From: Jannaschia sp. S6380
Lineage (GTDB): Bacteria; Pseudomonadota; Alphaproteobacteria; Rhodobacterales; Rhodobacteraceae
Reading direction: 5' to 3'
DNA length: 64,000 nucleotides
Assembly: GCF_023015695.1 (NCBI RefSeq)
Contig: NZ_JALKAS010000001.1
Location: 2,108,001 to 2,172,000, forward strand
The translations under genes were made by a program, and so were the position numbers. The first letter of the stretch is position 1, and each line of letters opens with the position of its first letter. The notes under the pieces were generated by a model. It saw nothing but the letters and a program-made list of their open reading frames with translations, did no database searches and was not told the DNA's origin. Positions 1-64,000 of this stretch are shown here, piece after piece.

Positions 1-246
1 GAACCGCGCCCGCGCCGCCAGATGGGCGGCCAGGCGCGCCTCGAAGGGCCGCGCGCCGAGCTGCGTGTCGAACTTGGCGATGACCGTCCGGCCCTTGCCG
101 TGGGCGCGAAAGACGGCCCGCTGTCCATCGGGCTCGATCCGGTGCCAGACGGGGGTCAGATCGAACGCATCGGCATCCAGCCCGGCGCAGGCGGCCAGGT
201 GCGGCCAGGAATCGACGACATGCTGAAATAGGTCTTCGTCGGACAT
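1..246 (-). CDS. Partial protein, possibly phosphotransferase-like (N-terminal part)
   Basis: Leftward frame starting at an ATG on 246-244 and open to the window edge, so only the first 82 residues are visible. The segment around residues 38-70 (RAVFRAHGKGRTVIAKFDT) looks like the beta-strand N-lobe of an APH-like small-molecule kinase, but no catalytic HGD/IDF motif lies inside the window. It follows a recognisable APH-family gene by 40 bases on the same strand, so the two may form a pair. Function is an inference from that resemblance only. Confidence 0.55.
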   Translation of the reverse strand, partial: MSDEDLFQHVVDSWPHLAACAGLDADAFDLTPVWHRIEPDGQRAVFRAHGKGRTVIAKFDTQLGARPFEARLAAHLAARARF

Positions 247-286
247 CCGACCGGAATGTCAAATTCCGCCGCCCGACGCCAGCGGG

Positions 287-1270
287 TCAGGACGCCGCGC
301 GAAACCTGGCCGCCATGCGCCGGATGCCGCGCCATCTGCGATGATGGACGAGGCCCCGGCGCCACGGGGCCACCGGGATCGACTGCCAGATCAGCAGAAG
401 ATCTGCCATCATCGCCAGATCCAGCCCCGCCCGGTCGCGCCAGCGCCCGCCATGCGCGTCCAGCAGCGCCGCGCGGGCGGGGACCAGGCCGTCGGCATCC
501 TCTCCGCCCGCCGGACCGAAGAAGGTCGCGTGCCCGATCAGAAGACGCGCCAGGTCGCGCGACGGCGCCCGCATTTCCGTGGTGCCGAAATCGATGCCGC
601 TGGCCTGCCCGTCGGGTCCGATCATCAGGTTCCGCAGACTCAGGTCGCCATGCGCCACCGTCAGGGTCGACTTGCGGCCCCGGTCGTCCTCGGCCCGGCG
701 AAGGGTCCGGTCGGCAAGATCCAGGAACTTCGCGGGCGCGGGCACGGGCAGGCTTCCGTCAGCAACCGCATCGCGCCATCGGCCGACCTTGCGGAGCATC
801 CCGGCAGGTCGCAACGGTGTGAAACGCACGTCGCCCGCACGGTGTAGATGCCCCGCCCAGCGACCGCAGGCCCGCAGGATCTCCAGCCGCTCCGACCCGT
901 CCGGCGCGAGCAGCATGGCATCATGCGCGGTCATCCCCGGCACCCGCGCCATCACCATCGCGCGGACCTCGGGATCTGCGGCATGCAGGGTCGGCACGCC
1001 CAGCCCCTGCGCCGCGGCGAACAGGCGTTCCGCGCGTGCATGGGCGTCCACCTGGCCGGCGAACCGCGCCGGCGTCTCGCCCGGGGCATGTTTCAGGATC
1101 AGGTCGGCTTGCCCCGAACGCCGCAAAACGCAGACGATCCGCGCCTGCCCGCGTGATACGCGCGCCCGCAACACGGACACCTCGCGCGCCTCGGGCGCCT
1201 CGCCCAGCCGGGGCGCAAGACACCGCCAGGCCGCCCGCGCACCAGCTTCGAGTTCGGAATGACGGAGCAT
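287..1270 (-). CDS. Aminoglycoside-phosphotransferase-family kinase
   Basis: Protein of 327 residues starting at the ATG on 1270-1268 ([15 protein letters not shown]). A kinase-like C-lobe is clear: the catalytic loop reads [11 protein letters not shown] and the metal-binding motif that follows is [10 protein letters not shown], as in APH/choline-kinase-type phosphotransferases. The N-lobe has a plausible strand (RIVCVLRR...[10 protein letters not shown]) carrying the ATP-binding lysine. The substrate cannot be told; in such chromosomal genes it is usually a small metabolite rather than an antibiotic. Divergent from the DUF1328 gene, with about 100 bases between the starts that would hold both promoters. 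Confidence 0.75.
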
Positions 1271-1369
1271 GGCGGACTGATGCCACGATCGGCCGACGGG
1301 GGCGAGCGAAACGGAACTCGCCCTGCCGGGAACACGTTGAACGGACAGCTTTGCATCAACGGAGGCACC

Positions 1370-1534
1370 ATGCTCGAACTCATCCTCATCCTTCTGGCCG
1401 TGGCCGCCATCGCCGCGTTTCTCGGCATGGGCCGGGTCTCCGGCATGGCCCTGACCGGCGCGAAGATCCTGATCGTGATCGCCCTCGTCGTGTTCCTCCT
1501 GATCGTTCTGGGCGTGATCGCGATCGCCGCCTGA
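1370..1534 (+). CDS. DUF1328 small membrane protein
   Basis: A 54-residue hydrophobic protein beginning at ATG 1370, eight bases after a good GGAGG ribosome site (1361-1365). An in-frame start further upstream would add a polar, non-conserved extension and is not favoured. Two transmembrane segments with a short [12 protein letters not shown] link fit the DUF1328/YtjA family of tiny inner-membrane proteins, often stress-induced but of unknown function. It lies where rimM often stands relative to trmD in related genomes. Confidence 0.8.
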
Positions 1535-1573
1535 CGCTTTCCCGACGCCCCGGCCCGCGCTATGGGCCGGGGC

Positions 1574-2365
1574 ATGACATCTCCCACCCGCTCCCACGGT
1601 CAGAAATCCATCCGCGCCTCGGCCCGTCCGCGCGACCTGATGGCCGACGCCCCGGAACCCGGGGCATGGCAGGCCAACGTCGTGACCCTGTTCCCCGAGG
1701 CGTTTCCCGGTGTCCTGGGCCACAGTCTGACCGGAACCGCCCTGCGCGACGGGCTCTGGTCGTTGCGAACGACGAATCTGCGCGAATTCGGCCTGACGCG
1801 CCATCGCAAGGTCGACGATACGCCCGCCGGCGGCGGGGCGGGTCTGGTGCTGCGCCCCGACGTGGTCGGCCCGGCGATCGAGGCCGCACGCGGCCCGGGC
1901 CCCATCCTCTACCTCAGCCCGCGTGGCCGCCCCTTCGACCAGGCGATGGCGCGCGACCTGGCCGACGGGCCGGGCACGACGCTCCTCTGCGGACGTTTCG
2001 AGGGGGTGGACGAACGTGCCATAGTGCATTTCGGTATGATCGAGGTCTCGCTGGGCGACTTCATCCTGACCGGCGGCGAGATCGCGGCGCAGGCGCTTCT
2101 CGATGCGACTGTCCGCCTGCTGCCCGGCGTCCTCGGGAATGCCGCCTCGACCGAGGAAGAGAGCTTCGCGGGCGGACTGCTGGAGCATCCGCAATACACC
2201 AAGCCGCCCGAATGGCGCGGGATGCCGGTCCCGGAGGTCCTGATGTCGGGGCATCATGGCCGGATCGCGGCCTGGCGACGCGCCGAGGCCGAACGCCTGA
2301 CGCGGGAGCGACGCCCCGACCTCTGGCAGGCCCTTCTGGAGCGCGGCGACCCCGGCAGCCCTTGA
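1574..2365 (+). CDS. trmD: tRNA (guanine-N1-)-methyltransferase TrmD
   Basis: Transfers a methyl group from S-adenosylmethionine to G37 of tRNAs that read codons starting with C or with purines, preventing +1 frameshifting. The body ([15 protein letters not shown], then the SPOUT-knot segments [23 protein letters not shown] and [13 protein letters not shown]) is diagnostic. The start at ATG 1574 keeps the basic N-terminal extension (about residues 1-30, [13 protein letters not shown]) that I recall from other Rhodobacterales TrmD proteins; ATG 1562 and 1640 are alternatives. About 263 residues, normal length. It heads the translation cluster trmD-rplS-rpmE. Confidence 0.93.
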
Positions 2366-2512
2366 TGTCGCGCCCGCAGGGGCGTATGGGGCGCCGGTGT
2401 ACCGCCCCGGCCTGCCGGGACGCTCTGCATGGACCAACAAAGAACAGCCGCCCGGACCAACCGGGCCGGACATCATCCGCGGGCAAACCGCGCGCAACCA
2501 TAGGAGGGTCCG

Positions 2513-2899
2513 ATGGACCTGATCGCACAGATCGAGGCGGAACAAGTCGCCGCCCTCGACCACGAGATTCCCGACTTCAAGGCCGGCGACACCGTTCGCG
2601 TCGGCTTCAAGGTCACCGAAGGCACCCGGACCCGGGTGCAGAATTACGAAGGCGTGTGCATCGGCCGCAAGAACGGCACCGGCATCGCCGGCTCGTTCAC
2701 GGTTCGCAAGATCAGCTTCGGCGAGGGCGTCGAGCGCGTGTTCCCGCTCCACTCGACCAATATCGACTCGATCACCGTGGTGCGCCGCGGCCGGGTCCGC
2801 CGCTCCAAGCTCTACTACCTGCGGACGCGGCGCGGCAAATCCGCCCGGATCGTCGAGCAGACGAACTACCGTGCCCCCAAGGCCCAAGGAGAGGCGTGA
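2513..2899 (+). CDS. rplS: 50S ribosomal protein L19
   Basis: A 128-residue L19 protein of the large ribosomal subunit, located at the interface with the 30S subunit. The core [51 protein letters not shown] and the basic segment [14 protein letters not shown] are typical; there is a short C-terminal tail (RAPKAQGEA). ATG 2513 is preceded by AGGAGG at 2502-2507. Its stop overlaps the start of rpmE (TGATG), so the two are translationally coupled. The 147 bases between trmD and rplS hold no gene. Confidence 0.97.
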
Positions 2900-3120
2900 T
2901 GAAGAAGGACATCCATCCCGAATACCACGTCATCGACGTCAAGCTCGTCGACGGCACCGTGGTCCAGATGCGCTCCACCTGGGGGTCCGAGGGCGATCAG
3001 CTCGCGCTCGACATCGACCCGAGCGTGCACCCGGCCTGGACCGGCGGCACCTCGCGCCTGATGGATACCGGCGGCCGCGTCTCGAAGTTCAAGAACAAGT
3101 ATGCCGGCCTGGGTTTCTGA
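2899..3120 (+). CDS. rpmE: 50S ribosomal protein L31, zinc-free form
   Basis: A 73-residue L31 ([19 protein letters not shown]...). It lacks the CxxC zinc-binding pairs found in the Zn-type L31, so it is the cysteine-free variant that is common in alphaproteobacteria. Start ATG 2899 shares one base with the rplS stop. A strong rho-independent terminator lies 25 bases after the stop, closing the operon. Confidence 0.95.
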
Positions 3121-3144
3121 TCCCGGCATCGGCTCAAGCCGTCG

Positions 3145-3174
3145 AACGCCGCCCCCCCCCCGGGGCGGCGTTTT
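3145..3174 (+). terminator. Rho-independent terminator after rpmE
   Basis: An 11-base perfect stem (AACGCCGCCCC at 3145-3155 with GGGGCGGCGTT at 3162-3172), a six-C loop and a run of four T at 3171-3174. It ends the trmD-rplS-rpmE unit. Confidence 0.85.
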
Positions 3175-3347
3175 GCGTTCCGGGCGGCGGAGAAGCACCG
3201 ATTTCGCCCCCGACCGCGGTTTTTTTGCCATCCCGCCGAGAATTCCCTCCCGGGGTGATTCGGCAGTTCTGGGCATCGACGGCGGAAGTCCCTAGAAGGT
3301 GACCCAAGTCCGGTGAAACGGGCATGGATCAGACAGGGACGGGGCCA

Positions 3348-4157
3348 GTGGCGCACATCATCGTCTTCGGCAACGAAAAGGGCGGGTCCGGCAAGTCGAC
3401 CTCCTGCATGCATACGGCGACGGCGCTCGTCCGGTCGGGACGGCGCGTCGGCGCGCTCGACCTCGACCTGCGGCAACGGACTTTCACGCGCTACCTGGAG
3501 AACCGGGAAGGCTACGGGGCGCGGCATGGTGTCGCCCTGCCGACGCCCACGGTCATGGGGCTGCCGAAGGTCGACCGCGCCGACCTGGCCGAAACCGAAA
3601 ACCCGTTCGACAAGTCCCTCAGCCTGGCGGTCACCAAGCTGGAAGAGACCTGCGATTTCATCATCATCGACTGCCCGGGCAGTCATACGCGCCTGTCGCA
3701 GGTGGCCCACAGCCTCGCCGACACGCTGATCACGCCGCTCAACGACAGTTTCGTCGATTTCGACCTGCTGGCGAAGATCGACCCCGATACCGGCAAGATC
3801 CTGGGTCCGTCGGTCTATTCGGAAATGGTCTGGCACGCCCGGCAGTTGCGCGCCAAGGCCGGGCTGAAGCCCATTGACTGGATCGTCCTGCGCAACCGGC
3901 TGGGCGCGCAGGAAATGCACAACAAACGCAAGATGGGCCAGGCGCTGGAGGATCTGTCCAAGCGCATCGGGTTCCGCGTCGCGCCAGGCTTCTCGGAGCG
4001 CGTGATCTTTCGCGAACTGTTTCCGCGCGGAATGACGCTTCTGGACCTCAAGGACATCGGCATCGCCAACCTCAACCTGTCGAATGTCGCCGCGCGTCAG
4101 GAAGTTCGCGACCTTCTGCGCGCGCTGAACCTGCCCGAGGTCGAAGTCGCTTTCTGA
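3348..4157 (+). CDS. mipZ: Division plane positioning ATPase MipZ
   Basis: ParA/MinD-superfamily ATPase that in alphaproteobacteria forms a gradient from the polar ParB-parS complex and blocks FtsZ assembly near the poles. The deviant Walker A motif reads GNEKGGSGKST near residue 8, followed by DLDLRQRTFTRYLENR and the Walker B region IIDCPGSHTRLSQVAHSLAD; the stretch TPLNDSFVDFDLLAKID is characteristic of the family. I chose the GTG at 3348 because it gives the usual MAHIIVFGNEKGG start and follows an AGGGACGGGG stretch; an ATG at 3324 would add eight residues. About 269 residues, normal length. Single-gene unit. Confidence 0.93.
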   Translation: MAHIIVFGNEKGGSGKSTSCMHTATALVRSGRRVGALDLDLRQRTFTRYLENREGYGARHGVALPTPTVMGLPKVDRADLAETENPFDKSLSLAVTKLEETCDFIIIDCPGSHTRLSQVAHSLADTLITPLNDSFVDFDLLAKIDPDTGKILGPSVYSEMVWHARQLRAKAGLKPIDWIVLRNRLGAQEMHNKRKMGQALEDLSKRIGFRVAPGFSERVIFRELFPRGMTLLDLKDIGIANLNLSNVAARQEVRDLLRALNLPEVEVAF

Positions 4158-4179
4158 CAAGTTCCGTCGCAAAAGCCGG

Positions 4180-4208
4180 TTGACCTCCCCCCGCCCGCTT
4201 GTCACCTT
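4180..4208 (+). promoter_or_regulatory. Candidate promoter of the betaine-type ABC operon
   Basis: TTGACC (4180-4185) and CACCTT (4203-4208) are separated by 17 bases, a reasonable sigma-70 promoter for this GC-rich background, about 110 bases ahead of the binding-protein start. The -10 is weak. Confidence 0.4.
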
Positions 4209-4316
4209 TTGGATCGAACCCAACTTTCAAACACGGGTTTGCAATGCGCCTCCGGTGAACGGAGGCCCCCGACGCGACGTCGGGCGCATGTCATCCACAC
4301 AGGGAGAAGTGGAAGA

Positions 4317-5300
4317 ATGAAGAAGTTTCTGATCACGACGGCCTCCGTCGCGACGGCCGCGACGATGATGGCCGGCACCGCGATGGCGGACGCGCATGGC
4401 GACTGCGGCGAAGTCACCATCACCGAGATGAACTGGGCCTCCTCCGCGGTGGTCACCGGTGTCGCCTCGTTCCTAATGGAACAGGGCTATGGCTGCGAAG
4501 TCACGAAGGTGCCGTCCTCGACGACGCCGGCGCTGGCATCGGTTGCCGAGACCGGGCAACCGGACATCCTGACCGAGTTGTGGATCAACGGCGCACCCTC
4601 CTACGACAAGATGTCCGAGGCGGGCACGATCACCACGCTGACCGACGTGCTTCTGCCCGGCGGCGTCGAGGGTTGGTGGATCCCGACCTACTTGGCCGAG
4701 GAACATCCCGAGTTGGCCACGATGGAAGGCCTGCTGGCCAATCCCGACCTCGTCGGCGGCCGCTTCCACCAGTGCCCCGAGGGCTGGGGCTGCAAGAACA
4801 CGAATGCCGGCATCGCCCGCGCGCTCGGCCTCGAGGACGCGGGCTTCGAGATCTTCCAGCACGGCTCCGGCGAGACCATGGCCACGTCGATCGCCTCGGC
4901 GGTCGAGAACGAGGAGCCCTGGCTGGGCTACTACTGGGGTCCGACCTCGGTCCTGGGAAAGTACGACATGACCCAGGTGGACCTGGGCCCGTACAACGAG
5001 GAAGCGCATATGTGCAACGCCGACCCCGATTGCGAGGAAGTCGGCATGTCGTCCTACCCCGTGGGTCCGGTGAAGACCGTGGTCACGACGGATTTTGCCG
5101 ACAACCATCCGGATCTGGCGGAGCTGATGTCGAACGTGACCTTCACGAACGACCAGATGAACACCGTCCTCGCCTGGCAGGAAGACAACAACGCCTCGGC
5201 CGACGAGGCGGCGGTGTACTTCCTGACCAACTATTCCGACATCTGGTCGGAATGGGTGAACGAGGCCGCCCGCGAGAAGCTGGCCGCCTTCATCCAGTGA
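4317..5300 (+). CDS. ABC transporter substrate-binding protein, glycine betaine/proline type
   Basis: Periplasmic binding protein of 327 residues with a Sec signal peptide (MKKFLITTASVATAATMMAGTAMA, cut after about residue 24). The start is fixed by an AGGGAG ribosome site and the signal sequence; upstream in-frame codons are not signal-like. The mature part matches the OpuAC/ProX-type fold: an opening ligand strand (VTITEMNWASSAV), the PDILTELWINGA segment and tryptophan-rich ligand-site stretches (EGWWIPTYL, WLGYYWGPTS). Several cysteines (DCG, GYGCE, QCPEGWGCK, MCNADPDCEE) suggest disulphides. A terminator separates it from the permease, which would leave the binding protein in excess. The exact ligand (betaine, proline, choline or similar) cannot be read. 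Confidence 0.88.
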   Translation: MKKFLITTASVATAATMMAGTAMADAHGDCGEVTITEMNWASSAVVTGVASFLMEQGYGCEVTKVPSSTTPALASVAETGQPDILTELWINGAPSYDKMSEAGTITTLTDVLLPGGVEGWWIPTYLAEEHPELATMEGLLANPDLVGGRFHQCPEGWGCKNTNAGIARALGLEDAGFEIFQHGSGETMATSIASAVENEEPWLGYYWGPTSVLGKYDMTQVDLGPYNEEAHMCNADPDCEEVGMSSYPVGPVKTVVTTDFADNHPDLAELMSNVTFTNDQMNTVLAWQEDNNASADEAAVYFLTNYSDIWSEWVNEAAREKLAAFIQ

Positions 5301-5313
5301 CATCCTAACCGGA

Positions 5314-5335
5314 ACGGGCCCTGCGGGGCCCGTTT
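5314..5335 (+). terminator. Intra-operon hairpin after the betaine-type binding protein
   Basis: ACGGGCCC (5314-5321), a TGCG loop and GGGCCCGT (5326-5333) form a perfect 8-base stem ending in TTT. It sits between the binding-protein and permease genes and may act as partial terminator or mRNA-stabilising hairpin, as is common after such binding-protein genes. Confidence 0.7.
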
Positions 5336-5396
5336 CGCATCCGGCGAAGGGCGTCAGACCCCAGCCGCGAAGAATATGGACGGACGGGGAACGTAG

Positions 5397-6443
5397 ATGG
5401 CAACCTATGACGGACTGTTCGAGGCCGCGGGCCTCGAGGAATGGTGCAGCGGCGGCGCGACCGACGGGCCCATGACCATGGCCGAGATGCTGGCCCGCGC
5501 GAACGGCACCCAGGTTGAGGACGGCCCCGATCCGGCGGTCCCCCTGCTCGAGACGCCGTTCCCCTCGCTCGATGCGCTCAACAAGTCCTGCGGCGCGATC
5601 CCGCGCTCCCGCGACATGACCGAGGCGGTCGAACAGGGCTTCCTGACTATCAAGGATCCGCTTAAGGTGGTCCTCGACCCTTTGACGCAACCGCTCAGCT
5701 GGATGCTGGACGCCTCGCTCGAGGCATTTCAGGCGATCCCCTGGTTCATCATGATCCCGCTTCTGGTGCTGGCGACCTGGTTCGCCTCCCGTCGGATCGG
5801 CGTGACGCTGTTCGTCGCCTTCGCCTTCCTGTTCATGGCGTTCATCGATTACTACGACGACGCCATCAAGACGCTGTCGATCATCTTCGTCTGCACCATC
5901 ATCTCGATCCTGCTCGGGGTGCCCATCGGCATCGCCATGTCGCGATCGAACGCGCTGCAGCGGATGACCATCCCGATCCTGGACATGCTGCAGACCCTTC
6001 CGACATTCGTCTATCTGATCCCGCTGATCTTCCTGTTCTCGGTGACTGAATCCAAGCTCTACGGCATCGCGATCATCCTCTACGCCATCGTGCCGGTGAT
6101 CCGCCTGACCGATCTGGGCATCCGCCTGGTCGACAAGGACGTGATCGAGGCGGCCGACGCCTTCGGCATGTCGGACCGCCAGAAGCTCTGGGGGGTGCAG
6201 ATCCCGCTGGCGCTGCCCAACATCATGGCCGGCATCAACCAGACCATCATGATGTCGCTGGCCATGGTCGTGATCGCCTCGCTGGTCTCGGCCCCGGGTC
6301 TGGGCGTGAAGGTCCTGGCCGGCATCCGCAACCTGGAACTGGGCGTGGGCCTCGTCGCGGGCTTCTGCATCGTCCTTCTCGCGGTCCTGCTGGACCGTGC
6401 CACCAAGGCCGCTCTGGGCCGCATAGACTCGAGTGCCCGCTGA
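5397..6443 (+). CDS. ABC transporter permease, glycine betaine/proline type (ProW-like)
   Basis: A 348-residue inner-membrane permease. The first about 100 residues are hydrophilic; then come some six to seven transmembrane segments starting near WFIMIPLLVLATWFA. The cytoplasmic EAA loop that docks on the ATPase is visible as EAADAFGMSDRQKLWGVQIPLALP. The segment LDMLQTLPTFVYLIPLIFLF is typical of ProW/OpuAB. Its stop overlaps the ATPase start (ATGA at 6443), so the two are coupled. Start ATG 5397 has only a weak ribosome site. Confidence 0.92.
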   Translation: MATYDGLFEAAGLEEWCSGGATDGPMTMAEMLARANGTQVEDGPDPAVPLLETPFPSLDALNKSCGAIPRSRDMTEAVEQGFLTIKDPLKVVLDPLTQPLSWMLDASLEAFQAIPWFIMIPLLVLATWFASRRIGVTLFVAFAFLFMAFIDYYDDAIKTLSIIFVCTIISILLGVPIGIAMSRSNALQRMTIPILDMLQTLPTFVYLIPLIFLFSVTESKLYGIAIILYAIVPVIRLTDLGIRLVDKDVIEAADAFGMSDRQKLWGVQIPLALPNIMAGINQTIMMSLAMVVIASLVSAPGLGVKVLAGIRNLELGVGLVAGFCIVLLAVLLDRATKAALGRIDSSAR

Positions 6444-7501
6444 TGACCGACAATGAAATCAAGGTTTCGATCCGCAAGCTCTACAAGATCTTCGGGCCGA
6501 ACGCGAAAGCGATGATGGCGCATGTCGAGGGCGGCATGGGCAAGCCCGAGCTGTTGGACCAGTACAACCACGTGCTGGGCCTGCAGGACATCAATGTCGA
6601 CATCCGCGCGGGCGAAATCACCGTCATCATGGGTCTGTCCGGATCGGGAAAGTCGACCCTGATCCGGCACCTGAACCGGCTGATCGATCCCACGTCGGGC
6701 GAGGTGATCGTCAATGGCGAAGACGTGCTGGCCTATGGCGATCCGCGGCTGGCCCAGCTTCGGCAGAACACGATGTCGATGGTGTTCCAGAAATTCGCGC
6801 TGTTCCCGCATCACACGGTGCTGGCGAATGCCGGCATGTCGCGGCGCGTCCGGGGCGAGAGCGCCGACATCGCCGACCGCGAGGGTCAGAAATGGCTCGA
6901 ACGGGTGGGGCTGGCCGGCTACGAGGAACATTACCCAGGACAGCTCTCCGGCGGCATGCAGCAGCGGGTCGGCATCGCCCGGGCGCTGGCGTCGGATTCC
7001 GAAATCATGCTGATGGACGAGGCGTTCAGCGCGCTGGACCCCCTGATCAGAACCGACATGCAGGACCTGCTGCTGGAATTACAACGCGAGTTGCAGAAGA
7101 CCATCGTCTTCATCACGCACGACCTGGACGAGGCGCTGAAACTGGCCGACCACCTCGTCATTCTCAAGGACGGCGCCGTCGTCCAGCAGGGCGAGCCGCA
7201 GGACATCCTGCTGCGTCCGAACGATCCGTACATCATCGACTTCATCTCCGACATCAACCGCGCGCGGGTGCTGCGCGTCCGCTCGGTCATGGAAAAGACG
7301 GAGCGCGAGGGGTCCGGGCTGTCAGGCGAGGTGGAGGCGAACCAGAACCTGGAGTCGGTGATCGCCCTGTCGGAAGGCGATACCAACCTGCATTACCGCG
7401 TGATGGAGGATGGCCGCCAGGTCGGACTTCTGCACATGCGCGACCTGGTCAAGGCCCTCGTCCCGGTCGAGGCCGCATCCGAGGATCGCCGCGTCGCCTG
7501 A
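6443..7501 (+). CDS. ABC transporter ATP-binding protein, glycine betaine/proline type (ProV-like)
   Basis: A 352-residue ATPase that energises the importer. Walker A is GLSGSGKST, the signature LSGGMQQRVGIARAL and Walker B IMLMDEAFSALDP; the H-loop is ITHD. The N-terminal 50 residues (KLYKIFGPNAKAMMAHVEGG) are typical of ProV/OpuAA rather than of general NBDs. After residue 270 there is a tail with a degenerate CBS-like repeat, shorter than the usual paired CBS regulatory domain, so ionic-strength sensing may be reduced or different. Confidence 0.93.
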   Translation: MTDNEIKVSIRKLYKIFGPNAKAMMAHVEGGMGKPELLDQYNHVLGLQDINVDIRAGEITVIMGLSGSGKSTLIRHLNRLIDPTSGEVIVNGEDVLAYGDPRLAQLRQNTMSMVFQKFALFPHHTVLANAGMSRRVRGESADIADREGQKWLERVGLAGYEEHYPGQLSGGMQQRVGIARALASDSEIMLMDEAFSALDPLIRTDMQDLLLELQRELQKTIVFITHDLDEALKLADHLVILKDGAVVQQGEPQDILLRPNDPYIIDFISDINRARVLRVRSVMEKTEREGSGLSGEVEANQNLESVIALSEGDTNLHYRVMEDGRQVGLLHMRDLVKALVPVEAASEDRRVA

Positions 7502-7520
7502 CGCCGGTCGAAGGCGTCAG
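7498..7520. terminator. Candidate bidirectional terminator between convergent genes
   Basis: CTGACGCC (7498-7505) and GGCGTCAG (7513-7520) form a perfect 8-base stem with a 7-base loop. It spans the stop codons of both the ABC ATPase (rightward) and cydB (leftward), whose ends are only 15 bases apart. No T tract follows on either side, so termination strength is uncertain. Confidence 0.45.
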
Positions 7521-8539
7521 TCGTAGCGCAGCGCCTTCGCCTTGCCGCGGAAGACCCAGTAGGCCAGCGCCGTGTAACCCAGGATGCTGGGCACAACGAA
7601 GATCGCGCCGATGCCGATGATCATCAGGCTTTCCGGTGCGCTGGCCGCCTCGTAAATCGTCAGTCGTTCGGGGACGACATAGGGATAGAAGCTGTAGGCC
7701 AGGCCGAGGAAGGCAAGCGTGAACAGCCCCAGCGCCGCGGTGAACGGCGCCCAGGCCCAGCGGTCCCCGTCGGCCGGCAGATGCCGGAAGCTGCGCCAGA
7801 GCAGGGCGAGCAGCCCGAGCGAGAGGATCGGCAGCGGGGACAGCCACAGCATGTCGGGCCAGACGAACCAGCGGTCAAAGATGCGGTCCGACACCAGCGG
7901 CGTCGCCAGGGAAATCGCGCCGATCCCGACCACGAGGCCCCAGATGCAGTCCTTGGCCCAGATGACGGCGTTGCGCTGCAGCCGGTCCATTCCCTTAAGG
8001 ATCAACCACGCCGCCCCGATGAACGCGTATCCCAGCGTGAGGGCCAGCGCGCAGAGGATCCCGAACAGGATCGTGCCGAACGAATGTTCCAACCCCATCA
8101 CATAGATCCCCAGCATGAACCCCTGCGCCAGCGTCGCCAGGAGAGAGCCGCCGAAGAACAGCCAGTTCCAGAGGTTCTTGTACTTGGCCCGCGCCTTCAC
8201 GCGGAATTCGAAGCTGACGCCGCGCAGGATCAAACCGATCAGCAGGAAAAAGACCGGCAGGTAGAGGGTCGTCAGGATCATACCATGCGCGGTCGGGAAG
8301 GCCACCAGCAGCAGGCCGATGGCAAGCACGAGCCAGGTCTCGTTCGCATCCCAGAACGGACCGATGGAAGCGACCATCATGTCGCGCTGCTCGTCGTCGT
8401 CGGCGAAGGGCGTCAGCAGGCCGACGCCCAAATCATAGCCGTCGAGGACGACATAGATCAGGATCGACAGGCCCATCAGCGCCGCGAAGACGAAGGGCAG
8501 CCATTGGTCGGCCGGATATCCGAAGAGCTCCATGGTCAT
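7517..8539 (-). CDS. cydB: Cytochrome bd-type ubiquinol oxidase subunit II
   Basis: A 340-residue membrane subunit with about eight transmembrane helices. The N-terminal motifs DGYDLGVGLLTPF and MMVASIGPFWDANETWLVL are diagnostic of CydB/CioB. It forms the heterodimer with CydA that oxidises ubiquinol and reduces oxygen to water without pumping protons. The start ATG overlaps the cydA stop (ATGA at 8539-8536), indicating coupled translation. An alternative ATG two codons on is possible. Confidence 0.95.
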   Translation of the reverse strand: MTMELFGYPADQWLPFVFAALMGLSILIYVVLDGYDLGVGLLTPFADDDEQRDMMVASIGPFWDANETWLVLAIGLLLVAFPTAHGMILTTLYLPVFFLLIGLILRGVSFEFRVKARAKYKNLWNWLFFGGSLLATLAQGFMLGIYVMGLEHSFGTILFGILCALALTLGYAFIGAAWLILKGMDRLQRNAVIWAKDCIWGLVVGIGAISLATPLVSDRIFDRWFVWPDMLWLSPLPILSLGLLALLWRSFRHLPADGDRWAWAPFTAALGLFTLAFLGLAYSFYPYVVPERLTIYEAASAPESLMIIGIGAIFVVPSILGYTALAYWVFRGKAKALRYD

Positions 8540-9966
8540 TCCGCCGGCACCGCGCCGCGATCCTCGCGGGTGATCGCATCGACCACGGCCTCGCCCGACG
8601 CGGGTGTCATGCTTTCAAGCGGTTCGTCATACCGCGCCTTGACCGCGAGGTAGAGGATCACGCCGACATAGGCAAAAAGCAGCGCGGCGTAGATCGCCAG
8701 GTAGCCCAGCAGCGTCGACAGGACCATCGGCGCCGGCAGGTCCGCGACGGCCATTTCGGTCGTCATCACGCCCTGCACCAGCCAGGGTTGCCGGCCGATC
8801 TCGGTCGTGTACCACCCCGCCAGCGTCGCGACCCAGCCCGAAAGGGCCATGGGAACCAGCGCATAGAGCAGAATTCGCGGCAGGCGGTCGATCTGCAGGC
8901 GGCGCCCGTGGGCGTTCCGCCGCGCTATCAGCGCGACCGAGGTCCAGCTGAGCAGCAGCATCGCGAGCCCGGTTCCGACCATGACGCGGAAGGACCAGAA
9001 CACCTTGTCGACGGGCGGATGCAGGACCGTGCCGTCCTCGGTCACGAAGTCGTTCAGGCCGGGCACGACGCCGTCGGCCTTGTGAGTCAGGATGATCGAG
9101 GCGAGGTTCGGGATCGCGACCTCCAGGTCGTTCTCGCGCGTCTCCTCGTTGGGCAGCGCGAACAGGACCAAGGGCACGTTCGACCGCGTCTCCCAATTCG
9201 CCTCCATCGCGGCGACCTTGGCCGGCTGATGCTCCAGCGTGTTCAGTCCATGCATGTCGCCCGCGAAGATCTGCACCGGGATCAGCAGCGCCCCGAAGAT
9301 CAAGCCGGCCCGCATCGAGGAGCGGACGCTTTCCTTGCGGTCGCCCAGCAGCCAGCGGAACGCGCTGATCCCCGCGATCAGGAAACTGACGGTCAGACCG
9401 CTGGCCAGCAGCATATGCGATAGCCGGTACGGCATCGACGGATTGAAGACGATGGCCCACCAGTCGGTCGCGTGCGCGACGCCATCGATCATCTCGAACC
9501 CCTGCGGCGTGTGCATCCAGGAGTTCAGGACGATGATCCAGAAGGTCGACATGGTCGTGCCGAAGGCCACGAGGAACGTCGCCAGCGTGTGCAGCCACCC
9601 CGGCACCCGGCTGAAACCAAAGAGCATGATCCCGATGAAAACGGCCTCCAGGAAGAAGGCGGTCATCACCTCGTAGGCCAGAAGGGGGCCCGCGATGTTG
9701 CCCACCGTCTCCATGAAGCCGGGCCAATTCGTGCCGAACTGGAACGACATCGTTATGCCCGAGACGACGCCCATGGCGAAACTCAACGCGAAGATTTTCA
9801 CCCAGAACCGGTAGGCCTCCATCCACTTCAGGTCCCCCGTCCACTGGAACCGCAGCTTGAAGAACAAAAGGAACCAGCCCAGCGCGATGGTGATCGTGGG
9901 AAACAGGATGTGGAACGAGATATTGGCCGCGAACTGGATCCGGCTGAGCAGCAACGTGTCCATCAT
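8536..9966 (-). CDS. cydA: Cytochrome bd-type ubiquinol oxidase subunit I
   Basis: Catalytic subunit of about 476 residues carrying the haems. Visible family motifs are RIQFAANISFHILFP with the haem-ligand histidine near the N-terminus, the quinol-site region, and GWYTTEIGRQPWLVQG near residue 380. It is shorter than the 522-residue E. coli CydA, which fits the short-Q-loop (cyanide-insensitive, CioA-like) branch common in proteobacteria. Start is one of two adjacent ATGs overlapping the stop of the upstream regulator gene, so regulator, cydA and cydB are co-transcribed. Confidence 0.95.
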   Translation of the reverse strand: MMDTLLLSRIQFAANISFHILFPTITIALGWFLLFFKLRFQWTGDLKWMEAYRFWVKIFALSFAMGVVSGITMSFQFGTNWPGFMETVGNIAGPLLAYEVMTAFFLEAVFIGIMLFGFSRVPGWLHTLATFLVAFGTTMSTFWIIVLNSWMHTPQGFEMIDGVAHATDWWAIVFNPSMPYRLSHMLLASGLTVSFLIAGISAFRWLLGDRKESVRSSMRAGLIFGALLIPVQIFAGDMHGLNTLEHQPAKVAAMEANWETRSNVPLVLFALPNEETRENDLEVAIPNLASIILTHKADGVVPGLNDFVTEDGTVLHPPVDKVFWSFRVMVGTGLAMLLLSWTSVALIARRNAHGRRLQIDRLPRILLYALVPMALSGWVATLAGWYTTEIGRQPWLVQGVMTTEMAVADLPAPMVLSTLLGYLAIYAALLFAYVGVILYLAVKARYDEPLESMTPASGEAVVDAITREDRGAVPAE

Positions 9967-10511
9967 TTCGCCTTCCCCCACAGCTTCATCCTCGGCGCGC
10001 GGTCGAAAAGCGAGCCCAGCTTGCGACCCATCGTCATCAACTGGACCAACCGTTCCGTCTCCAGCCGCTCCATCTCATCATGGAACTGGGTCATCATCTC
10101 GATCATCTCGCGCAGCTCGGCGATGCGGGCCTCGGCATAGGGGTCGCCCTGGGGACCGGACATCTCCAACTCGCGCAACTTGGTCAGCGTTGGGTCGATT
10201 TCACGCTTGCGGCGCTCCGACACCAGGGTGCGGACAATCTCCCACAAGTCGTCGGGCGTGGTGAAATAGTCCCGCCGATCGCCCGGATAATGCCGCAGCC
10301 GGACCAGGTTCCAGCTCTGCAGTTCCTTCAGGCCCATCGAGGTGTTGGAGCGGCTGATGGAAAGCTGCGTCGTGATCTGTTCGGCGTTCAGCGGCGCTTC
10401 GGACAGGAACAGCAGCGCATAGATCTGCCCGACGGTACGGTTGATGCCCCACCGACTGCCCATCTCACCGAAGTGCAGGACGAACTCCTGATGTGTCGTG
10501 GAAAGCGCCAT
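9963..10511 (-). CDS. GbsR/MarR-family transcriptional regulator of the cydAB operon
   Basis: A 182-residue DNA-binding protein. A winged helix-turn-helix lies around residues 25-90 (TVGQIYALLFLSEAPLNAEQI, SISRSNTSMGLKELQSW, LVRLRHYPGDRRDYFTT), as in GbsR-type MarR relatives; the C-terminal half (AEARIAELREMIEMMTQFHDEME) is helical and likely dimerises. It is the first gene of a three-gene operon with cydA and cydB (its stop overlaps the cydA start), and a palindrome sits 9-26 bases ahead of its ATG. Autoregulation and control of bd oxidase are inferences from this layout; the signal is unknown. Confidence 0.85.
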   Translation of the reverse strand: MALSTTHQEFVLHFGEMGSRWGINRTVGQIYALLFLSEAPLNAEQITTQLSISRSNTSMGLKELQSWNLVRLRHYPGDRRDYFTTPDDLWEIVRTLVSERRKREIDPTLTKLRELEMSGPQGDPYAEARIAELREMIEMMTQFHDEMERLETERLVQLMTMGRKLGSLFDRAPRMKLWGKAK

Positions 10512-10519
10512 GTTATCCG

Positions 10520-10537
10520 TTTCAGTAATTTCTGAAA
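10520..10537 (-). promoter_or_regulatory. Inverted repeat, candidate operator of the GbsR-type regulator
   Basis: Arms TTTCAG (10520-10525) and CTGAAA (10532-10537) are perfect inverted repeats around a 6-base AT-rich centre. It lies just upstream of the regulator start at 10511, where a bound dimer would block expression. The AT-rich sequence stands out from the surrounding DNA. Confidence 0.6.
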
Positions 10538-10585
10538 TGGATGTATTGCCTCGGCCGATGTGGGCAAGGGGTGCGACGTCCTGCC

Positions 10586-11368
10586 CTACCCCCGCCTTTG
10601 CTGCAGGCGGCGTTCCAACCCGCGCAGGGCGAGGGACAGAAGGATCGTCATGGTCAGATAGATCAACGCCACGATGTTGTAGGTCTCGAAATACCGGAAG
10701 TTTCCAGATGCCGTCAGCTTGCCCAACTGCGCCAGGTCGAGCACCCCCACCACCGAGACGAGCGAGGAATCCTTGACCATCGCCACGAAATCGTTGCCCA
10801 GCGGCGGCAGGATCGTGCGGATCGCCTGCGGCATGATCACATGGCGAAACCGCGGCCAGCGCTTGAGGCCAAGCGCCTTGGCCGCCTCGATCTGGCCGGG
10901 ATCGACGGATTGCAGGCCGGCGCGGAACACCTCGGCGATGAAGGCGGAATACGCGATGACAAGGGCAAGGATCGCCCGCCAGAGCAGCGAAAAATCCCGC
11001 GTACGGATCTCGGGCAGACCGGTCCAGTTCCACAACGCCACGAGCGCAGGCGCGAAGACGAACGCCACGTAGAGCAGCAGCACCAGGATCGGGATGCCGC
11101 GCACCACTTCGACATAGAACCGCGCGATCTGGCGCAACACGACGTTGCCCGACAGCGACATCAATGCCAGTCCCAGCCCGACAACCGTGGCGAAAGCGAA
11201 GGAGACGACGGTGACGAAGATGGTGATCGCCACCCCGCGCCGCAGGGTGGCGAATGTCTGCGACAGCACCTCGTCGTTCAGGATGGCCAGGTAGGCCCCG
11301 CCGATCAGGACCGTGACGGCCACCAGCCACCACGGAAAATCGCGCTCGGGGTCCGTCGCGGGGCCCAA
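10586..11368 (-). CDS. Amino-acid ABC transporter permease (HisM/GlnP type)
   Basis: A 260-residue inner-membrane permease of the polar amino-acid family. Transmembrane segments begin at WWLVAVTVLIGGAYLAI; the family signature is FYVEVVRGIPILVLLLY and the EAA loop is EAAKALGLKRWPRFRHVIMPQAIR. No ATG is available upstream of the conserved region; a TTG at 11368 with a short GGA upstream is the likely start, 7 bases after the binding-protein stop. It partners with the binding protein encoded before it. No ATPase gene follows, so the NBD must be shared or encoded elsewhere. Confidence 0.9.
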   Translation of the reverse strand: MGPATDPERDFPWWLVAVTVLIGGAYLAILNDEVLSQTFATLRRGVAITIFVTVVSFAFATVVGLGLALMSLSGNVVLRQIARFYVEVVRGIPILVLLLYVAFVFAPALVALWNWTGLPEIRTRDFSLLWRAILALVIAYSAFIAEVFRAGLQSVDPGQIEAAKALGLKRWPRFRHVIMPQAIRTILPPLGNDFVAMVKDSSLVSVVGVLDLAQLGKLTASGNFRYFETYNIVALIYLTMTILLSLALRGLERRLQQRRG

Positions 11369-11377
11369 TTCCGACGC

Positions 11378-12163
11378 TCAGCCCCCGATCTGGTAGTCGA
11401 CGAACCATTTCTGATTCAGCGCGTCGATGGTGCCGTCGGCCTTCATGTCGGCGATCGCGGCGTTCATCGGCTCGACCAGTTCGCTGCCCATGGGAAAGAT
11501 GAATCCGAAATCCTCGGTTCCCAAGGGGTCGCCCACCAGCTTGAGCGCCCCGTCGGATGCCGAGACGTAGCCTTGCGCCGCCGTGGAGTCGGACAGCGCC
11601 AAGTCGACATCGCCCGCACGCAGCGCCTGAACCCCGGCACCGAAGGTCTCGAACAGCTTGATTCGGGGGTTGGCCTCGTCCCCGTCAAGGACGTCATAGA
11701 CGCCGACATAGAAGGGCGTCGTCCCGGGCTGCGCGGCCATCAGCAGGTCATCGTCGGCGGCGAAACCTTCGGCATCGTCGAAGCGATCCTCGTCGCCGCG
11801 CACGATCATCCGCATCTGGGACCGCATGTAGGGATCGGAGAAATCGACCACCTCGGCCCGGTCTTCGCGGATGGTGATCCCGGTCATGCCCATGTCCATC
11901 TGCCCTTCGGACACCGCCGGGATCATCGCGTCCCAGCTGATCTTCTCGTATTCCGGCGTGAAGTTCAGGCGGTCCGCGATCTCGGCCATCGCGTCGTATT
12001 CCCAGCCGATCGCGTCGCCCGATCCAGGGTCCTTGAACTGCAGCGGCGGATAGGCATCCTCGGTGGCGATGGTCACCGTGCGCCCCCCGAGATCGGGCAG
12101 GTGCCCGTCGGCCAGGGCGGGGGCCGCGACGGCGATCGCGGCGACGAAAGCGAGGCTTTTCAT
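11378..12163 (-). CDS. Amino-acid ABC transporter substrate-binding protein
   Basis: A 261-residue periplasmic protein with a short signal peptide ([18 protein letters not shown]). The mature part is a type II SBP fold (SBP_bac_3): [49 protein letters not shown] and DFSDPY are typical. The start is supported by an AGGAGAG ribosome site. The ligand is probably a polar amino acid, not resolvable by eye. Encoded directly before its permease. Confidence 0.9.
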
Positions 12164-12221
12164 GACGTCTCTCCTGTTGGTTGGGGGCGATGATGCATCC
12201 ACAGATCGATCGCGCAAGGGT

Positions 12222-13274
12222 TCAGACCGCGCCGCAGACGCAGCAGCCGGGGCGCCGCGCGACGTCGATCCGGCGGGCATCGGCGTCGAGCCCGTCCCAG
12301 AGCAGGATAGTACCTCGAAGGGGCGTGCCTGCCCCGGTCGCCAGCTTGATCGCCTCCAGCGCCATCATGCTTCCGACGATACCGGGCAAGGCGCCCACCA
12401 CGCCCGCCTCGGCACAGGGCGGGGCCAGGCCGTCTGCCGGCGCCTCGGGAAACAGGCAGGCCATGCACGGCGCCCCGCGGGCCGGATCGTAGATCGTCAC
12501 CTGCCCTTCCCATTGGGCGATCGACCCGGAGACGAGGGGCTTTCCCGCCGCCACCGCGCCCGCGTTTACCAGCCCGCGCGTCACGAAACTGTCCGAGCCG
12601 TCGATGACGATGTCGTAGTCCGCGAACAGTTCGGCCGCGATCTCTGACGTCAGACGCCGATGATACGGTCGGACGGTCACATGCGGGTTCAGCGCGCGGA
12701 TGGCACGTTCGGCCGAGAAGACCTTGGGCCGACCGCCATCGGCGTCGCCATGGACGACCTGCCGTTGCAGGTTCGAAAGCGAGACATCGTCGTCGTCGAT
12801 CACGCCGATCGTCCCAACCCCCGCCGCCCCGAGATAGAGGAGAACCGGCGATCCCAGCCCGCCGGCCCCGATCACCAGCATGCGCGCCGCCTTCAGGCGT
12901 TTCTGCCCCGGCCCGCCGATCTCACGCAAGACGATGTGGCGGGCATAGCGTTCCAGTTCGACGGCCGAGAACGATCCTTCAGGCGTGGGGTTCTGCGCCG
13001 CGCGCGCGGCCTCGACGGCACGGGCGCGGCTGCGGACGCGACCCAGACCCGCGCGGTAGATCAGGATGGCACCGATCAGCCCGCCGAGGACCAGCCATTG
13101 CCCCGGCCCACCACCGAGGCTTTGGCGCAGGGGATGGCCGTCGGGCAGAGCGAACTGTACGAACAGCACTGCGACATAGAGGAGGCCCAGCATGTAGAGC
13201 CGCGCCGCCACCGGCGTCCGGAACACCATCCCCAGCCCCCAGAGCACCGCGGCCAGGATCAGGACGAGCATCAT
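12222..13274 (-). CDS. moeB: Molybdopterin-synthase adenylyltransferase / ThiF-family E1-like enzyme with membrane anchor
   Basis: E1-like enzyme that adenylates the C-terminal glycine of a small sulphur carrier such as MoaD or ThiS. The nucleotide site is [19 protein letters not shown], with [11 protein letters not shown] carrying the arginine and [10 protein letters not shown] the second nucleotide-binding strand. Two zinc CxxC pairs are present (CMAC and CVCG near the C-terminus). About 95 residues precede the domain, including two to three predicted transmembrane helices ([48 protein letters not shown]), an anchor seen in some Rhodobacterales proteins but absent from E. coli MoeB. Start overlaps the dut stop (ATGA). 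Confidence 0.88.
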
Positions 13275-13723
13275 GTTCCGGTGGACCCGAAGCCACCCGC
13301 CCCGCGAGGCGTGGTATCAAGATGTTCGGCGATCTCCCACCCGACCTGTACGACGGGGGCGACGACGGCCTGGGCGATTCGCATGCCATGCGTCACCTGG
13401 AACGGTGCGTCCCCGAGGTTGAGGAGGATCACGCCCAGGGGCCCGCGATAATCGCTGTCGATGGTGCCCGGCGCATTGGCGAGCGTGACACCATGGCGCA
13501 GCGCCAGGCCCGACCGGGGGCGGATCTGCATCTCGTAACCGTCGGGAACGGCCACATGCAGGCCGGTCGGGATCAGCGCCCGCCCGCCGGGATCGAGCGT
13601 CGTGACCCCGCCCCCGGTATCTGCGCGTAAGTCGGCACCGGCAGCACCCAGTGTCTCGTAATTCGGCAGGGGCAGGTCCGGGTCCGCCCCCTCGGCCCGG
13701 GTCACGCGGATCCGAACGCTCAT
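13271..13723 (-). CDS. dut: dUTP diphosphatase
   Basis: A 150-residue trimeric dUTPase that hydrolyses dUTP to dUMP, keeping uracil out of DNA and feeding dTMP synthesis. The five motifs are seen: AAGADLRAD, RPRSGLALRHG, PGTIDSDYRGPL, GMRIAQAVVAPV and the C-terminal [10 protein letters not shown]. Sits between coaBC and moeB with four-base overlaps at both ends, an arrangement often seen for coaBC-dut in alphaproteobacteria. Confidence 0.96.
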   Translation of the reverse strand: MSVRIRVTRAEGADPDLPLPNYETLGAAGADLRADTGGGVTTLDPGGRALIPTGLHVAVPDGYEMQIRPRSGLALRHGVTLANAPGTIDSDYRGPLGVILLNLGDAPFQVTHGMRIAQAVVAPVVQVGWEIAEHLDTTPRGAGGFGSTGT

Positions 13724-14910
13724 GCCAGATGATCCGCGATCCGTCGCGCGAGGCGCCTCGCCGTCTCCTGCTTGGACAGGCGCGGCCAGGTTTCGGCCCC
13801 CTCCGCGGTGATCAGGGTCACGGCGTTCTCGGACCCGCCCATGATGCCGCTGCCGGGCGAGACGTCGTTGGCCAAGATCCAGTCACAGCCTTTTCGGGCC
13901 CGCTTGGCGGTGGCATGGGCAATGACATCCTCCGTCTCGGCGGCGAATCCCACGACCAGGGGCGGCCGCGCCTCGGCCCCTGACACCCAGGCGAGAATAT
14001 CGGGGTTCTCGGCAAAGGTCAGGCTCGGCAGGCCGCCATCTCCCTTCTTGATCTTCTGGGCGCCGGCATTCTCGACGTGCCAATCGGCGACGGCGGCGGC
14101 CATGACCGCGGCATCGGCGGGCAGGGCCGCGCGCACGGCGTCGAACATCGCCCGTGCGGTGTCGGCCCGCACGACCGCGACGCCGTCGGGTGGCGCAACC
14201 TCGGCCGGTCCGGTAACGAAGGTGACCCGCGCGCCCAAGTCGCGCAGCGCCGCACCGATGGCCGCCCCCTGCGCCCCGGAGGAGCGGTTGGCGATGTAGC
14301 GCACGGGGTCGATGGGTTCATGCGTAGGCCCCGACGTGACCACGACATGCCGCCCCGTCAGCGGCCCGTCTGTCAGCCGCGCCGTGATCGCGTCGATGAT
14401 CTGCGAAACCTCTGACAGGCGGCCGGGGCCGTATTCGCCGCAGGCCATGGCGCCCTCCTCCGGGCCGATGACGGTCACACCGTCTGCAATCAGGGTAGCC
14501 AGATTTCGCCGGGTCGCCACGTGCTCCCACATGCGCACGTTCATGGCCGGCGCGATCATGACGGGCGTGTCCGTGGCCAGTAGCAGGGTGGTCGCCAGGT
14601 CGTCGGCGATGCCCGACGCCATCCGGGCCATCAGGTTCGCGGTCGCCGGGGCCACCACGATCAGGTCGGCGGAGCGGCTTAGTTCGATATGGCCCATCTC
14701 GGCCTCGTCGGTCAGGTCGAAGAGGTCGCGATAGATCTTCGACGCCGCCAGGGCCGAGACCGACAGGGGCGTCACGAACTCCTCGGCCGCCGCGGTCAGC
14801 ACGGGCGTCACCGTCGCCCCGCGATCCCGCAGGCGGCGGATCAGTTCCAGCGCGCGGAACGCCGCGATACCGCCGCCGATGATGAGGAGTATTCTCTGGC
14901 CTGTCAGCAT
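13720..14910 (-). CDS. coaBC: Bifunctional phosphopantothenoylcysteine decarboxylase / phosphopantothenate-cysteine ligase
   Basis: A 396-residue enzyme carrying out two consecutive steps of coenzyme A synthesis. The N-terminal half is the flavin-dependent decarboxylase (GGGIAAFRALELIRRLRDRG, APATANLMARMASGIADD, APAMNVRMWEH and the clamp around CGEYGPGRLSE); the C-terminal half is the ligase (VTSGPTHEPIDPVRYIANRSSG, AAVADWHVENAGAQKIKK, GFAAET, ANDVS). ATG 14910 places the flavoprotein domain directly at the N-terminus; an in-frame start further upstream would add an Arg/Pro-rich segment. Overlaps dut by four bases. Confidence 0.95.
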   Translation of the reverse strand: MLTGQRILLIIGGGIAAFRALELIRRLRDRGATVTPVLTAAAEEFVTPLSVSALAASKIYRDLFDLTDEAEMGHIELSRSADLIVVAPATANLMARMASGIADDLATTLLLATDTPVMIAPAMNVRMWEHVATRRNLATLIADGVTVIGPEEGAMACGEYGPGRLSEVSQIIDAITARLTDGPLTGRHVVVTSGPTHEPIDPVRYIANRSSGAQGAAIGAALRDLGARVTFVTGPAEVAPPDGVAVVRADTARAMFDAVRAALPADAAVMAAAVADWHVENAGAQKIKKGDGGLPSLTFAENPDILAWVSGAEARPPLVVGFAAETEDVIAHATAKRARKGCDWILANDVSPGSGIMGGSENAVTLITAEGAETWPRLSKQETARRLARRIADHLA

Positions 14911-14950
14911 CGCCGCCCCCTTGCCCGCCCTGTCTAGGCGAGGCCGCGCG

Positions 14951-15676
14951 CTAGCGGAAGGCCGCGCAGGGGTCGGCGCGCTCCACGGGGGCGGATTGCA
15001 GGACGATGTCGCCGGGCACAACGGCCCCGCCCTCCCCCTGGATCACCGAGACGACATGGAGTTCCGGTCGGACCCGCGCGATCATGGCGGGGACGCCCCA
15101 ATCGGTTCGTGCATGGCCGTTTCCGGTGATCAGAACCACGGGCGCCCCATGCTCGTCGAGCGCCCGGAGGGTCGCCGCCGCGAACCGGGCGTCCGCCGCA
15201 CGCTGCCGGGCCACGAATTGTGGCAGCATCTCCGTGGGCAGGGCATCGCAATGTGCGGCAGCCTGCAGCGCCTCGCGCCGGGCCTGCTGCGCGTCGGGCA
15301 GCGGCCTGTCCAGATCAAATTCGGACAGGTCTAGATCGACCTCGGCCCCCAGGATGACGGAATCGTGGGCGGCCATGATCGGGGCGTACATGGCAATATC
15401 GGGCCAGCCGGACCCCGCCCAGCCAAGAAGGGGGCCGAGCGTCTCGGCATCGCGGGGCGTTCGGGGCGTGATGCGGTCGGCTTGCTCCCCGGTCAGCATT
15501 TCGAAGACGATGGCGTTGGGCCGAACCTCGGCGACCATCCGGGCCTGCCGGACGTGGTGGGCTGCATTGTCGTGGATCTCGCCCAGGACATAGATGTCTG
15601 CGGGCGGCAGTGGCGCAGCCGCCAGTGGGGCCGAGACCGCCGTCAGAATGGCGGTCGGAAGCCAGCGTCCGATCAC
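14951..15676 (-). CDS. ChaN-family (DUF399) secreted protein
   Basis: A 241-residue protein with an N-terminal signal segment (WLPTAILTAVSAPLAAAP) and the family hallmark VLGEIHDNAAHH followed by FEMLTGEQ, then VILGAEVDLDL and LITGNGHARTDWGVP. ChaN relatives are iron-regulated, haem-binding proteins. No lipobox cysteine is seen, so it is probably soluble in the periplasm. Start is GTG 15676, nine bases after the rpoH stop, suggesting cotranscription with the sigma factor, which would be unusual for an iron-linked protein. Confidence 0.8.
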   Translation of the reverse strand: MIGRWLPTAILTAVSAPLAAAPLPPADIYVLGEIHDNAAHHVRQARMVAEVRPNAIVFEMLTGEQADRITPRTPRDAETLGPLLGWAGSGWPDIAMYAPIMAAHDSVILGAEVDLDLSEFDLDRPLPDAQQARREALQAAAHCDALPTEMLPQFVARQRAADARFAAATLRALDEHGAPVVLITGNGHARTDWGVPAMIARVRPELHVVSVIQGEGGAVVPGDIVLQSAPVERADPCAAFR

Positions 15677-15685
15677 CGGGCGCCC

Positions 15686-16564
15686 CTAGTTCAGGAGGCC
15701 CAGTATCTCGCGGTTGTCCCGCTCCAACGTCTTGCGCATCTTCGCGAAGGCCGCCGCCTCCAGTTGACGGACCCGTTCCTTGGATAACGACAGCTCGTTG
15801 CCCAGGCTTTCCAGCGTGCGCGGGTCCTCGCGCAACTTGCGTTCCCGGACGATGAAACGCTCCCGCTCGTTCAGTGACGACAGCGCGGTCAGCAGCCATT
15901 GCCGCAACATCGCGTTGTCATGCCGAAGGGCCACCGACTCGTCGGCCTGGACGCTCTCGTCCTCCAGCGCGTCGATCCACTCGCGCCCGTCTTCGTCGCT
16001 CGACTGCGTGGCATTCAGGCTGAAATCCGAGCCCGACAGGCGCCCTTCCATCATCTCGACATCGTGCAACGGTACTCCGACCTCGGTTGCGATCTTCTCG
16101 CGCATGGTCTGGCGGTCCAGAACCACGCCCTCGGCCTGGGCCTCGCGTTCGAGCCGGGCCTGCACGCGTCGCAGGTTGAAGAACAGGGACTTTTGACTGC
16201 TGGTCGATCCGGTCCGAACCATGGACCAGTTCCGCATCACGTGATCCTGGATCGACGCCTTGATCCACCACACCGCATAGGTGCTGAACCGCACGCCCCG
16301 ATCGGGGTCGAACTTCTCGGCCGCCTTCATCAGGCCCAGGCCCGCCTCCTGGATCAGATCGTTCATCGGCGCGCCATAACGCCGGAACTTGGCGGCCATG
16401 GAAATTGCCAGACGCATGTAGGCCGTGATCAGCCGGTGCAGGCTTTCTTCGCAACGGTCGTCGCGCCAGGCATAGGCCAGGCGAAGCTCGGTCTCGGCGT
16501 CGAGAAGCTCTGCCTTCATGGCGCGCCTTGACAGGGACGTGTCGCTGTTGAAATCCAGTGCCAT
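15686..16564 (-). CDS. rpoH: RNA polymerase sigma-32 factor, RpoHII type
   Basis: A 292-residue group-3-like sigma factor. Region 2 is clear (LITAYMRLAISMAAKFRRYGAPMNDLIQEAGLG, then FDPDRGVRFSTYAVWWIKASIQDHVMRNW), as is the RpoH-type box around TGSTSSQKSLFFNLRR, and region 4 ends with SKERVRQLEAAAFAKMRKTL. The N-terminus (MALDFNSDTSLSRRAMKAELL) matches the RpoHII paralogue of Rhodobacter, which serves singlet-oxygen and oxidative stress, rather than RpoHI. The ATG at 16564 is preceded by a GGGGGG ribosome site. Divergent from cobU with about 77 bases between. Confidence 0.92.
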   Translation of the reverse strand: MALDFNSDTSLSRRAMKAELLDAETELRLAYAWRDDRCEESLHRLITAYMRLAISMAAKFRRYGAPMNDLIQEAGLGLMKAAEKFDPDRGVRFSTYAVWWIKASIQDHVMRNWSMVRTGSTSSQKSLFFNLRRVQARLEREAQAEGVVLDRQTMREKIATEVGVPLHDVEMMEGRLSGSDFSLNATQSSDEDGREWIDALEDESVQADESVALRHDNAMLRQWLLTALSSLNERERFIVRERKLREDPRTLESLGNELSLSKERVRQLEAAAFAKMRKTLERDNREILGLLN

Positions 16565-16641
16565 ATCAAAGCCCCCCAAGGGTTGATGCCGGTGCCGCGG
16601 GGCGGCTCTTGAAAGCAACTACGGATGGACTACGCCCTCGG

Positions 16642-17178
16642 ATGGAAAAAAGTTCCCCCGATCCGGTTCACGAACCCGGGATCGACCTTGTCCTCGGCCA
16701 TGCGTCGTCGGGAAAATCCCTTTGGGCGGAGAGACTTGCGTTCGGCATGGACTGGCCTCTCACCTACGTCGCCACGGCGCGGGTCGCGGATGAGGAGATG
16801 CGCGCGAAGGTCGCCCGCCATGTCGAACGGCGCGGTCCGGACTGGCAGCTGATCGAGGAGGAGACGGATCTGGCCGGCCGATGCGCGGCCATGCCAGTGC
16901 AGTCCACCGTCCTGGTCGATTGTGCGACGATGTGGCTGACCAACCTGATGATGGACGGCGCGGATTGGCAGTCGCCGGCGGAGGCGTGGCTCGCCGCGAT
17001 GCAGGACGCGCCCGCGCGGTTCGTGGTCGTCAGCAACGACGTGGGCGGCGGCGTGACGCCCGACAACGCGCTGGCCCGCGCCTTCCAGCGGGCGCAGGGC
17101 GAGCTGAACCAGCGCCTAGCGCAGGCGGCGGACCGCGCCTTCCTGGTCACGGCCGGCCTGGCGCAAAGGCTCCGTTGA
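16642..17178 (+). CDS. cobU: Adenosylcobinamide kinase / adenosylcobinamide-phosphate guanylyltransferase
   Basis: A 178-residue enzyme of the late cobalamin pathway that phosphorylates and then guanylylates adenosylcobinamide. P-loop GHASSGKS near residue 20 (usually GGARSGKS), then LTYVATARVADEEMRAKVARH, the VDCATMWLTNLMM strand and the VVSNDVGGGVTPDNALAR region are all family motifs. The start at ATG 16642 is chosen because it leaves a normal-length N-terminus. Its stop overlaps the TTG start of the next gene, so they are coupled. No other cobalamin gene is in the window. Confidence 0.92.
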   Translation: MEKSSPDPVHEPGIDLVLGHASSGKSLWAERLAFGMDWPLTYVATARVADEEMRAKVARHVERRGPDWQLIEEETDLAGRCAAMPVQSTVLVDCATMWLTNLMMDGADWQSPAEAWLAAMQDAPARFVVVSNDVGGGVTPDNALARAFQRAQGELNQRLAQAADRAFLVTAGLAQRLR

Positions 17179-17732
17179 CCCGGCTCTGGCTCATCCGGCA
17201 CGGCCCGACCCATGTCCGGCGCATGGTCGGCCATTCCGATCCTCCCGCCGACCTTACCGACATCGCGGCAATCGGCCGGCTGTCCGCCGCCCTGCCCCGG
17301 GCGCCCGTCGTCAGCAGCGACCTGATCCGCGCGACGGCGACCGCCGACGCGATCGCGGGGGCGCGCCCGCGCCTGCCGCACGAGGTCGCGCTGCGCGAGT
17401 TCGACTATGGCGACTGGGACGACCGGCCGTTCGACGCGATCGACGGGCCCGAACTGCGCGCCTATTTCGACGACCCGGGCGACCGCCGCGCCCCGAACGG
17501 CGAATCCTGGAACGACGTCGCAGAACGGGTGGACACCGTCCTGGCGCGCCTGGCCACCGGGCCGGACCTGATCGTCGTCGCCCATATGGGCGTGATCCTG
17601 ACGCAATGGGCGCGGGCGACCGGCCTGACCCCGTTCCGGGCCCTGGCGCAGAAGATCGACAATCTGAGCCTGACGCGGATCGACATGTGGGCGGACGGCC
17701 CGGCACCGGTCTTCGCCAATCGCATCCCGTGA
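17175..17732 (+). CDS. Histidine phosphatase family protein
   Basis: A 185-residue phosphatase opening with the catalytic RHG (TRLWLIRHGPTHVRRM) and with SSDLIRATATADAI and LREFDYGDWDD as in the phosphoglycerate-mutase-like superfamily. The second catalytic histidine lies in VVAHMGVILTQ, where most relatives have HGG. Start is the TTG at 17175 overlapping the cobU stop. Because it follows cobU, it may be the alpha-ribazole-5'-phosphate phosphatase (CobC) step of cobalamin synthesis; this is a context-based inference. Confidence 0.82.
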   Translation: MTRLWLIRHGPTHVRRMVGHSDPPADLTDIAAIGRLSAALPRAPVVSSDLIRATATADAIAGARPRLPHEVALREFDYGDWDDRPFDAIDGPELRAYFDDPGDRRAPNGESWNDVAERVDTVLARLATGPDLIVVAHMGVILTQWARATGLTPFRALAQKIDNLSLTRIDMWADGPAPVFANRIP

Positions 17733-17790
17733 TGGGCGCATCAAGGATCGGCGTTTCGTGCACGTCCGGGGGGCATGCTAGGGCGCATCC

Positions 17791-18660
17791 ATGACATATG
17801 AACTCCTCATCGGCGACCGATCCTATTCCTCCTGGAGCTTGCGCGGCTGGCTCCTGTTCGAGGCATTCGGCATCCCGTTCCGCGAGAGCCGCACGCGGCT
17901 TTATCATGACGATTTCACTCGCGACCTGGCGGCCTGGGCGCCCGCGCGGACCGTGCCGACGGCGCGCACGCCCGAAGGCGGCCTCTGGACCGACAGCATC
18001 GCGATCGCGGAAGGCCTGGCCGAGGCGCATCCCGATGCCGGGCATTGGCCGCGCGCACTGAAGGCCCGCGCCCTGGCCCGTTCGCTTGTCGCCGAGATGC
18101 ATTGCGGATTCGCGGCGCTGCGAAACGACTGCCCGATGAACATGCGGATGGCTTCCGGCGGGTTCGACCCGTCCGAGGCCGTGCTGGCCGACCTCGCCCG
18201 GCTGGAGGTGATCTGGGCCGCCGCGCGGGACCTGTCGAAGAGCGGTCCGTGGCTCTTCGGCGAGTACTCCGCCGCCGACGCCTTCTTCGCGCCGGTCGCG
18301 ATGCGGATCGCGGGTTACGGCTTACCGGTGTCGGACGGATCGCGGGCCTATGTCCAATCGCACCTGGCCCATGTGCCCCTGCGCCGCTGGCGCGCGATGG
18401 GCGAGGCCGCGAACCGCACGATCGACGTCTACGCGATCCATCCGCCCGCCAGACCCTTCCCGATGCCCGCCGCGATTAGCGCCGAAGTCGCGGATGGCCC
18501 GTCGGTCAACGCGGCCTGCCCCTACTCGGGCAAACCGGTCACGCATTTCATGCAGGCCGGGGGGCGGGTCTGGGGCTTCTGCAACGCGTTCTGTCGCGAC
18601 AAGACCCTGGCCGATCCCGAAGCATGGCCCGCCTTCATGGCGATCTACGAGGCGCGTTAA
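17791..18660 (+). CDS. Glutathione S-transferase with C-terminal Cys-containing domain
   Basis: A 289-residue protein. Residues 1-80 form the thioredoxin-like GST domain (YELLIGDRSYSSWSLRGWLLFEAFGIPF, TVPTARTPEGGLWTDSIAIAEGLAE) and residues 90-210 the helical domain (AEMHCGFAALRNDCPMNMRM, WLFGEYSAADAFFAPVAMR). About 70 residues follow the usual GST end: CPYSGKPVTHFMQAGGRVWGFCNAFCRDKTLADPEAWPAFM, with a C-x(n)-CxxxC spacing resembling a small metal-binding or thiol module. Substrate unknown. Confidence 0.88.
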   Translation: MTYELLIGDRSYSSWSLRGWLLFEAFGIPFRESRTRLYHDDFTRDLAAWAPARTVPTARTPEGGLWTDSIAIAEGLAEAHPDAGHWPRALKARALARSLVAEMHCGFAALRNDCPMNMRMASGGFDPSEAVLADLARLEVIWAAARDLSKSGPWLFGEYSAADAFFAPVAMRIAGYGLPVSDGSRAYVQSHLAHVPLRRWRAMGEAANRTIDVYAIHPPARPFPMPAAISAEVADGPSVNAACPYSGKPVTHFMQAGGRVWGFCNAFCRDKTLADPEAWPAFMAIYEAR

Positions 18661-18717
18661 CCATTCCGCAACCAATCGGCCGTTAACCGTGTCCCGACTG
18701 ACAGGGACGCGACGGAC

Positions 18718-20226
18718 ATGCTGGCACGGACCACCACGGTGGCCTTCGAGGGACTGGAGGCACGACCTGTCGACGTGCAATGCGCCGTCTCGCCGGGTCT
18801 GCCCGGGTTCTCGATCGTTGGGCTTCCCGACAAGGCCGTGTCCGAGGCGAAGGACCGCATCCGCACCGCGCTCTCCGAGCTCGGCATCGCGCTGCCGTCG
18901 AAGAAGGTGACGATCAACCTGTCGCCCGCCGACATCCCGAAGGAAGGTGCGCATTTCGACCTGCCGATCGCGCTGTCGCTTCTCGCCGCGCTGGAACTGG
19001 TGCCCGCGTCCAGGGTCGCCCGTGCCGTCGGGATCGGTGAGATGTCGCTCGACGGGGCGCTGGTCGCCGTGACGGGGGCCCTGCCGGCGGCGATGACGGC
19101 GGCCTCCATCGAAGCGGACCTGCTCTGCCCGCAAGCCTGCGGGGCGGAGGCCGCCTGGGTCGGGGCCGCGACGGTCTATGCCGCGCCGTCCCTGAAGGCC
19201 CTGATGGACCATCTGACCGGCGCCTGTCCCTTGCCCGAGGCGCGCCGCGGCCATGTGGCCGAGGCCGAGGGCGGCCCTTGCCTGCGCGACGTTCGGGGCC
19301 AGGATCGGGCCAAGCGGGCGCTGGAAATCGCCGCCGCCGGGCGGCATCACCTGTTCTTGGTCGGGCCGCCGGGGGCCGGGAAATCCATGCTGGCCGCGCG
19401 TTTGCCGGGCTTGCTGCCGCCACTTTCGGCGATGGAATCGCTCGAGACGTCGATGATCCATTCGCTGGCCGGGACGCTGGACGAGGGTGGGATCCTGCAC
19501 CGCCGCCCCTATCAGGAGCCGCACCACACCGCCTCCGTCGCCGCGATCGCGGGCGGGGGCAAGCGCGCCGGGCCGGGTCAGATCAGCCTGGCGCATAACG
19601 GCGTCCTGTTCATGGACGAGTTTCCGGAGTTTCCCCGCGCCGTGCTCGAAACCCTGCGCCAGCCGATCGAGACGGGCGAGGTCACGATCGCGCGGGCCAA
19701 CGCGCATGTGCGCTATCCCTGTCGGTTCCTGCTCGTCGCGGCCGCGAACCCGTGCCGGTGCGGCATGCTGTTCGACCCCGATCAAGCCTGCACCCGCGCG
19801 CCCAATTGCGGCGAGGATTACATGGGCAAGATCTCCGGCCCGCTGAGGGATCGCTTCGATCTGCGGCTGGAGGTGCCGGCGGTGGAGGTATCCGACCTGG
19901 CGCTCCCGCCGGGCGGCGAAACCTCGGCCACGGTCGCGGCCCGCGTGGCCGGGGCCCGCGCGGTCCAGGCGAACCGCTACGACGGTGTGCGGGGCGTCAC
20001 GGTGAATGCCGATATCGCAGGCGACGCCTTGATGGAGGTCGCGGCCCCCGATGCGGAGGGAAATGCGCTGCTTCTCCAGGCGGTCGAACGCTTCCGCCTT
20101 TCCGCGCGCGGGTATCACCGTGTGCTGAAGGTCGCGCGGACGATCGCGGATCTCGATGGCTCGGCGGATGTGCGACGGCCGCATGTGGCCGAGGCCCTGT
20201 CCTACCGGCTGGTCTCGGGAGCCTGA
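18718..20226 (+). CDS. comM: YifB/ComM-family magnesium-chelatase-like AAA+ ATPase
   Basis: A 502-residue ATPase of the ComM/YifB family, which in naturally competent bacteria is a hexameric branch-migration helicase that helps integrate incoming DNA. The N-terminal domain has VDVQCAVSPGLPGFSIVGLPDKAVSE; the AAA+ core has Walker A GPPGAGKSML and Walker B GVLFMDEFPEF, followed by LRQPIETGEVTIARAN and a CRCG/CxxxxxxC zinc segment (NPCRCGMLFDPDQACTRAPNC). The C-terminal Mg-chelatase lid ends the protein. Normal length. The window shows no other competence gene. Confidence 0.93.
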   Translation: MLARTTTVAFEGLEARPVDVQCAVSPGLPGFSIVGLPDKAVSEAKDRIRTALSELGIALPSKKVTINLSPADIPKEGAHFDLPIALSLLAALELVPASRVARAVGIGEMSLDGALVAVTGALPAAMTAASIEADLLCPQACGAEAAWVGAATVYAAPSLKALMDHLTGACPLPEARRGHVAEAEGGPCLRDVRGQDRAKRALEIAAAGRHHLFLVGPPGAGKSMLAARLPGLLPPLSAMESLETSMIHSLAGTLDEGGILHRRPYQEPHHTASVAAIAGGGKRAGPGQISLAHNGVLFMDEFPEFPRAVLETLRQPIETGEVTIARANAHVRYPCRFLLVAAANPCRCGMLFDPDQACTRAPNCGEDYMGKISGPLRDRFDLRLEVPAVEVSDLALPPGGETSATVAARVAGARAVQANRYDGVRGVTVNADIAGDALMEVAAPDAEGNALLLQAVERFRLSARGYHRVLKVARTIADLDGSADVRRPHVAEALSYRLVSGA

Positions 20227-20252
20227 CGGCAGAGGCGGAGGCCCGCCCCCGG

Positions 20253-20281
20253 ACCCCCGAGGTATTTCGGGCCAGAGAAAG
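20253..20281. repeat. Short 3'-end intergenic motif seen in Rhodobacteraceae
   Basis: ACCCCCGAGGTATTTCGGGC followed by CAGAGAAAG lies between the convergent ends of comM and gshB. It resembles a dispersed motif (C-rich, then GTATTT, then an A-rich tail) I recall at gene 3' ends in this family. It includes a CCCGAggtattTCGGG stem. Only one copy was noticed here. Confidence 0.35.
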
Positions 20282-20301
20282 CGACGCCCCGTACGGCCGG
20301 A

Positions 20302-21255
20302 TCAGGCGCGGCGGCGTTCGATCGCCTGCCAGATCGACGCGCTTGCATTGGTCCCGTCGAACCGCTCCAGCTCCTGCAGGCCAGTCGGCGAGGTCACGTT
20401 GATCTCGGTCAGATATTCGCCGATGACGTCGATCCCGACGAAGATCTGGCCCGCATCCCGCAGCCGAGGCCCGATCCGGGCACAGATCTCGCGGTCCCGG
20501 TCGGTCAGGGCGACCTTTTCGGGCCGGCCGCCGACATGCATGTTCGACCGCGTCTCACCCTCGGCCGGAACACGGTTGATGGCTCCGATCGGTTCGCCGT
20601 CGACGAGGATGACACGCTTGTCGCCCCTGGCCACGGCAGGCAGGAACTTCTGCATGATCAGCGGTTCGCGGTTCAGAACCGAAAACATCTCGTGCAGGGA
20701 GTTGAGGTTGCGATCCTCCGGCGTGAGCCGGAAGACGCCGGCACCGCCGTTGCCGTAGAGCGGCTTCAGGATCACGTCGCCATGCCGCGCCTTGAACGCC
20801 TTGAGCGTGTCGAGATCGCGCGCGATCGCCGTCGGCGGTGTCAGGTCGGGAAAATCCAGCACCATCAGCTTTTCGGGCCAACCGCGCACCCAGGCCGGAT
20901 CGTTCACGACCAGGGTGTCGGGATGCACCCGTTCCAGGAGGTGGGTGTTGGTGATGTAGGCCATGTCGAAAGGCGGATCCTGCCGCAGCCAGACCACATC
21001 CAGATCGGCCAGCTCGATCTCCGCCATCGGACCGAGCTTCGCATGGTCGCCGCGCGTGCGGCGCAGCTCCATCGTCTGGCCGCGAGCCACAACCCGACCT
21101 TCGACATAGGCCAGCTTGTCCGGCGTCCAGTAGACCAGCGAATGACCCCGGGACTGGGCCTCCAGCGCCAGGCGAAAGCTCGAGTCGGCGCCGATATCCA
21201 CGGCCTCGACCGGGTCCATCTGGAAGCCGACCTTGAGGGGCTTGGGGCTGGACAT
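20302..21255 (-). CDS. gshB: Glutathione synthetase
   Basis: A 317-residue ATP-grasp ligase joining gamma-glutamylcysteine and glycine to make glutathione. [19 protein letters not shown] at the N-terminus, [30 protein letters not shown] (ATP-grasp loop), [21 protein letters not shown] and [13 protein letters not shown] are diagnostic. The ATG at 21255 gives the standard start; an upstream ATG would add a Ser/Arg-rich segment. Leftward, after yraN, in the conserved rsmI-yraN-gshB cluster. Confidence 0.96.
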
Positions 21256-21327
21256 GGCTCGGCTCCTGCTGCGTGGCGTCGTCGCCTGCATGCCGGAACC
21301 GACCGGCGGTGACAATCGCGGGCGGCG

Positions 21328-21681
21328 TCAGGCCGAGAGGGCGTTTTCCACGATCTCGATCCGTCCGACGCCGTCGACCAGGGCCACATCGAAGCGGACG
21401 GCGGCGTTCATGCCGTCGGGCAGCGTGCCCATGTACTCGCCCGCACAATCGAACAGGCGGTGGATCTGTCTTTCGCTGACCCGAAGGGCCGCCGCGGCAT
21501 GCGTGTCGCTCTTCTTTACCTCGACGAAGACCGTGTCCGGACCGTCCTGCACGATCACGTCGATCTCGCCCCCCTTGCCGCGCCAGCGCCGTGCGAGCAC
21601 GTCATGCCCGGCACGTTCGTAATATCGGGCCACGCTATCCTCGGCCGCGAGGCCGGCATGGTAGGAGGTCGTTCCGCTCAT
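21328..21681 (-). CDS. yraN: YraN family protein (UPF0102)
   Basis: A 117-residue protein with a restriction-endonuclease-like nuclease fold. The motifs GLAAEDSVARYYERAGHDVLARRWRG and GEIDVIVQDGPDTVFVEVKKS hold the E...EID...E-x-K residues of the family. Physiological role not established. Its ATG overlaps the rsmI stop (ATGA). Confidence 0.92.
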   Translation of the reverse strand: MSGTTSYHAGLAAEDSVARYYERAGHDVLARRWRGKGGEIDVIVQDGPDTVFVEVKKSDTHAAAALRVSERQIHRLFDCAGEYMGTLPDGMNAAVRFDVALVDGVGRIEIVENALSA

Positions 21682-22547
21682 CCTTCGTCCTTCATCGCCA
21701 GGGCCATGTCGTAGACCAGCTTACGCGGAACGCCGAACATATCGGAAACATCTTTTGCGGCGGATTTTACCGATCCGTCCGCGAGGGCCACGCGCAGTGC
21801 ATCGCGTATCGCCTCCGGGTCGGCCTCGCGCGGGGCCGCGCGGTCGACGACCACGACGATCTCGCCGCGCGCGCCCTCCTCGGCATAGGTTTCGGCCAAG
21901 GCGTCCAGGGACCCGCGCCGCACCTCCTCGAACCGCTTGGTCAACTCGCGGCAGACGGCCGCCTCGCGCGGCCCGAGCATCGCGGCCGCGTCGCGCAACA
22001 TCGCCGCCAGCCGCTTGGGCGACTCGTAGAAGACCAGCGTCGCCGGCACCTCGGCCACCTCGCGCAGCGCCGTTTTCCGCGCGGCCGATTTCGGCGGCAA
22101 AAAACCCGCGAAGAGGAACCGATCCGTCGGCAAACCCGCGACACAGAGTGCCGCCAGCACCGCGCTCGCCCCTGGTGCCGCCCGCACCGTCAGGCCGCCC
22201 TGCCGCGCCTCCACCCCGAGCTGAAATCCCGGATCGGCCACCAGCGGCGTGCCGGCCTCGGAGGCGTAGGCGACCGATCTGCCGTCCCGCAGGGCGGTCA
22301 GCAGGCGCGGACGCGCGGCGGCACCGTTGTGGTCGTGATAGGGGACCATCGGGCGATCCCCCAGCGGGATGCCGTGGATGTCCATCAACCGCCGGAGAGA
22401 TCGCGTGTCCTCGGCGGCGAGCATGTCGGCATGGGCCAGGATATCCAGCGCCCGCAAGGTGATGTCGCGCGCGGCGCCGATCGGAACCGCGACCAGGTGG
22501 AGGCCGGGCTCGACGGACGACGGGTCGTCCTTGCCGATCTTCGCCAT
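21678..22547 (-). CDS. rsmI: 16S rRNA (cytidine(1402)-2'-O)-methyltransferase
   Basis: A 289-residue SAM-dependent methyltransferase that 2'-O-methylates C1402 in the decoding centre of 16S rRNA. LVAVPIGAARDITLRALDIL, AAEDTRSLRRLMDIHGI, YHDHN, YASEAGTPLVADPGFQL, APGASAVLAAL and FAGFLPPKSAARKTAL are the conserved blocks. Start ATG 22547 is close to the divergent LpoA-like gene; the intervening 101 bases hold both promoters. Confidence 0.95.
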   Translation of the reverse strand: MAKIGKDDPSSVEPGLHLVAVPIGAARDITLRALDILAHADMLAAEDTRSLRRLMDIHGIPLGDRPMVPYHDHNGAAARPRLLTALRDGRSVAYASEAGTPLVADPGFQLGVEARQGGLTVRAAPGASAVLAALCVAGLPTDRFLFAGFLPPKSAARKTALREVAEVPATLVFYESPKRLAAMLRDAAAMLGPREAAVCRELTKRFEEVRRGSLDALAETYAEEGARGEIVVVVDRAAPREADPEAIRDALRVALADGSVKSAAKDVSDMFGVPRKLVYDMALAMKDEG

Positions 22548-22648
22548 TCGCCGCCCCTTTCCGTTCAGCCGTTTACTCGCCCCCGGGGTCGCTCTACCTT
22601 CGCGGCGACATAATGCGCCGAGGGCGCCGTTCCGGGGAGATCACGATC

Positions 22649-23845
22649 ATGTCCATCCGCGGCCTTCGCGCCAGACTCGTTTCATTCATCCACCGGTCGC
22701 GCAAGGCCGTGGCACTGGTCGCCACGACGGCCGCACTGACCGCCTGCAACGTCGCAGCCCCGCTGGGCACCGGTACGGGCGGTGGCGGCGTCGACAGCGC
22801 CGGGCCGACGAAGGTTGCGCTGCTGGTGCCGCTCGGATCGGCGCGCGGGACGGACGGACAGGTCGCGCGCAGCCTCGAAAACGCGGCCCGTCTGGCGGCG
22901 GCGGATCTGGGCGAAGGGGTCGTCACGATGACGGTGTACCCGACCCAGGGCACACCGGGCGGCGCATCGGCGGCGGCCACGCAGGCCGTGTCCGAGGGGG
23001 CGCAGGTCATCCTTGGGCCGCTCTATGCCGACAATGCGGTCGCGGCGGGCAACGCGGCGGCCGGCTCGGGCGTTCCCGTCCTCAGCTTCTCGAACAACAC
23101 CGCGATCGCGGGCGGCAACGTCTGGGTCATGGGCAACACCTTCGAGAACACCGCCCGCCGCGTCATGGGCTTCGCCGCGCGACAGGGCCGCAATCGGGTG
23201 CTGGTGACCCACGCAAATGACGAGGCCGGGCAGATCGCCAATTCCGCCATCCGGTCCGCGGCCCGGGGCACCGGCGCGCAGATCACCGGCAGCGTTCCAT
23301 ACGAGTTCAGCCAGCAAGGCATCTCGGCCGCGGTGCCGACCATCGCGTCGCAGGCCCGGGCGACGAATTCCAACGCGGTCTTCCTGACCGGCACGCCGAC
23401 GGGTGACCTGCCGGTTATCGCGCAACTGCTGAGCGAGGCCGGCATCGGCGGCGAGGCGTTCCGTTTCCTCGGCCTGACCCGCTGGGACATCCCGACCGAG
23501 ACGCTGGCCCAACCCGGCCTGCAGGGCGGGTATTTCGCCCTGCCCGACCCGGCGCCGCTGGCGCAGTTCCGCGCGCGCTACAACGCCGCCTATGGCGGAG
23601 CGCCGCACCCGTTGGCCAACCTGGCCTATGACGGCATGGCCGCGATCGGCGCCATCTCGCGCCGGGGCGACACGGTCGGCCGCGGCACGCTGACACGGAA
23701 CGCTGGCTTTGCGGGCACGGGCGGTATATTCCGCCTGCGCGGCGACGGCACCATCGACAGGGCGCTCGCGGTCGCACAGATCGTCAACCGTCAGATACAG
23801 GTGGTCAGCCCTGCCCCCAACAGCTTCGGCGGCGCCGGATCGTAA
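22649..23845 (+). CDS. Penicillin-binding protein activator, LpoA-like lipoprotein
   Basis: A 398-residue outer-membrane-type lipoprotein: basic N-terminus, hydrophobic core (AVALVATTAALTAC) and lipobox cysteine near residue 33. The rest is a periplasmic-binding-protein fold (TKVALLVPLGSARGTDGQVARSLENAARLA, VILGPLYADNAVAAG, VPVLSFSNNTAI, LANLAYDGMAAIGAI) as in the LppC/LpoA family that stimulates penicillin-binding proteins. ATG 22649 is preceded by GGGGAGA; a start further upstream would spoil the signal. Placement opposite rsmI is conserved in many proteobacteria. Confidence 0.88.
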   Translation: MSIRGLRARLVSFIHRSRKAVALVATTAALTACNVAAPLGTGTGGGGVDSAGPTKVALLVPLGSARGTDGQVARSLENAARLAAADLGEGVVTMTVYPTQGTPGGASAAATQAVSEGAQVILGPLYADNAVAAGNAAAGSGVPVLSFSNNTAIAGGNVWVMGNTFENTARRVMGFAARQGRNRVLVTHANDEAGQIANSAIRSAARGTGAQITGSVPYEFSQQGISAAVPTIASQARATNSNAVFLTGTPTGDLPVIAQLLSEAGIGGEAFRFLGLTRWDIPTETLAQPGLQGGYFALPDPAPLAQFRARYNAAYGGAPHPLANLAYDGMAAIGAISRRGDTVGRGTLTRNAGFAGTGGIFRLRGDGTIDRALAVAQIVNRQIQVVSPAPNSFGGAGS

Positions 23846-23915
23846 GAGCCCGGCCCCGGCCTTCACCACCGCCGACCTGCCTCCGCCCGCTTCGGCCGGG
23901 ACGCTGATCGCGTCC

Positions 23916-26636
23916 TTGCCGGAGATCTTCGATGCGGACGCGACGCTTTCGGCACTGGACGATGCCGTTCGCGCGGGCGGCGACGTCATGGCCACGCGGC
24001 GGGCGGTGGTGTCCATCCTTCGCGCGGCGCGGGCCAGGGGGCGCGACGCGATCCAGGCCGGGTTCGCGGACGATCCGACGCGGGCGCGCCGCGTCACCCA
24101 TTCCTACGCGCATCTGACCGATCGCCTGGTGCAATGCGCCTGGCTCGTCGCCACGCGGGCCCTGCACCCCTGTCCCAACCCGACCGAAGGCGAGCGTTTC
24201 GCGGTTCTGGGCGTCGGGGGATACGGCCGGGGCGAGATGGCGCCCTTCTCGGATGTGGACCTGCTGTTCCTGACGCCCTGGAAGGTCACGCCCCGGACCG
24301 AGAGTGTTGTCGAGACCATGCTCTACATTCTGTGGGATCTGAAGCTGAAGGTCGGTCACGCCACGCGCACGGTGAAGGATTGCGTGCGCCTGGGCGCCGA
24401 GGACTACACCATCCGCACCTCCCTGCTGGAGCGTCGACTGATCTGCGGCGACGCCGACCTCGGCGCTACCCTGGCCGAGCGGCTCTGGTCCGACCTCTTC
24501 GACGGGACCGTCGCCGAGTTCATCGAGGCCAAGCTGGAGGAGCGCGACGAACGGCACCGCAAGCAAGGCGGGCAACGCTATATCCTGGAGCCCAACGTCA
24601 AGGAGGCCAAGGGCGGGCTGCGCGACGTCCAGGCCCTCTACTGGATCGCCAAGTACCGCTACCGCGTGAAGGAGGCGGCCGACCTCGTGGCGCTGGGCGT
24701 GTTCACCGCCGAGGAATTCGACGCGTTCGAGGCGGCGGAGCGGTTCCTGTGGTGCGTCCGCTGCCACCTGCATCTGATCGCGGGTCGGGCGGCGGACCAC
24801 CTGACTTTCGACATGCAGGTCGATGTGGCCGGCGCCATGGGCTACCGCGACCATGCCGGCCGGCGCGGGGTCGAGCATTTCATGCAGGACTACTTCCGCC
24901 ACGCCACCCGCGTGGGCGAGTTGACGCGGATCCTCCTGGTCGCGCTCGAGACCGACAACATCAAGCGCGAACCGGCGCTGCTCGGCCTCTTCAAGCGCCG
25001 CCGCAAGGTCCGCGCGCCCTATGCCGAACGCCAGGGCCGGCTGGACGTGGCCGACGAGGCGGCGTTCCTGGGCACGCCCCTCAACATGCTGGGCATCTTC
25101 GAGGAGGCGCTGCGCACGGGCATGCTGCTGCATCCGCATGCCATGCGCCTGATGGCCGCCAACCGGCACCTGATCGACCGCGACCTGCGCGAGGACCCGG
25201 AGGCGGCCAAGCTGTTCCTCGGCCTGCTGCTGAGACACGGAAATCCCGAACGCGCGCTCCGCCGCATGAACGAGCTGGAGGTGCTGTCGGCCTTCATCCC
25301 CGAATTCGCGCCCATCGTGGCGATGATGCAGTTCAACATGTATCACAGCTACACGGTGGACGAGCACACCATCCAGGTCATCTCCAACCTCGCGCAGATC
25401 GAGCGGGGGGAACTGGTCGAGAGCCTGCCGCTGTGTTCCGATATCCTGGCGAAGGGGGTGAACCGGCGCGTCCTCTACGTGGCCCTGCTGCTGCATGACA
25501 TCGGCAAGGGCCGTCCCGAGGATCACTCGATCCTGGGCGCGCGCATCGCCCGCGCCGTGGCGCCCCGCCTGCGCCTCAAGCCGCGCGAGGTCGAGACGGT
25601 GGAATGGCTGGTGCGCCACCACCTGCTGATGTCGGACATGGCGCAGAAGCGCGACATCGCCGACCCGCGCACCGTGCGCGACTTCGCCAAGGCGGTGAAA
25701 ACGCGCGAGCGGCTGGACCTGCTGACTGTACTCACCGTCTGCGACATCCGCGGCGTCGGCCCCGGCGTCTGGAACAACTGGAAGGCGCAGATGCTGCGCG
25801 CGCTGCACCGCGCCACCGCCGCCGCGCTGGAAAACGGGCTGGAGGACGTCAACCGCGAGACCCGCGAGGCGAAGGCGAAGAAGCTGTTCCGCGACGCCCT
25901 GCCCGACTGGACCGAGGCCCGCAGGCGTGCCGAGATCGCCCGCCATTACGGCCCCTACTGGCAGGGCGTGCCCACGGCCGCGCAGGTCCGCTTCGCGCAG
26001 ATGCTGGACGGGCTGGGCGACGACGAGGTGCGGGTGGAGCTGGAGGCCGATGCCGACCGCGACGCGACCCGCGTGCTGATGGCCTGCCAGGACCATCCGG
26101 GCATCTTCTCGCGCCTGGCAGGGGCGCTCAGCCTGGTGGGCGCCAATATCGTCGACGCGCGGACCTACACCTCGAAGGACGGCTTCGCGACCAGCGTGTT
26201 CTGGCTGCAGGACGGCGACGGCCACCCCTACGAGGCGTCGCGCCTGCCGCGCCTGCGCGCGATGATCACGAAGATCCTGCGCGGCGAGGTCGTCACCCGG
26301 CTGGAGCTGGAGGGCCGCGAGATCAAGAAGCGCGAACGCCGCTTCCAGGTCGCCACGAATATCAGCTTCGACAATGAGGGCTCCGACATCTACACGATCA
26401 TCGAGGTCGACACACGCGACCGCCCCGGCCTCCTCTACGACCTGACCCAGACGCTGGCGGCGGCGAACATCTCGATCTCCCAGGCCGTCGTCGCGACCTA
26501 CGGCGCGCAGGTGGTGGACTCGTTCTACGTCAAGGACCTGTTCGGGCTGAAGCTCATGTCGAAGTCCAAGCAGGACGCGCTGGAACGCAAGCTCCGCGCC
26601 GCGATCACGAAGGCCGCGGAACGGGCGGGGGCATAG
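23916..26636 (+). CDS. glnD: [Protein-PII] uridylyltransferase / uridylyl-removing enzyme
   Basis: Bifunctional nitrogen sensor that uridylylates PII proteins when glutamine is low and removes the group when it is high. Order of domains: nucleotidyltransferase (VGGYGRGEMAPFSDVDLLF), GlnD-specific helical region (LEPNVKEAKGGLRDVQALYW), HD hydrolase (VALLLHDIGKGRPEDHS and LVRHHLLMSDMAQ) and two C-terminal ACT domains (CQDHPGIFSRLAGALSLVGANIV and TRDRPGLLYDLTQTLAAANI). The frame is open well into the preceding gene; no ATG fits, so a TTG at 23916, just before the conserved SLPEIFDAD, is my choice (906 residues). ATG 23985 is an alternative. Confidence 0.93.
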   Translation: MPEIFDADATLSALDDAVRAGGDVMATRRAVVSILRAARARGRDAIQAGFADDPTRARRVTHSYAHLTDRLVQCAWLVATRALHPCPNPTEGERFAVLGVGGYGRGEMAPFSDVDLLFLTPWKVTPRTESVVETMLYILWDLKLKVGHATRTVKDCVRLGAEDYTIRTSLLERRLICGDADLGATLAERLWSDLFDGTVAEFIEAKLEERDERHRKQGGQRYILEPNVKEAKGGLRDVQALYWIAKYRYRVKEAADLVALGVFTAEEFDAFEAAERFLWCVRCHLHLIAGRAADHLTFDMQVDVAGAMGYRDHAGRRGVEHFMQDYFRHATRVGELTRILLVALETDNIKREPALLGLFKRRRKVRAPYAERQGRLDVADEAAFLGTPLNMLGIFEEALRTGMLLHPHAMRLMAANRHLIDRDLREDPEAAKLFLGLLLRHGNPERALRRMNELEVLSAFIPEFAPIVAMMQFNMYHSYTVDEHTIQVISNLAQIERGELVESLPLCSDILAKGVNRRVLYVALLLHDIGKGRPEDHSILGARIARAVAPRLRLKPREVETVEWLVRHHLLMSDMAQKRDIADPRTVRDFAKAVKTRERLDLLTVLTVCDIRGVGPGVWNNWKAQMLRALHRATAAALENGLEDVNRETREAKAKKLFRDALPDWTEARRRAEIARHYGPYWQGVPTAAQVRFAQMLDGLGDDEVRVELEADADRDATRVLMACQDHPGIFSRLAGALSLVGANIVDARTYTSKDGFATSVFWLQDGDGHPYEASRLPRLRAMITKILRGEVVTRLELEGREIKKRERRFQVATNISFDNEGSDIYTIIEVDTRDRPGLLYDLTQTLAAANISISQAVVATYGAQVVDSFYVKDLFGLKLMSKSKQDALERKLRAAITKAAERAGA

Positions 26637-27148
26637 TAGAGGCGTACCCGACCTCCAAAGCCCACCTCTACGGCAACCTGTCAGCTGGTGGGGAAATCGC
26701 GAGCGATCTTGCGCAGGAAATCCATGCGCTGGGAATCCGGAAGCTTCTTCATCGCAGGCCAGACGACGTCCGAGTACCTCTGGTTGCTGGACGCCGTGCG
26801 ACGGGGCGCGGAGGTCGTCGATACGGGATGCGAGGGGATGCGCCGGTATCATCCGGATGGACGCCCGGTCACGGACTGAGGCAGGGATGGACGAGCGCAT
26901 CGAACTTGCGCGTACTGGGCCTTCGCCATCGGGTTCCGACTGGCAGCGCCGGGAAACGATCCGTCCCGGCGCATGACGCGATGAATGCGGACATGGCGCT
27001 TCGCCACCTCGATGTGCCTGCCATCCGCCACGGGGCCGAACAATACCATTCACGCCGCCTGCCGGAATCTGTAGGGCTGCGCCCGACTGTTCCGGAGACC
27101 GCTGCCATGATCCCTTCCGCCGAAGCTCTCTGACGTGATGTCCCACCC
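26637..27148. other. Half-kilobase stretch without a convincing gene
   Basis: Between glnD and murJ no frame gives a recognisable protein. On the minus strand a TGA-bounded frame ending at about 26680 translates to a natural-looking tail (YSDVVWPAMKKLPDSQRMDF, then LRKIARDFPTS) with GC-rich third positions but lacks a good start beyond its last 23 codons; on the plus strand 26688-26879 is open for 63 codons from a GTG. Both are weak. An inverted repeat (GTAGAGG 26636-26642, CCTCTAC 26665-26671) follows the glnD stop but has no T tract. The region may be the remnant of a lost gene. Confidence 0.5.
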
Positions 27149-28717
27149 ATGATCCGTGGCTTCCTCACCGTCGGCGGTTGGACGCTGATGTCCCGTATCC
27201 TCGGGTTCGCGCGCGATATCCTAATCGCGCGGTTCCTCGGCACGGGCGCCGCGGCGGAGGCGTTCTTCGTGGCCTTCTCGCTGCCCAACATGTTCCGCCG
27301 CTTCTTCGCCGAGGGCGCATTCAACATGGCCTTCGTCCCCCTCTACGCCAAGAAGCTGGAGGGCAACCCGGCCGAGGCGGACGCCTTCGCGCGCGACGCC
27401 GTGGCGGGCATGGTGATGGTCCTGACGCTGTTCACCGTGGCGGGGATCTTGTTCATGCCGGCGTTGGTCCTGGCCATGGCCAGCGGGTTCGCCGAGGACG
27501 CGCGTTTCGGACTGGCCGTCACCTATGGCCGGATTGCGTTCCCCTATATCCTGCTGATTTCGCTGGCCGCGCTGGTCTCTGGCGTTCTCAATTCGAACGG
27601 TCGCTTCCTCGCCGCCGCTGCGGCGCCCGCGCTTTTGAACGTCGTGTTCATCGCGGCGATGCTCGGCGTATCCCTGCGCCCCGACCTCTGGGCCTGGCTC
27701 GAGGCGCCGACGCAATCGCGGATGGTCGGGCGGGCCCTGGTCTGGGCGGTGCCGCTGGGCGGGCTGCTGCAACTGGGCCTCGTCTGGTGGGCGGCGGCGC
27801 GGGCCGGGCATCGCCTGCTGCCGCGCCGTCGGCCCCGCCTCACGCCGGATCTGAAGCGGCTGCTGGTCATCGCGGCGCCCGCCGCACTGGCCGGGGGCGT
27901 GGTGCAGGTGAACCTTCTGGTCGGCCGCCAGGTGGCCAGCTATTTCGACGGTGCGGTGGCGTGGTTGAACTACGCCGATCGGCTCTACCAACTGCCTCTC
28001 GGGGTCGTGGGTATCGCCATCGGCGTGGTCCTCCTGCCCGACCTCGCGCGACGGGTCCGCGCGGGCGACCGGGCGGGTCAGCAGGATGCCTATTCCCGCG
28101 CCTTCGAGTTCTCGTGGCTCCTGACCCTGCCCTCGGCGGTGGCGTTGCTGGTGGTGCCCTGGCCCCTGGTCGAGGTCCTGTTCGAGCGGGGCGCCTTCGA
28201 CGCCGACGACACCGCCGCCACGTCGCTGGCGCTGATGATCTATGCGCTGGGCCTTCCGGCCTTCGTGCTGCAGAAGGTGCTGCAACCCCTCTACTTCGCG
28301 CGCGAGGATACGCGTCGGCCGCTGAACTACGCCGCCGTCTCGCTTCTGGTGAATGCGGGCGTGGCCATCGGCCTGGTCGTCTGGCTTGGCTGGGCCGCCG
28401 CCGCGCTGGGCACCACGCTGGCCGCCTGGGCGATGGTCGTCCTGTTGGTGCGGGGCGCGCGCGGGCTGGGCGACGTCGCGACGCTCGATGCCCGCGCCCG
28501 CTCGCGCGGCTGGCGTATCGCGGTCGCGGCGGCCCTGATGGGGGTGATCCTGTGGATAACGAACCTGATGCTGGGTCCGATGTTCGGCGGTCCGCTGCGC
28601 GGGTTGGCGCTGGCCATCCTGGTGGGTATGGGCATCGTCAGCTATTTCGCCTTCGCCCAGGCGATCGGCGCGGTGCGGCTGCGCGAATTGCGATCGTCGC
28701 TGCGCCGTCAGCGCTGA
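27149..28717 (+). CDS. murJ: Lipid II flippase MurJ
   Basis: A 522-residue polytopic membrane protein (about 14 helices) of the MOP superfamily that flips lipid II across the inner membrane for peptidoglycan synthesis. The N-terminal GGWTLMSRILGFARDILIARFLGTG, SLPNMFRRFFAEGAFNMAFVPLY and later ALVSGVLNSNGRF, YADRLYQLPLGVVGIAIGVVLLPDL and LFERGAFDADDT segments are family hallmarks. Its 3' end overlaps the convergent rhomboid-like gene by 10 bases. Confidence 0.96.
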   Translation: MIRGFLTVGGWTLMSRILGFARDILIARFLGTGAAAEAFFVAFSLPNMFRRFFAEGAFNMAFVPLYAKKLEGNPAEADAFARDAVAGMVMVLTLFTVAGILFMPALVLAMASGFAEDARFGLAVTYGRIAFPYILLISLAALVSGVLNSNGRFLAAAAAPALLNVVFIAAMLGVSLRPDLWAWLEAPTQSRMVGRALVWAVPLGGLLQLGLVWWAAARAGHRLLPRRRPRLTPDLKRLLVIAAPAALAGGVVQVNLLVGRQVASYFDGAVAWLNYADRLYQLPLGVVGIAIGVVLLPDLARRVRAGDRAGQQDAYSRAFEFSWLLTLPSAVALLVVPWPLVEVLFERGAFDADDTAATSLALMIYALGLPAFVLQKVLQPLYFAREDTRRPLNYAAVSLLVNAGVAIGLVVWLGWAAAALGTTLAAWAMVVLLVRGARGLGDVATLDARARSRGWRIAVAAALMGVILWITNLMLGPMFGGPLRGLALAILVGMGIVSYFAFAQAIGAVRLRELRSSLRRQR

Positions 28718-29400
28718 CGCAGCCTGTCGCGGATGCGGTGCATGGCGCCGGGAAAAAGCAGCGCCGCCATCCCGTAGCCCGTCGCCGCGCCGGCCAGGTC
28801 GGCCGTCCAGTCGGGCACCCAACCCAGGTTCCGCGCGATGAGCAGGCCGAAGACCGGCTGGATCGCCAGCAGGAACCCGATCAGCAGGAACGCCCGCGAC
28901 GGATCCGCCCGCGTCAGGCCCCGCTGGGTCAGATAGGTGAATGCTCCGATCAGGCCGTAGGCGGCCGGAAAGCCCCCGATCAACGGGGCGCGCGTCTCGA
29001 ACAGAAGGAGATAGGCGAGCGCCCCGCCCAACGTCGCGGCGAAGAAGATCGCGGCGAAGCGCCAGGCGGGGTAGACCGGCGCGACGACGTTGCCAAGTGC
29101 GAGCACGAAGACCGCGACGAAGGCGGTATGCGTGAAGCCGCCATGCACGAATGGATAGGCCACGAAGCGCAGAAGCTGCCCAAGCGGGGCCTGACCCGTC
29201 TCGACCATCCAGTCCCAGACCTGTTCCGAGACGGCGAAGGACTGCATCGCCGACAGGCGCCAGCCGACGCCCTCGGCGCCACCGACGAAGCCCGAGGCCC
29301 CGGCCTGGAAAAGAAGCTCGATCGCGACCATCGCGCCGGCGAGGGCCACGACGATCGGCGGCAGGGCGTTGAAGGGGCTTTGCTGGCGGGGGTCCATCAT
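28708..29400 (-). CDS. Rhomboid-family membrane protein, probably inactive as protease
   Basis: A 230-residue protein with six or more predicted helices in rhomboid topology ([17 protein letters not shown] near the N-terminus, [31 protein letters not shown] in the L1/TM2 region). The usual GxSG serine motif is replaced by [13 protein letters not shown] and the usual TM6 AHxxG histidine motif by [12 protein letters not shown], so neither catalytic residue is present. Similar replacements, as I recall, occur in other Rhodobacterales members. It may act as a chaperone or quality-control pseudoprotease. Two adjacent ATGs at 29400 and 29397 are possible starts. Confidence 0.82.
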
Positions 29401-29477
29401 GGCGGGCCTCGTTGACGGCGATTGCCCCGCTGGCTAAGCGATGGCCCGACCCGAGACCACCCCTGCCGGAGGCTTTG

Positions 29478-30491
29478 ATGGCCCAGTTCACCCCGCGCGT
29501 CTTCTCCGGCATCCAGCCTTCGGGTGGATTGACGCTGGGCAACTATCTGGGGGCGATCACGAAGTTCGTGGCGACGCAGGACGCGGGCACGCATGAGACG
29601 GTGTTCTGCATGGTCGACCTGCATGCGATCACCGTGCCGCAGGCGCCCGAGACGTTGCGGCACAACACCCGCGAGCTTTGCGCGGGGTTCCTGGCGGCGG
29701 GGATCGATCCGGAAAAATCCATCCTCATCAACCAGTCGCAGGTGCCCGAGCACGCGCAGCTCGGCTGGGTGTTCAACTGCGTCGCGCGGATGGGCTGGAT
29801 GGGTCGGATGACCCAGTGGAAGGACAAGGCGGGCGCCAATGCGGAAGGCGCGTCGCTGGGCCTGTTCGCCTATCCGGCGCTGATGGCGGCGGACATCCTA
29901 GTGTACCACGCGACCCACGTGCCGGTGGGAGAGGATCAGAAGCAGCATATCGAATTGACGCGGGACATCGCGGCCAAGTTCAACCACGATTACGGCGTCG
30001 ACTTCTTTCCGGAGGTCGAGCCGGTGATCGAGGGCGTGGCGACGCGGATCATGTCGCTGCGCGACGGGACGCGGAAGATGTCGAAGTCGGATCCGGTGGA
30101 TGCGAGCCGGATCAACCTGACCGACGACGCCGATACGATCGCCCGGAAGTTCCGCAAGGCGAAGACCGATCCGGACCCGTTGCCGGGCGCGCCCGAGGGG
30201 CTGGATCAGCGGCCGGACGCGCGCAACCTGGTCAATATTTATGCGGCGCTTTCAGGGGCTTCGGTCGCGGATGTGCTGGCGGCGCACGACGGACAGATGT
30301 TCGGACATTTCAAGCAGGAGCTGGCCGATCTGGCGGTGGCGAAACTGTCGCCGGTGTCCGACGAGATGGCGCGGCTGATGCGCGACCCGGCCGAGATCGA
30401 CCGCATCCTGGCCCGGGGCGCCGCGCGGGCGCGGGAGATCACGGTCCCGATCCTTGAGCGGACCTACGAGATCGTGGGCATGGTGCGGTAG
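29478..30491 (+). CDS. trpS: Tryptophanyl-tRNA synthetase
   Basis: Class I aminoacyl-tRNA synthetase of 337 residues that charges tRNA-Trp. The HIGH-type motif is [16 protein letters not shown] and the KMSKS loop reads [24 protein letters not shown] and the [13 protein letters not shown] strand are further hallmarks. ATG 29478 follows a GGAGG site at 29468-29472. Stands alone; the 300 bases after it carry an unusual repeat cluster. Confidence 0.97.
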
Positions 30492-30791
30492 GGACAATTC
30501 TTCGCATTTCGTCCGGGTGGCGGACGGGGTTGCGTTCGACCCCATATTTTCCTGGCCGAAACGCGTGTCACCCCCCGTGCACCCGGCGTACACCCCCCGT
30601 ACAGACACGGATGCACCCCCCTGCGCGCGGAGGGGGGCCGCGGCGCAACGGCGGGTGTTCGGCGTTACGGCGTCGGGATTCGGGACGTTGGGCTTCGGTT
30701 CGCGCCGTCGGCTTGCAACGTCGTCGGCCGGCGCGGGTCCGGTGCGGGGCGATGCCGTTGCCGGGGCCCTCGCGAGGGGGCTGGTCACGAC
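30492..30791. other. Intergenic region with repeat cluster, no gene
   Basis: The 300 bases between trpS and the next gene contain no supported coding frame. The feature of note is a run of three CACCCCCC elements spaced about two helical turns apart (described separately). The rest is GC-rich and unstructured to the eye. Confidence 0.6.
30566..30626. repeat. Three phased TRCACCCCCC(G)TRC elements
   Basis: CACCCCCC begins at 30569, 30591 and 30614, a spacing of 22 and 23 bases, so the copies face the same side of the helix. Each core is flanked by imperfect inverted GT(A/G)C-type arms, best in GTACACCCCCCGTAC at 30588-30602. The layout looks like tandem binding sites of one DNA-binding protein upstream of the gene at 30792. 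Confidence 0.6.
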
Positions 30792-31538
30792 ATGATCCGT
30801 TTCGCCGTCCATTCGCTCATCTTACTTATCGCGACGGCCCTGACGCAGATCGGCGGCCTGGCCTGGATCGTCGCACTCCTCTTCCGGCGAAGGCTGATCG
30901 CGTTCGCGGGGGTCTATGCGGCGCTGACGGTGGCATCGGTGTGGATCGCGCCGGGCTTCGGGCGGGTCGCGCTCGATTGCTTCGACGACGGGCCGCTTCG
31001 GGTCCAGAGCCCGCTCTATTGCGCGCTCAACCGGACCTACGTGACGCCGGAACTCGAAGGCATATTGGTCGAGACCGCCGAGGAGATGGACCGGCGCTTT
31101 CCCGGCACGGTGACGTTGGTCCTGGATGCGAACTTTCCGTTCCTCGACGGGTTTCCGCCTCTGCCGCACCTTTCGCATGACGACGGCGAGAAGGTGGACC
31201 TCGCCTTCTTCTACGCGGACGGGACCGGGTATCGTCCCGGCGCCACGCGATCGCCGATCGGCTACTTCGCGTTCGAGCAGGGTCCGACGGAATGTTCCGG
31301 GGACTGGCCGACGCTTCGCTGGGACCTCGACATGCTGCAGCCGTTCTGGCGCGATTACCGATCGGACGACGCGCGCAACAGGGCGATCCTGCGGATACTG
31401 TCCGAGGACGCGCGGGTCGGGCGGATATTCGTCGAGCCGCACCTGGTCCGGGCGCTCGACCTGTCGCTTCCGGACATCCGGTTTCAGGGATGCCGGGCCG
31501 CGCGGCATGACGACCACATCCACCTTCAGCTACGATGA
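30792..31538 (+). CDS. Membrane-anchored protein with LAS-peptidase-like metal motifs
   Basis: A 248-residue protein with two N-terminal transmembrane helices (SLILLIATALTQIGGLAWIVALLF and LIAFAGVYAALTVASVWIA) and a periplasmic domain. That domain shows HDDGEKVD (H-x6-D) near residue 130 and ends in CRAARHDDHIHLQLR, giving the H-x6-D plus HxH pattern that binds zinc in LAS-superfamily peptidases (MepA, VanX/VanY, DD-endopeptidases). A role in cutting peptidoglycan cross-links is an inference; overall similarity to a named family was not recognised. Five cysteines could form disulphides. Confidence 0.7.
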   Translation: MIRFAVHSLILLIATALTQIGGLAWIVALLFRRRLIAFAGVYAALTVASVWIAPGFGRVALDCFDDGPLRVQSPLYCALNRTYVTPELEGILVETAEEMDRRFPGTVTLVLDANFPFLDGFPPLPHLSHDDGEKVDLAFFYADGTGYRPGATRSPIGYFAFEQGPTECSGDWPTLRWDLDMLQPFWRDYRSDDARNRAILRILSEDARVGRIFVEPHLVRALDLSLPDIRFQGCRAARHDDHIHLQLR

Positions 31539-31838
31539 ACGGCGGTGTCGGGCGGGCCTGACGGCGAAGAACAGGCCGATTCGGGCGAGATGTAGGTCGC
31601 ACCAGCCGCGTGCCGTCATGCGGGGGGAATGGCCGGTGGTACGGTGCAGGAGGCCGGGTTCAAGGACCATCCCGAGGGCGATTATGGCCGCGAAGGCGCA
31701 CTTGAAGTCGTTGGCGTGGTTGCGGATCGGGCCGACCGGCAGGAGGACGATCGTCGGGCCGGAGATGGAGATGGCCCCCAACGGCAGGGTCCGGTCCCGC
31801 CGCCACCGCAGGAGGATGGCGAGCGCCGTCGTCCGCAT
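31530..31838 (-). CDS. Small hypothetical protein
   Basis: A frame of 102 residues from ATG 31838 (or 134 from ATG 31934) ending at 31530. I did not recognise it. Third codon positions are G or C in about nine of ten codons, as in real genes here, which is the main support. The sequence has one hydrophobic stretch (FKCAFAAIIALGMVLEPGLL) flanked by basic residues, and a basic C-terminal tail. It overlaps the end of the convergent gene at 30792-31538 by 9 bases and follows the ABC ATPase gene on the same strand. Confidence 0.35.
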   Translation of the reverse strand: MRTTALAILLRWRRDRTLPLGAISISGPTIVLLPVGPIRNHANDFKCAFAAIIALGMVLEPGLLHRTTGHSPRMTARGWCDLHLARIGLFFAVRPARHRRSS

Positions 31839-31951
31839 CGCCGGGCCGTCGTGCGCAATTTCGAGCGCCTGTCGGGGGGCGACCGGTCGTTCCTGGCCGG
31901 GCCGCCCGCCTCCCGTCGGTATCCCGCGGGGCATCGGCCGGCGGTGCGCCG

Positions 31952-32953
31952 CTAGCGAACCGCCATGCCGTCGGCGTCGAAACGGTGCACGTCGGTCGGG
32001 GCAGCGGTCATGCGAAGGGGCGCGCCGGGGGTCAGGTCGGTGTCGCCGGTGAGCCGCATCGTAACGCGGCCGGCGTCACCGCATTCGGCGATGACGTAGC
32101 TCTCGGCGCCCAGATATTCGATCACGTCGACCGTGCCGTGAAGCGGGCCATCGCCCGGCGCCAGATGTTCGGGGCGGATGCCCACATGCCGGGCGCCCCC
32201 GGCCCAGTCGGGGACGGCGACAGCGGGCATCACGTTCATCCGCGGCGAGCCGATGAATTGCGCCACGAAGAGGTTCGCGGGCCGCTGGTAGAGTTCGCGA
32301 GGCGTGCCGACCTGGGCGATGCGGCCCGCCTCGAGCACGACGATGCGGTCGGCCAGGGTCATCGCCTCGATCTGGTCGTGGGTGACGTAGATCATCGTGG
32401 CGCCGAGGGACTGGTGCAGCTTGGCGATCTCGTAGCGCATCTCGACGCGCAGGGCGGCGTCGAGGTTCGACAGCGGCTCGTCGAAGAGAAAGGCCGCCGG
32501 GTCGCGGACGATCGACCGACCGATCGCCACACGCTGACGCTGGCCACCCGAGAGGTCCCGCGGCCGCCGGTCGAGATAGTCGTCCAGGCGAAGGACACGC
32601 GCCGCCTCCTCGACCTTGGCGGCGATCTCGGCCCTGGGGATACCGGCGGCACGGAGGGGGAAGCCCAGATTTTCACGCACGGAGAGGTGGGGGTAGAGGG
32701 CGTAGGACTGGAACACCATGGCCAGGCCGCGCTTCGACGGCGGCTCGGCCGTGGCGTCGCGGTCGCCGACCATGATCCGGCCGCGGGACGTCTCCTCCAG
32801 CCCGGCGATCATCCGGAGCAGGGTGGATTTGCCGCAGCCCGAGGGGCCGACGAAGATCACCAGTTCGCCATGTTCGACGGCCAGGTCCACGCCCTTGATG
32901 ACCTGCGCCTGGCCGTACCATTTCTCGGCCCCGACAAGTTCGATGGATGCCAT
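31952..32953 (-). CDS. Sugar ABC transporter ATP-binding protein (UgpC/MalK/AglK type)
   Basis: A 333-residue ATPase of the carbohydrate-uptake CUT1 class. Walker A GPSGCGKST, signature LSGGQRQRVAIGRS, Walker B FLFDEPLSNLDA, H-loop YVTHD. The C-terminal TOBE region (HVGIRPEHL, VIEYLGAESYVIAE) is the regulatory domain typical of MalK/UgpC. Last gene of the LacI-headed operon; its ATG shares a base with the glycosidase stop (TGATG). Confidence 0.94.
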   Translation of the reverse strand: MASIELVGAEKWYGQAQVIKGVDLAVEHGELVIFVGPSGCGKSTLLRMIAGLEETSRGRIMVGDRDATAEPPSKRGLAMVFQSYALYPHLSVRENLGFPLRAAGIPRAEIAAKVEEAARVLRLDDYLDRRPRDLSGGQRQRVAIGRSIVRDPAAFLFDEPLSNLDAALRVEMRYEIAKLHQSLGATMIYVTHDQIEAMTLADRIVVLEAGRIAQVGTPRELYQRPANLFVAQFIGSPRMNVMPAVAVPDWAGGARHVGIRPEHLAPGDGPLHGTVDVIEYLGAESYVIAECGDAGRVTMRLTGDTDLTPGAPLRMTAAPTDVHRFDADGMAVR

Positions 32954-34191
32954 CAGTCCGCCCCCCGCGCCCAAGTCAGCCAGATGGCGGCCGTCCAGGT
33001 GAAATCGCCTCCGCCGCAGGCGGTGCCATCGGTCGGGTCGAAATACTCGTTGAAGCCGCCGCCCCGGATCAGCGCCGCGGTGTCGGATCGCAGCCGCTCG
33101 GCGCGCGACCCGTCGAGACCCATCGCGATCAGCGCGTTGAGGAAAGGCCAGGCCGGCCCGCGCCAATAGCGCCGCGCGTCGAAACCGGGTCCCTCGGGGT
33201 CCGACGATGGCAGGCCGTAGCGCACGGCATCCCAGATCCGGTCGAGATGGGCCGTCAGCGGGGGGCGGCCCTGTCCGGCGAGGAAGGCCAGCATCGCGCC
33301 CGTGCCCAGGGTCCCGGCGAAGCGGCCACTGCGCATGTCGCGCGCGTCGTAGGCCCCCAGCGCGTCGTTCCAGATCACGTCGCAGCCGCCGGCGAGGATC
33401 GGCATCCAGGCTTCGATCTCGGCCACGTCGCGGCCCAGGGCCCGGCCGAGCGCGGCGAGGTCCGAATGGGCGCGCATCAGGATGAAATGCGTGCCCGGAT
33501 CGGCCATCAGGAACGGCCCGTCGTCGACGATGCGGGACTGGTCCCAGCCGACGTCGCGGCCGAATTCCACCAAGGCGACGTAGCGGTCGTATTCCTGCCG
33601 GGTCGGACGCATGGAGGCGTCGACATGCCCGGTGTCGCGCCGCTGATAGGGGGCGACGCCGGAGCCATCGACGGCAGCGAGGCCGATGTCCCAGTCGGGG
33701 CAGTTGTCGCGCCCCGATTCCCAGGGGTGGGTGACGCAGGCGACCCCCTGGCGGACCCGATGGATCATGAACCAGCGGTGCCAAGACAGGAGCCGGGGAT
33801 AGAGCGCGGCCAGGCGGCCTTCATCGGGGCTGCGGTCGTGGACGAGGCGGGCCATGGTGGCCGCGACGGGCGGCTGGGTGATGCCGGAGGACGCCGGCAT
33901 GGTGCCCGAGGCCCAGACCTCGGGGCCCGGAAAATAGCCGGGGTCGGGGCGGTGGAACAGGATGTGGGGCACCATCCCGTCATCCCACTGCCCGGTCATC
34001 AGCGTCTCCAGCTCCGTCCACGCGCGGGAGCCGTCGAAGGTGGCGAAACCCCAGGCCGCGAAAGCCGAATCCCAGTTCCACTGGAATGGATAGAGGCCAC
34101 GCGTCGGCACGGTATAGCCGCCCCGGTCGTTGACGCGAAGGATGGCGCGGGCGCGCGCGTCGAGGTCGAACGGTGTGTCTTCCATGGTCAT
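32953..34191 (-). CDS. GH63-type glycoside hydrolase (glucosyl/mannosylglycerate hydrolase-like)
   Basis: A 412-residue intracellular (alpha/alpha)6-barrel glycosidase without signal peptide. FQWNWDSAFAAWGF holds the acid Asp region, and HPWESGRDNCPDWD is the GH63 block seen in MGH1-type mannosylglycerate/glucosylglycerate hydrolases; further on come HVDASMRP, FILMRAHSDLAALG, YWRGPAWPFLN and GFNEYFDPTDG. It probably cleaves the sugar brought in by the adjoining ABC importer. The product class is from the motifs; the actual substrate is not determined. Start overlaps the permease stop (ATGA). Confidence 0.8.
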   Translation of the reverse strand: MTMEDTPFDLDARARAILRVNDRGGYTVPTRGLYPFQWNWDSAFAAWGFATFDGSRAWTELETLMTGQWDDGMVPHILFHRPDPGYFPGPEVWASGTMPASSGITQPPVAATMARLVHDRSPDEGRLAALYPRLLSWHRWFMIHRVRQGVACVTHPWESGRDNCPDWDIGLAAVDGSGVAPYQRRDTGHVDASMRPTRQEYDRYVALVEFGRDVGWDQSRIVDDGPFLMADPGTHFILMRAHSDLAALGRALGRDVAEIEAWMPILAGGCDVIWNDALGAYDARDMRSGRFAGTLGTGAMLAFLAGQGRPPLTAHLDRIWDAVRYGLPSSDPEGPGFDARRYWRGPAWPFLNALIAMGLDGSRAERLRSDTAALIRGGGFNEYFDPTDGTACGGGDFTWTAAIWLTWARGAD

Positions 34192-35393
34192 CCTTTCACC
34201 GAACCCGCCGTCAGGCCTTTGGTCATGAACCGCTCCAACCCCAGGAACAGGGCCATGATCGGCACCGTGGCGATGACGGATCCGGCCATCAGGTGCTGGC
34301 GCGGGATCTCGGAGGAGTTGAGCGCCGCGATCCCTCGGGTCAGCGTGAATTTCGACGGATCGTCGAGCAGCATGAAGGCCAGCAGAAACTCGTTCCAGGC
34401 GATCATGAAGACGTAGAGCCCGACCGAGGCGAGTGCCGGAAGCGAGAGCGGCAGCGTGATCTTCCAGATGACCTGGAGGCGCGACAGGCCATCCATCAGC
34501 CCGGCTTCCTCCACCTCGGCGGGCAGGCCGCGGAAATAGCCCTGCAGCATGTAGAGCGCGACGGGAATGGTGGTGACCGGATAGATCAGCAGGATGCCGA
34601 AGATGCTGTTGCGCAGGCCCGTCAGACTGAACGCGATATAGATCGGCAGGGCCAGCACAATCAGCGGCACCATGTAGATCAGAAGGATCGCCCGGCTGAA
34701 CGCCGCCTGGCCGCGAAAGCGGAGCCGCGCCACCGCGTAGGCGCCCGGGATCGCGAAGGACAGCGTCACGAGGACGGTGACGACCGAGATGAAGGCGCTG
34801 TTCATCATGTAGAGGCCGAAGTCGAACTGCGTGAACAGCTCCTCGTAGGAACGGAACAGGTCGCGTCCCCGTGACAGGTCGATCCCGAAATCGAGGGGGT
34901 TGGCCACCTGCTCGGCCCGCGACTTGAAGGAGGTCATCAGCATCACCCAGAAGGGAATGGCGACGATGGCGGTGAAGAAGATGTAGCCGAAGCCCGTCAG
35001 GAAGCGGATCACGGCCGCCTCGAAGGCGTGGCGGTCGTTGGCGCCGGGCACGAGGCCGGCGAGCGTCGCGCGCAGCGCCAGGGCCAGCGCGCCCCCGAGG
35101 ATCGCCGCGCCCACCGCCTGGGCCGCCGTCCCGGCTGCCTGCGTCATCGGGGGCAGCAGGCCCAGAAGGCAGGCCGCCGCCACCAGGATTCCGCCGGCCC
35201 GGACGCCCGCCCGCCCCATCCGCAGCGCCAGCACACCCGCCGCCCCGCCCCAGAGAAGCGCGGCACCGATCGCGGGCCGGAACGCGCCGCCGGTGGCGAA
35301 ACTCATGCCCACGGCGACCGTCACCGACAGGGTGACGAGCCAGAGCGCGCCGAGCAATGCGGCGGCCACGTCGCCCCGGCGAAGCAGGCTCAC
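34188..35393 (-). CDS. Carbohydrate ABC transporter permease (AglG/MalG type) with N-terminal extension
   Basis: A 401-residue permease. The MalG-like core starts near residue 130 (FGYIFFTAIVAIPFWVMLMTSFKS) and has the EAA loop VEEAGLMDGLSRLQVIWKITLPLSLPAL. About 115 residues precede it with some four extra hydrophobic segments (LLGALWLVTLSVTVAVGMSFA, AIGAALLWGGAAGVLAL and others), longer than MalG but like the alpha-glucoside AglG proteins. GTG 35393 overlaps the stop of the partner permease (GTGA), supporting this start. Confidence 0.9.
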   Translation of the reverse strand: MSLLRRGDVAAALLGALWLVTLSVTVAVGMSFATGGAFRPAIGAALLWGGAAGVLALRMGRAGVRAGGILVAAACLLGLLPPMTQAAGTAAQAVGAAILGGALALALRATLAGLVPGANDRHAFEAAVIRFLTGFGYIFFTAIVAIPFWVMLMTSFKSRAEQVANPLDFGIDLSRGRDLFRSYEELFTQFDFGLYMMNSAFISVVTVLVTLSFAIPGAYAVARLRFRGQAAFSRAILLIYMVPLIVLALPIYIAFSLTGLRNSIFGILLIYPVTTIPVALYMLQGYFRGLPAEVEEAGLMDGLSRLQVIWKITLPLSLPALASVGLYVFMIAWNEFLLAFMLLDDPSKFTLTRGIAALNSSEIPRQHLMAGSVIATVPIMALFLGLERFMTKGLTAGSVKG

Positions 35394-36697
35394 AATCCTT
35401 CCTCCCGGCTGATGAAGCGGAAGAACAACGCCGAGAACAGCAGAAGGCAGCCGAAGATCACGACCGCCACCGCGGCGCCCGCGCCGATGTTCGAGATGGC
35501 GAAGGCCTGTTCGTAGACGTTGACGGTAAGCGTGCGCGTGCCGGCATTGCCGCCGGTCAGCAGGAAGATGTCGTCGAACTTGTTGAACGTCCAGATGAAG
35601 CGCAGAAGGAACAGGACGGACAGGATGCCGAGAAGCTGTGGCAGCGACAGCCAGGCGAACTGCTGGAAGGGCGACGCGCCGTCCATGTCGGCCGCCTCGT
35701 ACATGTCGGCCGGGATCGACTGGATCCGGGCCAGGATGAAGAGGAACGACAGCGGGAAGTAGCGCCAGATCTCGAACACGGTGACCATGATGAGGGCCAG
35801 GGGACGTTCGCCGAAGAAGTTGATCGCGTCCTCGGTCATGCCCATCCGGATCAGGAGCGCGTTGGCGCTGCCCGAGAAGGGATCGAAGAGGATGATCCAG
35901 GCGAAGGCCACGGCGATGACGGGGGCCACGTAGGGAAACAGGTAGAGCCCGCGCAGGATGCCCTGCCCCCGGAACGACTTGTCGAGCAGGAGCGCGGCGA
36001 AGAGGCCCATGACGATCGCGCCGATCGTGCCCACGACGGTGTAGAAGAGCGTGGCGTAGAGCACGTCCCAGAATTCCGCGCCGTCGAAGACGCGGGCGAA
36101 GTTCTGCAGCGTGAAGGTCGCGTCGGTCAGCACCGAGGTGGCCTCGGCCGTGGTCGCGGGGGCAGTGTCCTGCACCCGCAGCGCCGGGTCGAAACCGGGG
36201 CCGGCGGTCACCGGAACCTCGATCCGTTCGCGCCATCCGCCGGGCACCTCGCCGAAGGTGCAGGTCAACCGGTTGTCGGCCATGGCACAGGGTTCGGGAA
36301 GCGAGCCCGGCGTCAGGCCAGGCGGGACGGCATCGGCGAACGAGACCCCCCGCAGCGGCCGGTCGGGCGAGGAGTTCCTGAGGCGGAAGCGCCAGGTCCC
36401 GGCGTCACCCGGGGCCTCCACGCGGCGCAGGTCCTCGCGCAGGACGAGCGCGGGCGGGCGCAGGTCCGAAAGCTGCACCGGTTTCACGCTGATCCAGAAG
36501 ATCGCCAGCAGCGGCAGGATCACGACCGCCGAGACGATCAGCACCGTCGGCATCAGCAGACCCCAGGCCAGCCGGGCCTCGCCGCGGGCGAGCGGGCCGC
36601 GTCCGCGGGGCGGACCCGCGACCGGCACATCGGCGGGCGTGCCCGAAACGGGCACGGGATCGGGCGCCGGGGCCTTGCTGGGGATCGGATCGGTCAT
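35390..36697 (-). CDS. Carbohydrate ABC transporter permease (AglF/MalF type) with periplasmic insert
   Basis: A 435-residue permease. After a Pro-rich cytoplasmic N-terminus comes TM1 (LLMPTVLIVSAVVILPLLAIFWISV), then a hydrophilic insert of about 110 residues with Ig-like strand character (WRFRLRNSSPDRPLRGVSF, CAMADNRLTCTFGEV), then the MalF-type core (YATLFYTVVGTIGAIVMGLFAALLL) and the EAA loop YEAADMDGASPFQQFAWLSLPQL. The insert sits where MalF has its periplasmic P2 domain that contacts the binding protein. ATG 36697 (MTDPIPSK) chosen over 36736. Confidence 0.9.
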   Translation of the reverse strand: MTDPIPSKAPAPDPVPVSGTPADVPVAGPPRGRGPLARGEARLAWGLLMPTVLIVSAVVILPLLAIFWISVKPVQLSDLRPPALVLREDLRRVEAPGDAGTWRFRLRNSSPDRPLRGVSFADAVPPGLTPGSLPEPCAMADNRLTCTFGEVPGGWRERIEVPVTAGPGFDPALRVQDTAPATTAEATSVLTDATFTLQNFARVFDGAEFWDVLYATLFYTVVGTIGAIVMGLFAALLLDKSFRGQGILRGLYLFPYVAPVIAVAFAWIILFDPFSGSANALLIRMGMTEDAINFFGERPLALIMVTVFEIWRYFPLSFLFILARIQSIPADMYEAADMDGASPFQQFAWLSLPQLLGILSVLFLLRFIWTFNKFDDIFLLTGGNAGTRTLTVNVYEQAFAISNIGAGAAVAVVIFGCLLLFSALFFRFISREEGL

Positions 36698-36740
36698 GGC
36701 ACCGGGCCGGAGGGCACGCGCGGCGCCCCCCGGCACCTCC

Positions 36741-38087
36741 TCACTCGACGGCGGCGATCGCGTCGTTGAGCGCGGCGACGGCGGCCTCGCCCTCGATCTC
36801 GCCGTCGATGTACTGGCGCACGACGCGGTTGATCGCCTGGCTGTTGATGATCCGCGAGGCGGTGGCGAGTTGCCCCTCCTCGACGCCCCAGCGCTGCGCC
36901 ACGTCGAGCCCGGCGACGATGTCCTCGATCACGGCGGGGTCATAGAGTTCGCCCAGCGGCGCGCGCCGGTCGACGCCCACGTCGAGCGTGGCCCAGAGGT
37001 CGGTGAAGGCGGTCGGATCCTCGGCGGTGCCGCGCCGCACCGGGAACTTGCCCTCGGGCGCGATGGAGAGCGTGGCCTCGTAGCCTTCGGACATGGAGTA
37101 TTCGACGAACTCCATCGCCGCCTCGGTCGCCGCGTCGGCGGTGATGCCGAAATAGCGGATGTCCCCCCAGGCCGCGCCGTCGGGGTTCGAGGGGCCGGCG
37201 AAATTGGTCACGATCCCGGTGCGCGACGCCAGCTCGGACGAGGTCGGGTCGTCGGTGATCGTGGGCGGGGTGCTGTCGCGCAGGCCGGCCAACTCGTCGA
37301 GGATGAAGGGGGACCAGATGATCATGGCCGCGTTGCCGGAAAAGTAGAGCGTGCGCGACTGGTCCCAGTAGAGCTCGCCCTCGGGCGAGGCGTCGGCGAT
37401 GGCCTTGTAGAAATCGAGGACCTCGAGCGTCGGCGCCACCTCCAGTTCCGCCACGCCGTCGTCGTCCACGACGCTGACGCCGTTGGCCAGGAACACGTGC
37501 TCCAGCACCTGGCTCATGAAGTTCTCGTCGACCTTGGTGGCGGCCACGAAGCCGTACATTTCGGGCGGATTGTGCAGCGTCTCGATCGCGGCGAGGACGT
37601 CGGCATAGCTGTCCGGCGCCTTCAGCCCGGCCTCTTCGAACAGGTCCTTGCGATAGACGATCATCTGCGTCCAGCCATCCACCGGAACCGAGGCATAGCC
37701 CCCGTCGACGGCCGCCAGCGAAAGCGCGCCCTGGCTGAACGTCTCGGCGCCCAGATTTTCGACCGCGTCGGTCGCGGCGTCCGTATCGAGGATGCCGGCC
37801 TCGGCCCAGGGCAGCGCGTATTGCAGCGGGTGATAGATCACGTCCGGCAGGTCACCGGCGGCGAAGGCCGCGGTGGCGCGGGTGCCGAGGTCGGATTCGG
37901 TGACGGGGATCACCTCGACGGTGTGACCCGTGGCCTCGGCGAAGGCGGCGGCCATCTCCTCCTGCAGGGCCAGGCGTTCGGGCTGCTCCTCGGTGGTCCA
38001 GAAGCGCAGCGTCTCGCCATGGGCATCGGCCAGCGCCGCCCCCGTGCAGAGGGCCAGCGCGGTACCGGCGAAAAGAATGGATCTCAT
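36741..38087 (-). CDS. Carbohydrate ABC transporter substrate-binding protein (AglE/MalE type)
   Basis: A 448-residue periplasmic protein with signal peptide (MRSILFAGTALALCTGAALA) and the SBP_bac_1 fold: TLRFWTTEEQPERLALQEEMAAAFAEATGHTVEVIPV, FAAGDLPDVIYHP, VPVDGWTQMIVYRKDLFEEAGL and AMIIWSPFILDEL. AGGAACG ahead of ATG 38087 is the ribosome site. The start overlaps the LacI stop, so regulator and transporter are one transcript. Ligand probably a glycoside or sugar derivative. Confidence 0.92.
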   Translation of the reverse strand: MRSILFAGTALALCTGAALADAHGETLRFWTTEEQPERLALQEEMAAAFAEATGHTVEVIPVTESDLGTRATAAFAAGDLPDVIYHPLQYALPWAEAGILDTDAATDAVENLGAETFSQGALSLAAVDGGYASVPVDGWTQMIVYRKDLFEEAGLKAPDSYADVLAAIETLHNPPEMYGFVAATKVDENFMSQVLEHVFLANGVSVVDDDGVAELEVAPTLEVLDFYKAIADASPEGELYWDQSRTLYFSGNAAMIIWSPFILDELAGLRDSTPPTITDDPTSSELASRTGIVTNFAGPSNPDGAAWGDIRYFGITADAATEAAMEFVEYSMSEGYEATLSIAPEGKFPVRRGTAEDPTAFTDLWATLDVGVDRRAPLGELYDPAVIEDIVAGLDVAQRWGVEEGQLATASRIINSQAINRVVRQYIDGEIEGEAAVAALNDAIAAVE

Positions 38088-39205
38088 GAGTCGTTCCTCC
38101 CAGTGGACTCGGGTGATTCCGCCGCAGCTGCGCCGCGGTCGGCATTCGGCGACGCGCCTGCCCCGCACGAGGCCGAGCCCCGATCGAGGAAGGTCGCGGG
38201 CATCGTCTCGCGCAGCGTCTCGGGCGGCTCGCCCCGGACACGGCGGATCAGCAGGTCGGCGAGCCGGGCGCCCGCGCGGTGCCAGTCGACCGCCCAGGTG
38301 GCCAGGGGCGGTTCGGCATGCAGCCCCTCGGGGTCGCCATCATAGCCCAGGACGGCCAGGTCGCGGCCGATGACCAGGCCACGGTCGCGGGCCGCCCGCC
38401 AGGCGCCCAATGCCGCGCGGTCGAGCGCGTAGACCAGCGCCGTGGGCGGCGTGGCCGCGTCCAGAAGCGATCCGGCCGCCGCCGCGCCGTCGGCCCGATC
38501 GAGCGCGCCGCGACGGATCATCGCCTCGGGCAGGTCCAGACCGGCACTGCGCATCCCGTCACGCAATCCTTCCTCGCGCAGTGCCGAATAGGTGTAGTCG
38601 GGATGCCCGCCGACATAGGCGATGCGCCGGTGGCCGCGTCGGGCCAGCAGGATCGCGGCCGCGCGCATGGCCGCGGCGCCGTCGACGTCGAACCAGGCGC
38701 ATCCGTCCGGGTCGCCATGACCGCCGAACAGCACGAAGGGCGTGTCGACGGCGCGCAGCATCGCCACCCGCGGATCGTCCCGCCGGGTGCGGGGGAGCAC
38801 GAAGCCGTCGACCTTCCGTTCGTCGAGGAGCCGGCGGTAGGTGTCCAGGGACGCGCCGAGCGGGGCCGTAGCGACCGTCAGCGTCCAGGCCTCCGCCGCG
38901 GCGCCCTGCGACAGGCCGGCAAGGAAATCGGTCAGAAAAGGACGGTGGGCGTCGTGCTCCTCGGTCTCCAGCACGAGCCCGATGGCGCGGCATCGCCCGG
39001 TGCGAATCGCCTGCGCGGTGCCCAGCGGCACGTATCCCATACGTTGAGCCACGCGGCGGACGCGTGCGCGGGTCCCGTCGGCGATGTCCGGATGGCCGTT
39101 CAGCGCGCGGCTGACGGTGCCCTTGGTGATGCCGATCTCGGCGGCGACATCGGCGATCCGGACGCGCCGGGGGCGACTTGGGGTGATGTCGAGGCGACCC
39201 TGCAT
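38084..39205 (-). CDS. LacI-family transcriptional regulator of the GH63/ABC operon
   Basis: A 373-residue repressor. HTH: VRIADVAAEIGITKGTVSRALNGHPDIADGTRARVRRVAQRMGYVP; then the sugar-binding periplasmic-like core (IGLVLETEEHD, VDGFVLPRTRRDD, RRGHRRIAYVGG, YALDRAALGAWRAARD, LAVLGYDGD). A short Ala/Ser-rich tail follows. It heads the operon and has two overlapping palindromes 12-30 bases upstream, so autorepression relieved by the transported sugar is likely. Confidence 0.92.
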   Translation of the reverse strand: MQGRLDITPSRPRRVRIADVAAEIGITKGTVSRALNGHPDIADGTRARVRRVAQRMGYVPLGTAQAIRTGRCRAIGLVLETEEHDAHRPFLTDFLAGLSQGAAAEAWTLTVATAPLGASLDTYRRLLDERKVDGFVLPRTRRDDPRVAMLRAVDTPFVLFGGHGDPDGCAWFDVDGAAAMRAAAILLARRGHRRIAYVGGHPDYTYSALREEGLRDGMRSAGLDLPEAMIRRGALDRADGAAAAGSLLDAATPPTALVYALDRAALGAWRAARDRGLVIGRDLAVLGYDGDPEGLHAEPPLATWAVDWHRAGARLADLLIRRVRGEPPETLRETMPATFLDRGSASCGAGASPNADRGAAAAESPESTGRNDS

Positions 39206-39216
39206 GCGGAATGCTA

Positions 39217-39235
39217 GGTTTCAGAAACCGGTTTC
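39217..39235 (-). promoter_or_regulatory. Overlapping palindromes, candidate LacI operator
   Basis: GGTTTCAGAAACC (39217-39229) and GAAACCGGTTTC (39224-39235) are perfect palindromes sharing the central GAAACC, giving three alternating half-sites. The second has the central CG typical of LacI/GalR operators. The site lies 12-30 bases ahead of the LacI start; a possible -35 (TTGCCG on the minus strand, 39241-39236) abuts it. Confidence 0.75.
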
Positions 39236-39340
39236 GGCAACTGTTTTTCGGTCGGGTCCGGTCCATCGGGATTCGGCTCCAGCGACCGCGTCGTTCGGAT
39301 GGGTCCGCCCGCCGTGTTCGGCAGGCGATGCACGACGTCA

Positions 39341-40240
39341 CTAGATCGACCATTCCGGGCGGACGTTCGGCATCGCGGTCTGGATGTAGCCGGGGGTGAA
39401 GCGCATGAATTCGCGGACCAAGGGGCGGGCGTGGCTTTCGGGCGCGGCGACGATCCAGAACGGGACGGCGAGGTCGGGTTCGGTGAAACAGAACGTCAGT
39501 TCGGGTTCGAGGTCGCCGATGCCGCGGGGCAACAGGCCGATGGCATCGCCCATGCGCAACAAGCCCACCATGCCCGCCGGCTCGTCCGGGCGGACGATGC
39601 CGCCCGCCGGGGTGACACGGGTCTGAAGGGTGCGGATCGGTTCGATCTCGGCGGTGCGGTCGGAATAGCCGGCATAGCGGTGGCCGGCGAGGTCCGTCGA
39701 GTTCGCGGGGGTGCCGTGCCGGCTGAGGTAGTCGTCGGTCGCGTAGAGGCCCCAGGGATGGGTGAAGAGCTTGCGCGCGATCAGGGTGTCGCCTTGCAGG
39801 GTCACGCCGGGGCGGAAGGCGACGTCGACCTCGCCCTCCTCCAGCGAAAGGGTACGGTTCGACGTGTCGAGATCGAAGCGCGCCTCGGGGACGCGGTCCT
39901 GGAAGGCGCGGATCAGGGGCACGAGATAGGGCGTGACCGTCGTGTTCGCCGTCAGCCGGATGGTTCCCGAAAGACCGCGGGCCAAGACACCCGCCTGGCG
40001 GGCGAGGGCGTCGGCCGTGTCCTGCATCGCCTGCGCCGAGGGACGGAGGTCGAGCGCGGCCGGCGTCGGGATCGCGCCGCGCGCGCCGAAGTCGAAGAGG
40101 TGCAGACCGAGCGCGGTCTCCAACCGGGCGATGCGGCGACTGACGGTGGTCTGGTTGGTCGCAAGCTCGCGCGCGGCGGCGGCGGCGGAACCGTGGCGCA
40201 GTACGGCGAGGAAGGTGCGGATGTCGGACCATTCGTACAT
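39341..40240 (-). CDS. LysR-family transcriptional regulator
   Basis: A 299-residue regulator from ATG 40240. The N-terminal HTH is YEWSDIRTFLAVLRHGSAAAAARELATNQTTVSRRIARLETALGLHLF; the LysR substrate domain follows (GTIRLTANTTVTPYLVPLIRAFQDRVP, EVDVAFRPG). Effector unknown. Divergent from a tiny secreted-peptide gene with 123 bases between, the usual position for a LysR target; also directly upstream of, but separate from, the LacI operon. Confidence 0.9.
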   Translation of the reverse strand: MYEWSDIRTFLAVLRHGSAAAAARELATNQTTVSRRIARLETALGLHLFDFGARGAIPTPAALDLRPSAQAMQDTADALARQAGVLARGLSGTIRLTANTTVTPYLVPLIRAFQDRVPEARFDLDTSNRTLSLEEGEVDVAFRPGVTLQGDTLIARKLFTHPWGLYATDDYLSRHGTPANSTDLAGHRYAGYSDRTAEIEPIRTLQTRVTPAGGIVRPDEPAGMVGLLRMGDAIGLLPRGIGDLEPELTFCFTEPDLAVPFWIVAAPESHARPLVREFMRFTPGYIQTAMPNVRPEWSI

Positions 40241-40363
40241 GGCGTTCCCCCGGGGGCTGCGAAAACGCAGATCCGCTCCACAGGAAACACAATTCCCGCG
40301 GCGCCGCAATCGGCGTGCAATGGCGGTGTCCCGCACGGACGGGGCGTGAAGACGGAGAGCACC

Positions 40364-40522
40364 ATGAAACGCTTGATCCTGGCCGCCCTGGCAGCGGCGA
40401 CCCTGGGCGCAGGCCCAACCCTTGCAATGACCGGACCGCCCGCGGGGATGATCCTGCCGTCGCTGGACTTCCCCGAGCCGCCCACGCCCGACACGACGCG
40501 GGACGCCACCGGCACGGACTGA
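40364..40522 (+). CDS. Small secreted hypothetical peptide
   Basis: A 52-residue frame with a GGAGAG ribosome site and a clear signal peptide (MKRLILAALAAATLGAGPTLA). The mature peptide would be about 31 residues, Pro/Thr/Asp-rich and acidic (LDFPEPPTPDTTRDATGTD), with no cysteine. No family recognised. Divergent from the LysR gene, so possibly its target. Confidence 0.55.
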   Translation: MKRLILAALAAATLGAGPTLAMTGPPAGMILPSLDFPEPPTPDTTRDATGTD

Positions 40523-40533
40523 GGGGCGCGTCG

Positions 40534-40950
40534 CTAGAGCTTGAGGTGCCGGGCGCGCGCGCCGCGTTCGATCGCGGCGGCGTGCAGGGTGTCGATCTCG
40601 AACTCGTAGCGGATCTCGCGCAGCAGCCGCAGTTCGGTCTGGCGCAGCGCGCCGTCGGCGGCGGCCACGTCGCAGGCGAGCGCGTAGGCCGTCTCGTGGT
40701 GGGTGGCGGGCAGCGCGGTGCGGATCAGTCCGAAGATCGCGTCGAGCCCGTCCTCCTCCTCCAGCAGGTCGAAGACGGTCTGGGCGATTCCCTCCATCCG
40801 GTCCTCGTCGAAATCGGCGAAGATCGGCAGGTGGTTCACGATCGACTGGATGGTCAGCAGTTCGGACGTGCGGATGGTCGCGTCGGAGGCCGAGACGGTG
40901 ATCATCAGCGCGACGAGCGCGTCCTGCGCGGAAAAGGCGGTGTCGGTCAT
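40534..40950 (-). CDS. TerB-like (tellurite resistance) family protein
   Basis: A 138-residue acidic helical protein. ALMITVSASDATIRTSELLTIQSIVNHLP and CDVAAADGALRQTELRLLREIRYEFEID repeat the D-G-x-x-x-x-x-E pattern of the TerB fold (DUF533/TerB family), which may bind divalent metal. ATG 40950 has a nearby GGAG. Divergent from lysK. Tellurite resistance itself is not implied. Confidence 0.8.
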   Translation of the reverse strand: MTDTAFSAQDALVALMITVSASDATIRTSELLTIQSIVNHLPIFADFDEDRMEGIAQTVFDLLEEEDGLDAIFGLIRTALPATHHETAYALACDVAAADGALRQTELRLLREIRYEFEIDTLHAAAIERGARARHLKL

Positions 40951-41034
40951 CTGGCGCTCCTTTGGGAGGGATTTATTGACGGGGCGGTGGGGCCGCAATA
41001 GGTGCGGTTCCGCTTCAACCCCGAGGACGTTCCC

Positions 41035-42606
41035 ATGACCAGCTTGCGCGACGCGGCGATGACATCGAAGGCCTGGCCGTTCGAGGAGGCGCGCAAGCTG
41101 TTAAAGCGTGTCGAGCGGCAGTCGAAGGACCATGTCCTGTTCGAGACGGGCTACGGTCCGTCCGGCCTGCCGCATATCGGCACCTTCGGCGAGGTGGCGC
41201 GTACGACGATGGTGCGCCGCGCGTTCGAGGTGATCAGCGACATTCCGACGCGGCTGATCTGCTTTTCCGACGATCTGGATGGGATGCGGAAGGTGCCCGA
41301 CAACGTGCCCGACCCGGCCGGCCTGCGCGCGCATCTGCAGAAGCCGCTGACATCCGTGCCCGACCCGTTCGGCACGCATGAGAGCTTCGGCCACCATAAC
41401 AACGCGATGCTGCGGCGGTTCCTGGACACGTTCGGGTTCGATTACGAGTTCGTATCGGCCACGGAGTTCTACGGCTCGGGGCGGTTCGACGACGTGCTGC
41501 TTCGCGCCGCAGCGCGGTATGACGATCTGATGGCGATCATGCTGAAGACGTTGCGCGAGGAGCGTCGGCAGACCTATTCGATCTTCCTGCCGATCCATCC
41601 GGAGACGGGGCGTGTCCTCTATGTGCCCATGAAGCATGTGGACGGGGCTGCGGGGACCGTGACCTTCGACGACGAGGACGGGCGCGAATGGACGCTGCCG
41701 GTGACGGGTGGCCAGGTGAAGCTGCAGTGGAAGCCCGATTTCGGGGCGCGCTGGGCCGCGCTGGGCGTCGATTTCGAGATGTACGGCAAGGACCACGCCG
41801 CCAACACGCCGGTCTATGGCGGCATCTGTCGGGCACTGGGCGGGGTGCCGCCGGAGAACTTCACATATGAGCTGTTTTTGGATGCCGACGGGCACAAGAT
41901 CTCGAAGTCGTCGGGCAACGGGCTGTCGATCGACGAGTGGCTGACCTACGCGGCGACCGAGTCGCTGTCGTACTTCATGTATCAGAAGCCGAAGACGGCG
42001 AAGCGGATGCATTTCGACGTGATCCCGAAGGCGGTGGACGAATATCACCAGCAGTTGCGCGCGTTCCACGCCGCGAACGATCCGGACCGACAGGCGGCGA
42101 ACCCGGTGTTCCACATCCATGGCGGCGACGTGCCGGTATCGGACATGGTGGTGCCCTTCTCGATGCTGCTGAACCTGGCGAGCGTGGCCGGGGCGGAAAG
42201 CAAGGATGCGTTATGGGGATTCATAAATCGTTATGCACCCGACGCGTCGCCCGAGGCGAACCCGCAGATGGATCGCGCCGCCGAGGGGGCGGTGCGCTAT
42301 TACAACGATTTCGTTAAGCCGGTTAAAATTTACCGATCACCGACCGAGGCCGAGCGCGAGGCCCTGGCCGAGCTGCGCGACCGTTTGCGCACCTGGAACG
42401 GGCCGGTGGATGACGAGGCGCTGCAGGGCGTGGTCTATGACGTCGGGCGGGCGCGGTTCGACCCGATGCGCGACTGGTTCAAGGCGCTCTACCAGGTGCT
42501 GCTGGGCGCCGATCAGGGGCCGCGCTTCGGCGGGTTCATCGCGCTTTACGGCGTGGCCGAGACGGCGGACCTGATCGACGCGGCGCTGGCGGGGGGGTTG
42601 GGCTAG
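41035..42606 (+). CDS. lysK: Class I lysyl-tRNA synthetase
   Basis: A 523-residue class I LysRS, the archaeal-type enzyme used by many alphaproteobacteria in place of class II LysS. HIGH-type motif [13 protein letters not shown] near residue 40 and KMSKS-type motif [10 protein letters not shown] near residue 290 are both present; [18 protein letters not shown] and WYGKD-like FEMYGKDHA are family blocks. ATG 41035 was chosen; an upstream ATG at 41002 would add 11 residues. Confidence 0.95.
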
Positions 42607-42630
42607 GCCCCGCTTCCGCAAGGGGAGGCG

Positions 42631-43068
42631 ATGGAAGAGCGCGAGGTCACGTATCACGTCCTGACGGCGAAGAACGCGCCGACGCTGCGAGGGGCGGACG
42701 TGTTCGACAAGGCTGTCGACCCGGACATGCTGTCGGCATTCGTGTCGGATACGGGGCATGAGATGATCTTCGCCGCGACCGGAGCGGACGTCATCGGCTT
42801 CGCCTCGGGCAACGTGCTGCTGCACCCCGACAAGCCGCCCGCCTTCTTCGTGAGCGAGGTCGGGGTCGAAGCGGCGTGGCGCCGGCAGGGCATCGCAACC
42901 GCGTTGGTGGATCGTTTGATCCGCCTGGCGCGGGATCGCGGATGCAGGGGGATCTGGCTGGCGACGGAGACCGACAACGTGGCGGCACGCGCGCTCTATC
43001 GCCGCCTGGCCGCGCGGGAGACGGGTGCGGTGGTCGTCTATGATTGGGACGGCGCGATGGACGAATGA
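42631..43068 (+). CDS. GNAT-family N-acetyltransferase
   Basis: A 145-residue acetyltransferase. The acetyl-CoA site is VGVEAAWRRQGIATALVDRLIRLARDRGCRGIWLAT and the C-terminal strand region TDNVAARALYRRLAARE. It resembles AAC(3)-I-like GNAT proteins, but the substrate cannot be told. Good AGGGGAGG ribosome site; probably cotranscribed with lysK, 24 bases upstream. Confidence 0.85.
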   Translation: MEEREVTYHVLTAKNAPTLRGADVFDKAVDPDMLSAFVSDTGHEMIFAATGADVIGFASGNVLLHPDKPPAFFVSEVGVEAAWRRQGIATALVDRLIRLARDRGCRGIWLATETDNVAARALYRRLAARETGAVVVYDWDGAMDE

Positions 43069-43153
43069 GGGGCCGGACCGCCGTGACATGAAACTCTGCC
43101 GCGATTGATCCGTGACTGCGGGGCACTAGGGTTTGAACGCAGGAGGGTGCGAC

Positions 43154-43546
43154 ATGAAGGTTCTGGCGACGGTGATGGTTCTGGCGGCCTCGGCCGTGCA
43201 GGCGGACGAGGGTGCGATCCGCGGCGTGATCGGCGACCAGATCGAGGCGTTCAAGGCCGATGATTTCGACACCGCCTTCACATACGCGGCACCGAATATC
43301 CGCGGGATGTTCGGCACGTCCGAGAATTTCGGCACGATGGTGCGGCGGGGCTATCCGATGGTCTGGCAGCCCGGATCGGTCGAATATCTGGGTGCGCGCG
43401 ACAACGGCGCGACCTGGCGGCAGGAGATCCTGATCACCGACGGCGCGGGGCGCTTGCACAAGCTGGCCTATCTGATGGTCGAGACACCCGACGGCTGGAA
43501 GATCGCCGGCGTGCAGATCCTGGCCGCGCCGGAGGTGGGCGCCTGA
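43154..43546 (+). CDS. DUF4864 secreted protein
   Basis: A 130-residue protein with a short signal peptide (MKVLATVMVLAASAVQA) and a mature domain of NTF2-like character (IRGVIGDQIEAFKADDFDTAFTYAAPNIRGMFG, FGTMVRRGYPMVW, WRQEILITDGAG, GWKIAGVQIL), matching DUF4864. Function unknown, presumably periplasmic. The ATG at 43154 follows AGGAGGG. Confidence 0.82.
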   Translation: MKVLATVMVLAASAVQADEGAIRGVIGDQIEAFKADDFDTAFTYAAPNIRGMFGTSENFGTMVRRGYPMVWQPGSVEYLGARDNGATWRQEILITDGAGRLHKLAYLMVETPDGWKIAGVQILAAPEVGA

Positions 43547-43648
43547 GCCGCACCGGTCGCACGGGCCGGAACTTAACCATCCGTTAACCGCTCGGGCCGA
43601 GTTTTCCCGACATGACGCCGGACCAGCCCGGCGCCGGCAACACATTCG

Positions 43649-43690
43649 AGGACCGTTCGGGCGCCGAGGCGCCGGGGCGGTCCTTTCTCG
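43649..43690 (+). terminator. Hairpin with T-rich tail upstream of the beta-helix gene
   Basis: AGGACCG (43649-43655) pairs with CGGTCCT (43678-43684); the interior can extend the stem through GGCGCC-type pairing, and TTTCTCGTTTCT follows. It lies 30 bases ahead of the beta-helix start and may end the DUF4864 transcript or act as an attenuator. Confidence 0.55.
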
Positions 43691-43719
43691 TTTCTGCGGA
43701 ACTTCGGAAGGGCACGGAT

Positions 43720-46017
43720 ATGAACAAGGCGATCACCGACGGACTGACCCTGGCGCCCCCGGCCTTCGCGTCGGGGCTGGGCGTCTGGTCCAGCTAGGAT
43801 GGGCTGCCCGGATCGGACACCTATGCCGAGAAGGACAACGCCGCCATCGTCCCGGCGGATCAGGATTTCGGCGGCTGCCTGGAACTGGTCAAGACGGCCA
43901 ATGTGCAGAAGATCCGATGGATGGGTGCGACGCCGATCCTTCCGGGCTGCTACTATCGGATCACGGTGCGGGTGAAGGCGGTGGCCGGGAACCTGCCGCG
44001 CGTGCGGGCCGCCGCAACGCCGGTCAAGGCGAACGGCCAGGTCGCGAGCGGGCCCGTCACCCATGGCGCGGAGGTGCCGCTGAATGCCTATGGCCGCATC
44101 GCCACGGTCACCGCGATCGTCGGCACCGGCAACCGCGGCGGCGTGGACATGGCCTGGGACGCGGGCGTCGCCTATGCCCATCTGGGTTTCGACCTGGTCG
44201 GCGGCAACGGCGGATCGGTCCGGGTGGACGACATCGCCGTCGAGGACGTCACCGGGGCCTTCCTGCGCGACATGATGGACTGGGTCGACGTGCGCGACTA
44301 CGGCGCGAAGGGCGACGGGACGAGTGACGACACGGACGCGTTCCACGCCGCCGACGCGGCCGCGGAGGGGCGGTCGGTGCTGGTGTCGCGGGGCGTGTAT
44401 CGCCTGGAGGATCACGTCACGTTCAACGCGCCGGTGCGGTTCGAGGGACGGGTCGAGATGCCCGTGTCCAAGCGCCTGAGCCTGACGCGGAACTTCGAGC
44501 TGAACAGCTATGTCGATGCGTTCGGCGACGAGGAGGAAGGATTCCGCCGCGCGATCCAGGCCCTGTTCCACTTTACCGATCACGACACGCTGGACATGAT
44601 GGGCCGGCGTGTGTCGCTGACGCAGCCGCTGGACGTGCAGGCGGCCGTCCATGGCAAGGACACCTATGCCAACCAGCGGTCGATCCGGAACGGACAGCTG
44701 GACATCCGCGACACGCCGGCCTTCGACACCGAGACGGTCACCGCGGGCTGCGATTTCGATCCGGCCGACCCGCGCGAGCTGTCGAACGTGGCCAATGTCG
44801 CCAACGTGCCGGTCGGCGCACTGGTGACCGCCGCGCAAGGCGTGGGGCGCGAGGTCTATGTCTCGTCGGTCGACGTGAACCGCCGGACCGTGCGCCTGAG
44901 TGCCGCGCTCTGGGGGGCGCCGGGACGGCAGACCTATACGTTCCGCCGGTTCAAATACGCGCTGGATTTCAGCGGGTTCAGCGTGTTGCAGCGGTTCTCG
45001 CTCGAGAATGTCGAGTTCCTGATGGCGGATCGGTGCTCGGGCATCCTGCTGCCGACGGGGGGTCTGATCTTCCACGTCAAGGACTGCTTCTTCACCGGCC
45101 CGCGCGACCGCGCGATCACCAGCCATCACGAAGGCTGCCAGGGCATGCTGATCGACCGGTGCCAGTTCCTGTCGAGCGAGCAGGCCAAGGACGTCCCCGA
45201 CCGGCACACGATCGCGTTCAACGTCAACAAGAACGACGTCAAGGTGCGCAACAACCGAGCGGTGCGGTTCAAGCATTTCGCCGTCATGGGCGGGTCGGGC
45301 CACATCGTCAGCGGCAACCACTTCTTTCAGGGCGACAGCAACAGCGGCGGGCAGCGCACGGCCGGGATCGTCTTCGCGGAGGCGCAGGCCAAGACGGTCT
45401 TCGTCGCGAACTATGTCGACAACTGCTATCTGCAGTGGACCAACGAGCATGACGGCCATCCCGACTTCCAGTCGGAGCTGTCGTTCGGCGGCCTTCAGAT
45501 CATCGGGAACATCCTGTTTTCGTCGAACGTCACCGCGGGGTACCGCCCGATCCACATCAAGCCTTTCGGGGCCGGGCATTTCATCAACGGGCTGACCATC
45601 ACCGGCAACAACTTCAAGACCATCCAGGGGCAGGCGCTGGACCGTGTCGATTTCGTCGACACCACGCATGCGCCGCTGGACACGGCGCGCTTCGTCGATG
45701 TGAACGTCCATTCCAACACGTTCCAGGCGGTGCGCAAGCAGTTCCAGAACCCGATCACGGCGCCGTTGGTCGAGAATTCGGCCCAGTCGACCTGGGAGTT
45801 GGACCTGTCGGACTTCATGCCGTTCGGCGGCGAGGTCCGCGTGGTTACCGCCGTGCAGCCTGACGGGCCGATCCTCGACGCGGCGAACGGGACGGTCTGG
45901 ACCATGCCCCATGCCCGCGGACAGGTGGGCGGCGACCGCCAGTCTGTCCGCGTGGCCTGGTCGGAGGCGGTGAAGGGCAAGGTCTTCGTCACCGCCCGTT
46001 GCGACGCCCCGACCTGA
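43720..46017 (+). pseudogene. Right-handed beta-helix (pectate-lyase-3-like) protein, interrupted by in-frame amber codon
   Basis: A 766-codon frame from ATG 43720 (MNKAITDGLTLAPPAFASGL) to 46017 that is continuous except for one TAG at 43795-43797, codon 26. Downstream the frame continues at once with DGLPGSDTYAEKDNAAIVPADQDFGG, and the same reading runs to the normal end, so there is no frameshift. Residues about 180-215 (WVDVRDYGAKGDGTSDDTDAFHAAD) are the pectate-lyase-3 / GH28-like opening, followed by parallel beta-helix rungs (N-rich VRNNRAV, IVSGNHF, ITGNNF). Similar Rhodobacterales proteins, from memory, have WSSxDGTPGSDTY with a sense codon here, often Gln; CAG to TAG would be one transition. 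Either a recent nonsense mutation, readthrough, or sequencing error. A restart at ATG 43903 would lose the N-terminal domain's start. Confidence 0.8.
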
Positions 46018-46498
46018 GTGCGCGCAGGGCCGAGTTCGGCATGGCGGCGACTTCGCGCAGGATCGCCGCCATCGTCCGGGTGCCCGTCATGCGCCCGGGC
46101 GGCCCCGAGAGCGCGGCGCGTCGCCCCATGAGGCGCGCGATCAGCCAGGCGCGCGGCAGGTGCCAGCGGTTCGAGACCAGCATGATGGCATCGGTTTCGC
46201 GCAGGAGGGTCAGTGCGCCCAGGATGTTCTGATGGGTGTTGGCCGACTGCGTCTCGGCCAGCAAGCGATCCGGGGGGACGTCCAGCGACAGGGCGAGGTC
46301 GCGGGCGACCTGGGCCTCGGGCGGGCCGTGGCCGCCGCGGCCGCCGGTCAGGCAGATCGCGTCGACGTGCCCGCGCCGCCAAAGGTCGACCGCGTGACGG
46401 ACGCGCAGGTCGAGCGTGGGCGAGGCGGTGCCGTCGGGCCGGACGGCAGCGCCGAGGACGATCGCGACGCGTCGGCGCATTGGCTGTTCGATGGGCAT
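45989..46498 (-). CDS. YdcF/ElyC-family (DUF218) protein
   Basis: A 169-residue protein without signal peptide: RRVAIVLGAAVRPDGTASPTLDLRVRHAVDLWRRGHVDAICLTGGRGGHGPPEAQVARDLAL, then AETQSANTHQNILGAL and LVSNRWHLPRAWLIARLMG. These are the conserved blocks of DUF218 (SanA/ElyC/YdcF), linked to envelope maintenance. ATG 46498 or 46480 could start it. Its 3' end overlaps the convergent beta-helix gene by 29 bases. Confidence 0.85.
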   Translation of the reverse strand: MPIEQPMRRRVAIVLGAAVRPDGTASPTLDLRVRHAVDLWRRGHVDAICLTGGRGGHGPPEAQVARDLALSLDVPPDRLLAETQSANTHQNILGALTLLRETDAIMLVSNRWHLPRAWLIARLMGRRAALSGPPGRMTGTRTMAAILREVAAMPNSALRALRSGRRNGR

Positions 46499-46606
46499 GA
46501 CGCGCACCCTGCCCCGGGGGCGGCGCGGCGGGAAGGGGCCGGGTGCTGGACGCCGCCCGGCCGCGCTCCTATCGTTCGCGCCAGTACAGGCAACAGGAGC
46601 CGCGAC

Positions 46607-47470
46607 ATGGCCTTCGGCAAGGTGATCCGCACGTATTTCGATGGGACGTGGCATGATGGCGACGTGCCGGTGATGCGCGCAGCCGATCACGGGTCGTGGC
46701 AGGGGTCGAGCGTGTTCGACGGCGCCCGACGATTCGAGGGGGTCACGCCCGATCTGGACCGGCATTGCGCGCGGCTGAACCGCTCCGCCGAGGCGCTGAT
46801 GCTGCGGCCGACAATGGAGCCCGCGGACGTGGTCGCGCTGGTCCATGAGGGGCTGGCGGGATTTGCCCCCGATGCAGCGATCTATATCCGGCCGATGTAC
46901 TGGGGCATCCACGGCAGCGAGCTTGGACTGGTTCCGTCGCAGGCCGAGACCGGCTTCGCGATCTGCCTGGAAGAGGTGCCGATGTACGGCCCCGACAAGA
47001 CCACGACGCTGACGACGACGCGGTTCCGCCGCCCGGTGCTGGAAAGCGCCGTCTGCGACGCGAAGGCCGGGTGCCTTTATCCCAACAACGCGCGCATGCT
47101 GGCCGAGGCGCAGGCCAAGGGCTTCGGCAACGCGCTGGTGGCGGACGCGATGGGCAACGTCGCGGAGTCGGCGACGTCCAACGTCTTCATGGTCAAGGAC
47201 GGCGAGGTGTTCACGCCCGCGGCGAACGGCACGTTCCTGGCCGGGATCACGCGGGCGCGGCACATCGCCAACCTGGCCGCCGACGGGGTGAACGTGCACG
47301 AGACGGTGCTGACCTTCGACGATTTCCGCGACGCCGACGAGGTGTTCCTGTCCGGCAACCTGACCAAGGTGACGCCGGTCACCGCGTTCGACCACAGGTC
47401 CTATCAGGTCGGACCGGTGACGCGGCGGGTGCGCGAGATGTACTGGGACTGGGCGCTTTCGGCGGCATGA
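46607..47470 (+). CDS. ilvE: Branched-chain amino acid aminotransferase
   Basis: A 287-residue class IV PLP aminotransferase. IRTYFDGTWHDGDVPVMRAADHGSWQGSSVFDGARRF at the N-terminus, the PLP lysine in DAKAGCLYPNNARMLAEAQ, VAESATSNVFMVKDG and FLSGNLTKVTPVTAFD are typical. It interconverts branched-chain 2-oxo acids and Val/Leu/Ile with glutamate; other class IV activities (for example D-amino acid transaminase) cannot be excluded. AGGAG precedes ATG 46607. Its stop overlaps the next start (ATGA). Confidence 0.88.
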   Translation: MAFGKVIRTYFDGTWHDGDVPVMRAADHGSWQGSSVFDGARRFEGVTPDLDRHCARLNRSAEALMLRPTMEPADVVALVHEGLAGFAPDAAIYIRPMYWGIHGSELGLVPSQAETGFAICLEEVPMYGPDKTTTLTTTRFRRPVLESAVCDAKAGCLYPNNARMLAEAQAKGFGNALVADAMGNVAESATSNVFMVKDGEVFTPAANGTFLAGITRARHIANLAADGVNVHETVLTFDDFRDADEVFLSGNLTKVTPVTAFDHRSYQVGPVTRRVREMYWDWALSAA

Positions 47471-48558
47471 TCCTGCGCCTCGTCCGGGCCGCGCCGCTCT
47501 TGGCGACGCTGGCGGCGACGGGCTGGGCACTGTCGACCAACCCGCTGGCCGCGCCCCTGGTCGAGCGCGGGGCGACCGATCTGATCCTGACGCTGGAGCA
47601 TCGCGTGCGGCGCACCGCGACGGCACCGTGGATCGAGGCGGAACTGGCCGCGGCGGTCGCGTCGGAAGACGTGGACCGGGCCGCGATGCTGATCGACCTG
47701 GCCCGCGATCTGGAACGCGACATCGACCTGTCGGCCGCGGAGGCGATGATCGCGGCCCGCGAGGGGTGGCTGGCGAGCGCCGGCGATTGCGCGGCCTGCA
47801 TGGCGGACATCGCCGCCTGCCCCACGCTGGCGCATCTGGCGAGTTGCGCCGTGCCCTTCGAGATGTCGCCCCTGGGTGATGCGAACGCGCTGCGCCGCGC
47901 AGGCGTGGCCTGGGCCTCGGGCGCGGAGGTCGACAGGCTGGACGCGGGGTTGGCGCTGGTCGGGCTGGCGGCAACGGGGGCGGTTCTGGTGACCGGAGGC
48001 ACGTCGGTCACGGTCAAGGCGGGGGCGGGCCTGCTGCGGACGGCGCGCCGGATGGGCAGCCTGACGCCGTCGCTGGCACGGCATCTGACGATCCCGGTGC
48101 GCTGGTCGGCGGTGCCGGCCTATCTGCGCGGCGCCGCGCCGCTGGATACCGTTACGGACATGGCCCGGCTGTCGGTCGCCACCGCGATCGCGGCCGACAT
48201 GGGGCGGGTGCGCGAGGCCACTTCGACCGCGGAGGCGCTGCGCCTGGCGCGGCTGGTCGACACGCCGACGGACGCCGCGCGCCTGGCCCGCGTGGCCGAG
48301 GCGATGGGGCCGCGCACGGGCCGCACGCTGGCGGTCCTGGGCAAGGGTCGGGCGTTCCGGGCGACCCTGCGCCTGAGCCGCGCGGCGGCGGGGACGCTCG
48401 CGCTGGCCTGGCTCTGCATGGTGCAGATCGGGGCGATCCTGGCGGCGCGGCTGGGGGCCGCGGTGCTGCGGGCACTGACGCCAGCGCCGCGTGCGATGCC
48501 CGGAGCCCGTGCCGCGACGCCCGCCCTCGGCCCGGCCGGACCGCGACCGCGCCGCTAG
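47467..48558 (+). CDS. Conserved hypothetical membrane protein with Cys cluster
   Basis: A 363-residue protein coupled to the aminotransferase by an ATGA overlap. An N-terminal signal/anchor (LVRAAPLLATLAATGWALS) is followed by a helical periplasmic region with four closely placed cysteines (GDCAACMADIAACPTLAHLASCAVPF, around residues 101-126), a hydrophobic segment (LDAGLALVGLAATGAVLVTGG), a helical Ala/Arg-rich stretch and a C-terminal transmembrane segment (AGTLALAWLCMVQIGAILAARLGAAVL). It resembles uncharacterised Rhodobacterales proteins; no function can be assigned. Confidence 0.75.
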   Translation: MILRLVRAAPLLATLAATGWALSTNPLAAPLVERGATDLILTLEHRVRRTATAPWIEAELAAAVASEDVDRAAMLIDLARDLERDIDLSAAEAMIAAREGWLASAGDCAACMADIAACPTLAHLASCAVPFEMSPLGDANALRRAGVAWASGAEVDRLDAGLALVGLAATGAVLVTGGTSVTVKAGAGLLRTARRMGSLTPSLARHLTIPVRWSAVPAYLRGAAPLDTVTDMARLSVATAIAADMGRVREATSTAEALRLARLVDTPTDAARLARVAEAMGPRTGRTLAVLGKGRAFRATLRLSRAAAGTLALAWLCMVQIGAILAARLGAAVLRALTPAPRAMPGARAATPALGPAGPRPRR

Positions 48559-48617
48559 CCAGTGGACAGCGCCCCGCCGCGGCGTCATTCTGCCCTTCGC
48601 CAAGTCCGGGGGAGCCC

Positions 48618-49073
48618 ATGCGCAAGTTTCTGGTCGTTCTCGACGACAGCCGCGAATGCCTGAACGCGATGCGTTTCGCCTCGCTCCGCGCCCAGCACAC
48701 GGGCGGCGGCGTCGAGGTCCTGTCGGTGATCCCGCCCGATGAGTTCAACCACTGGATCGGCGTCGGCGACATCATGCGCGAGGAGGCCCGCGAACGCATC
48801 GTCGCGCATTTCGAGGTCTTCGCGAAATGGATGCGCGACAAGCACGGACTGGAGCCGCACCTGGTCATCCGCGAGGGCGAGCCGGTGACCGAAATCCTGG
48901 CCCAGGTCAGCGAGGACCCCGAGATCGGCGTCCTCGTTCTGGGTGCCAGCGCCGACGGCAAGGGACCGGGGCCGCTGGTGTCGCAGTTGACCCGGTCGGC
49001 CGGGACCCTGCCGGTGCCGATCACCATCGTGCCGGGCGATCTGTCGAAGGAGCAACTGGAAGGGATCGCCTGA
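48618..49073 (+). CDS. Universal stress protein (UspA family)
   Basis: A 151-residue cytoplasmic USP-fold protein: KFLVVLDDSRECLNAMRFASLRAQ at the N-terminus, VEVLSVIPPDEFNHWIGVGD, VIREGEPVTEILAQ and LVLGASADGKGPGPLVSQLTRSAGTLPVPITIVPG, where the G-x2-G-x9-G-(S/T) ATP motif of Usp proteins is only partly kept. GGGGGAG precedes ATG 48618. Stands 75 bases ahead of the secreted-protease pair. Confidence 0.88.
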   Translation: MRKFLVVLDDSRECLNAMRFASLRAQHTGGGVEVLSVIPPDEFNHWIGVGDIMREEARERIVAHFEVFAKWMRDKHGLEPHLVIREGEPVTEILAQVSEDPEIGVLVLGASADGKGPGPLVSQLTRSAGTLPVPITIVPGDLSKEQLEGIA

Positions 49074-49148
49074 AATATCTCGGAATACTGGTTGAATGCC
49101 GCAGCCACGACCAACCCTTTCCGCGATCTCGACCGAATTACCTGCACC

Positions 49149-50516
49149 ATGCAACGTATGATCCGCATTGCCCTTCTCCTTCTCCTGGTGGCGTTCCCGA
49201 TACAGGCCGACCCCAGTGATCGCTTCGACGCAAACCGCCTGACGCGGGAGGATACGCGCTTCCTGCAGGCCGCGTTGTCCTTCAGTGGATTCTATGTGGG
49301 TCTGATCGACGGCGCGTGGGGCGCCCGAAGCGCGGACGCGTTGCGAGCGGCCGCCGGCCCGACGCCGACTGAGGCCGAAGTTCTACTTACTCTGCATCCG
49401 TTCATAGCCGACTTTGAGACCGCGACCTGGCAGGACCTGAACTTGGAAGGAACGTCGGCGCTGCTGCCAATAGGCATCTTGATCCGAGATGAGGGGCCTG
49501 ACTACGCGGAGCTTCGGACCCCGGATCGAGATCTCATCGTGCGCCATATCTGGCGAACGGCAGACGGCACATCCGAAATGCACCGTTGGCTGGAGCAGGC
49601 CCACACAGCGCCCGTTCCCGTCTATCGAGCGGATACGGCCGAGGCATATGTAACGAAGGGCAGGCTCCCGTCGGGCGACGAGGTCTATCTGCGTACGATC
49701 ACCCGCGGCGGATATTTCGAGACAGTCCTTGTGCAGTGGTCGAGGCGGCAGGCGGCTCGCGCCCGGGTCGTGGTCGCGAGCCTTACGAATAGCCGGGTCG
49801 ATCCCCTTGTCCTACCGGACTATGGCTACTTCGCCGCCATGATGGAATCGCCGCCCCGGGGGTCCGCGCCGCCCGCGGCCGGCGTTTCGAACGAGCGCTC
49901 AACCGGCTCCGGTACGGGCTTCTATGTCAACGATACCGATATCGTCACTGCTGCCCATGTTGTCTCCGAATGCGCGCGGCTGTCTTTGGCGGACAACTCC
50001 CCGCTGCTTCTTCTGGCTGCCGAAAAAAAGACGGATCTCGCCGTGCTCCGCGCCGCCCGACGTTCGAACTCGTGGCTGGAACTCGGAACGGAAGTTCGCG
50101 CGGCACTCGGTGCACCCATCGTGGCGGTCGGTTTTCCCTATGCTGGCATGTTCCGACAAGGACTGAGCGTAACGCGCGGCAACGTCAGCGCCATGAAGGG
50201 ACTGGCTGGTGAAGATCACGTCCTGACTTTCACGGCGCCCGTGCAACCGGGAAACAGCGGAGGTCCGCTTTTGGATGGCGATGGTCGAGTCATCGGCGTG
50301 ATCAGTTATCGGGCATCGGACCTTTGGACCTTGGAGCAGTCCGGCACGATTCCCCAAAACATGAATGCGGCCACTGCCCTCGAGCCTCTACGCCAGTTTC
50401 TTGCTAAAGCCCGGGTTGAGTTTACCGTGCCTGATACCCCCAGCCGCGACCTTTCGCGCGGGCTTCCGATGGCGATCACAGACCCGGTTGTCGCAGTGCA
50501 GTGCCACCCTAGCTAA
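49149..50516 (+). CDS. Secreted trypsin-like serine protease with N-terminal peptidoglycan-binding-like domain
   Basis: About 455 residues with a signal peptide (MIRIALLLLLVAFPIQA). An N-terminal region (FDANRLTREDTRFLQAALSFSGFYVGLIDGAWGARSADAL) resembles a peptidoglycan-binding-1 helical repeat. The C-terminal half is an S1-type protease with an intact triad: His in TAAHVVSEC, Asp in KKTDLAVLRAA, Ser in PGNSGGPLLDGDGRVIG. Codon use is visibly less GC-biased at third positions than in its neighbours (ctt, act, cta, ata, gtt, tat), suggesting transfer or relaxed selection. The start may be ATG 49149 or 49158. Followed in tandem by a related gene. Confidence 0.85.
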   Translation: MQRMIRIALLLLLVAFPIQADPSDRFDANRLTREDTRFLQAALSFSGFYVGLIDGAWGARSADALRAAAGPTPTEAEVLLTLHPFIADFETATWQDLNLEGTSALLPIGILIRDEGPDYAELRTPDRDLIVRHIWRTADGTSEMHRWLEQAHTAPVPVYRADTAEAYVTKGRLPSGDEVYLRTITRGGYFETVLVQWSRRQAARARVVVASLTNSRVDPLVLPDYGYFAAMMESPPRGSAPPAAGVSNERSTGSGTGFYVNDTDIVTAAHVVSECARLSLADNSPLLLLAAEKKTDLAVLRAARRSNSWLELGTEVRAALGAPIVAVGFPYAGMFRQGLSVTRGNVSAMKGLAGEDHVLTFTAPVQPGNSGGPLLDGDGRVIGVISYRASDLWTLEQSGTIPQNMNAATALEPLRQFLAKARVEFTVPDTPSRDLSRGLPMAITDPVVAVQCHPS

Positions 50517-50589
50517 AGTAGTTCCAGCGCATTGGCCGGATGCGCACGGACTGCTGGGTTCGGATCCCGCAGCAGATGGGGGATTGCCA

Positions 50590-52113
50590 ATGATTTGCAG
50601 GATACCTGCCGCCTTTGTCAGCGTCGTTCTGTGGTTCGTGACGGCGATCGGCGGTGCCAATGCACAGTCGATCTCGCTCGCGCAGGATTTCGACGCGCGC
50701 GACCTGACGCGGCAGGAGGTTCAGATCGTTCAGGCCGCGCTGGCGCATTACGGCACCTACGACGCGCTTCTGGACGGTGCCTGGGGTGGGGGAAGTCAGC
50801 GTGCGCTCGAGACCTACGTCACGCGCGAACGGGGCGGCGACGGCCCCGATTTCGACGACGTGCGCGCATTGCTTCGGGGGTTCGAGCGCGAGCGCCGCCT
50901 TGGCGGCTGGGCCCCGGTCTATCACGCCAGGGCGCAGGTCGGTCACCTGTTGCCGCTGGGCCGGCTGACGCGATCCGATACGCCAGAGGAGACGCGATAC
51001 GCCACCTCGGACGGCGGGCTGGTCATCGTCAAGCGCAGCGGTTTCGTCCGCCCCTACGACCTGCACGACGCCATCGAGGCGGATTCGCAGCCGGGCACGA
51101 CCCCCTACCGCACCGAGAGCGACCGCCGGATCATCACCGCGGCCCGCATGCGCGGCGGACGCGACGCCTATGTCCGCTCCGACCGCGACGATGGCGGATG
51201 GGAAACGCATATCGTGATCGCGGACGCGGCCCATGCCGACGATCTTCGACTGATCGCTTCCAGCTTCCAACGCGCGCCGGCGGTCGAATTGACGCCGCCT
51301 GCCGGGGGGACGCTGGACGCGCTGCTGCATGCCGATGGCGGTCGGCTGCCCGTCCCGGAACGCCCGCGCCCGCCTGAGCCGCGCGCGCCCGAACGCGAGG
51401 CCTCCTTCGAGGAGTTGCTGGTCGGGCTCATGGGGAGCGTCCTGGCCGAGACCTTGAGGCGCGAAAGCGACCGCGACCGCGACGAGGACGACCGCGAGGA
51501 TTCCGAGGCCGAACGCCTGCGCGAACTGGCCCGCGAGCGGGAGCGCAGCCGGGGCGCGGCGTCGGGCTTCTATGTCAACACGACCGACATCGTCACGTCG
51601 GCCCAGGTTGTCGGGGCGTGCGAGCGGTTGGAACTGGTCGACGGGACGTCGCTTTCGGTGATCGGGCGGGACGACGCGGCCGGTGTCGCGGTGCTGGCCG
51701 CGCCGGGGCGGTCGGCGCACTGGCTTCCGGTATCGCCCCGCGCCGCAGAGCGCGGCGCACAGGTGCGCCTGCTGTCGCGCGCGGGCCTGGAGGGCGCGCG
51801 GGTCGCCGCCCGCGACGGCCGGATCCTGGGCGATGCCGACCGCCGGGGCCGGTTGCGTCATGACGTCCGCATCGCGCCGCGCGGCGATGGCGGCCCGTTC
51901 CTGTCGTCGGACGGACGGGTGATCGGCGTGGCTTTGCCGCCCAGCGGCGCCGCCGAGGATGGCGGGACGCTGTTGCGGGACGACGCGTTGCGCGGGCGGC
52001 TGGACGCGTTCGGCGTGCCCTATTCCGACGGGCACACCCGGCGCACCACGCTGACCCGCGACACGCCCCGCGCCCTGTCACGCGCCGTCGTCGCCATCCG
52101 CTGCGACGGATAG
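50590..52113 (+). CDS. Secreted trypsin-like pseudoprotease, paralogue of the preceding gene
   Basis: A 507-residue protein with signal peptide (MICRIPAAFVSVVLWFVTAIGGANA). Its N-terminal domain (FDARDLTRQEVQIVQAALAHYGTYDALLDGAWGGGSQRALETY) is clearly homologous to that of the upstream gene, and the protease-like domain aligns too, but every triad position is changed: TSAQVVGAC (His to Gln), DAAGVAVLAAPG (Asp to Gly) and RGDGGPFLSSDGRVIG (Ser to Asp). A charged linker (ESDRDRDEDDREDSEAERL) precedes it. Codon use is fully GC-biased. It is probably a binding or regulatory pseudoenzyme, not a decayed gene, as the frame is intact. Confidence 0.85.
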   Translation: MICRIPAAFVSVVLWFVTAIGGANAQSISLAQDFDARDLTRQEVQIVQAALAHYGTYDALLDGAWGGGSQRALETYVTRERGGDGPDFDDVRALLRGFERERRLGGWAPVYHARAQVGHLLPLGRLTRSDTPEETRYATSDGGLVIVKRSGFVRPYDLHDAIEADSQPGTTPYRTESDRRIITAARMRGGRDAYVRSDRDDGGWETHIVIADAAHADDLRLIASSFQRAPAVELTPPAGGTLDALLHADGGRLPVPERPRPPEPRAPEREASFEELLVGLMGSVLAETLRRESDRDRDEDDREDSEAERLRELARERERSRGAASGFYVNTTDIVTSAQVVGACERLELVDGTSLSVIGRDDAAGVAVLAAPGRSAHWLPVSPRAAERGAQVRLLSRAGLEGARVAARDGRILGDADRRGRLRHDVRIAPRGDGGPFLSSDGRVIGVALPPSGAAEDGGTLLRDDALRGRLDAFGVPYSDGHTRRTTLTRDTPRALSRAVVAIRCDG

Positions 52114-52119
52114 GGGCCG

Positions 52120-52168
52120 TTTAGAATCGTTCCAACTTATTGACAGACGGCGGACGGAGGATCACATA
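52120..52168 (+). promoter_or_regulatory. nfuA promoter with Irr-box-like site
   Basis: TTTAGAA (52120-52126), three bases, TTCCAAC (52130-52136) resembles the iron control element TTTAGAA-N3-TTCTAAA recognised by Irr in alphaproteobacteria, with two mismatches. Directly after it is TTGACA (52140-52145) and, 17 bases on, CACATA (52163-52168), a near-consensus sigma-70 promoter. The site ends four bases ahead of the -35. Confidence 0.6.
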
Positions 52169-52192
52169 AGGCCCCTGAACCGGAGGTGCCCC

Positions 52193-52753
52193 ATGTTCAT
52201 CCAGACCGAGACGACGCCGAACCCGGCCACGCTGAAGTTCTTGCCGGGGCAGACGGTCCTCGACACCGGAACGGCCGATTTTCCGACGCCCGATGCGGGC
52301 GCGAAATCGCCCCTGGCACGGCGTATCTTCGACATTGGCGGCGTCACCGGTGTGTTCTTCGGCAACGATTTCGTGACCGTCACCAAGGATGACGACACCG
52401 AATGGGACCATGTAAAGCCCGCGATCCTGGGCGCGATCATGGAGCATTACCAGTCCGGCGAGCCGGTGATGGAAGGCGAGGCCCAGACCCAGCACGCCGC
52501 CAACCACGACGAGGCCGACAGTGCGATCGTGGGCCAGATCACCGAATTGCTGGACACCCGCGTGCGCCCCGCCGTCGCGCAGGATGGCGGCGACATCACG
52601 TTCCACGGCTTCGACCGGGGCGTGGTCTATTTGCAGATGAAGGGGGCCTGTGCGGGCTGCCCCTCGTCGACGATGACGCTGAAGATGGGCATCGAGAACC
52701 TGCTGCGCCACTATATCCCCGAGGTGCTGGAGGTGCGGCCCGTCGGGCTCTGA
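52193..52753 (+). CDS. nfuA: NfuA-like iron-sulphur cluster carrier protein
   Basis: A 186-residue Fe-S scaffold/carrier. Nfu N-terminal domain (MFIQTETTPNPATLKFLPGQ, FDIGGVTGVFFGNDFVTVTK) and C-terminal NifU domain with the cluster-binding CAGC motif (DGGDITFHGFDRGVVYLQMKGACAGCPSSTMTLKMGIE). It receives clusters and passes them to apoproteins. CGGAGG precedes ATG 52193. The upstream promoter carries a likely iron-responsive site. Confidence 0.95.
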   Translation: MFIQTETTPNPATLKFLPGQTVLDTGTADFPTPDAGAKSPLARRIFDIGGVTGVFFGNDFVTVTKDDDTEWDHVKPAILGAIMEHYQSGEPVMEGEAQTQHAANHDEADSAIVGQITELLDTRVRPAVAQDGGDITFHGFDRGVVYLQMKGACAGCPSSTMTLKMGIENLLRHYIPEVLEVRPVGL

Positions 52754-52838
52754 CCCGTTGGTGCCGGTCTGACGCGGCACGGCCGATGACGAACGGCGCG
52801 GCGCGGCATCGCGCCTTCGGATAGGATTGGCAGGTCGC

Positions 52839-53489
52839 ATGGACGCACCGATCGTTCTGGGCTTCGACACGTCGGGGCCATGGGTGGGAACCGCGCTGTT
52901 CCAAGACGGCGACGTGCGCGCGGCGGACTATACCGACATGGCGCGCGGCCAGGCCGAGCGTCTGCTGCCCGCGATCGAGGAGACGCTGGCCGAGGCCGGC
53001 GTGACGCTGCAGGACCTCGATTGCATCGGGGTCGGGGTCGGTCCGGGGAACTTCACCGGCATCCGCATCTCGGTTGCAGCCGCACGCGGCTTGGCGCTTG
53101 GTCTGGGCATTCCGGCAATCGGCGTATCGCTGCTCGACGCGCTGGCGTTCGATGCACCGCGGCCCGCCCTGACCACGCTGAACGCGCCGCGCGACCGGCT
53201 CTATATCCAGCGGCACGGCGCAGGAGCGGAGCGCGGGCCGGCCGTCATCGCGCGCGGCGATCTGTCCGGATGGGTCCTGCCGGGGATCACGCTGGTCGGG
53301 CAGGATTCACCCGACCTGTCCGCCGAATACGGCATCCCCCACGCGCCGGCCGCGTTCGCACCGGCATCGGCGATCGCGCGCATCGCGGCGCGGCGGTTCG
53401 GGGATCCACAGCCGCGCCCTGCCCCCCTCTACCTGCGTCCGGCCGATGCGGCCCCGCCCTCGGACGCGCCGCCGGTCATCCTGCCGTGA
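52839..53489 (+). CDS. tsaB: tRNA threonylcarbamoyladenosine biosynthesis protein TsaB
   Basis: A 216-residue partner of TsaD in t6A37 tRNA modification. LGFDTSGPWVGTALF and CIGVGVGPGNFTGIRISVAAARGLALGLGIPAIGVS are the conserved ASKHA-fold motifs. Its stop overlaps the rimI start (GTGA), a common tsaB-rimI pairing in bacteria. Confidence 0.93.
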   Translation: MDAPIVLGFDTSGPWVGTALFQDGDVRAADYTDMARGQAERLLPAIEETLAEAGVTLQDLDCIGVGVGPGNFTGIRISVAAARGLALGLGIPAIGVSLLDALAFDAPRPALTTLNAPRDRLYIQRHGAGAERGPAVIARGDLSGWVLPGITLVGQDSPDLSAEYGIPHAPAAFAPASAIARIAARRFGDPQPRPAPLYLRPADAAPPSDAPPVILP

Positions 53490-53881
53490 CGCCCGATGAG
53501 ATGGCCGCGTTGCAGGCGGCCGCCTTCGATGGCGCGACACGCTGGTCGGCCGCGAGCATACGCGCGGCATTGGCGGCGCCGGGCGGCTTCGCCGTCGTGC
53601 GCGCGGACGCGTTCCTGTTGGGCCGGGTGGTGGCGGACGAGGCGGAGTTGCTGACGCTGGTGGTGGGTGCCGGAGCGCGGCGGCGCGGCGTCGGCCGGAC
53701 GCTCATGGCCGGGTTCGACGACGTGGCGCGCCGGCGCGGCGCCAGACAGGCATTCCTGGAGGTGGCGGCGGACAATGCCGCGGCGCTCGCGCTCTATCGC
53801 GGGGCGGGCTGGACCGGGGCGGGCCGCCGCGCCGCCTATTACGGCGACGTCGATGCCCTGATCCTGCGCAAGTCGTTCTGA
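53486..53881 (+). CDS. rimI: RimI-like ribosomal-protein / tRNA-pathway N-acetyltransferase
   Basis: A 131-residue GNAT protein starting at a GTG overlapping the tsaB stop. The acetyl-CoA motif is LTLVVGAGARRRGVGRTLMAGFDDVARRRGARQAFLEVAADNAAALALYRGAGWTGAGRRAAYYG, the usual RimI layout. It may acetylate the N-terminus of S18 or another protein. Somewhat shorter than E. coli RimI at the N-terminus. Confidence 0.85.
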   Translation: MTPDEMAALQAAAFDGATRWSAASIRAALAAPGGFAVVRADAFLLGRVVADEAELLTLVVGAGARRRGVGRTLMAGFDDVARRRGARQAFLEVAADNAAALALYRGAGWTGAGRRAAYYGDVDALILRKSF

Positions 53882-53908
53882 CGAGGGGTCACGGCCCCCA
53901 GACTCCGG

Positions 53909-53938
53909 TTGACCTTCGCCCTCCCCTGCGGCCTTATC
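53909..53938 (+). promoter_or_regulatory. Candidate promoter of the BMP nucleoside-transporter operon
   Basis: TTGACC (53909-53914) and CTTATC (53933-53938) are 18 bases apart and lie about 70 bases ahead of the binding-protein ATG. Confidence 0.4.
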
Positions 53939-54007
53939 GCCTGCATCAATCGCGGCGCGGGGGGCCGCCATCGGTCCAACCCCGCGCCCATTCGACGGGA
54001 GAGACCA

Positions 54008-55002
<995 letters not shown>

Positions 55003-55003
<1 letters not shown>

Positions 55004-55365
55004 TGGGCGACGCGTCCCCCGGAGAGATGCTGCTCAAGCTCCTCTCGGCCTGGAACGAGGCCGATCCGGGGGCCCGCGACACGATCCTGGACGAGGCCCT
55101 CGCGGCCTCGTTCACCTATGAGGACCCGCACGCCCCCGACCCGATCCAGGGCGCGCAGGGGCTGGCCGGGTTCCTGACCATCTTCCGCAAGAACCTGCCG
55201 GACGCGATCCTGCTGCCGCAGGGCGCGCCGCGCGTCACGCATGACACCGCGATGGTCGCGGCACGGCTCGACCGGTCGGGCACGCCGTTCGCGCGCCTCG
55301 TCTTCGTCGGAAGCGCGGGGTCCGACGGCCTGACCCGCGTCACCGGCTTCGTGGAGAGCGAATGA
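55003..55365 (+). CDS. NTF2/SnoaL-like small protein
   Basis: A 120-residue cytoplasmic protein with NTF2-like character: LLKLLSAWNEADPGARDTILDEALAASFTYEDPHAPDPIQGAQGLAGFLTIFRKNLPDAIL, ending in RVTGFVESE. Overlaps the binding protein before it and the ATPase after it by one and four bases, so it is translated with the transporter. A specific reaction cannot be named; a nucleoside-related role is suggested only by context. Confidence 0.8.
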
Positions 55366-56909
55366 CGGACCACCGCGACACCGACCTCGCGATCGAACTG
55401 CGCGGCATCTCCAAGGCGTTCGGCCCGGTTCAGGCGAACAAGGACATCTCGATCCAGGTCAAGCGCGGCACGATCCACGGCATCATCGGCGAGAACGGGG
55501 CCGGCAAGTCGACGCTGATGTCGATCCTCTACGGCTTCTACCGCGCCGATGCGGGCGAGATCTTCATCGGCGGCCGGAAAACCGAGATCCCCGACAGCCA
55601 GGCCGCCATCGATGCGGGCATCGGAATGGTGTTCCAGCATTTCAAGCTGGTCGAGAACTTCACCGTGCTGGAGAACATCATCCTGGGCGCCGAGGACGGG
55701 CGGCTTCTGAAACCTTCGCTGAGCAAGGCGCGCAAGCTGCTGCGCCAATTGGCCGACGATTACGAGATGGATGTCGACCCCGACGCGGTGATCGAGGATC
55801 TGGGCGTCGGCCGCCAGCAGCGCGTCGAGATCCTGAAGGCGCTCTACCGCGAGGCGGACATCCTGATCCTGGATGAGCCGACGGGCGTGTTGACCCCTGC
55901 CGAGGCCGACCACCTGTTCCGCATCCTCAACGGGCTGCGCGACGAGGGGAAGACGATCATCCTGATCACCCACAAGCTGCGCGAGATCATGGAGATCACC
56001 GACACCGTCAGCGTCATGCGGCGCGGCGAGATGACCGCCACCGTCAAGACCGCCGAGACCTCGCCCGAGGAGCTGGCCGAGCTGATGGTGGGCCGCAAGG
56101 TCCTGCTGCGCGTCGACAAGGCGCCCGCCACGCCGGGCGATGTCGTGCTGGAGGTGGAGAACCTGCGCGTGGTCGACGACCAGAAGGTCGAACGCCTGCG
56201 CGGCATCGATCTGACCATCCGCAAGGGCGAGATTTTGGGCATCGCCGGCGTATCCGGCAACGGTCAGTCCGAGCTGCTGGAGGTGCTGGGCGGTTATGCC
56301 AGCGGCACCGGCACGATCCGGGTGAACGGTCAGCCGATCGACCTGACCGGCCATGCCAGCGACGCCCGCACCCGCCGCGCGCGCGGCATCGCGCACGTGC
56401 CCGAGGATCGCCAGCGCGAAGGCCTCGTCATGGATTACCGCGCTTGGGAGAACGTGGGCTTCGGCTATCACGACGACGCGCGTTTTTCATCCGGCCTGTT
56501 CATGGACAACGCCGCCCTGCGCGAGGACTGCGCCGGCAAGATGGAGCGCTTCGACGTCCGCCCGCCCGATCCAAACCTGGCCGCCAAGAACTTCTCGGGC
56601 GGCAACCAGCAGAAGATCGTCCTGGCCCGCGAGATCGAGCGGAACCCCGACCTGCTGCTGATCGGCCAGCCGACGCGCGGCGTGGATATCGGCGCGATCG
56701 AGTTCATCCACCAGCAGATCGTGGCCCTGCGCGACCAGGGCAAGGCGATCCTTCTGGTCAGCGTGGAGCTGGACGAGATCATGGCCCTGTCCGACCGGAT
56801 CGCCGTCATGTTCGACGGCCGCATCATGGGCGAGCGCCTGCCGTCCGAGACCGACCAGGGCGAGCTGGGGATGATGATGGCGGGCATGGCCGGGAAGGAC
56901 GCGGCATGA
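55362..56909 (+). CDS. ABC transporter ATP-binding protein, BMP nucleoside importer (two NBDs)
   Basis: A 515-residue fused double ATPase (NupA/YufO type). First NBD has Walker A GENGAGKST, VGRQQRVEILKAL signature region and Walker B LILDEPTGVLTP; second NBD has GVSGNGQSE in place of Walker A and FSGGNQQKIVLAREI with LLIGQPTRGVDIG, the usual degenerate second site of this family. HVPEDRQREGLVMD lies between. ATG 55362 overlaps the NTF2 stop; stop overlaps the permease start. Confidence 0.94.
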   Translation: MTDHRDTDLAIELRGISKAFGPVQANKDISIQVKRGTIHGIIGENGAGKSTLMSILYGFYRADAGEIFIGGRKTEIPDSQAAIDAGIGMVFQHFKLVENFTVLENIILGAEDGRLLKPSLSKARKLLRQLADDYEMDVDPDAVIEDLGVGRQQRVEILKALYREADILILDEPTGVLTPAEADHLFRILNGLRDEGKTIILITHKLREIMEITDTVSVMRRGEMTATVKTAETSPEELAELMVGRKVLLRVDKAPATPGDVVLEVENLRVVDDQKVERLRGIDLTIRKGEILGIAGVSGNGQSELLEVLGGYASGTGTIRVNGQPIDLTGHASDARTRRARGIAHVPEDRQREGLVMDYRAWENVGFGYHDDARFSSGLFMDNAALREDCAGKMERFDVRPPDPNLAAKNFSGGNQQKIVLAREIERNPDLLLIGQPTRGVDIGAIEFIHQQIVALRDQGKAILLVSVELDEIMALSDRIAVMFDGRIMGERLPSETDQGELGMMMAGMAGKDAA

Positions 56910-58063
56910 ACGACGCGCTGCCGAAATGGGCCGACATCGCGCTGATCCCGCTGATCAACCTGCTGCTGGCCCTGATCGTCAGCGGTCTGGTCGTGGCCCT
57001 GATCGGGAAGGACCCGTTCGAGGCGCTGTATATCCTCGTCAACGGCTCGGTCGGGTCGGCCTATGGCTGGGGCTACACGCTGTTCTACGCGACGAACTTC
57101 ATCTTCACGGGCCTCGGCGTCGCGGTCGCCTTCCACGCGCGGATGTTCAACATCGGCGGCGAGGGGCAGGCGGCCTTGGGCGGGCTGGGCGTCGCGCTGG
57201 TGCTGCTCTACGTGCCCTGGCCGCACTGGACGGTCGCGCTTTTGGCGGCCAGCATCGGCGCGGCGCTGTTCGGGGCGGCCTGGGCGGCGATCCCGGCCTG
57301 GCTGCAGGCGCGGCGGGGCAGCCATATCGTCATCACGACGATCATGTTCAACTTCATCGCCTCGGCGCTGATGGTCTATCTGCTGAGCCGCGTCCTGCTG
57401 GTGCCGGGCGCCGGCGGCTCGCCCGAGACGGCCCGCTTCGCCGAGGCGGTGCGCCTGCCCAACGCCTATGACGTCATGCCGTGGCTTGGCTTCAGCCGGT
57501 CGACGCCGCTGAACGTGTCGTTCTTCCTGGCGATCGCATCCTGCGTCTTCGTCTGGGCCCTGATCTGGAAGACACGCCTCGGCTACGAGGTCCGCGCCTT
57601 CGGCCATTCCGAGCCGGCCGCGCTCTATGCCGGCATCTCGCCCACGCGCATCATCATGGTCGCCATGCTGATCTCGGGCGGGCTGATCGGCCTGATGGCC
57701 ACGAACTCGGTCATGGGCGAGGCCGAGCGTCTCGTCATCGACCCGGTTCAGGGCGCGGGCTTCGTGGGCATCGCGGTCGCGCTGATGGGCCGGTCGCATC
57801 CCGTGGGCGTGTTCCTGGCGGCGCTGCTCTTCGGCGCGCTCTACCAAGGCGGCGGCGAGCTGACCTTCGAGATGAACGGCATGACGCGCGAGATGATCCT
57901 GGTGATCCAGGCGCTCGTGATCCTGTTCACCGGGGCGCTCGACAACATGGTCCGCGCGCCCGTCGAAGCGATGTTCCTGTCGCGCCGTCGCCGCCCCGAA
58001 GCGGCCGAGCCGACCTCGCCCAAGGGTGCCGACAACGACCCCGTCACGAAGGTGGAGCCGTGA
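56906..58063 (+). CDS. ABC transporter permease, BMP nucleoside importer (NupB/YufP type)
   Basis: A 385-residue permease of the BPD_transp_2 class with about nine helices (ALIPLINLLLALIVSGLVVALIG, then FTGLGVAVAFHARMFNIGGEGQAALG, a diagnostic motif). GYEVRAFGHSEPAALYAGISPTRIIMVAMLISGGLIGLMAT is the coupling region. A Pro/Ala-rich C-terminal tail follows. Overlaps ATPase before and LysE after. Confidence 0.93.
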   Translation: MNDALPKWADIALIPLINLLLALIVSGLVVALIGKDPFEALYILVNGSVGSAYGWGYTLFYATNFIFTGLGVAVAFHARMFNIGGEGQAALGGLGVALVLLYVPWPHWTVALLAASIGAALFGAAWAAIPAWLQARRGSHIVITTIMFNFIASALMVYLLSRVLLVPGAGGSPETARFAEAVRLPNAYDVMPWLGFSRSTPLNVSFFLAIASCVFVWALIWKTRLGYEVRAFGHSEPAALYAGISPTRIIMVAMLISGGLIGLMATNSVMGEAERLVIDPVQGAGFVGIAVALMGRSHPVGVFLAALLFGALYQGGGELTFEMNGMTREMILVIQALVILFTGALDNMVRAPVEAMFLSRRRRPEAAEPTSPKGADNDPVTKVEP

Positions 58064-58695
58064 TGGACCTCGCCCCCTTCCTGCCGGGCTTCGCCGCGGC
58101 CTACGCCATCCTGCTCGTGGCCGCATCCTCGCCCGGTCCGGCGGTGGCGATGCTGCTGGGCATCGGAACCGCGCGGGGCCGCGGGCCGGCGCTCGTCGCC
58201 TCGGCGGGGATCGCGACCGGCAGCGTGGTCATCAATGTGATCACCCTGGTCGGCGTCGGCCTGCTGCTGCAGCAGGCGGGCTGGGCGATGACGCTCCTGC
58301 GTCTCGCCGGGGCGGCCTATCTGCTCTGGTTGGCCTGGGGCTCCCTCCGCAAGGCCGTCGCGCCCCCGGACATCCGTGTGGCCGAGGTTCCGGCCGTGTC
58401 CGCATGGCGGTATTTCGTCATGGGAATGCTGATGCAGGTCACCAATCCCAAGGCGATCGCGTTCTGGCTGGCCATCGCCGCCGTCGGCGCGACCCGCGGC
58501 GGCGGGGCCTGGGTGATCGCGGCTTTCGTGGCCGGGGCCTGGCTGATCTCCTTCGCGTGCCACGGGGCCTGGGCGGTCCTGCTGTCGGCCGCACCGGTGC
58601 GCCGGTTCTACGCCCGGTTCCGCCGATGGGTCGAAGGCGCGCTTGGCGGGTTCATGGCGTTCATGGCCTTCCGCCTCGCCACTGAAAGGGGCTGA
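58063..58695 (+). CDS. LysE/RhtB-family exporter
   Basis: A 210-residue exporter with six helices. The SSPGPAVAMLLGIGTARGRG motif near residue 22 is diagnostic of LysE/RhtB translocators of amino acids or small metabolites; NPKAIAFWLAIAA is the second conserved block. It is embedded between the two permeases of the nucleoside importer with a one-base overlap upstream and a one-base gap downstream, so it belongs to the same transcript. Substrate unknown. Confidence 0.9.
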   Translation: MDLAPFLPGFAAAYAILLVAASSPGPAVAMLLGIGTARGRGPALVASAGIATGSVVINVITLVGVGLLLQQAGWAMTLLRLAGAAYLLWLAWGSLRKAVAPPDIRVAEVPAVSAWRYFVMGMLMQVTNPKAIAFWLAIAAVGATRGGGAWVIAAFVAGAWLISFACHGAWAVLLSAAPVRRFYARFRRWVEGALGGFMAFMAFRLATERG

Positions 58696-58696
58696 G

Positions 58697-59662
58697 ATGG
58701 ATATCGCCGACATCATCCAGATCCTCGACTCGACCCTGCGCCTGGCCACGCCGCTGCTGTTCGCCTGCCTCGCCGGCCTGTTCTCGGAACGCGCGGGCAT
58801 TTTCGACATCGGGCTGGAGGGCAAGATCCTCGCCTCCGCCTTCATGTCCGCTGCGGTCGCCTTCTACACCGGCAACGTCTGGCTCGGCCTTCTGGCCGGG
58901 ATCGGCGCATCCCTGGTGCTGGCGGCGATCCATGGCGTGGCGTCGATCACGTTCCGCGGCAACCAGTTGATCTCCGGCGTTGCGCTGAACTTCCTGGCTT
59001 CAGGGCTGACCGTCGTGATCGGCGAGGCCTGGTTCGGCCTCGGCGGGCGCACGCCGCAACTGGAAGGCGCCGGCCGCTTCCAGGAGGTCGCCCTGCCCTT
59101 CGAAGCGGCGCTGCGCGATGTCCCTGTGCTGGGACCGATCTATTCGGACCTGCTCTCGGGCCATTCCATCCTGGTCTATGTCGGGCTTCTCTGCGTGCCC
59201 CTGACCTGGTGGATCTTGTTCCGCACCCGGTTCGGCCTGCGCCTTCGCGCGGTGGGCGAGAACCCGGCCGCCGTCGACACTGCCGGCGTCAGCGTGATCG
59301 GCCTGCGCTATGCCGCGGTGATGATCTGCGGCGTCCTGTGCGGGCTTGCCGGGGCCTATCTGGCCACCGCGCTGTCGGCCGGTTTCGTCAAGGAGATGTC
59401 GGCCGGGCGCGGCTTCATCGCGCTGGCCGCGCTGATCTTCGCCAAGTGGCGACCCTGGTACGCGCTGGGGGCGACGCTGCTCTTCGGGCTGCTGGAGGCG
59501 CTGGGCAACCGGTTCCAGACGATCCAGCTGGGCGACCTGACGGTGCCGACGCAGTTCATGCAGGCGCTGCCCTATATCCTGACCGTCGTGATCCTGGCCG
59601 GTTTCGTTGGCCGCGCCATCCCGCCGCGCGCGGGGGGCGAACCCTACGTCAAGGAACGGTAA
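58697..59662 (+). CDS. ABC transporter permease, BMP nucleoside importer (NupC/YufQ type)
   Basis: A 321-residue second permease: STLRLATPLLFACLAGLFSERAGIFDIGLEGKILASAF near the N-terminus is diagnostic of this class; RTRFGLRLRAVGENPAAVDTAGVSVIGLRYAAVMICGVLCGLAGAYL is the coupling loop. Heterodimer with the other permease expected. Last gene of the operon; a GGGCGCGCCC palindrome (59665-59674) follows but is a weak terminator. Confidence 0.93.
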   Translation: MDIADIIQILDSTLRLATPLLFACLAGLFSERAGIFDIGLEGKILASAFMSAAVAFYTGNVWLGLLAGIGASLVLAAIHGVASITFRGNQLISGVALNFLASGLTVVIGEAWFGLGGRTPQLEGAGRFQEVALPFEAALRDVPVLGPIYSDLLSGHSILVYVGLLCVPLTWWILFRTRFGLRLRAVGENPAAVDTAGVSVIGLRYAAVMICGVLCGLAGAYLATALSAGFVKEMSAGRGFIALAALIFAKWRPWYALGATLLFGLLEALGNRFQTIQLGDLTVPTQFMQALPYILTVVILAGFVGRAIPPRAGGEPYVKER

Positions 59663-59742
59663 CGGGGCGCGCCCTTTATGACCAACCGGGAAAAGGACGT
59701 AAGTCCAACGCACGCACCGGCGCAGCCTGCCCAACCCGGTAT

Positions 59743-59771
59743 TTGACACCGGCGGCGGCAAACCGTTTAGA
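59743..59771 (+). promoter_or_regulatory. Strong candidate promoter of the TauE-type permease
   Basis: TTGACA (59743-59748), 17 bases, TTTAGA (59766-59771): near-consensus sigma-70 elements, 28 bases ahead of the TTG start at 59799. A GAGGTG ribosome site is at 59789-59794. Confidence 0.7.
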
Positions 59772-59798
59772 GAACGGGACCACCCCGCGAGGTGCCCG

Positions 59799-60725
59799 TT
59801 GCAGATCTACCTTCCCATCGCCGAGGTTTCGGTCAACGCGTTCCTGCTGCTGGGGCTGGGCGGATTGGTCGGCATCCTGTCGGGGATGTTCGGCGTGGGC
59901 GGCGGGTTCCTGATGACGCCGCTCCTGTTCATGATCGGCATCCCGCCCGCCGTCGCCGTCGCGACCGAAGCCAACCAGATCGTCGCCTCGTCCTTCTCGG
60001 GGGTGCTAGCGCATTTCAAACGGCGAACGGTCGATCTGCGCATGGGGGTGGTACTGCTGATCGGCGGCCTGATCGGCGCGGCGCTGGGCGTGCAGGTCTT
60101 CGCGATCCTGCGCGAGCTGGGTCAGGTCGATCTGCTGGTCAAGCTCTGCTATGTCGTTTTCCTGGGCGTCATTGGCGGCCTCATGTTCATCGAGAGCCTG
60201 AACGCCATCCGGCGGGCGCGCTCGGCGGGCCCGATGCAGCGCACCGTCCGGCGGCAGCGCGGTTGGATCCACGCGCTTCCGCTCAAGATGAAGTTCCGCA
60301 CCAGCGGTCTCTACATCTCCGTCATCCCGCCGCTGCTCGTGGGCCTGTTCGTGGGCATCCTGGCGGCGATCATGGGCGTGGGCGGCGGCTTCATCATGGT
60401 GCCGGCGATGATCTACCTGCTGGGGATGCCGACCAAGGTCGTCGTCGGCACCTCGCTGTTCCAGATCATCTTCGTTACCGCCTTCGCCACGCTGCTGCAC
60501 GCGACGACGAACTATACGGTCGACATGGTGCTGGCGGTCCTTCTGCTGGTCGGCGGCGTGGTCGGCGCGCAGGTCGGCACGCGGATCGGCACGCGTCTGA
60601 AGGCCGAACAACTGCGCATCCTTCTGGCGTTGATGGTGCTGGCGGTCTGCGGCAAGCTGGCGCTCGATCTGCTTCTGGAGCCGGCGGAACTCTACTCGAT
60701 CGGTGCCGGGGGGGGTCACGGGTGA
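59799..60725 (+). CDS. TauE/SafE-family sulphite/anion exporter permease
   Basis: A 308-residue membrane protein with eight or so helices. The two GVGGGF repeats (GMFGVGGGFLMTPLLFMIGIPP and AIMGVGGGFIMVPAMIYLLGMPT) are the inverted-repeat hallmark of the family. Start TTG 59799 gives the standard MQIYLPIAEVSVN N-terminus known in Rhodobacterales homologues. The substrate could be sulphite, sulphonate breakdown products or another anion. Overlaps the next gene by four bases. Confidence 0.92.
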   Translation: MQIYLPIAEVSVNAFLLLGLGGLVGILSGMFGVGGGFLMTPLLFMIGIPPAVAVATEANQIVASSFSGVLAHFKRRTVDLRMGVVLLIGGLIGAALGVQVFAILRELGQVDLLVKLCYVVFLGVIGGLMFIESLNAIRRARSAGPMQRTVRRQRGWIHALPLKMKFRTSGLYISVIPPLLVGLFVGILAAIMGVGGGFIMVPAMIYLLGMPTKVVVGTSLFQIIFVTAFATLLHATTNYTVDMVLAVLLLVGGVVGAQVGTRIGTRLKAEQLRILLALMVLAVCGKLALDLLLEPAELYSIGAGGGHG

Positions 60726-61486
60726 TCCGCCTGCTCACCCTGCTCGCGGCCGTCCTGATCGGAACCGCACCCGCCCGTGCCGAGGATATCGTCGCCGATC
60801 TCAGCCAGGACCGGGTCGCCATCTCGACCAATTTCGACGGCTCGGAGATCCTGATCTTCGGGGCGATCCGACGCGAGGCGCCGCGCCGCTTCGACAGCAA
60901 GATGGCGATCATCGTGACCGTGGCCGGCCCGCCGGAGTCGGTGGTCGTGCGCCGAAAGGAGCGTCGTCTGGGCATCTGGGTGAACACCGCCTCGGTGGAG
61001 ATGGCCGGGGTGCCCAGCTTCTATTCCATCGCCTCCTCCATCCCGCTGGCAGAGGCGCTGACACCCGAGGCGGACGCGCGCTGGCACATCACCACGGCCA
61101 GCGCCCTGCGCGGCCCGTCCATGGCCACGACCCCCGGCGGCGACCCCGACTTCCTGGAGGCGCTGATCCGCGTCAACCGCGCTTCGGGCGCCTATGGGCG
61201 CGTCGAAGGGGCGGTGGCCCTGCGCGACGGGACGCTCTTCTCGACCGAGATCGCGCTGCCGGCGGACCTGACCGAAGGCAACTACGACGCCCGCATCTTC
61301 CTGACCCGCGACGGAGAGGTCGTCGACAGCTATGCGACCTCGCTCTACGTCTCCAAGGTGGGATTGGAGCGGTGGATCTATGCGCTGGCCCATGACCAGC
61401 CGCTGATCTACGGCCTGCTGTCGCTGTTCATCGCCATCGTCGCGGGCTGGCTCGCCTCCGCCATCTTCCGCTTCGTCCGGGTCTAG
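60722..61486 (+). CDS. TIGR02186-family membrane-anchored protein, partner of the TauE permease
   Basis: A 254-residue protein from GTG 60722 overlapping the permease stop. Signal segment (LLTLLAAVLIGTAPARA), a periplasmic beta domain (DIVADLSQDRVAISTNFDGSEILIFGAI, NTASVEMAGVPSFYSI) and a C-terminal transmembrane helix (LIYGLLSLFIAIVAGWLASAIFRFV). TIGR02186 proteins, as I recall, are restricted to alphaproteobacteria and usually stand beside this permease, so they probably form one system of unknown substrate. Confidence 0.85.
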   Translation: MIRLLTLLAAVLIGTAPARAEDIVADLSQDRVAISTNFDGSEILIFGAIRREAPRRFDSKMAIIVTVAGPPESVVVRRKERRLGIWVNTASVEMAGVPSFYSIASSIPLAEALTPEADARWHITTASALRGPSMATTPGGDPDFLEALIRVNRASGAYGRVEGAVALRDGTLFSTEIALPADLTEGNYDARIFLTRDGEVVDSYATSLYVSKVGLERWIYALAHDQPLIYGLLSLFIAIVAGWLASAIFRFVRV

Positions 61487-61491
61487 CGGCG

Positions 61492-62217
61492 TCAGCCCCG
61501 GCCGACGAAGGGCATCGCATTGGCCATGATCGTCATGTTCAGGACGTTCGTCCCTTCGGGCAGCGAGGCCATGTGCAGGACGGCACGCGCCGCGTCCTCG
61601 GCCGACATCATCGGCACGCCGGCATCGCCCGCCGCCCGCGCGGCGGCGTCCAACTCCTCCAGCAGGGGCGTCCGCGCGTTGCCGATATCGATTTGGCCGC
61701 AGGCGATGTTCAGGTGGCGCCCGTCCAGCGCCAGCTGACGGGTCAGCCCGGTGATCGCATGCTTGGTGACGGTATAGCTGACGGCCCCCGGGCGCGGGGC
61801 GTGCGCGCTGACCGATCCGTTGTTGATGATGCGCCCGCCACCCTGCGCCCGCATGACGCCGAACGCGGCGCGGGCGGCCAGGAACATTCCCGTCAGGTTC
61901 ACCGACAGGGCATGTTGCCAATCCTCGACCGAGGTCTCGTCGATCGGTGCCGCCGGCACGAAGACGCCGGCATTGTTGAACAGCACGTCGAGGCGCCCAG
62001 CGGCGCGCGCGAAATCCGCGACCACGCGCGTCACGGCGTCGGGGTCGGTGACGTCGCCCGGCAGGACGTGGGCGGCCGGATGACCCCCGGCCACGGCGGC
62101 CAGCGCATCGGCCCGCCGCGCCATCAGGCCGACCGCCCATCCGGCGTCCAGAAACAGGCGCGCGGTGGCCGCCCCGATCCCGGAGGAGGCGCCGGTGACG
62201 AGGATGCTGCGGTTCAT
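61492..62217 (-). CDS. Short-chain dehydrogenase/reductase
   Basis: A 241-residue classical SDR. Cofactor site TGASSGIGAATA near the N-terminus, NNAG motif in LFNNAGVFVP, catalytic region GSVSAHAPRPGAVSYTVTKHA with the Ser and YxxxK. RR after the second strand (LMARRADAL) suggests NADP. Similar to YdfG-type 3-hydroxy acid dehydrogenases. Its ATG overlaps the helicase stop (ATGA); a convergent gene ends 6 bases away. Confidence 0.93.
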   Translation of the reverse strand: MNRSILVTGASSGIGAATARLFLDAGWAVGLMARRADALAAVAGGHPAAHVLPGDVTDPDAVTRVVADFARAAGRLDVLFNNAGVFVPAAPIDETSVEDWQHALSVNLTGMFLAARAAFGVMRAQGGGRIINNGSVSAHAPRPGAVSYTVTKHAITGLTRQLALDGRHLNIACGQIDIGNARTPLLEELDAAARAAGDAGVPMMSAEDAARAVLHMASLPEGTNVLNMTIMANAMPFVGRG

Positions 62218-63743
62218 TCGGTCTCCTCCTGCGAAAGGGTCAGGGGCGCGGGCTCGGCCCTAAGGTCCGACGTGTCCAGCGGCCTGCGGGGCATCGCCAG
62301 CGCATAGCGTCGCACCCAGATCAGCCGCGTGACGGCGCGCGTGATCGCGACATAGGCCAGGCGTTTCCAGAGTTGCTGCCCCGCCTCCATCCGGCCGGCG
62401 CGACTGGCGGCATAGAGGTCGGGCGCGAAGACCTGCACCGCGTCCCACTGGCTGCCTTGCGCCTTGTGCGTCGTGACGGCCGCGCCATGCAGAAAGGCCG
62501 CACCCATCCGCGCGGCGAAGGGCAGGAAGGGCTCCTCCTCCTCGGGGTGCTCGATCTTGACGATGGAACTGACGCTGATCTCGGGCTCGGGGGCGCCGAC
62601 GACATGCAGCTTGCTGAAGCCGGGCTTGCGGCCGGGGCCCAGATAGACGACCTGCGCACCCTTGATGAGGCCCCGCGCCTCAAGGTCGATGCGCCGCTTG
62701 CGATGCTTCAGCGGCAGTTCCAGCCCGTCGCAGATCAACGGCTCCCCCGGAAGAAGCTGTGTGTCGTCGGCCCCGTGCGCCTGACGAAAGGCCCGGATCA
62801 GGCGGATGCGGGTGGCATTGCGCCAGACCAGGACGGGTGAGCGCGCCATCAGGTCGCTGTCGACGCGGGCGGCGACCTCGACCCGGTCATCGCGCGCGGC
62901 CGCGTCCTCGACCATCCGTTCGAAATCCTGGAAGTCCAGCGCCGGATCGCCCAGCGCATGCGCCAGGTCGAGGATCGGGCTGTCCGCCTCCTGCCGGTGG
63001 ACACGATCGAGATGCAGGTGGTCGTCGCCCGCGAAGCGATCGAACACCATCCGGCCGGACTGGTTCACGGGGGCGAGCTGCGCCGGATCGCCGAAGAGGA
63101 CGAGTGTCGGAAAGATCTCCTTCAGGTCCTCGTATTGCTTGTCATCGAGCATCGAGGATTCGTCGACGAACCCGATGTCGAGGGGGCTGTCCCGTCGTTT
63201 CCATCCGGTGATGAAATCCGATCCGCGCAAGCCCGCCGCGGCCAGTGCGCCGGGGACGGACCCGGTTTCGTCGAAAACACGCTTGGCCCGGTCCATCGCC
63301 TCGTCGGTCAGGCCCTCGACCGTGGTGGGCCGGTCGCGGTCTCCGGCCAGCCATTCGGCCAGCTTTTCGTATTCCGGGTCGTAGACAGGGGTGTAGAGGA
63401 TGCGGTGGATCGTCGTCGCCGGCACGCCGCGCGTGCGCAGGACGCTGGCCGCCTTGTTGGTGGGCGCCAAGACGGCCAGCGTGCGGCGGTCGCGGCGCTT
63501 GCGCTCATAATCGCCCGAGACGAGGTCGAGCCCGGCCCCGCGCAGCGCCTGCACGAGCTGCGCCAGAAGCAGCGTCTTGCCCGACCCGGCCTTGCCGGTG
63601 ACGGCGAGCACCCGGCTGTCGTCATCCTCGCGCGCGGCGGCGAAACCTTCGACCAGGTCGATCCCGCTCTCGCCCAGAACCTCGGCGATGCGGTCCCATG
63701 CACTGGCCTGATCGGCTGAGAGGGCGGGGGCGCTGCTGTCCAC
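62214..63743 (-). CDS. ATP-dependent RecD-like DNA helicase
   Basis: A 509-residue superfamily 1B helicase. Walker A VTGKAGSGKTLLLAQ, motif Ia APTNKAASVLRTRG, motif II FVDESSMLDDK, motif III LVLFGDPAQLAPV, and the C-terminal UvrD-like motif VTTHKAQGSQWD with YVAITRAVTRLIW. This is a stand-alone RecD/RecD2-like protein (no RecB or RecC nearby). Probably involved in recombination or fork processing; not tied to a known pathway here. Confidence 0.88.
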   Translation of the reverse strand: MDSSAPALSADQASAWDRIAEVLGESGIDLVEGFAAAREDDDSRVLAVTGKAGSGKTLLLAQLVQALRGAGLDLVSGDYERKRRDRRTLAVLAPTNKAASVLRTRGVPATTIHRILYTPVYDPEYEKLAEWLAGDRDRPTTVEGLTDEAMDRAKRVFDETGSVPGALAAAGLRGSDFITGWKRRDSPLDIGFVDESSMLDDKQYEDLKEIFPTLVLFGDPAQLAPVNQSGRMVFDRFAGDDHLHLDRVHRQEADSPILDLAHALGDPALDFQDFERMVEDAAARDDRVEVAARVDSDLMARSPVLVWRNATRIRLIRAFRQAHGADDTQLLPGEPLICDGLELPLKHRKRRIDLEARGLIKGAQVVYLGPGRKPGFSKLHVVGAPEPEISVSSIVKIEHPEEEEPFLPFAARMGAAFLHGAAVTTHKAQGSQWDAVQVFAPDLYAASRAGRMEAGQQLWKRLAYVAITRAVTRLIWVRRYALAMPRRPLDTSDLRAEPAPLTLSQEETE

Positions 63744-63760
63744 CGCCCCCTTCTACCCGG

Positions 63761-64000
63761 TCAGGCGCGGACGGGAAGGGGCAGCCCTTCCAGCGCGGTC
63801 TCGAAGGCGCGGCGCAGGGCCTCGGGCTCGATCCCGGTATCGGCGCAGAGCTTGGCATGCACCTCCTCGGAGAAGGTCCAGAGCCCGGCGGCGATGCCGT
63901 CGCGGTGCCCCAGCATCTCGGGCGACCAGCCCAACCGGCGATAGACGCGCACCATGGGCCGGTCGAACACGCCCAGCGACTGGCGCACGCCGATGGCGAG
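63761..64000 (-). CDS. Acyl-homoserine-lactone synthase-like protein, C-terminal fragment
   Basis: The last 79 residues of a leftward gene whose start lies beyond the window. LAIGVRQSLGVFDRPMVRVYRRLGWSPEMLGHRDGIAAGLWTFSEEVHAKLCADTGIEPEALRRAF matches the C-terminal part of LuxI-type / GNAT-fold autoinducer synthases of Rhodobacterales (FDxxMVRxYRRLGW, then LG...GLW). No regulator gene is seen in the window. The assignment rests on this fragment alone. Confidence 0.6.
   Translation of the reverse strand, partial: LAIGVRQSLGVFDRPMVRVYRRLGWSPEMLGHRDGIAAGLWTFSEEVHAKLCADTGIEPEALRRAFETALEGLPLPVRA

Follow-up and report, generated by a model that had tools for sequence, protein, structure and literature searches.

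Two trypsin-like genes in one chromosomal slot

The DNA analysed here, a stretch of 64,000 nucleotides referred to as the window, comes from a marine bacterium, a Jannaschia, and holds two neighbouring genes for trypsin-like proteins, p1 and p2, on the same strand and 73 bases apart (Table 1). They lie between a gene that, judged by its sequence, probably encodes a universal stress protein (USP) and another that presumably encodes a NifU-domain protein; the interval between these two genes is called the slot below. The frame of p1 begins at the ATG at 49149, with a second ATG at 49158 being an equally possible start, and the frame of p2 is intact over all 507 codons, as an earlier note on this DNA had stated.

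Both proteins match Trypsin_2 above its cut-off of 27.6 bits (82.6 bits for p1, 42.6 bits for p2), and they can be aligned with each other in both halves (37% over 146 columns and 27% over 217). Scores for the peptidoglycan-binding family PF01471 are suggestive and lie under the cut-off of 23 bits (17.1 for p1; for p2, 13.9 with the whole protein and 17.3 with its first 90 amino acids). By eye, both proteins look exported, with a hydrophobic N-terminus that ends in an alanine motif.

The catalytic columns of p1 hold His270, Asp296 and Ser370, the triad by which it would classify as an active S1C serine protease. At the same columns p2 has Gln339, Gly365 and Asp433, exactly the replacement that had been read from the two sequences, and it lacks the triad of an active S1C enzyme. 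The observation of the earlier note, an active-type gene followed by a triad-less one of the same layout, is confirmed. The trypsin fold is retained in p2 according to its model and structure comparison, and the AlphaFold model of p1 has a mean pLDDT of 88.8. Two cysteines of p2, Cys344 and Cys505, are invariant in the aligned active and pseudo sets (alignments A1, 16 rows, and A2, 26 rows) and could possibly form a disulfide.

Neither protein belongs to the MarP (Rv3671c) family, the scores of 67.8 bits for p1 and 25 bits for p2 being far under the cut-off of 250 bits (NF033740). Among the Pfam matches up to E 1, neither has the PDZ domain of HtrA/Deg proteases such as DegS, from which p2 further differs in having no triad, and neither has the TauE domain of MamO. 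The mid domain of p2 matched no Pfam family up to E 10, and its matches to PDB sequences up to E 10 were chance-like only; the structure-search lists were filled by the trypsin domain.

Table 1 Features of the p1/p2 locus (positions in the window) and the P600 gene of the same genome
Feature	Position	Strand	Basis or remark
USP gene (presumed)	48618..49073	+	Upstream slot edge; orthologue upstream of slot in related loci
p1, active-type secreted trypsin-like protease, 455 aa	49149..50516	+	Trypsin_2 82.6 bits; H270/D296/S370
p1 His270 codon, catalytic	49956..49958	+	Alignment column of triad
p1 Asp296 codon, catalytic	50034..50036	+	Alignment column of triad
p1 Ser370 codon, catalytic (GNSGG)	50256..50258	+	Alignment column of triad
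p2, pseudoprotease, 507 aa, ATG 50590	50590..52113	+	
p2 layout (residues)			Signal-like N-terminus; PG-binding-like 30-82; mid domain 83-228; linker 229-322; trypsin fold 323-463; tail 464-507
p2 linker insert, residues ~271-303	51400..51498	+	Alignments
p2 Gln339 codon, at catalytic His place	51604..51606	+	Alignment
p2 Cys344 codon	51619..51621	+	Invariant in aligned active and pseudo sets
p2 Gly365 codon, at catalytic Asp place	51682..51684	+	Alignment
p2 Asp433 codon, at catalytic Ser place	51886..51888	+	Alignment
p2 Cys505 codon	52102..52104	+	Invariant in aligned active and pseudo sets
Palindrome TTTAGAATCGTTCCAAC	52120..52136	+	Before NifU-like gene; downstream slot edge
NifU-domain protein gene (presumed)	52193..52753	+	Downstream slot edge; synteny
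P600 of the window genome	G000:C1:71233-72960 (L227:7234-8961)		Outside the window; same layout, without triad

The p2 clade and its pattern of conservation

Orthologues of p2 are present in five further Jannaschia genomes at only 38-43% identity, a fast pace of evolution compared with the 50-54% seen for p1 between species of one genus. A protein search added P0003-P0010 to the clade, one of them from a Sulfitobacter, and with L061, L067 and L068, which are more remote from it, the pseudo members number 17 including p2. A profile search with A1 at E 1e-20 returned nothing beyond proteins already known from the other searches, and a first scan of genome contigs with p2 as query found no relative. 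Outside the Rhodobacteraceae, 6 of 385 genomes of the class match A1 at E 1e-20, through the trypsin part only.

The genes of the clade are full-length, they span several genera, and an intact triad is found in none of the 17 members. This supports the view that p2 is a maintained pseudoprotease and no one-off. The earlier note had spoken of a conserved loss of all three catalytic residues; what is conserved is the absence of an intact triad, since all three residues are gone in 14 members, one is still kept in three (P0004, P0008 and L067), and 15 different triplets occur among the 17 (QGD, AGA, RGA, ERD, SDD and others).

In an unrooted tree of 73 proteins, from which L120, L213, L214 and L215 of the 77 rows were excluded as fragments or not alignable, the 17 pseudo members make up one side of a single branch (89/93) and the 14 core rows group at 100/99. 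L061, L067 and L068 stand on long branches and are placed less surely, and the joining of L061 and L068 may be false. A second unrooted tree combined 40 of the 73 rows with 15 of 20 paralogues found beside glyS (see below). Because the p2 clade falls among slot-type active proteases there (98/96 for a node of 35 rows, 85/95 for one of 32 rows), the best reading of p2 is that it descends from working proteases; an origin among active, slot-type enzymes is most likely, assuming that the triad is ancestral and that the glyS-side clade is the far side of the unrooted trees. In the second tree, L067 branches separately from the rest of the pseudo members, at a poorly resolved fork (3 changes), so that even a third loss of the triad is possible.

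The envelope half of the protein is conserved in the p2 clade to the same degree as in its active kin, unlike the serine lobe. Mean identity in the p2 core versus the p1 clade is 0.54 versus 0.52 in the peptidoglycan-binding-like region, 0.46 versus 0.47 in the mid domain and 0.44 versus 0.53 in the first lobe of the trypsin fold, and falls to 0.27 (0.23-0.31) versus 0.60 (0.54-0.66) in the serine lobe. That lobe measures 76-83 amino acids in 14 of 14 core members against 98-102 in 15 of 15 members of the p1 clade, about 20 residues less, and the stretches GFPY..GLSVTxGNVSA and SGTxPQNMN of the active kin are absent from p2. Five mid-domain residues (H119, D198, W204, H207 and R228) do not change across the 14 core members but vary in 31 active ones.

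The linker is also longer, with 66-100 amino acids in the p2 clade versus 39-54 in the p1 clade. An insert at about residues 271-303 of p2 differs in size among the 14 core relatives and L061 and is gapped in 97-100% of the 31 active members compared; the p2 model places a helix at 273-298 with low confidence. A hydrophobic-moment scan of the linker gave no clean separation (15 of 17 pseudo versus 26 of 56 active members), so it is the alignment gap that carries the claim of an insert.

Occupancy of the slot and the relation of p2 to p1

In 20 Jannaschia genomes, the slot is empty in ten (gap of at most 333 bases), holds p2 alone in five and p1 alone in two, and contains both genes only in the window genome. 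At one of the five p2-only loci, L054, the USP gene was not found. An RTX calcium-binding repeat gene (L189:5963-6970) fills the slot in another genome, and in the last one a contig end interrupts it, with neither p1 nor p2 found genome-wide. Further Rhodobacteraceae slots hold frames that do not match the protease family, so genes of various kinds may insert there.

Among 80 named Rhodobacteraceae loci, a gene of the family occupies the slot at five, a number that includes the doubtful L120 and three (L103, L107 and L140) whose genomes apparently also figure in the other counts. L120:4760-5914, from Thalassovita litoralis, is a slot frame of 384 amino acids with a weak family match (172 bits), no Pfam match and triad columns that cannot be aligned. 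A set of 394 Rhodobacteraceae genomes takes a single genome from each genus, apart from Jannaschia with two. The protease family is present at E 1e-25 in 33 of them, at the slot in 13 (in one of these the contig stops short of the NifU-like gene) and at other places in 20; the NifU-like gene itself is present in 381. All nine pseudo genes with known context precede the NifU-like gene, eight of them with a USP gene found upstream, and the active rows of the 73-protein tree with known context divide into 11 in the slot and 17 elsewhere. The gene tree of p2 disagrees with the species tree built from seven neighbours, suggesting that genes were exchanged or repeatedly lost at this place.

At the downstream edge, a palindrome close to TTTAGAA-N3-TTCTAAA precedes the NifU-like gene by about 75 bases. 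Allowing up to 4 mismatches, it was found within the 160 upstream bases in 87 of 104 loci, a few of which are the same genome twice, versus 4 of 104 after shuffling. It resembles an Irr-type iron-responsive box and is a putative site of that kind. Since the slot ends before this conserved palindrome, insertions leave the stretch whole.

The earlier note had suggested that p2 acts on or with p1. Counted over the 20 Jannaschia genomes, p2 occurs in six (it is absent from 14) and p1 in three, with both in one genome, p1 only in two, p2 only in five and neither in 12 (Fisher p = 1). These counts speak against the linkage of the pair, which the earlier note had named as a test of its idea, and rule out an obligate p1-p2 pair for Jannaschia; the genus searches around G005 and G139 covered one genome each and added nothing. 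Further cases of the pair are possible in Jannaschia formosa, with P0005 and P0015, judging only from contigs of equal size (283817), and on an environmental contig of 7993 bases (P0004 and P0032), where equal size is again the sole indication. Given these possible recurrences, the two genes may have come together in the slot by chance or may be loosely linked partners.

The typical codon use that the earlier note reported for p2 is found in that gene and not in p1: GC3 is 0.85 in p2 and 0.70 in p1, about two standard deviations below the window mean of 0.849 (sd 0.076), a reference made of 48 mechanically chosen window frames of at least 150 amino acids, some of which are surely not genes. 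The p1 orthologues of L058 and L059 show no such deviation (0.86 and 0.85). From this deviation of the window p1, it probably arrived in the genome later than p2.

The closest studied case to p2 is MamO, the sole bacterial trypsin-fold pseudoprotease with a studied function found in the literature searched. MamO is reported to promote MamE proteolysis and to bind metal, and its catalytic residues are said to be properly placed (PMC4794232). The likeness lies in a repurposed trypsin fold, in the retention of a pseudoprotease alongside an active enzyme of the same trypsin-like kind and in repeated triad loss in duplicates (PMC4794232). In contrast to MamO, with its TauE-like transporter domain and a di-histidine metal site on its surface, p2 has a peptidoglycan-binding-like and a mid domain, no TauE match and none of the three catalytic residues, and it shows no tie to p1, their co-occurrence in the 20 genomes being no better than chance.

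Following this model, p2 could be the regulatory partner of an active protease, p1 or another trypsin-like enzyme encoded elsewhere in the genome, which it would switch on or place as MamO does MamE. MamO is reported to be needed for MamE-dependent proteolysis, and inactive copies are said to have arisen several times beside active ones in magnetotactic bacteria (PMC4794232); the close spacing of p1 and p2 on one strand and the two possible repeats of the pair would fit. However, p1 is missing in five of the six Jannaschia genomes with p2 and p2 in two of the three with p1, and the window p1 deviates in GC3 as from later arrival; we consider such a partnership unlikely. Substrate trapping is a common mode of action for dead enzymes, and p2, with its retained trypsin fold, might bind peptides that an active protease would cut. 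Against such a decoy, which the earlier note had also considered, stands the serine lobe, which makes up half of the cleft and is shortened, poorly conserved within the clade and devoid of the two stretches found in the active kin, and we regard trapping as very improbable. That p2 is a decaying copy without selected function would agree with its fast divergence and patchy presence, but 17 long open frames in several genera, peptidoglycan-binding-like and mid domains conserved as in the active kin, and clade-specific invariant residues make decay quite improbable as well.

Because the envelope half is conserved, the serine lobe is short and poorly conserved, and no association with p1 is seen, we read p2 as an envelope binder and not as a regulator or decoy of p1. 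We think it fairly probable that p2 is a secreted, non-catalytic envelope-binding protein descended from active slot-type proteases, and that p1 is an active paralogue from the same slot with which it need not cooperate. In this mechanism, p2 would be exported and sit at the peptidoglycan, where the mid domain, to which we assign a role as a guess, and the extra linker helix would bind a partner or ligand. The trypsin fold would be only a body, perhaps tied by a disulfide, and p1 would use the same chromosomal slot as an active enzyme that probably joined the genome more recently. Points that weigh against this reading are the PF01471 scores under the cut-off, the lack of family matches for the mid domain, the rapid divergence of p2 and its absence from most Jannaschia genomes, and the possible recurrence of the pair.

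P600, a pseudoprotease lineage beside glyS

A further gene of the window genome, P600, has the layout of p2, namely PG_binding_1, a mid region, a trypsin fold and a C-terminal Cys. PG_binding_1 is over its cut-off (44 bits), Trypsin_2 scores 40.6 bits, an extra N-terminal region is present, and no NCBIfam family is matched over its cut-off. In 20 loci, the window genome's included, P600 lies near the beta gene of the tRNA synthetase glyS in 18 and near a DUF6446 gene in 19. A candidate member is RSP_1880 of Rhodobacter sphaeroides, listed in PMC9275681 as a peptidoglycan-binding domain protein near a CenR site. It was found in 339 of the 394 Rhodobacteraceae genomes (302 of the 347 good ones) and in 18 of the 20 Jannaschia, where none of the 18 genes has an intact triad. 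P600 is not associated with p2 or p1, being present in 6 of 6 Jannaschia genomes with p2 and in 12 of the 14 others (p = 1).

P600 thus resembles p2 in layout and triad loss and differs from it in its clade, its near-universality and its well conserved serine lobe (0.57). Its genes group as a clade of their own (100/100), set off by a long branch (2.05) in the unrooted tree. The simplest reading of this placement is that its triad was lost independently of that of p2, with some doubt because the branch is long and the tree unrooted. Tentatively, and with slightly more reserve than belief, we suggest that one envelope-protein layout may have lost catalysis at least twice in the Rhodobacteraceae. 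The near-universal P600, with a conserved cleft and Glu/Gly/Ala in GDAGGPV as newly favoured residues, would then be a reader of peptides or peptidoglycan, whereas p2 would have dropped much of the cleft, kept the envelope half and come to alternate with an active cousin in the slot.

Should P600 indeed read peptides of the envelope, the Rhodobacteraceae cell envelope would contain a widespread component that has no name yet. The family-wide P600 and the fast-changing p2 in its accessory slot, together with their active cousins, offer natural controls for the question of why dead proteases persist. In the titles and abstract openings of the open-access literature, we found no publication on p1, p2 or P600 and none that joins Rhodobacteraceae with pseudoproteases, and the accessible part of PMC10470522 holds nothing on the three proteins.

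The residues at the catalytic places of P600 were compared in 83 distinct genes from 90 loci, mainly high-scoring and not a random draw, none of which has an intact triad. The His place is taken by E in 51, D in 13, Q in nine and others in ten (one H), the Asp place by G in 81, with one P and one gap, and the Ser place by A in 70, V in seven, T in three and others in three (one S). Glu/Gly/Ala is the commonest combination, and the motif GDAGGPV is present in 65 of the 83.
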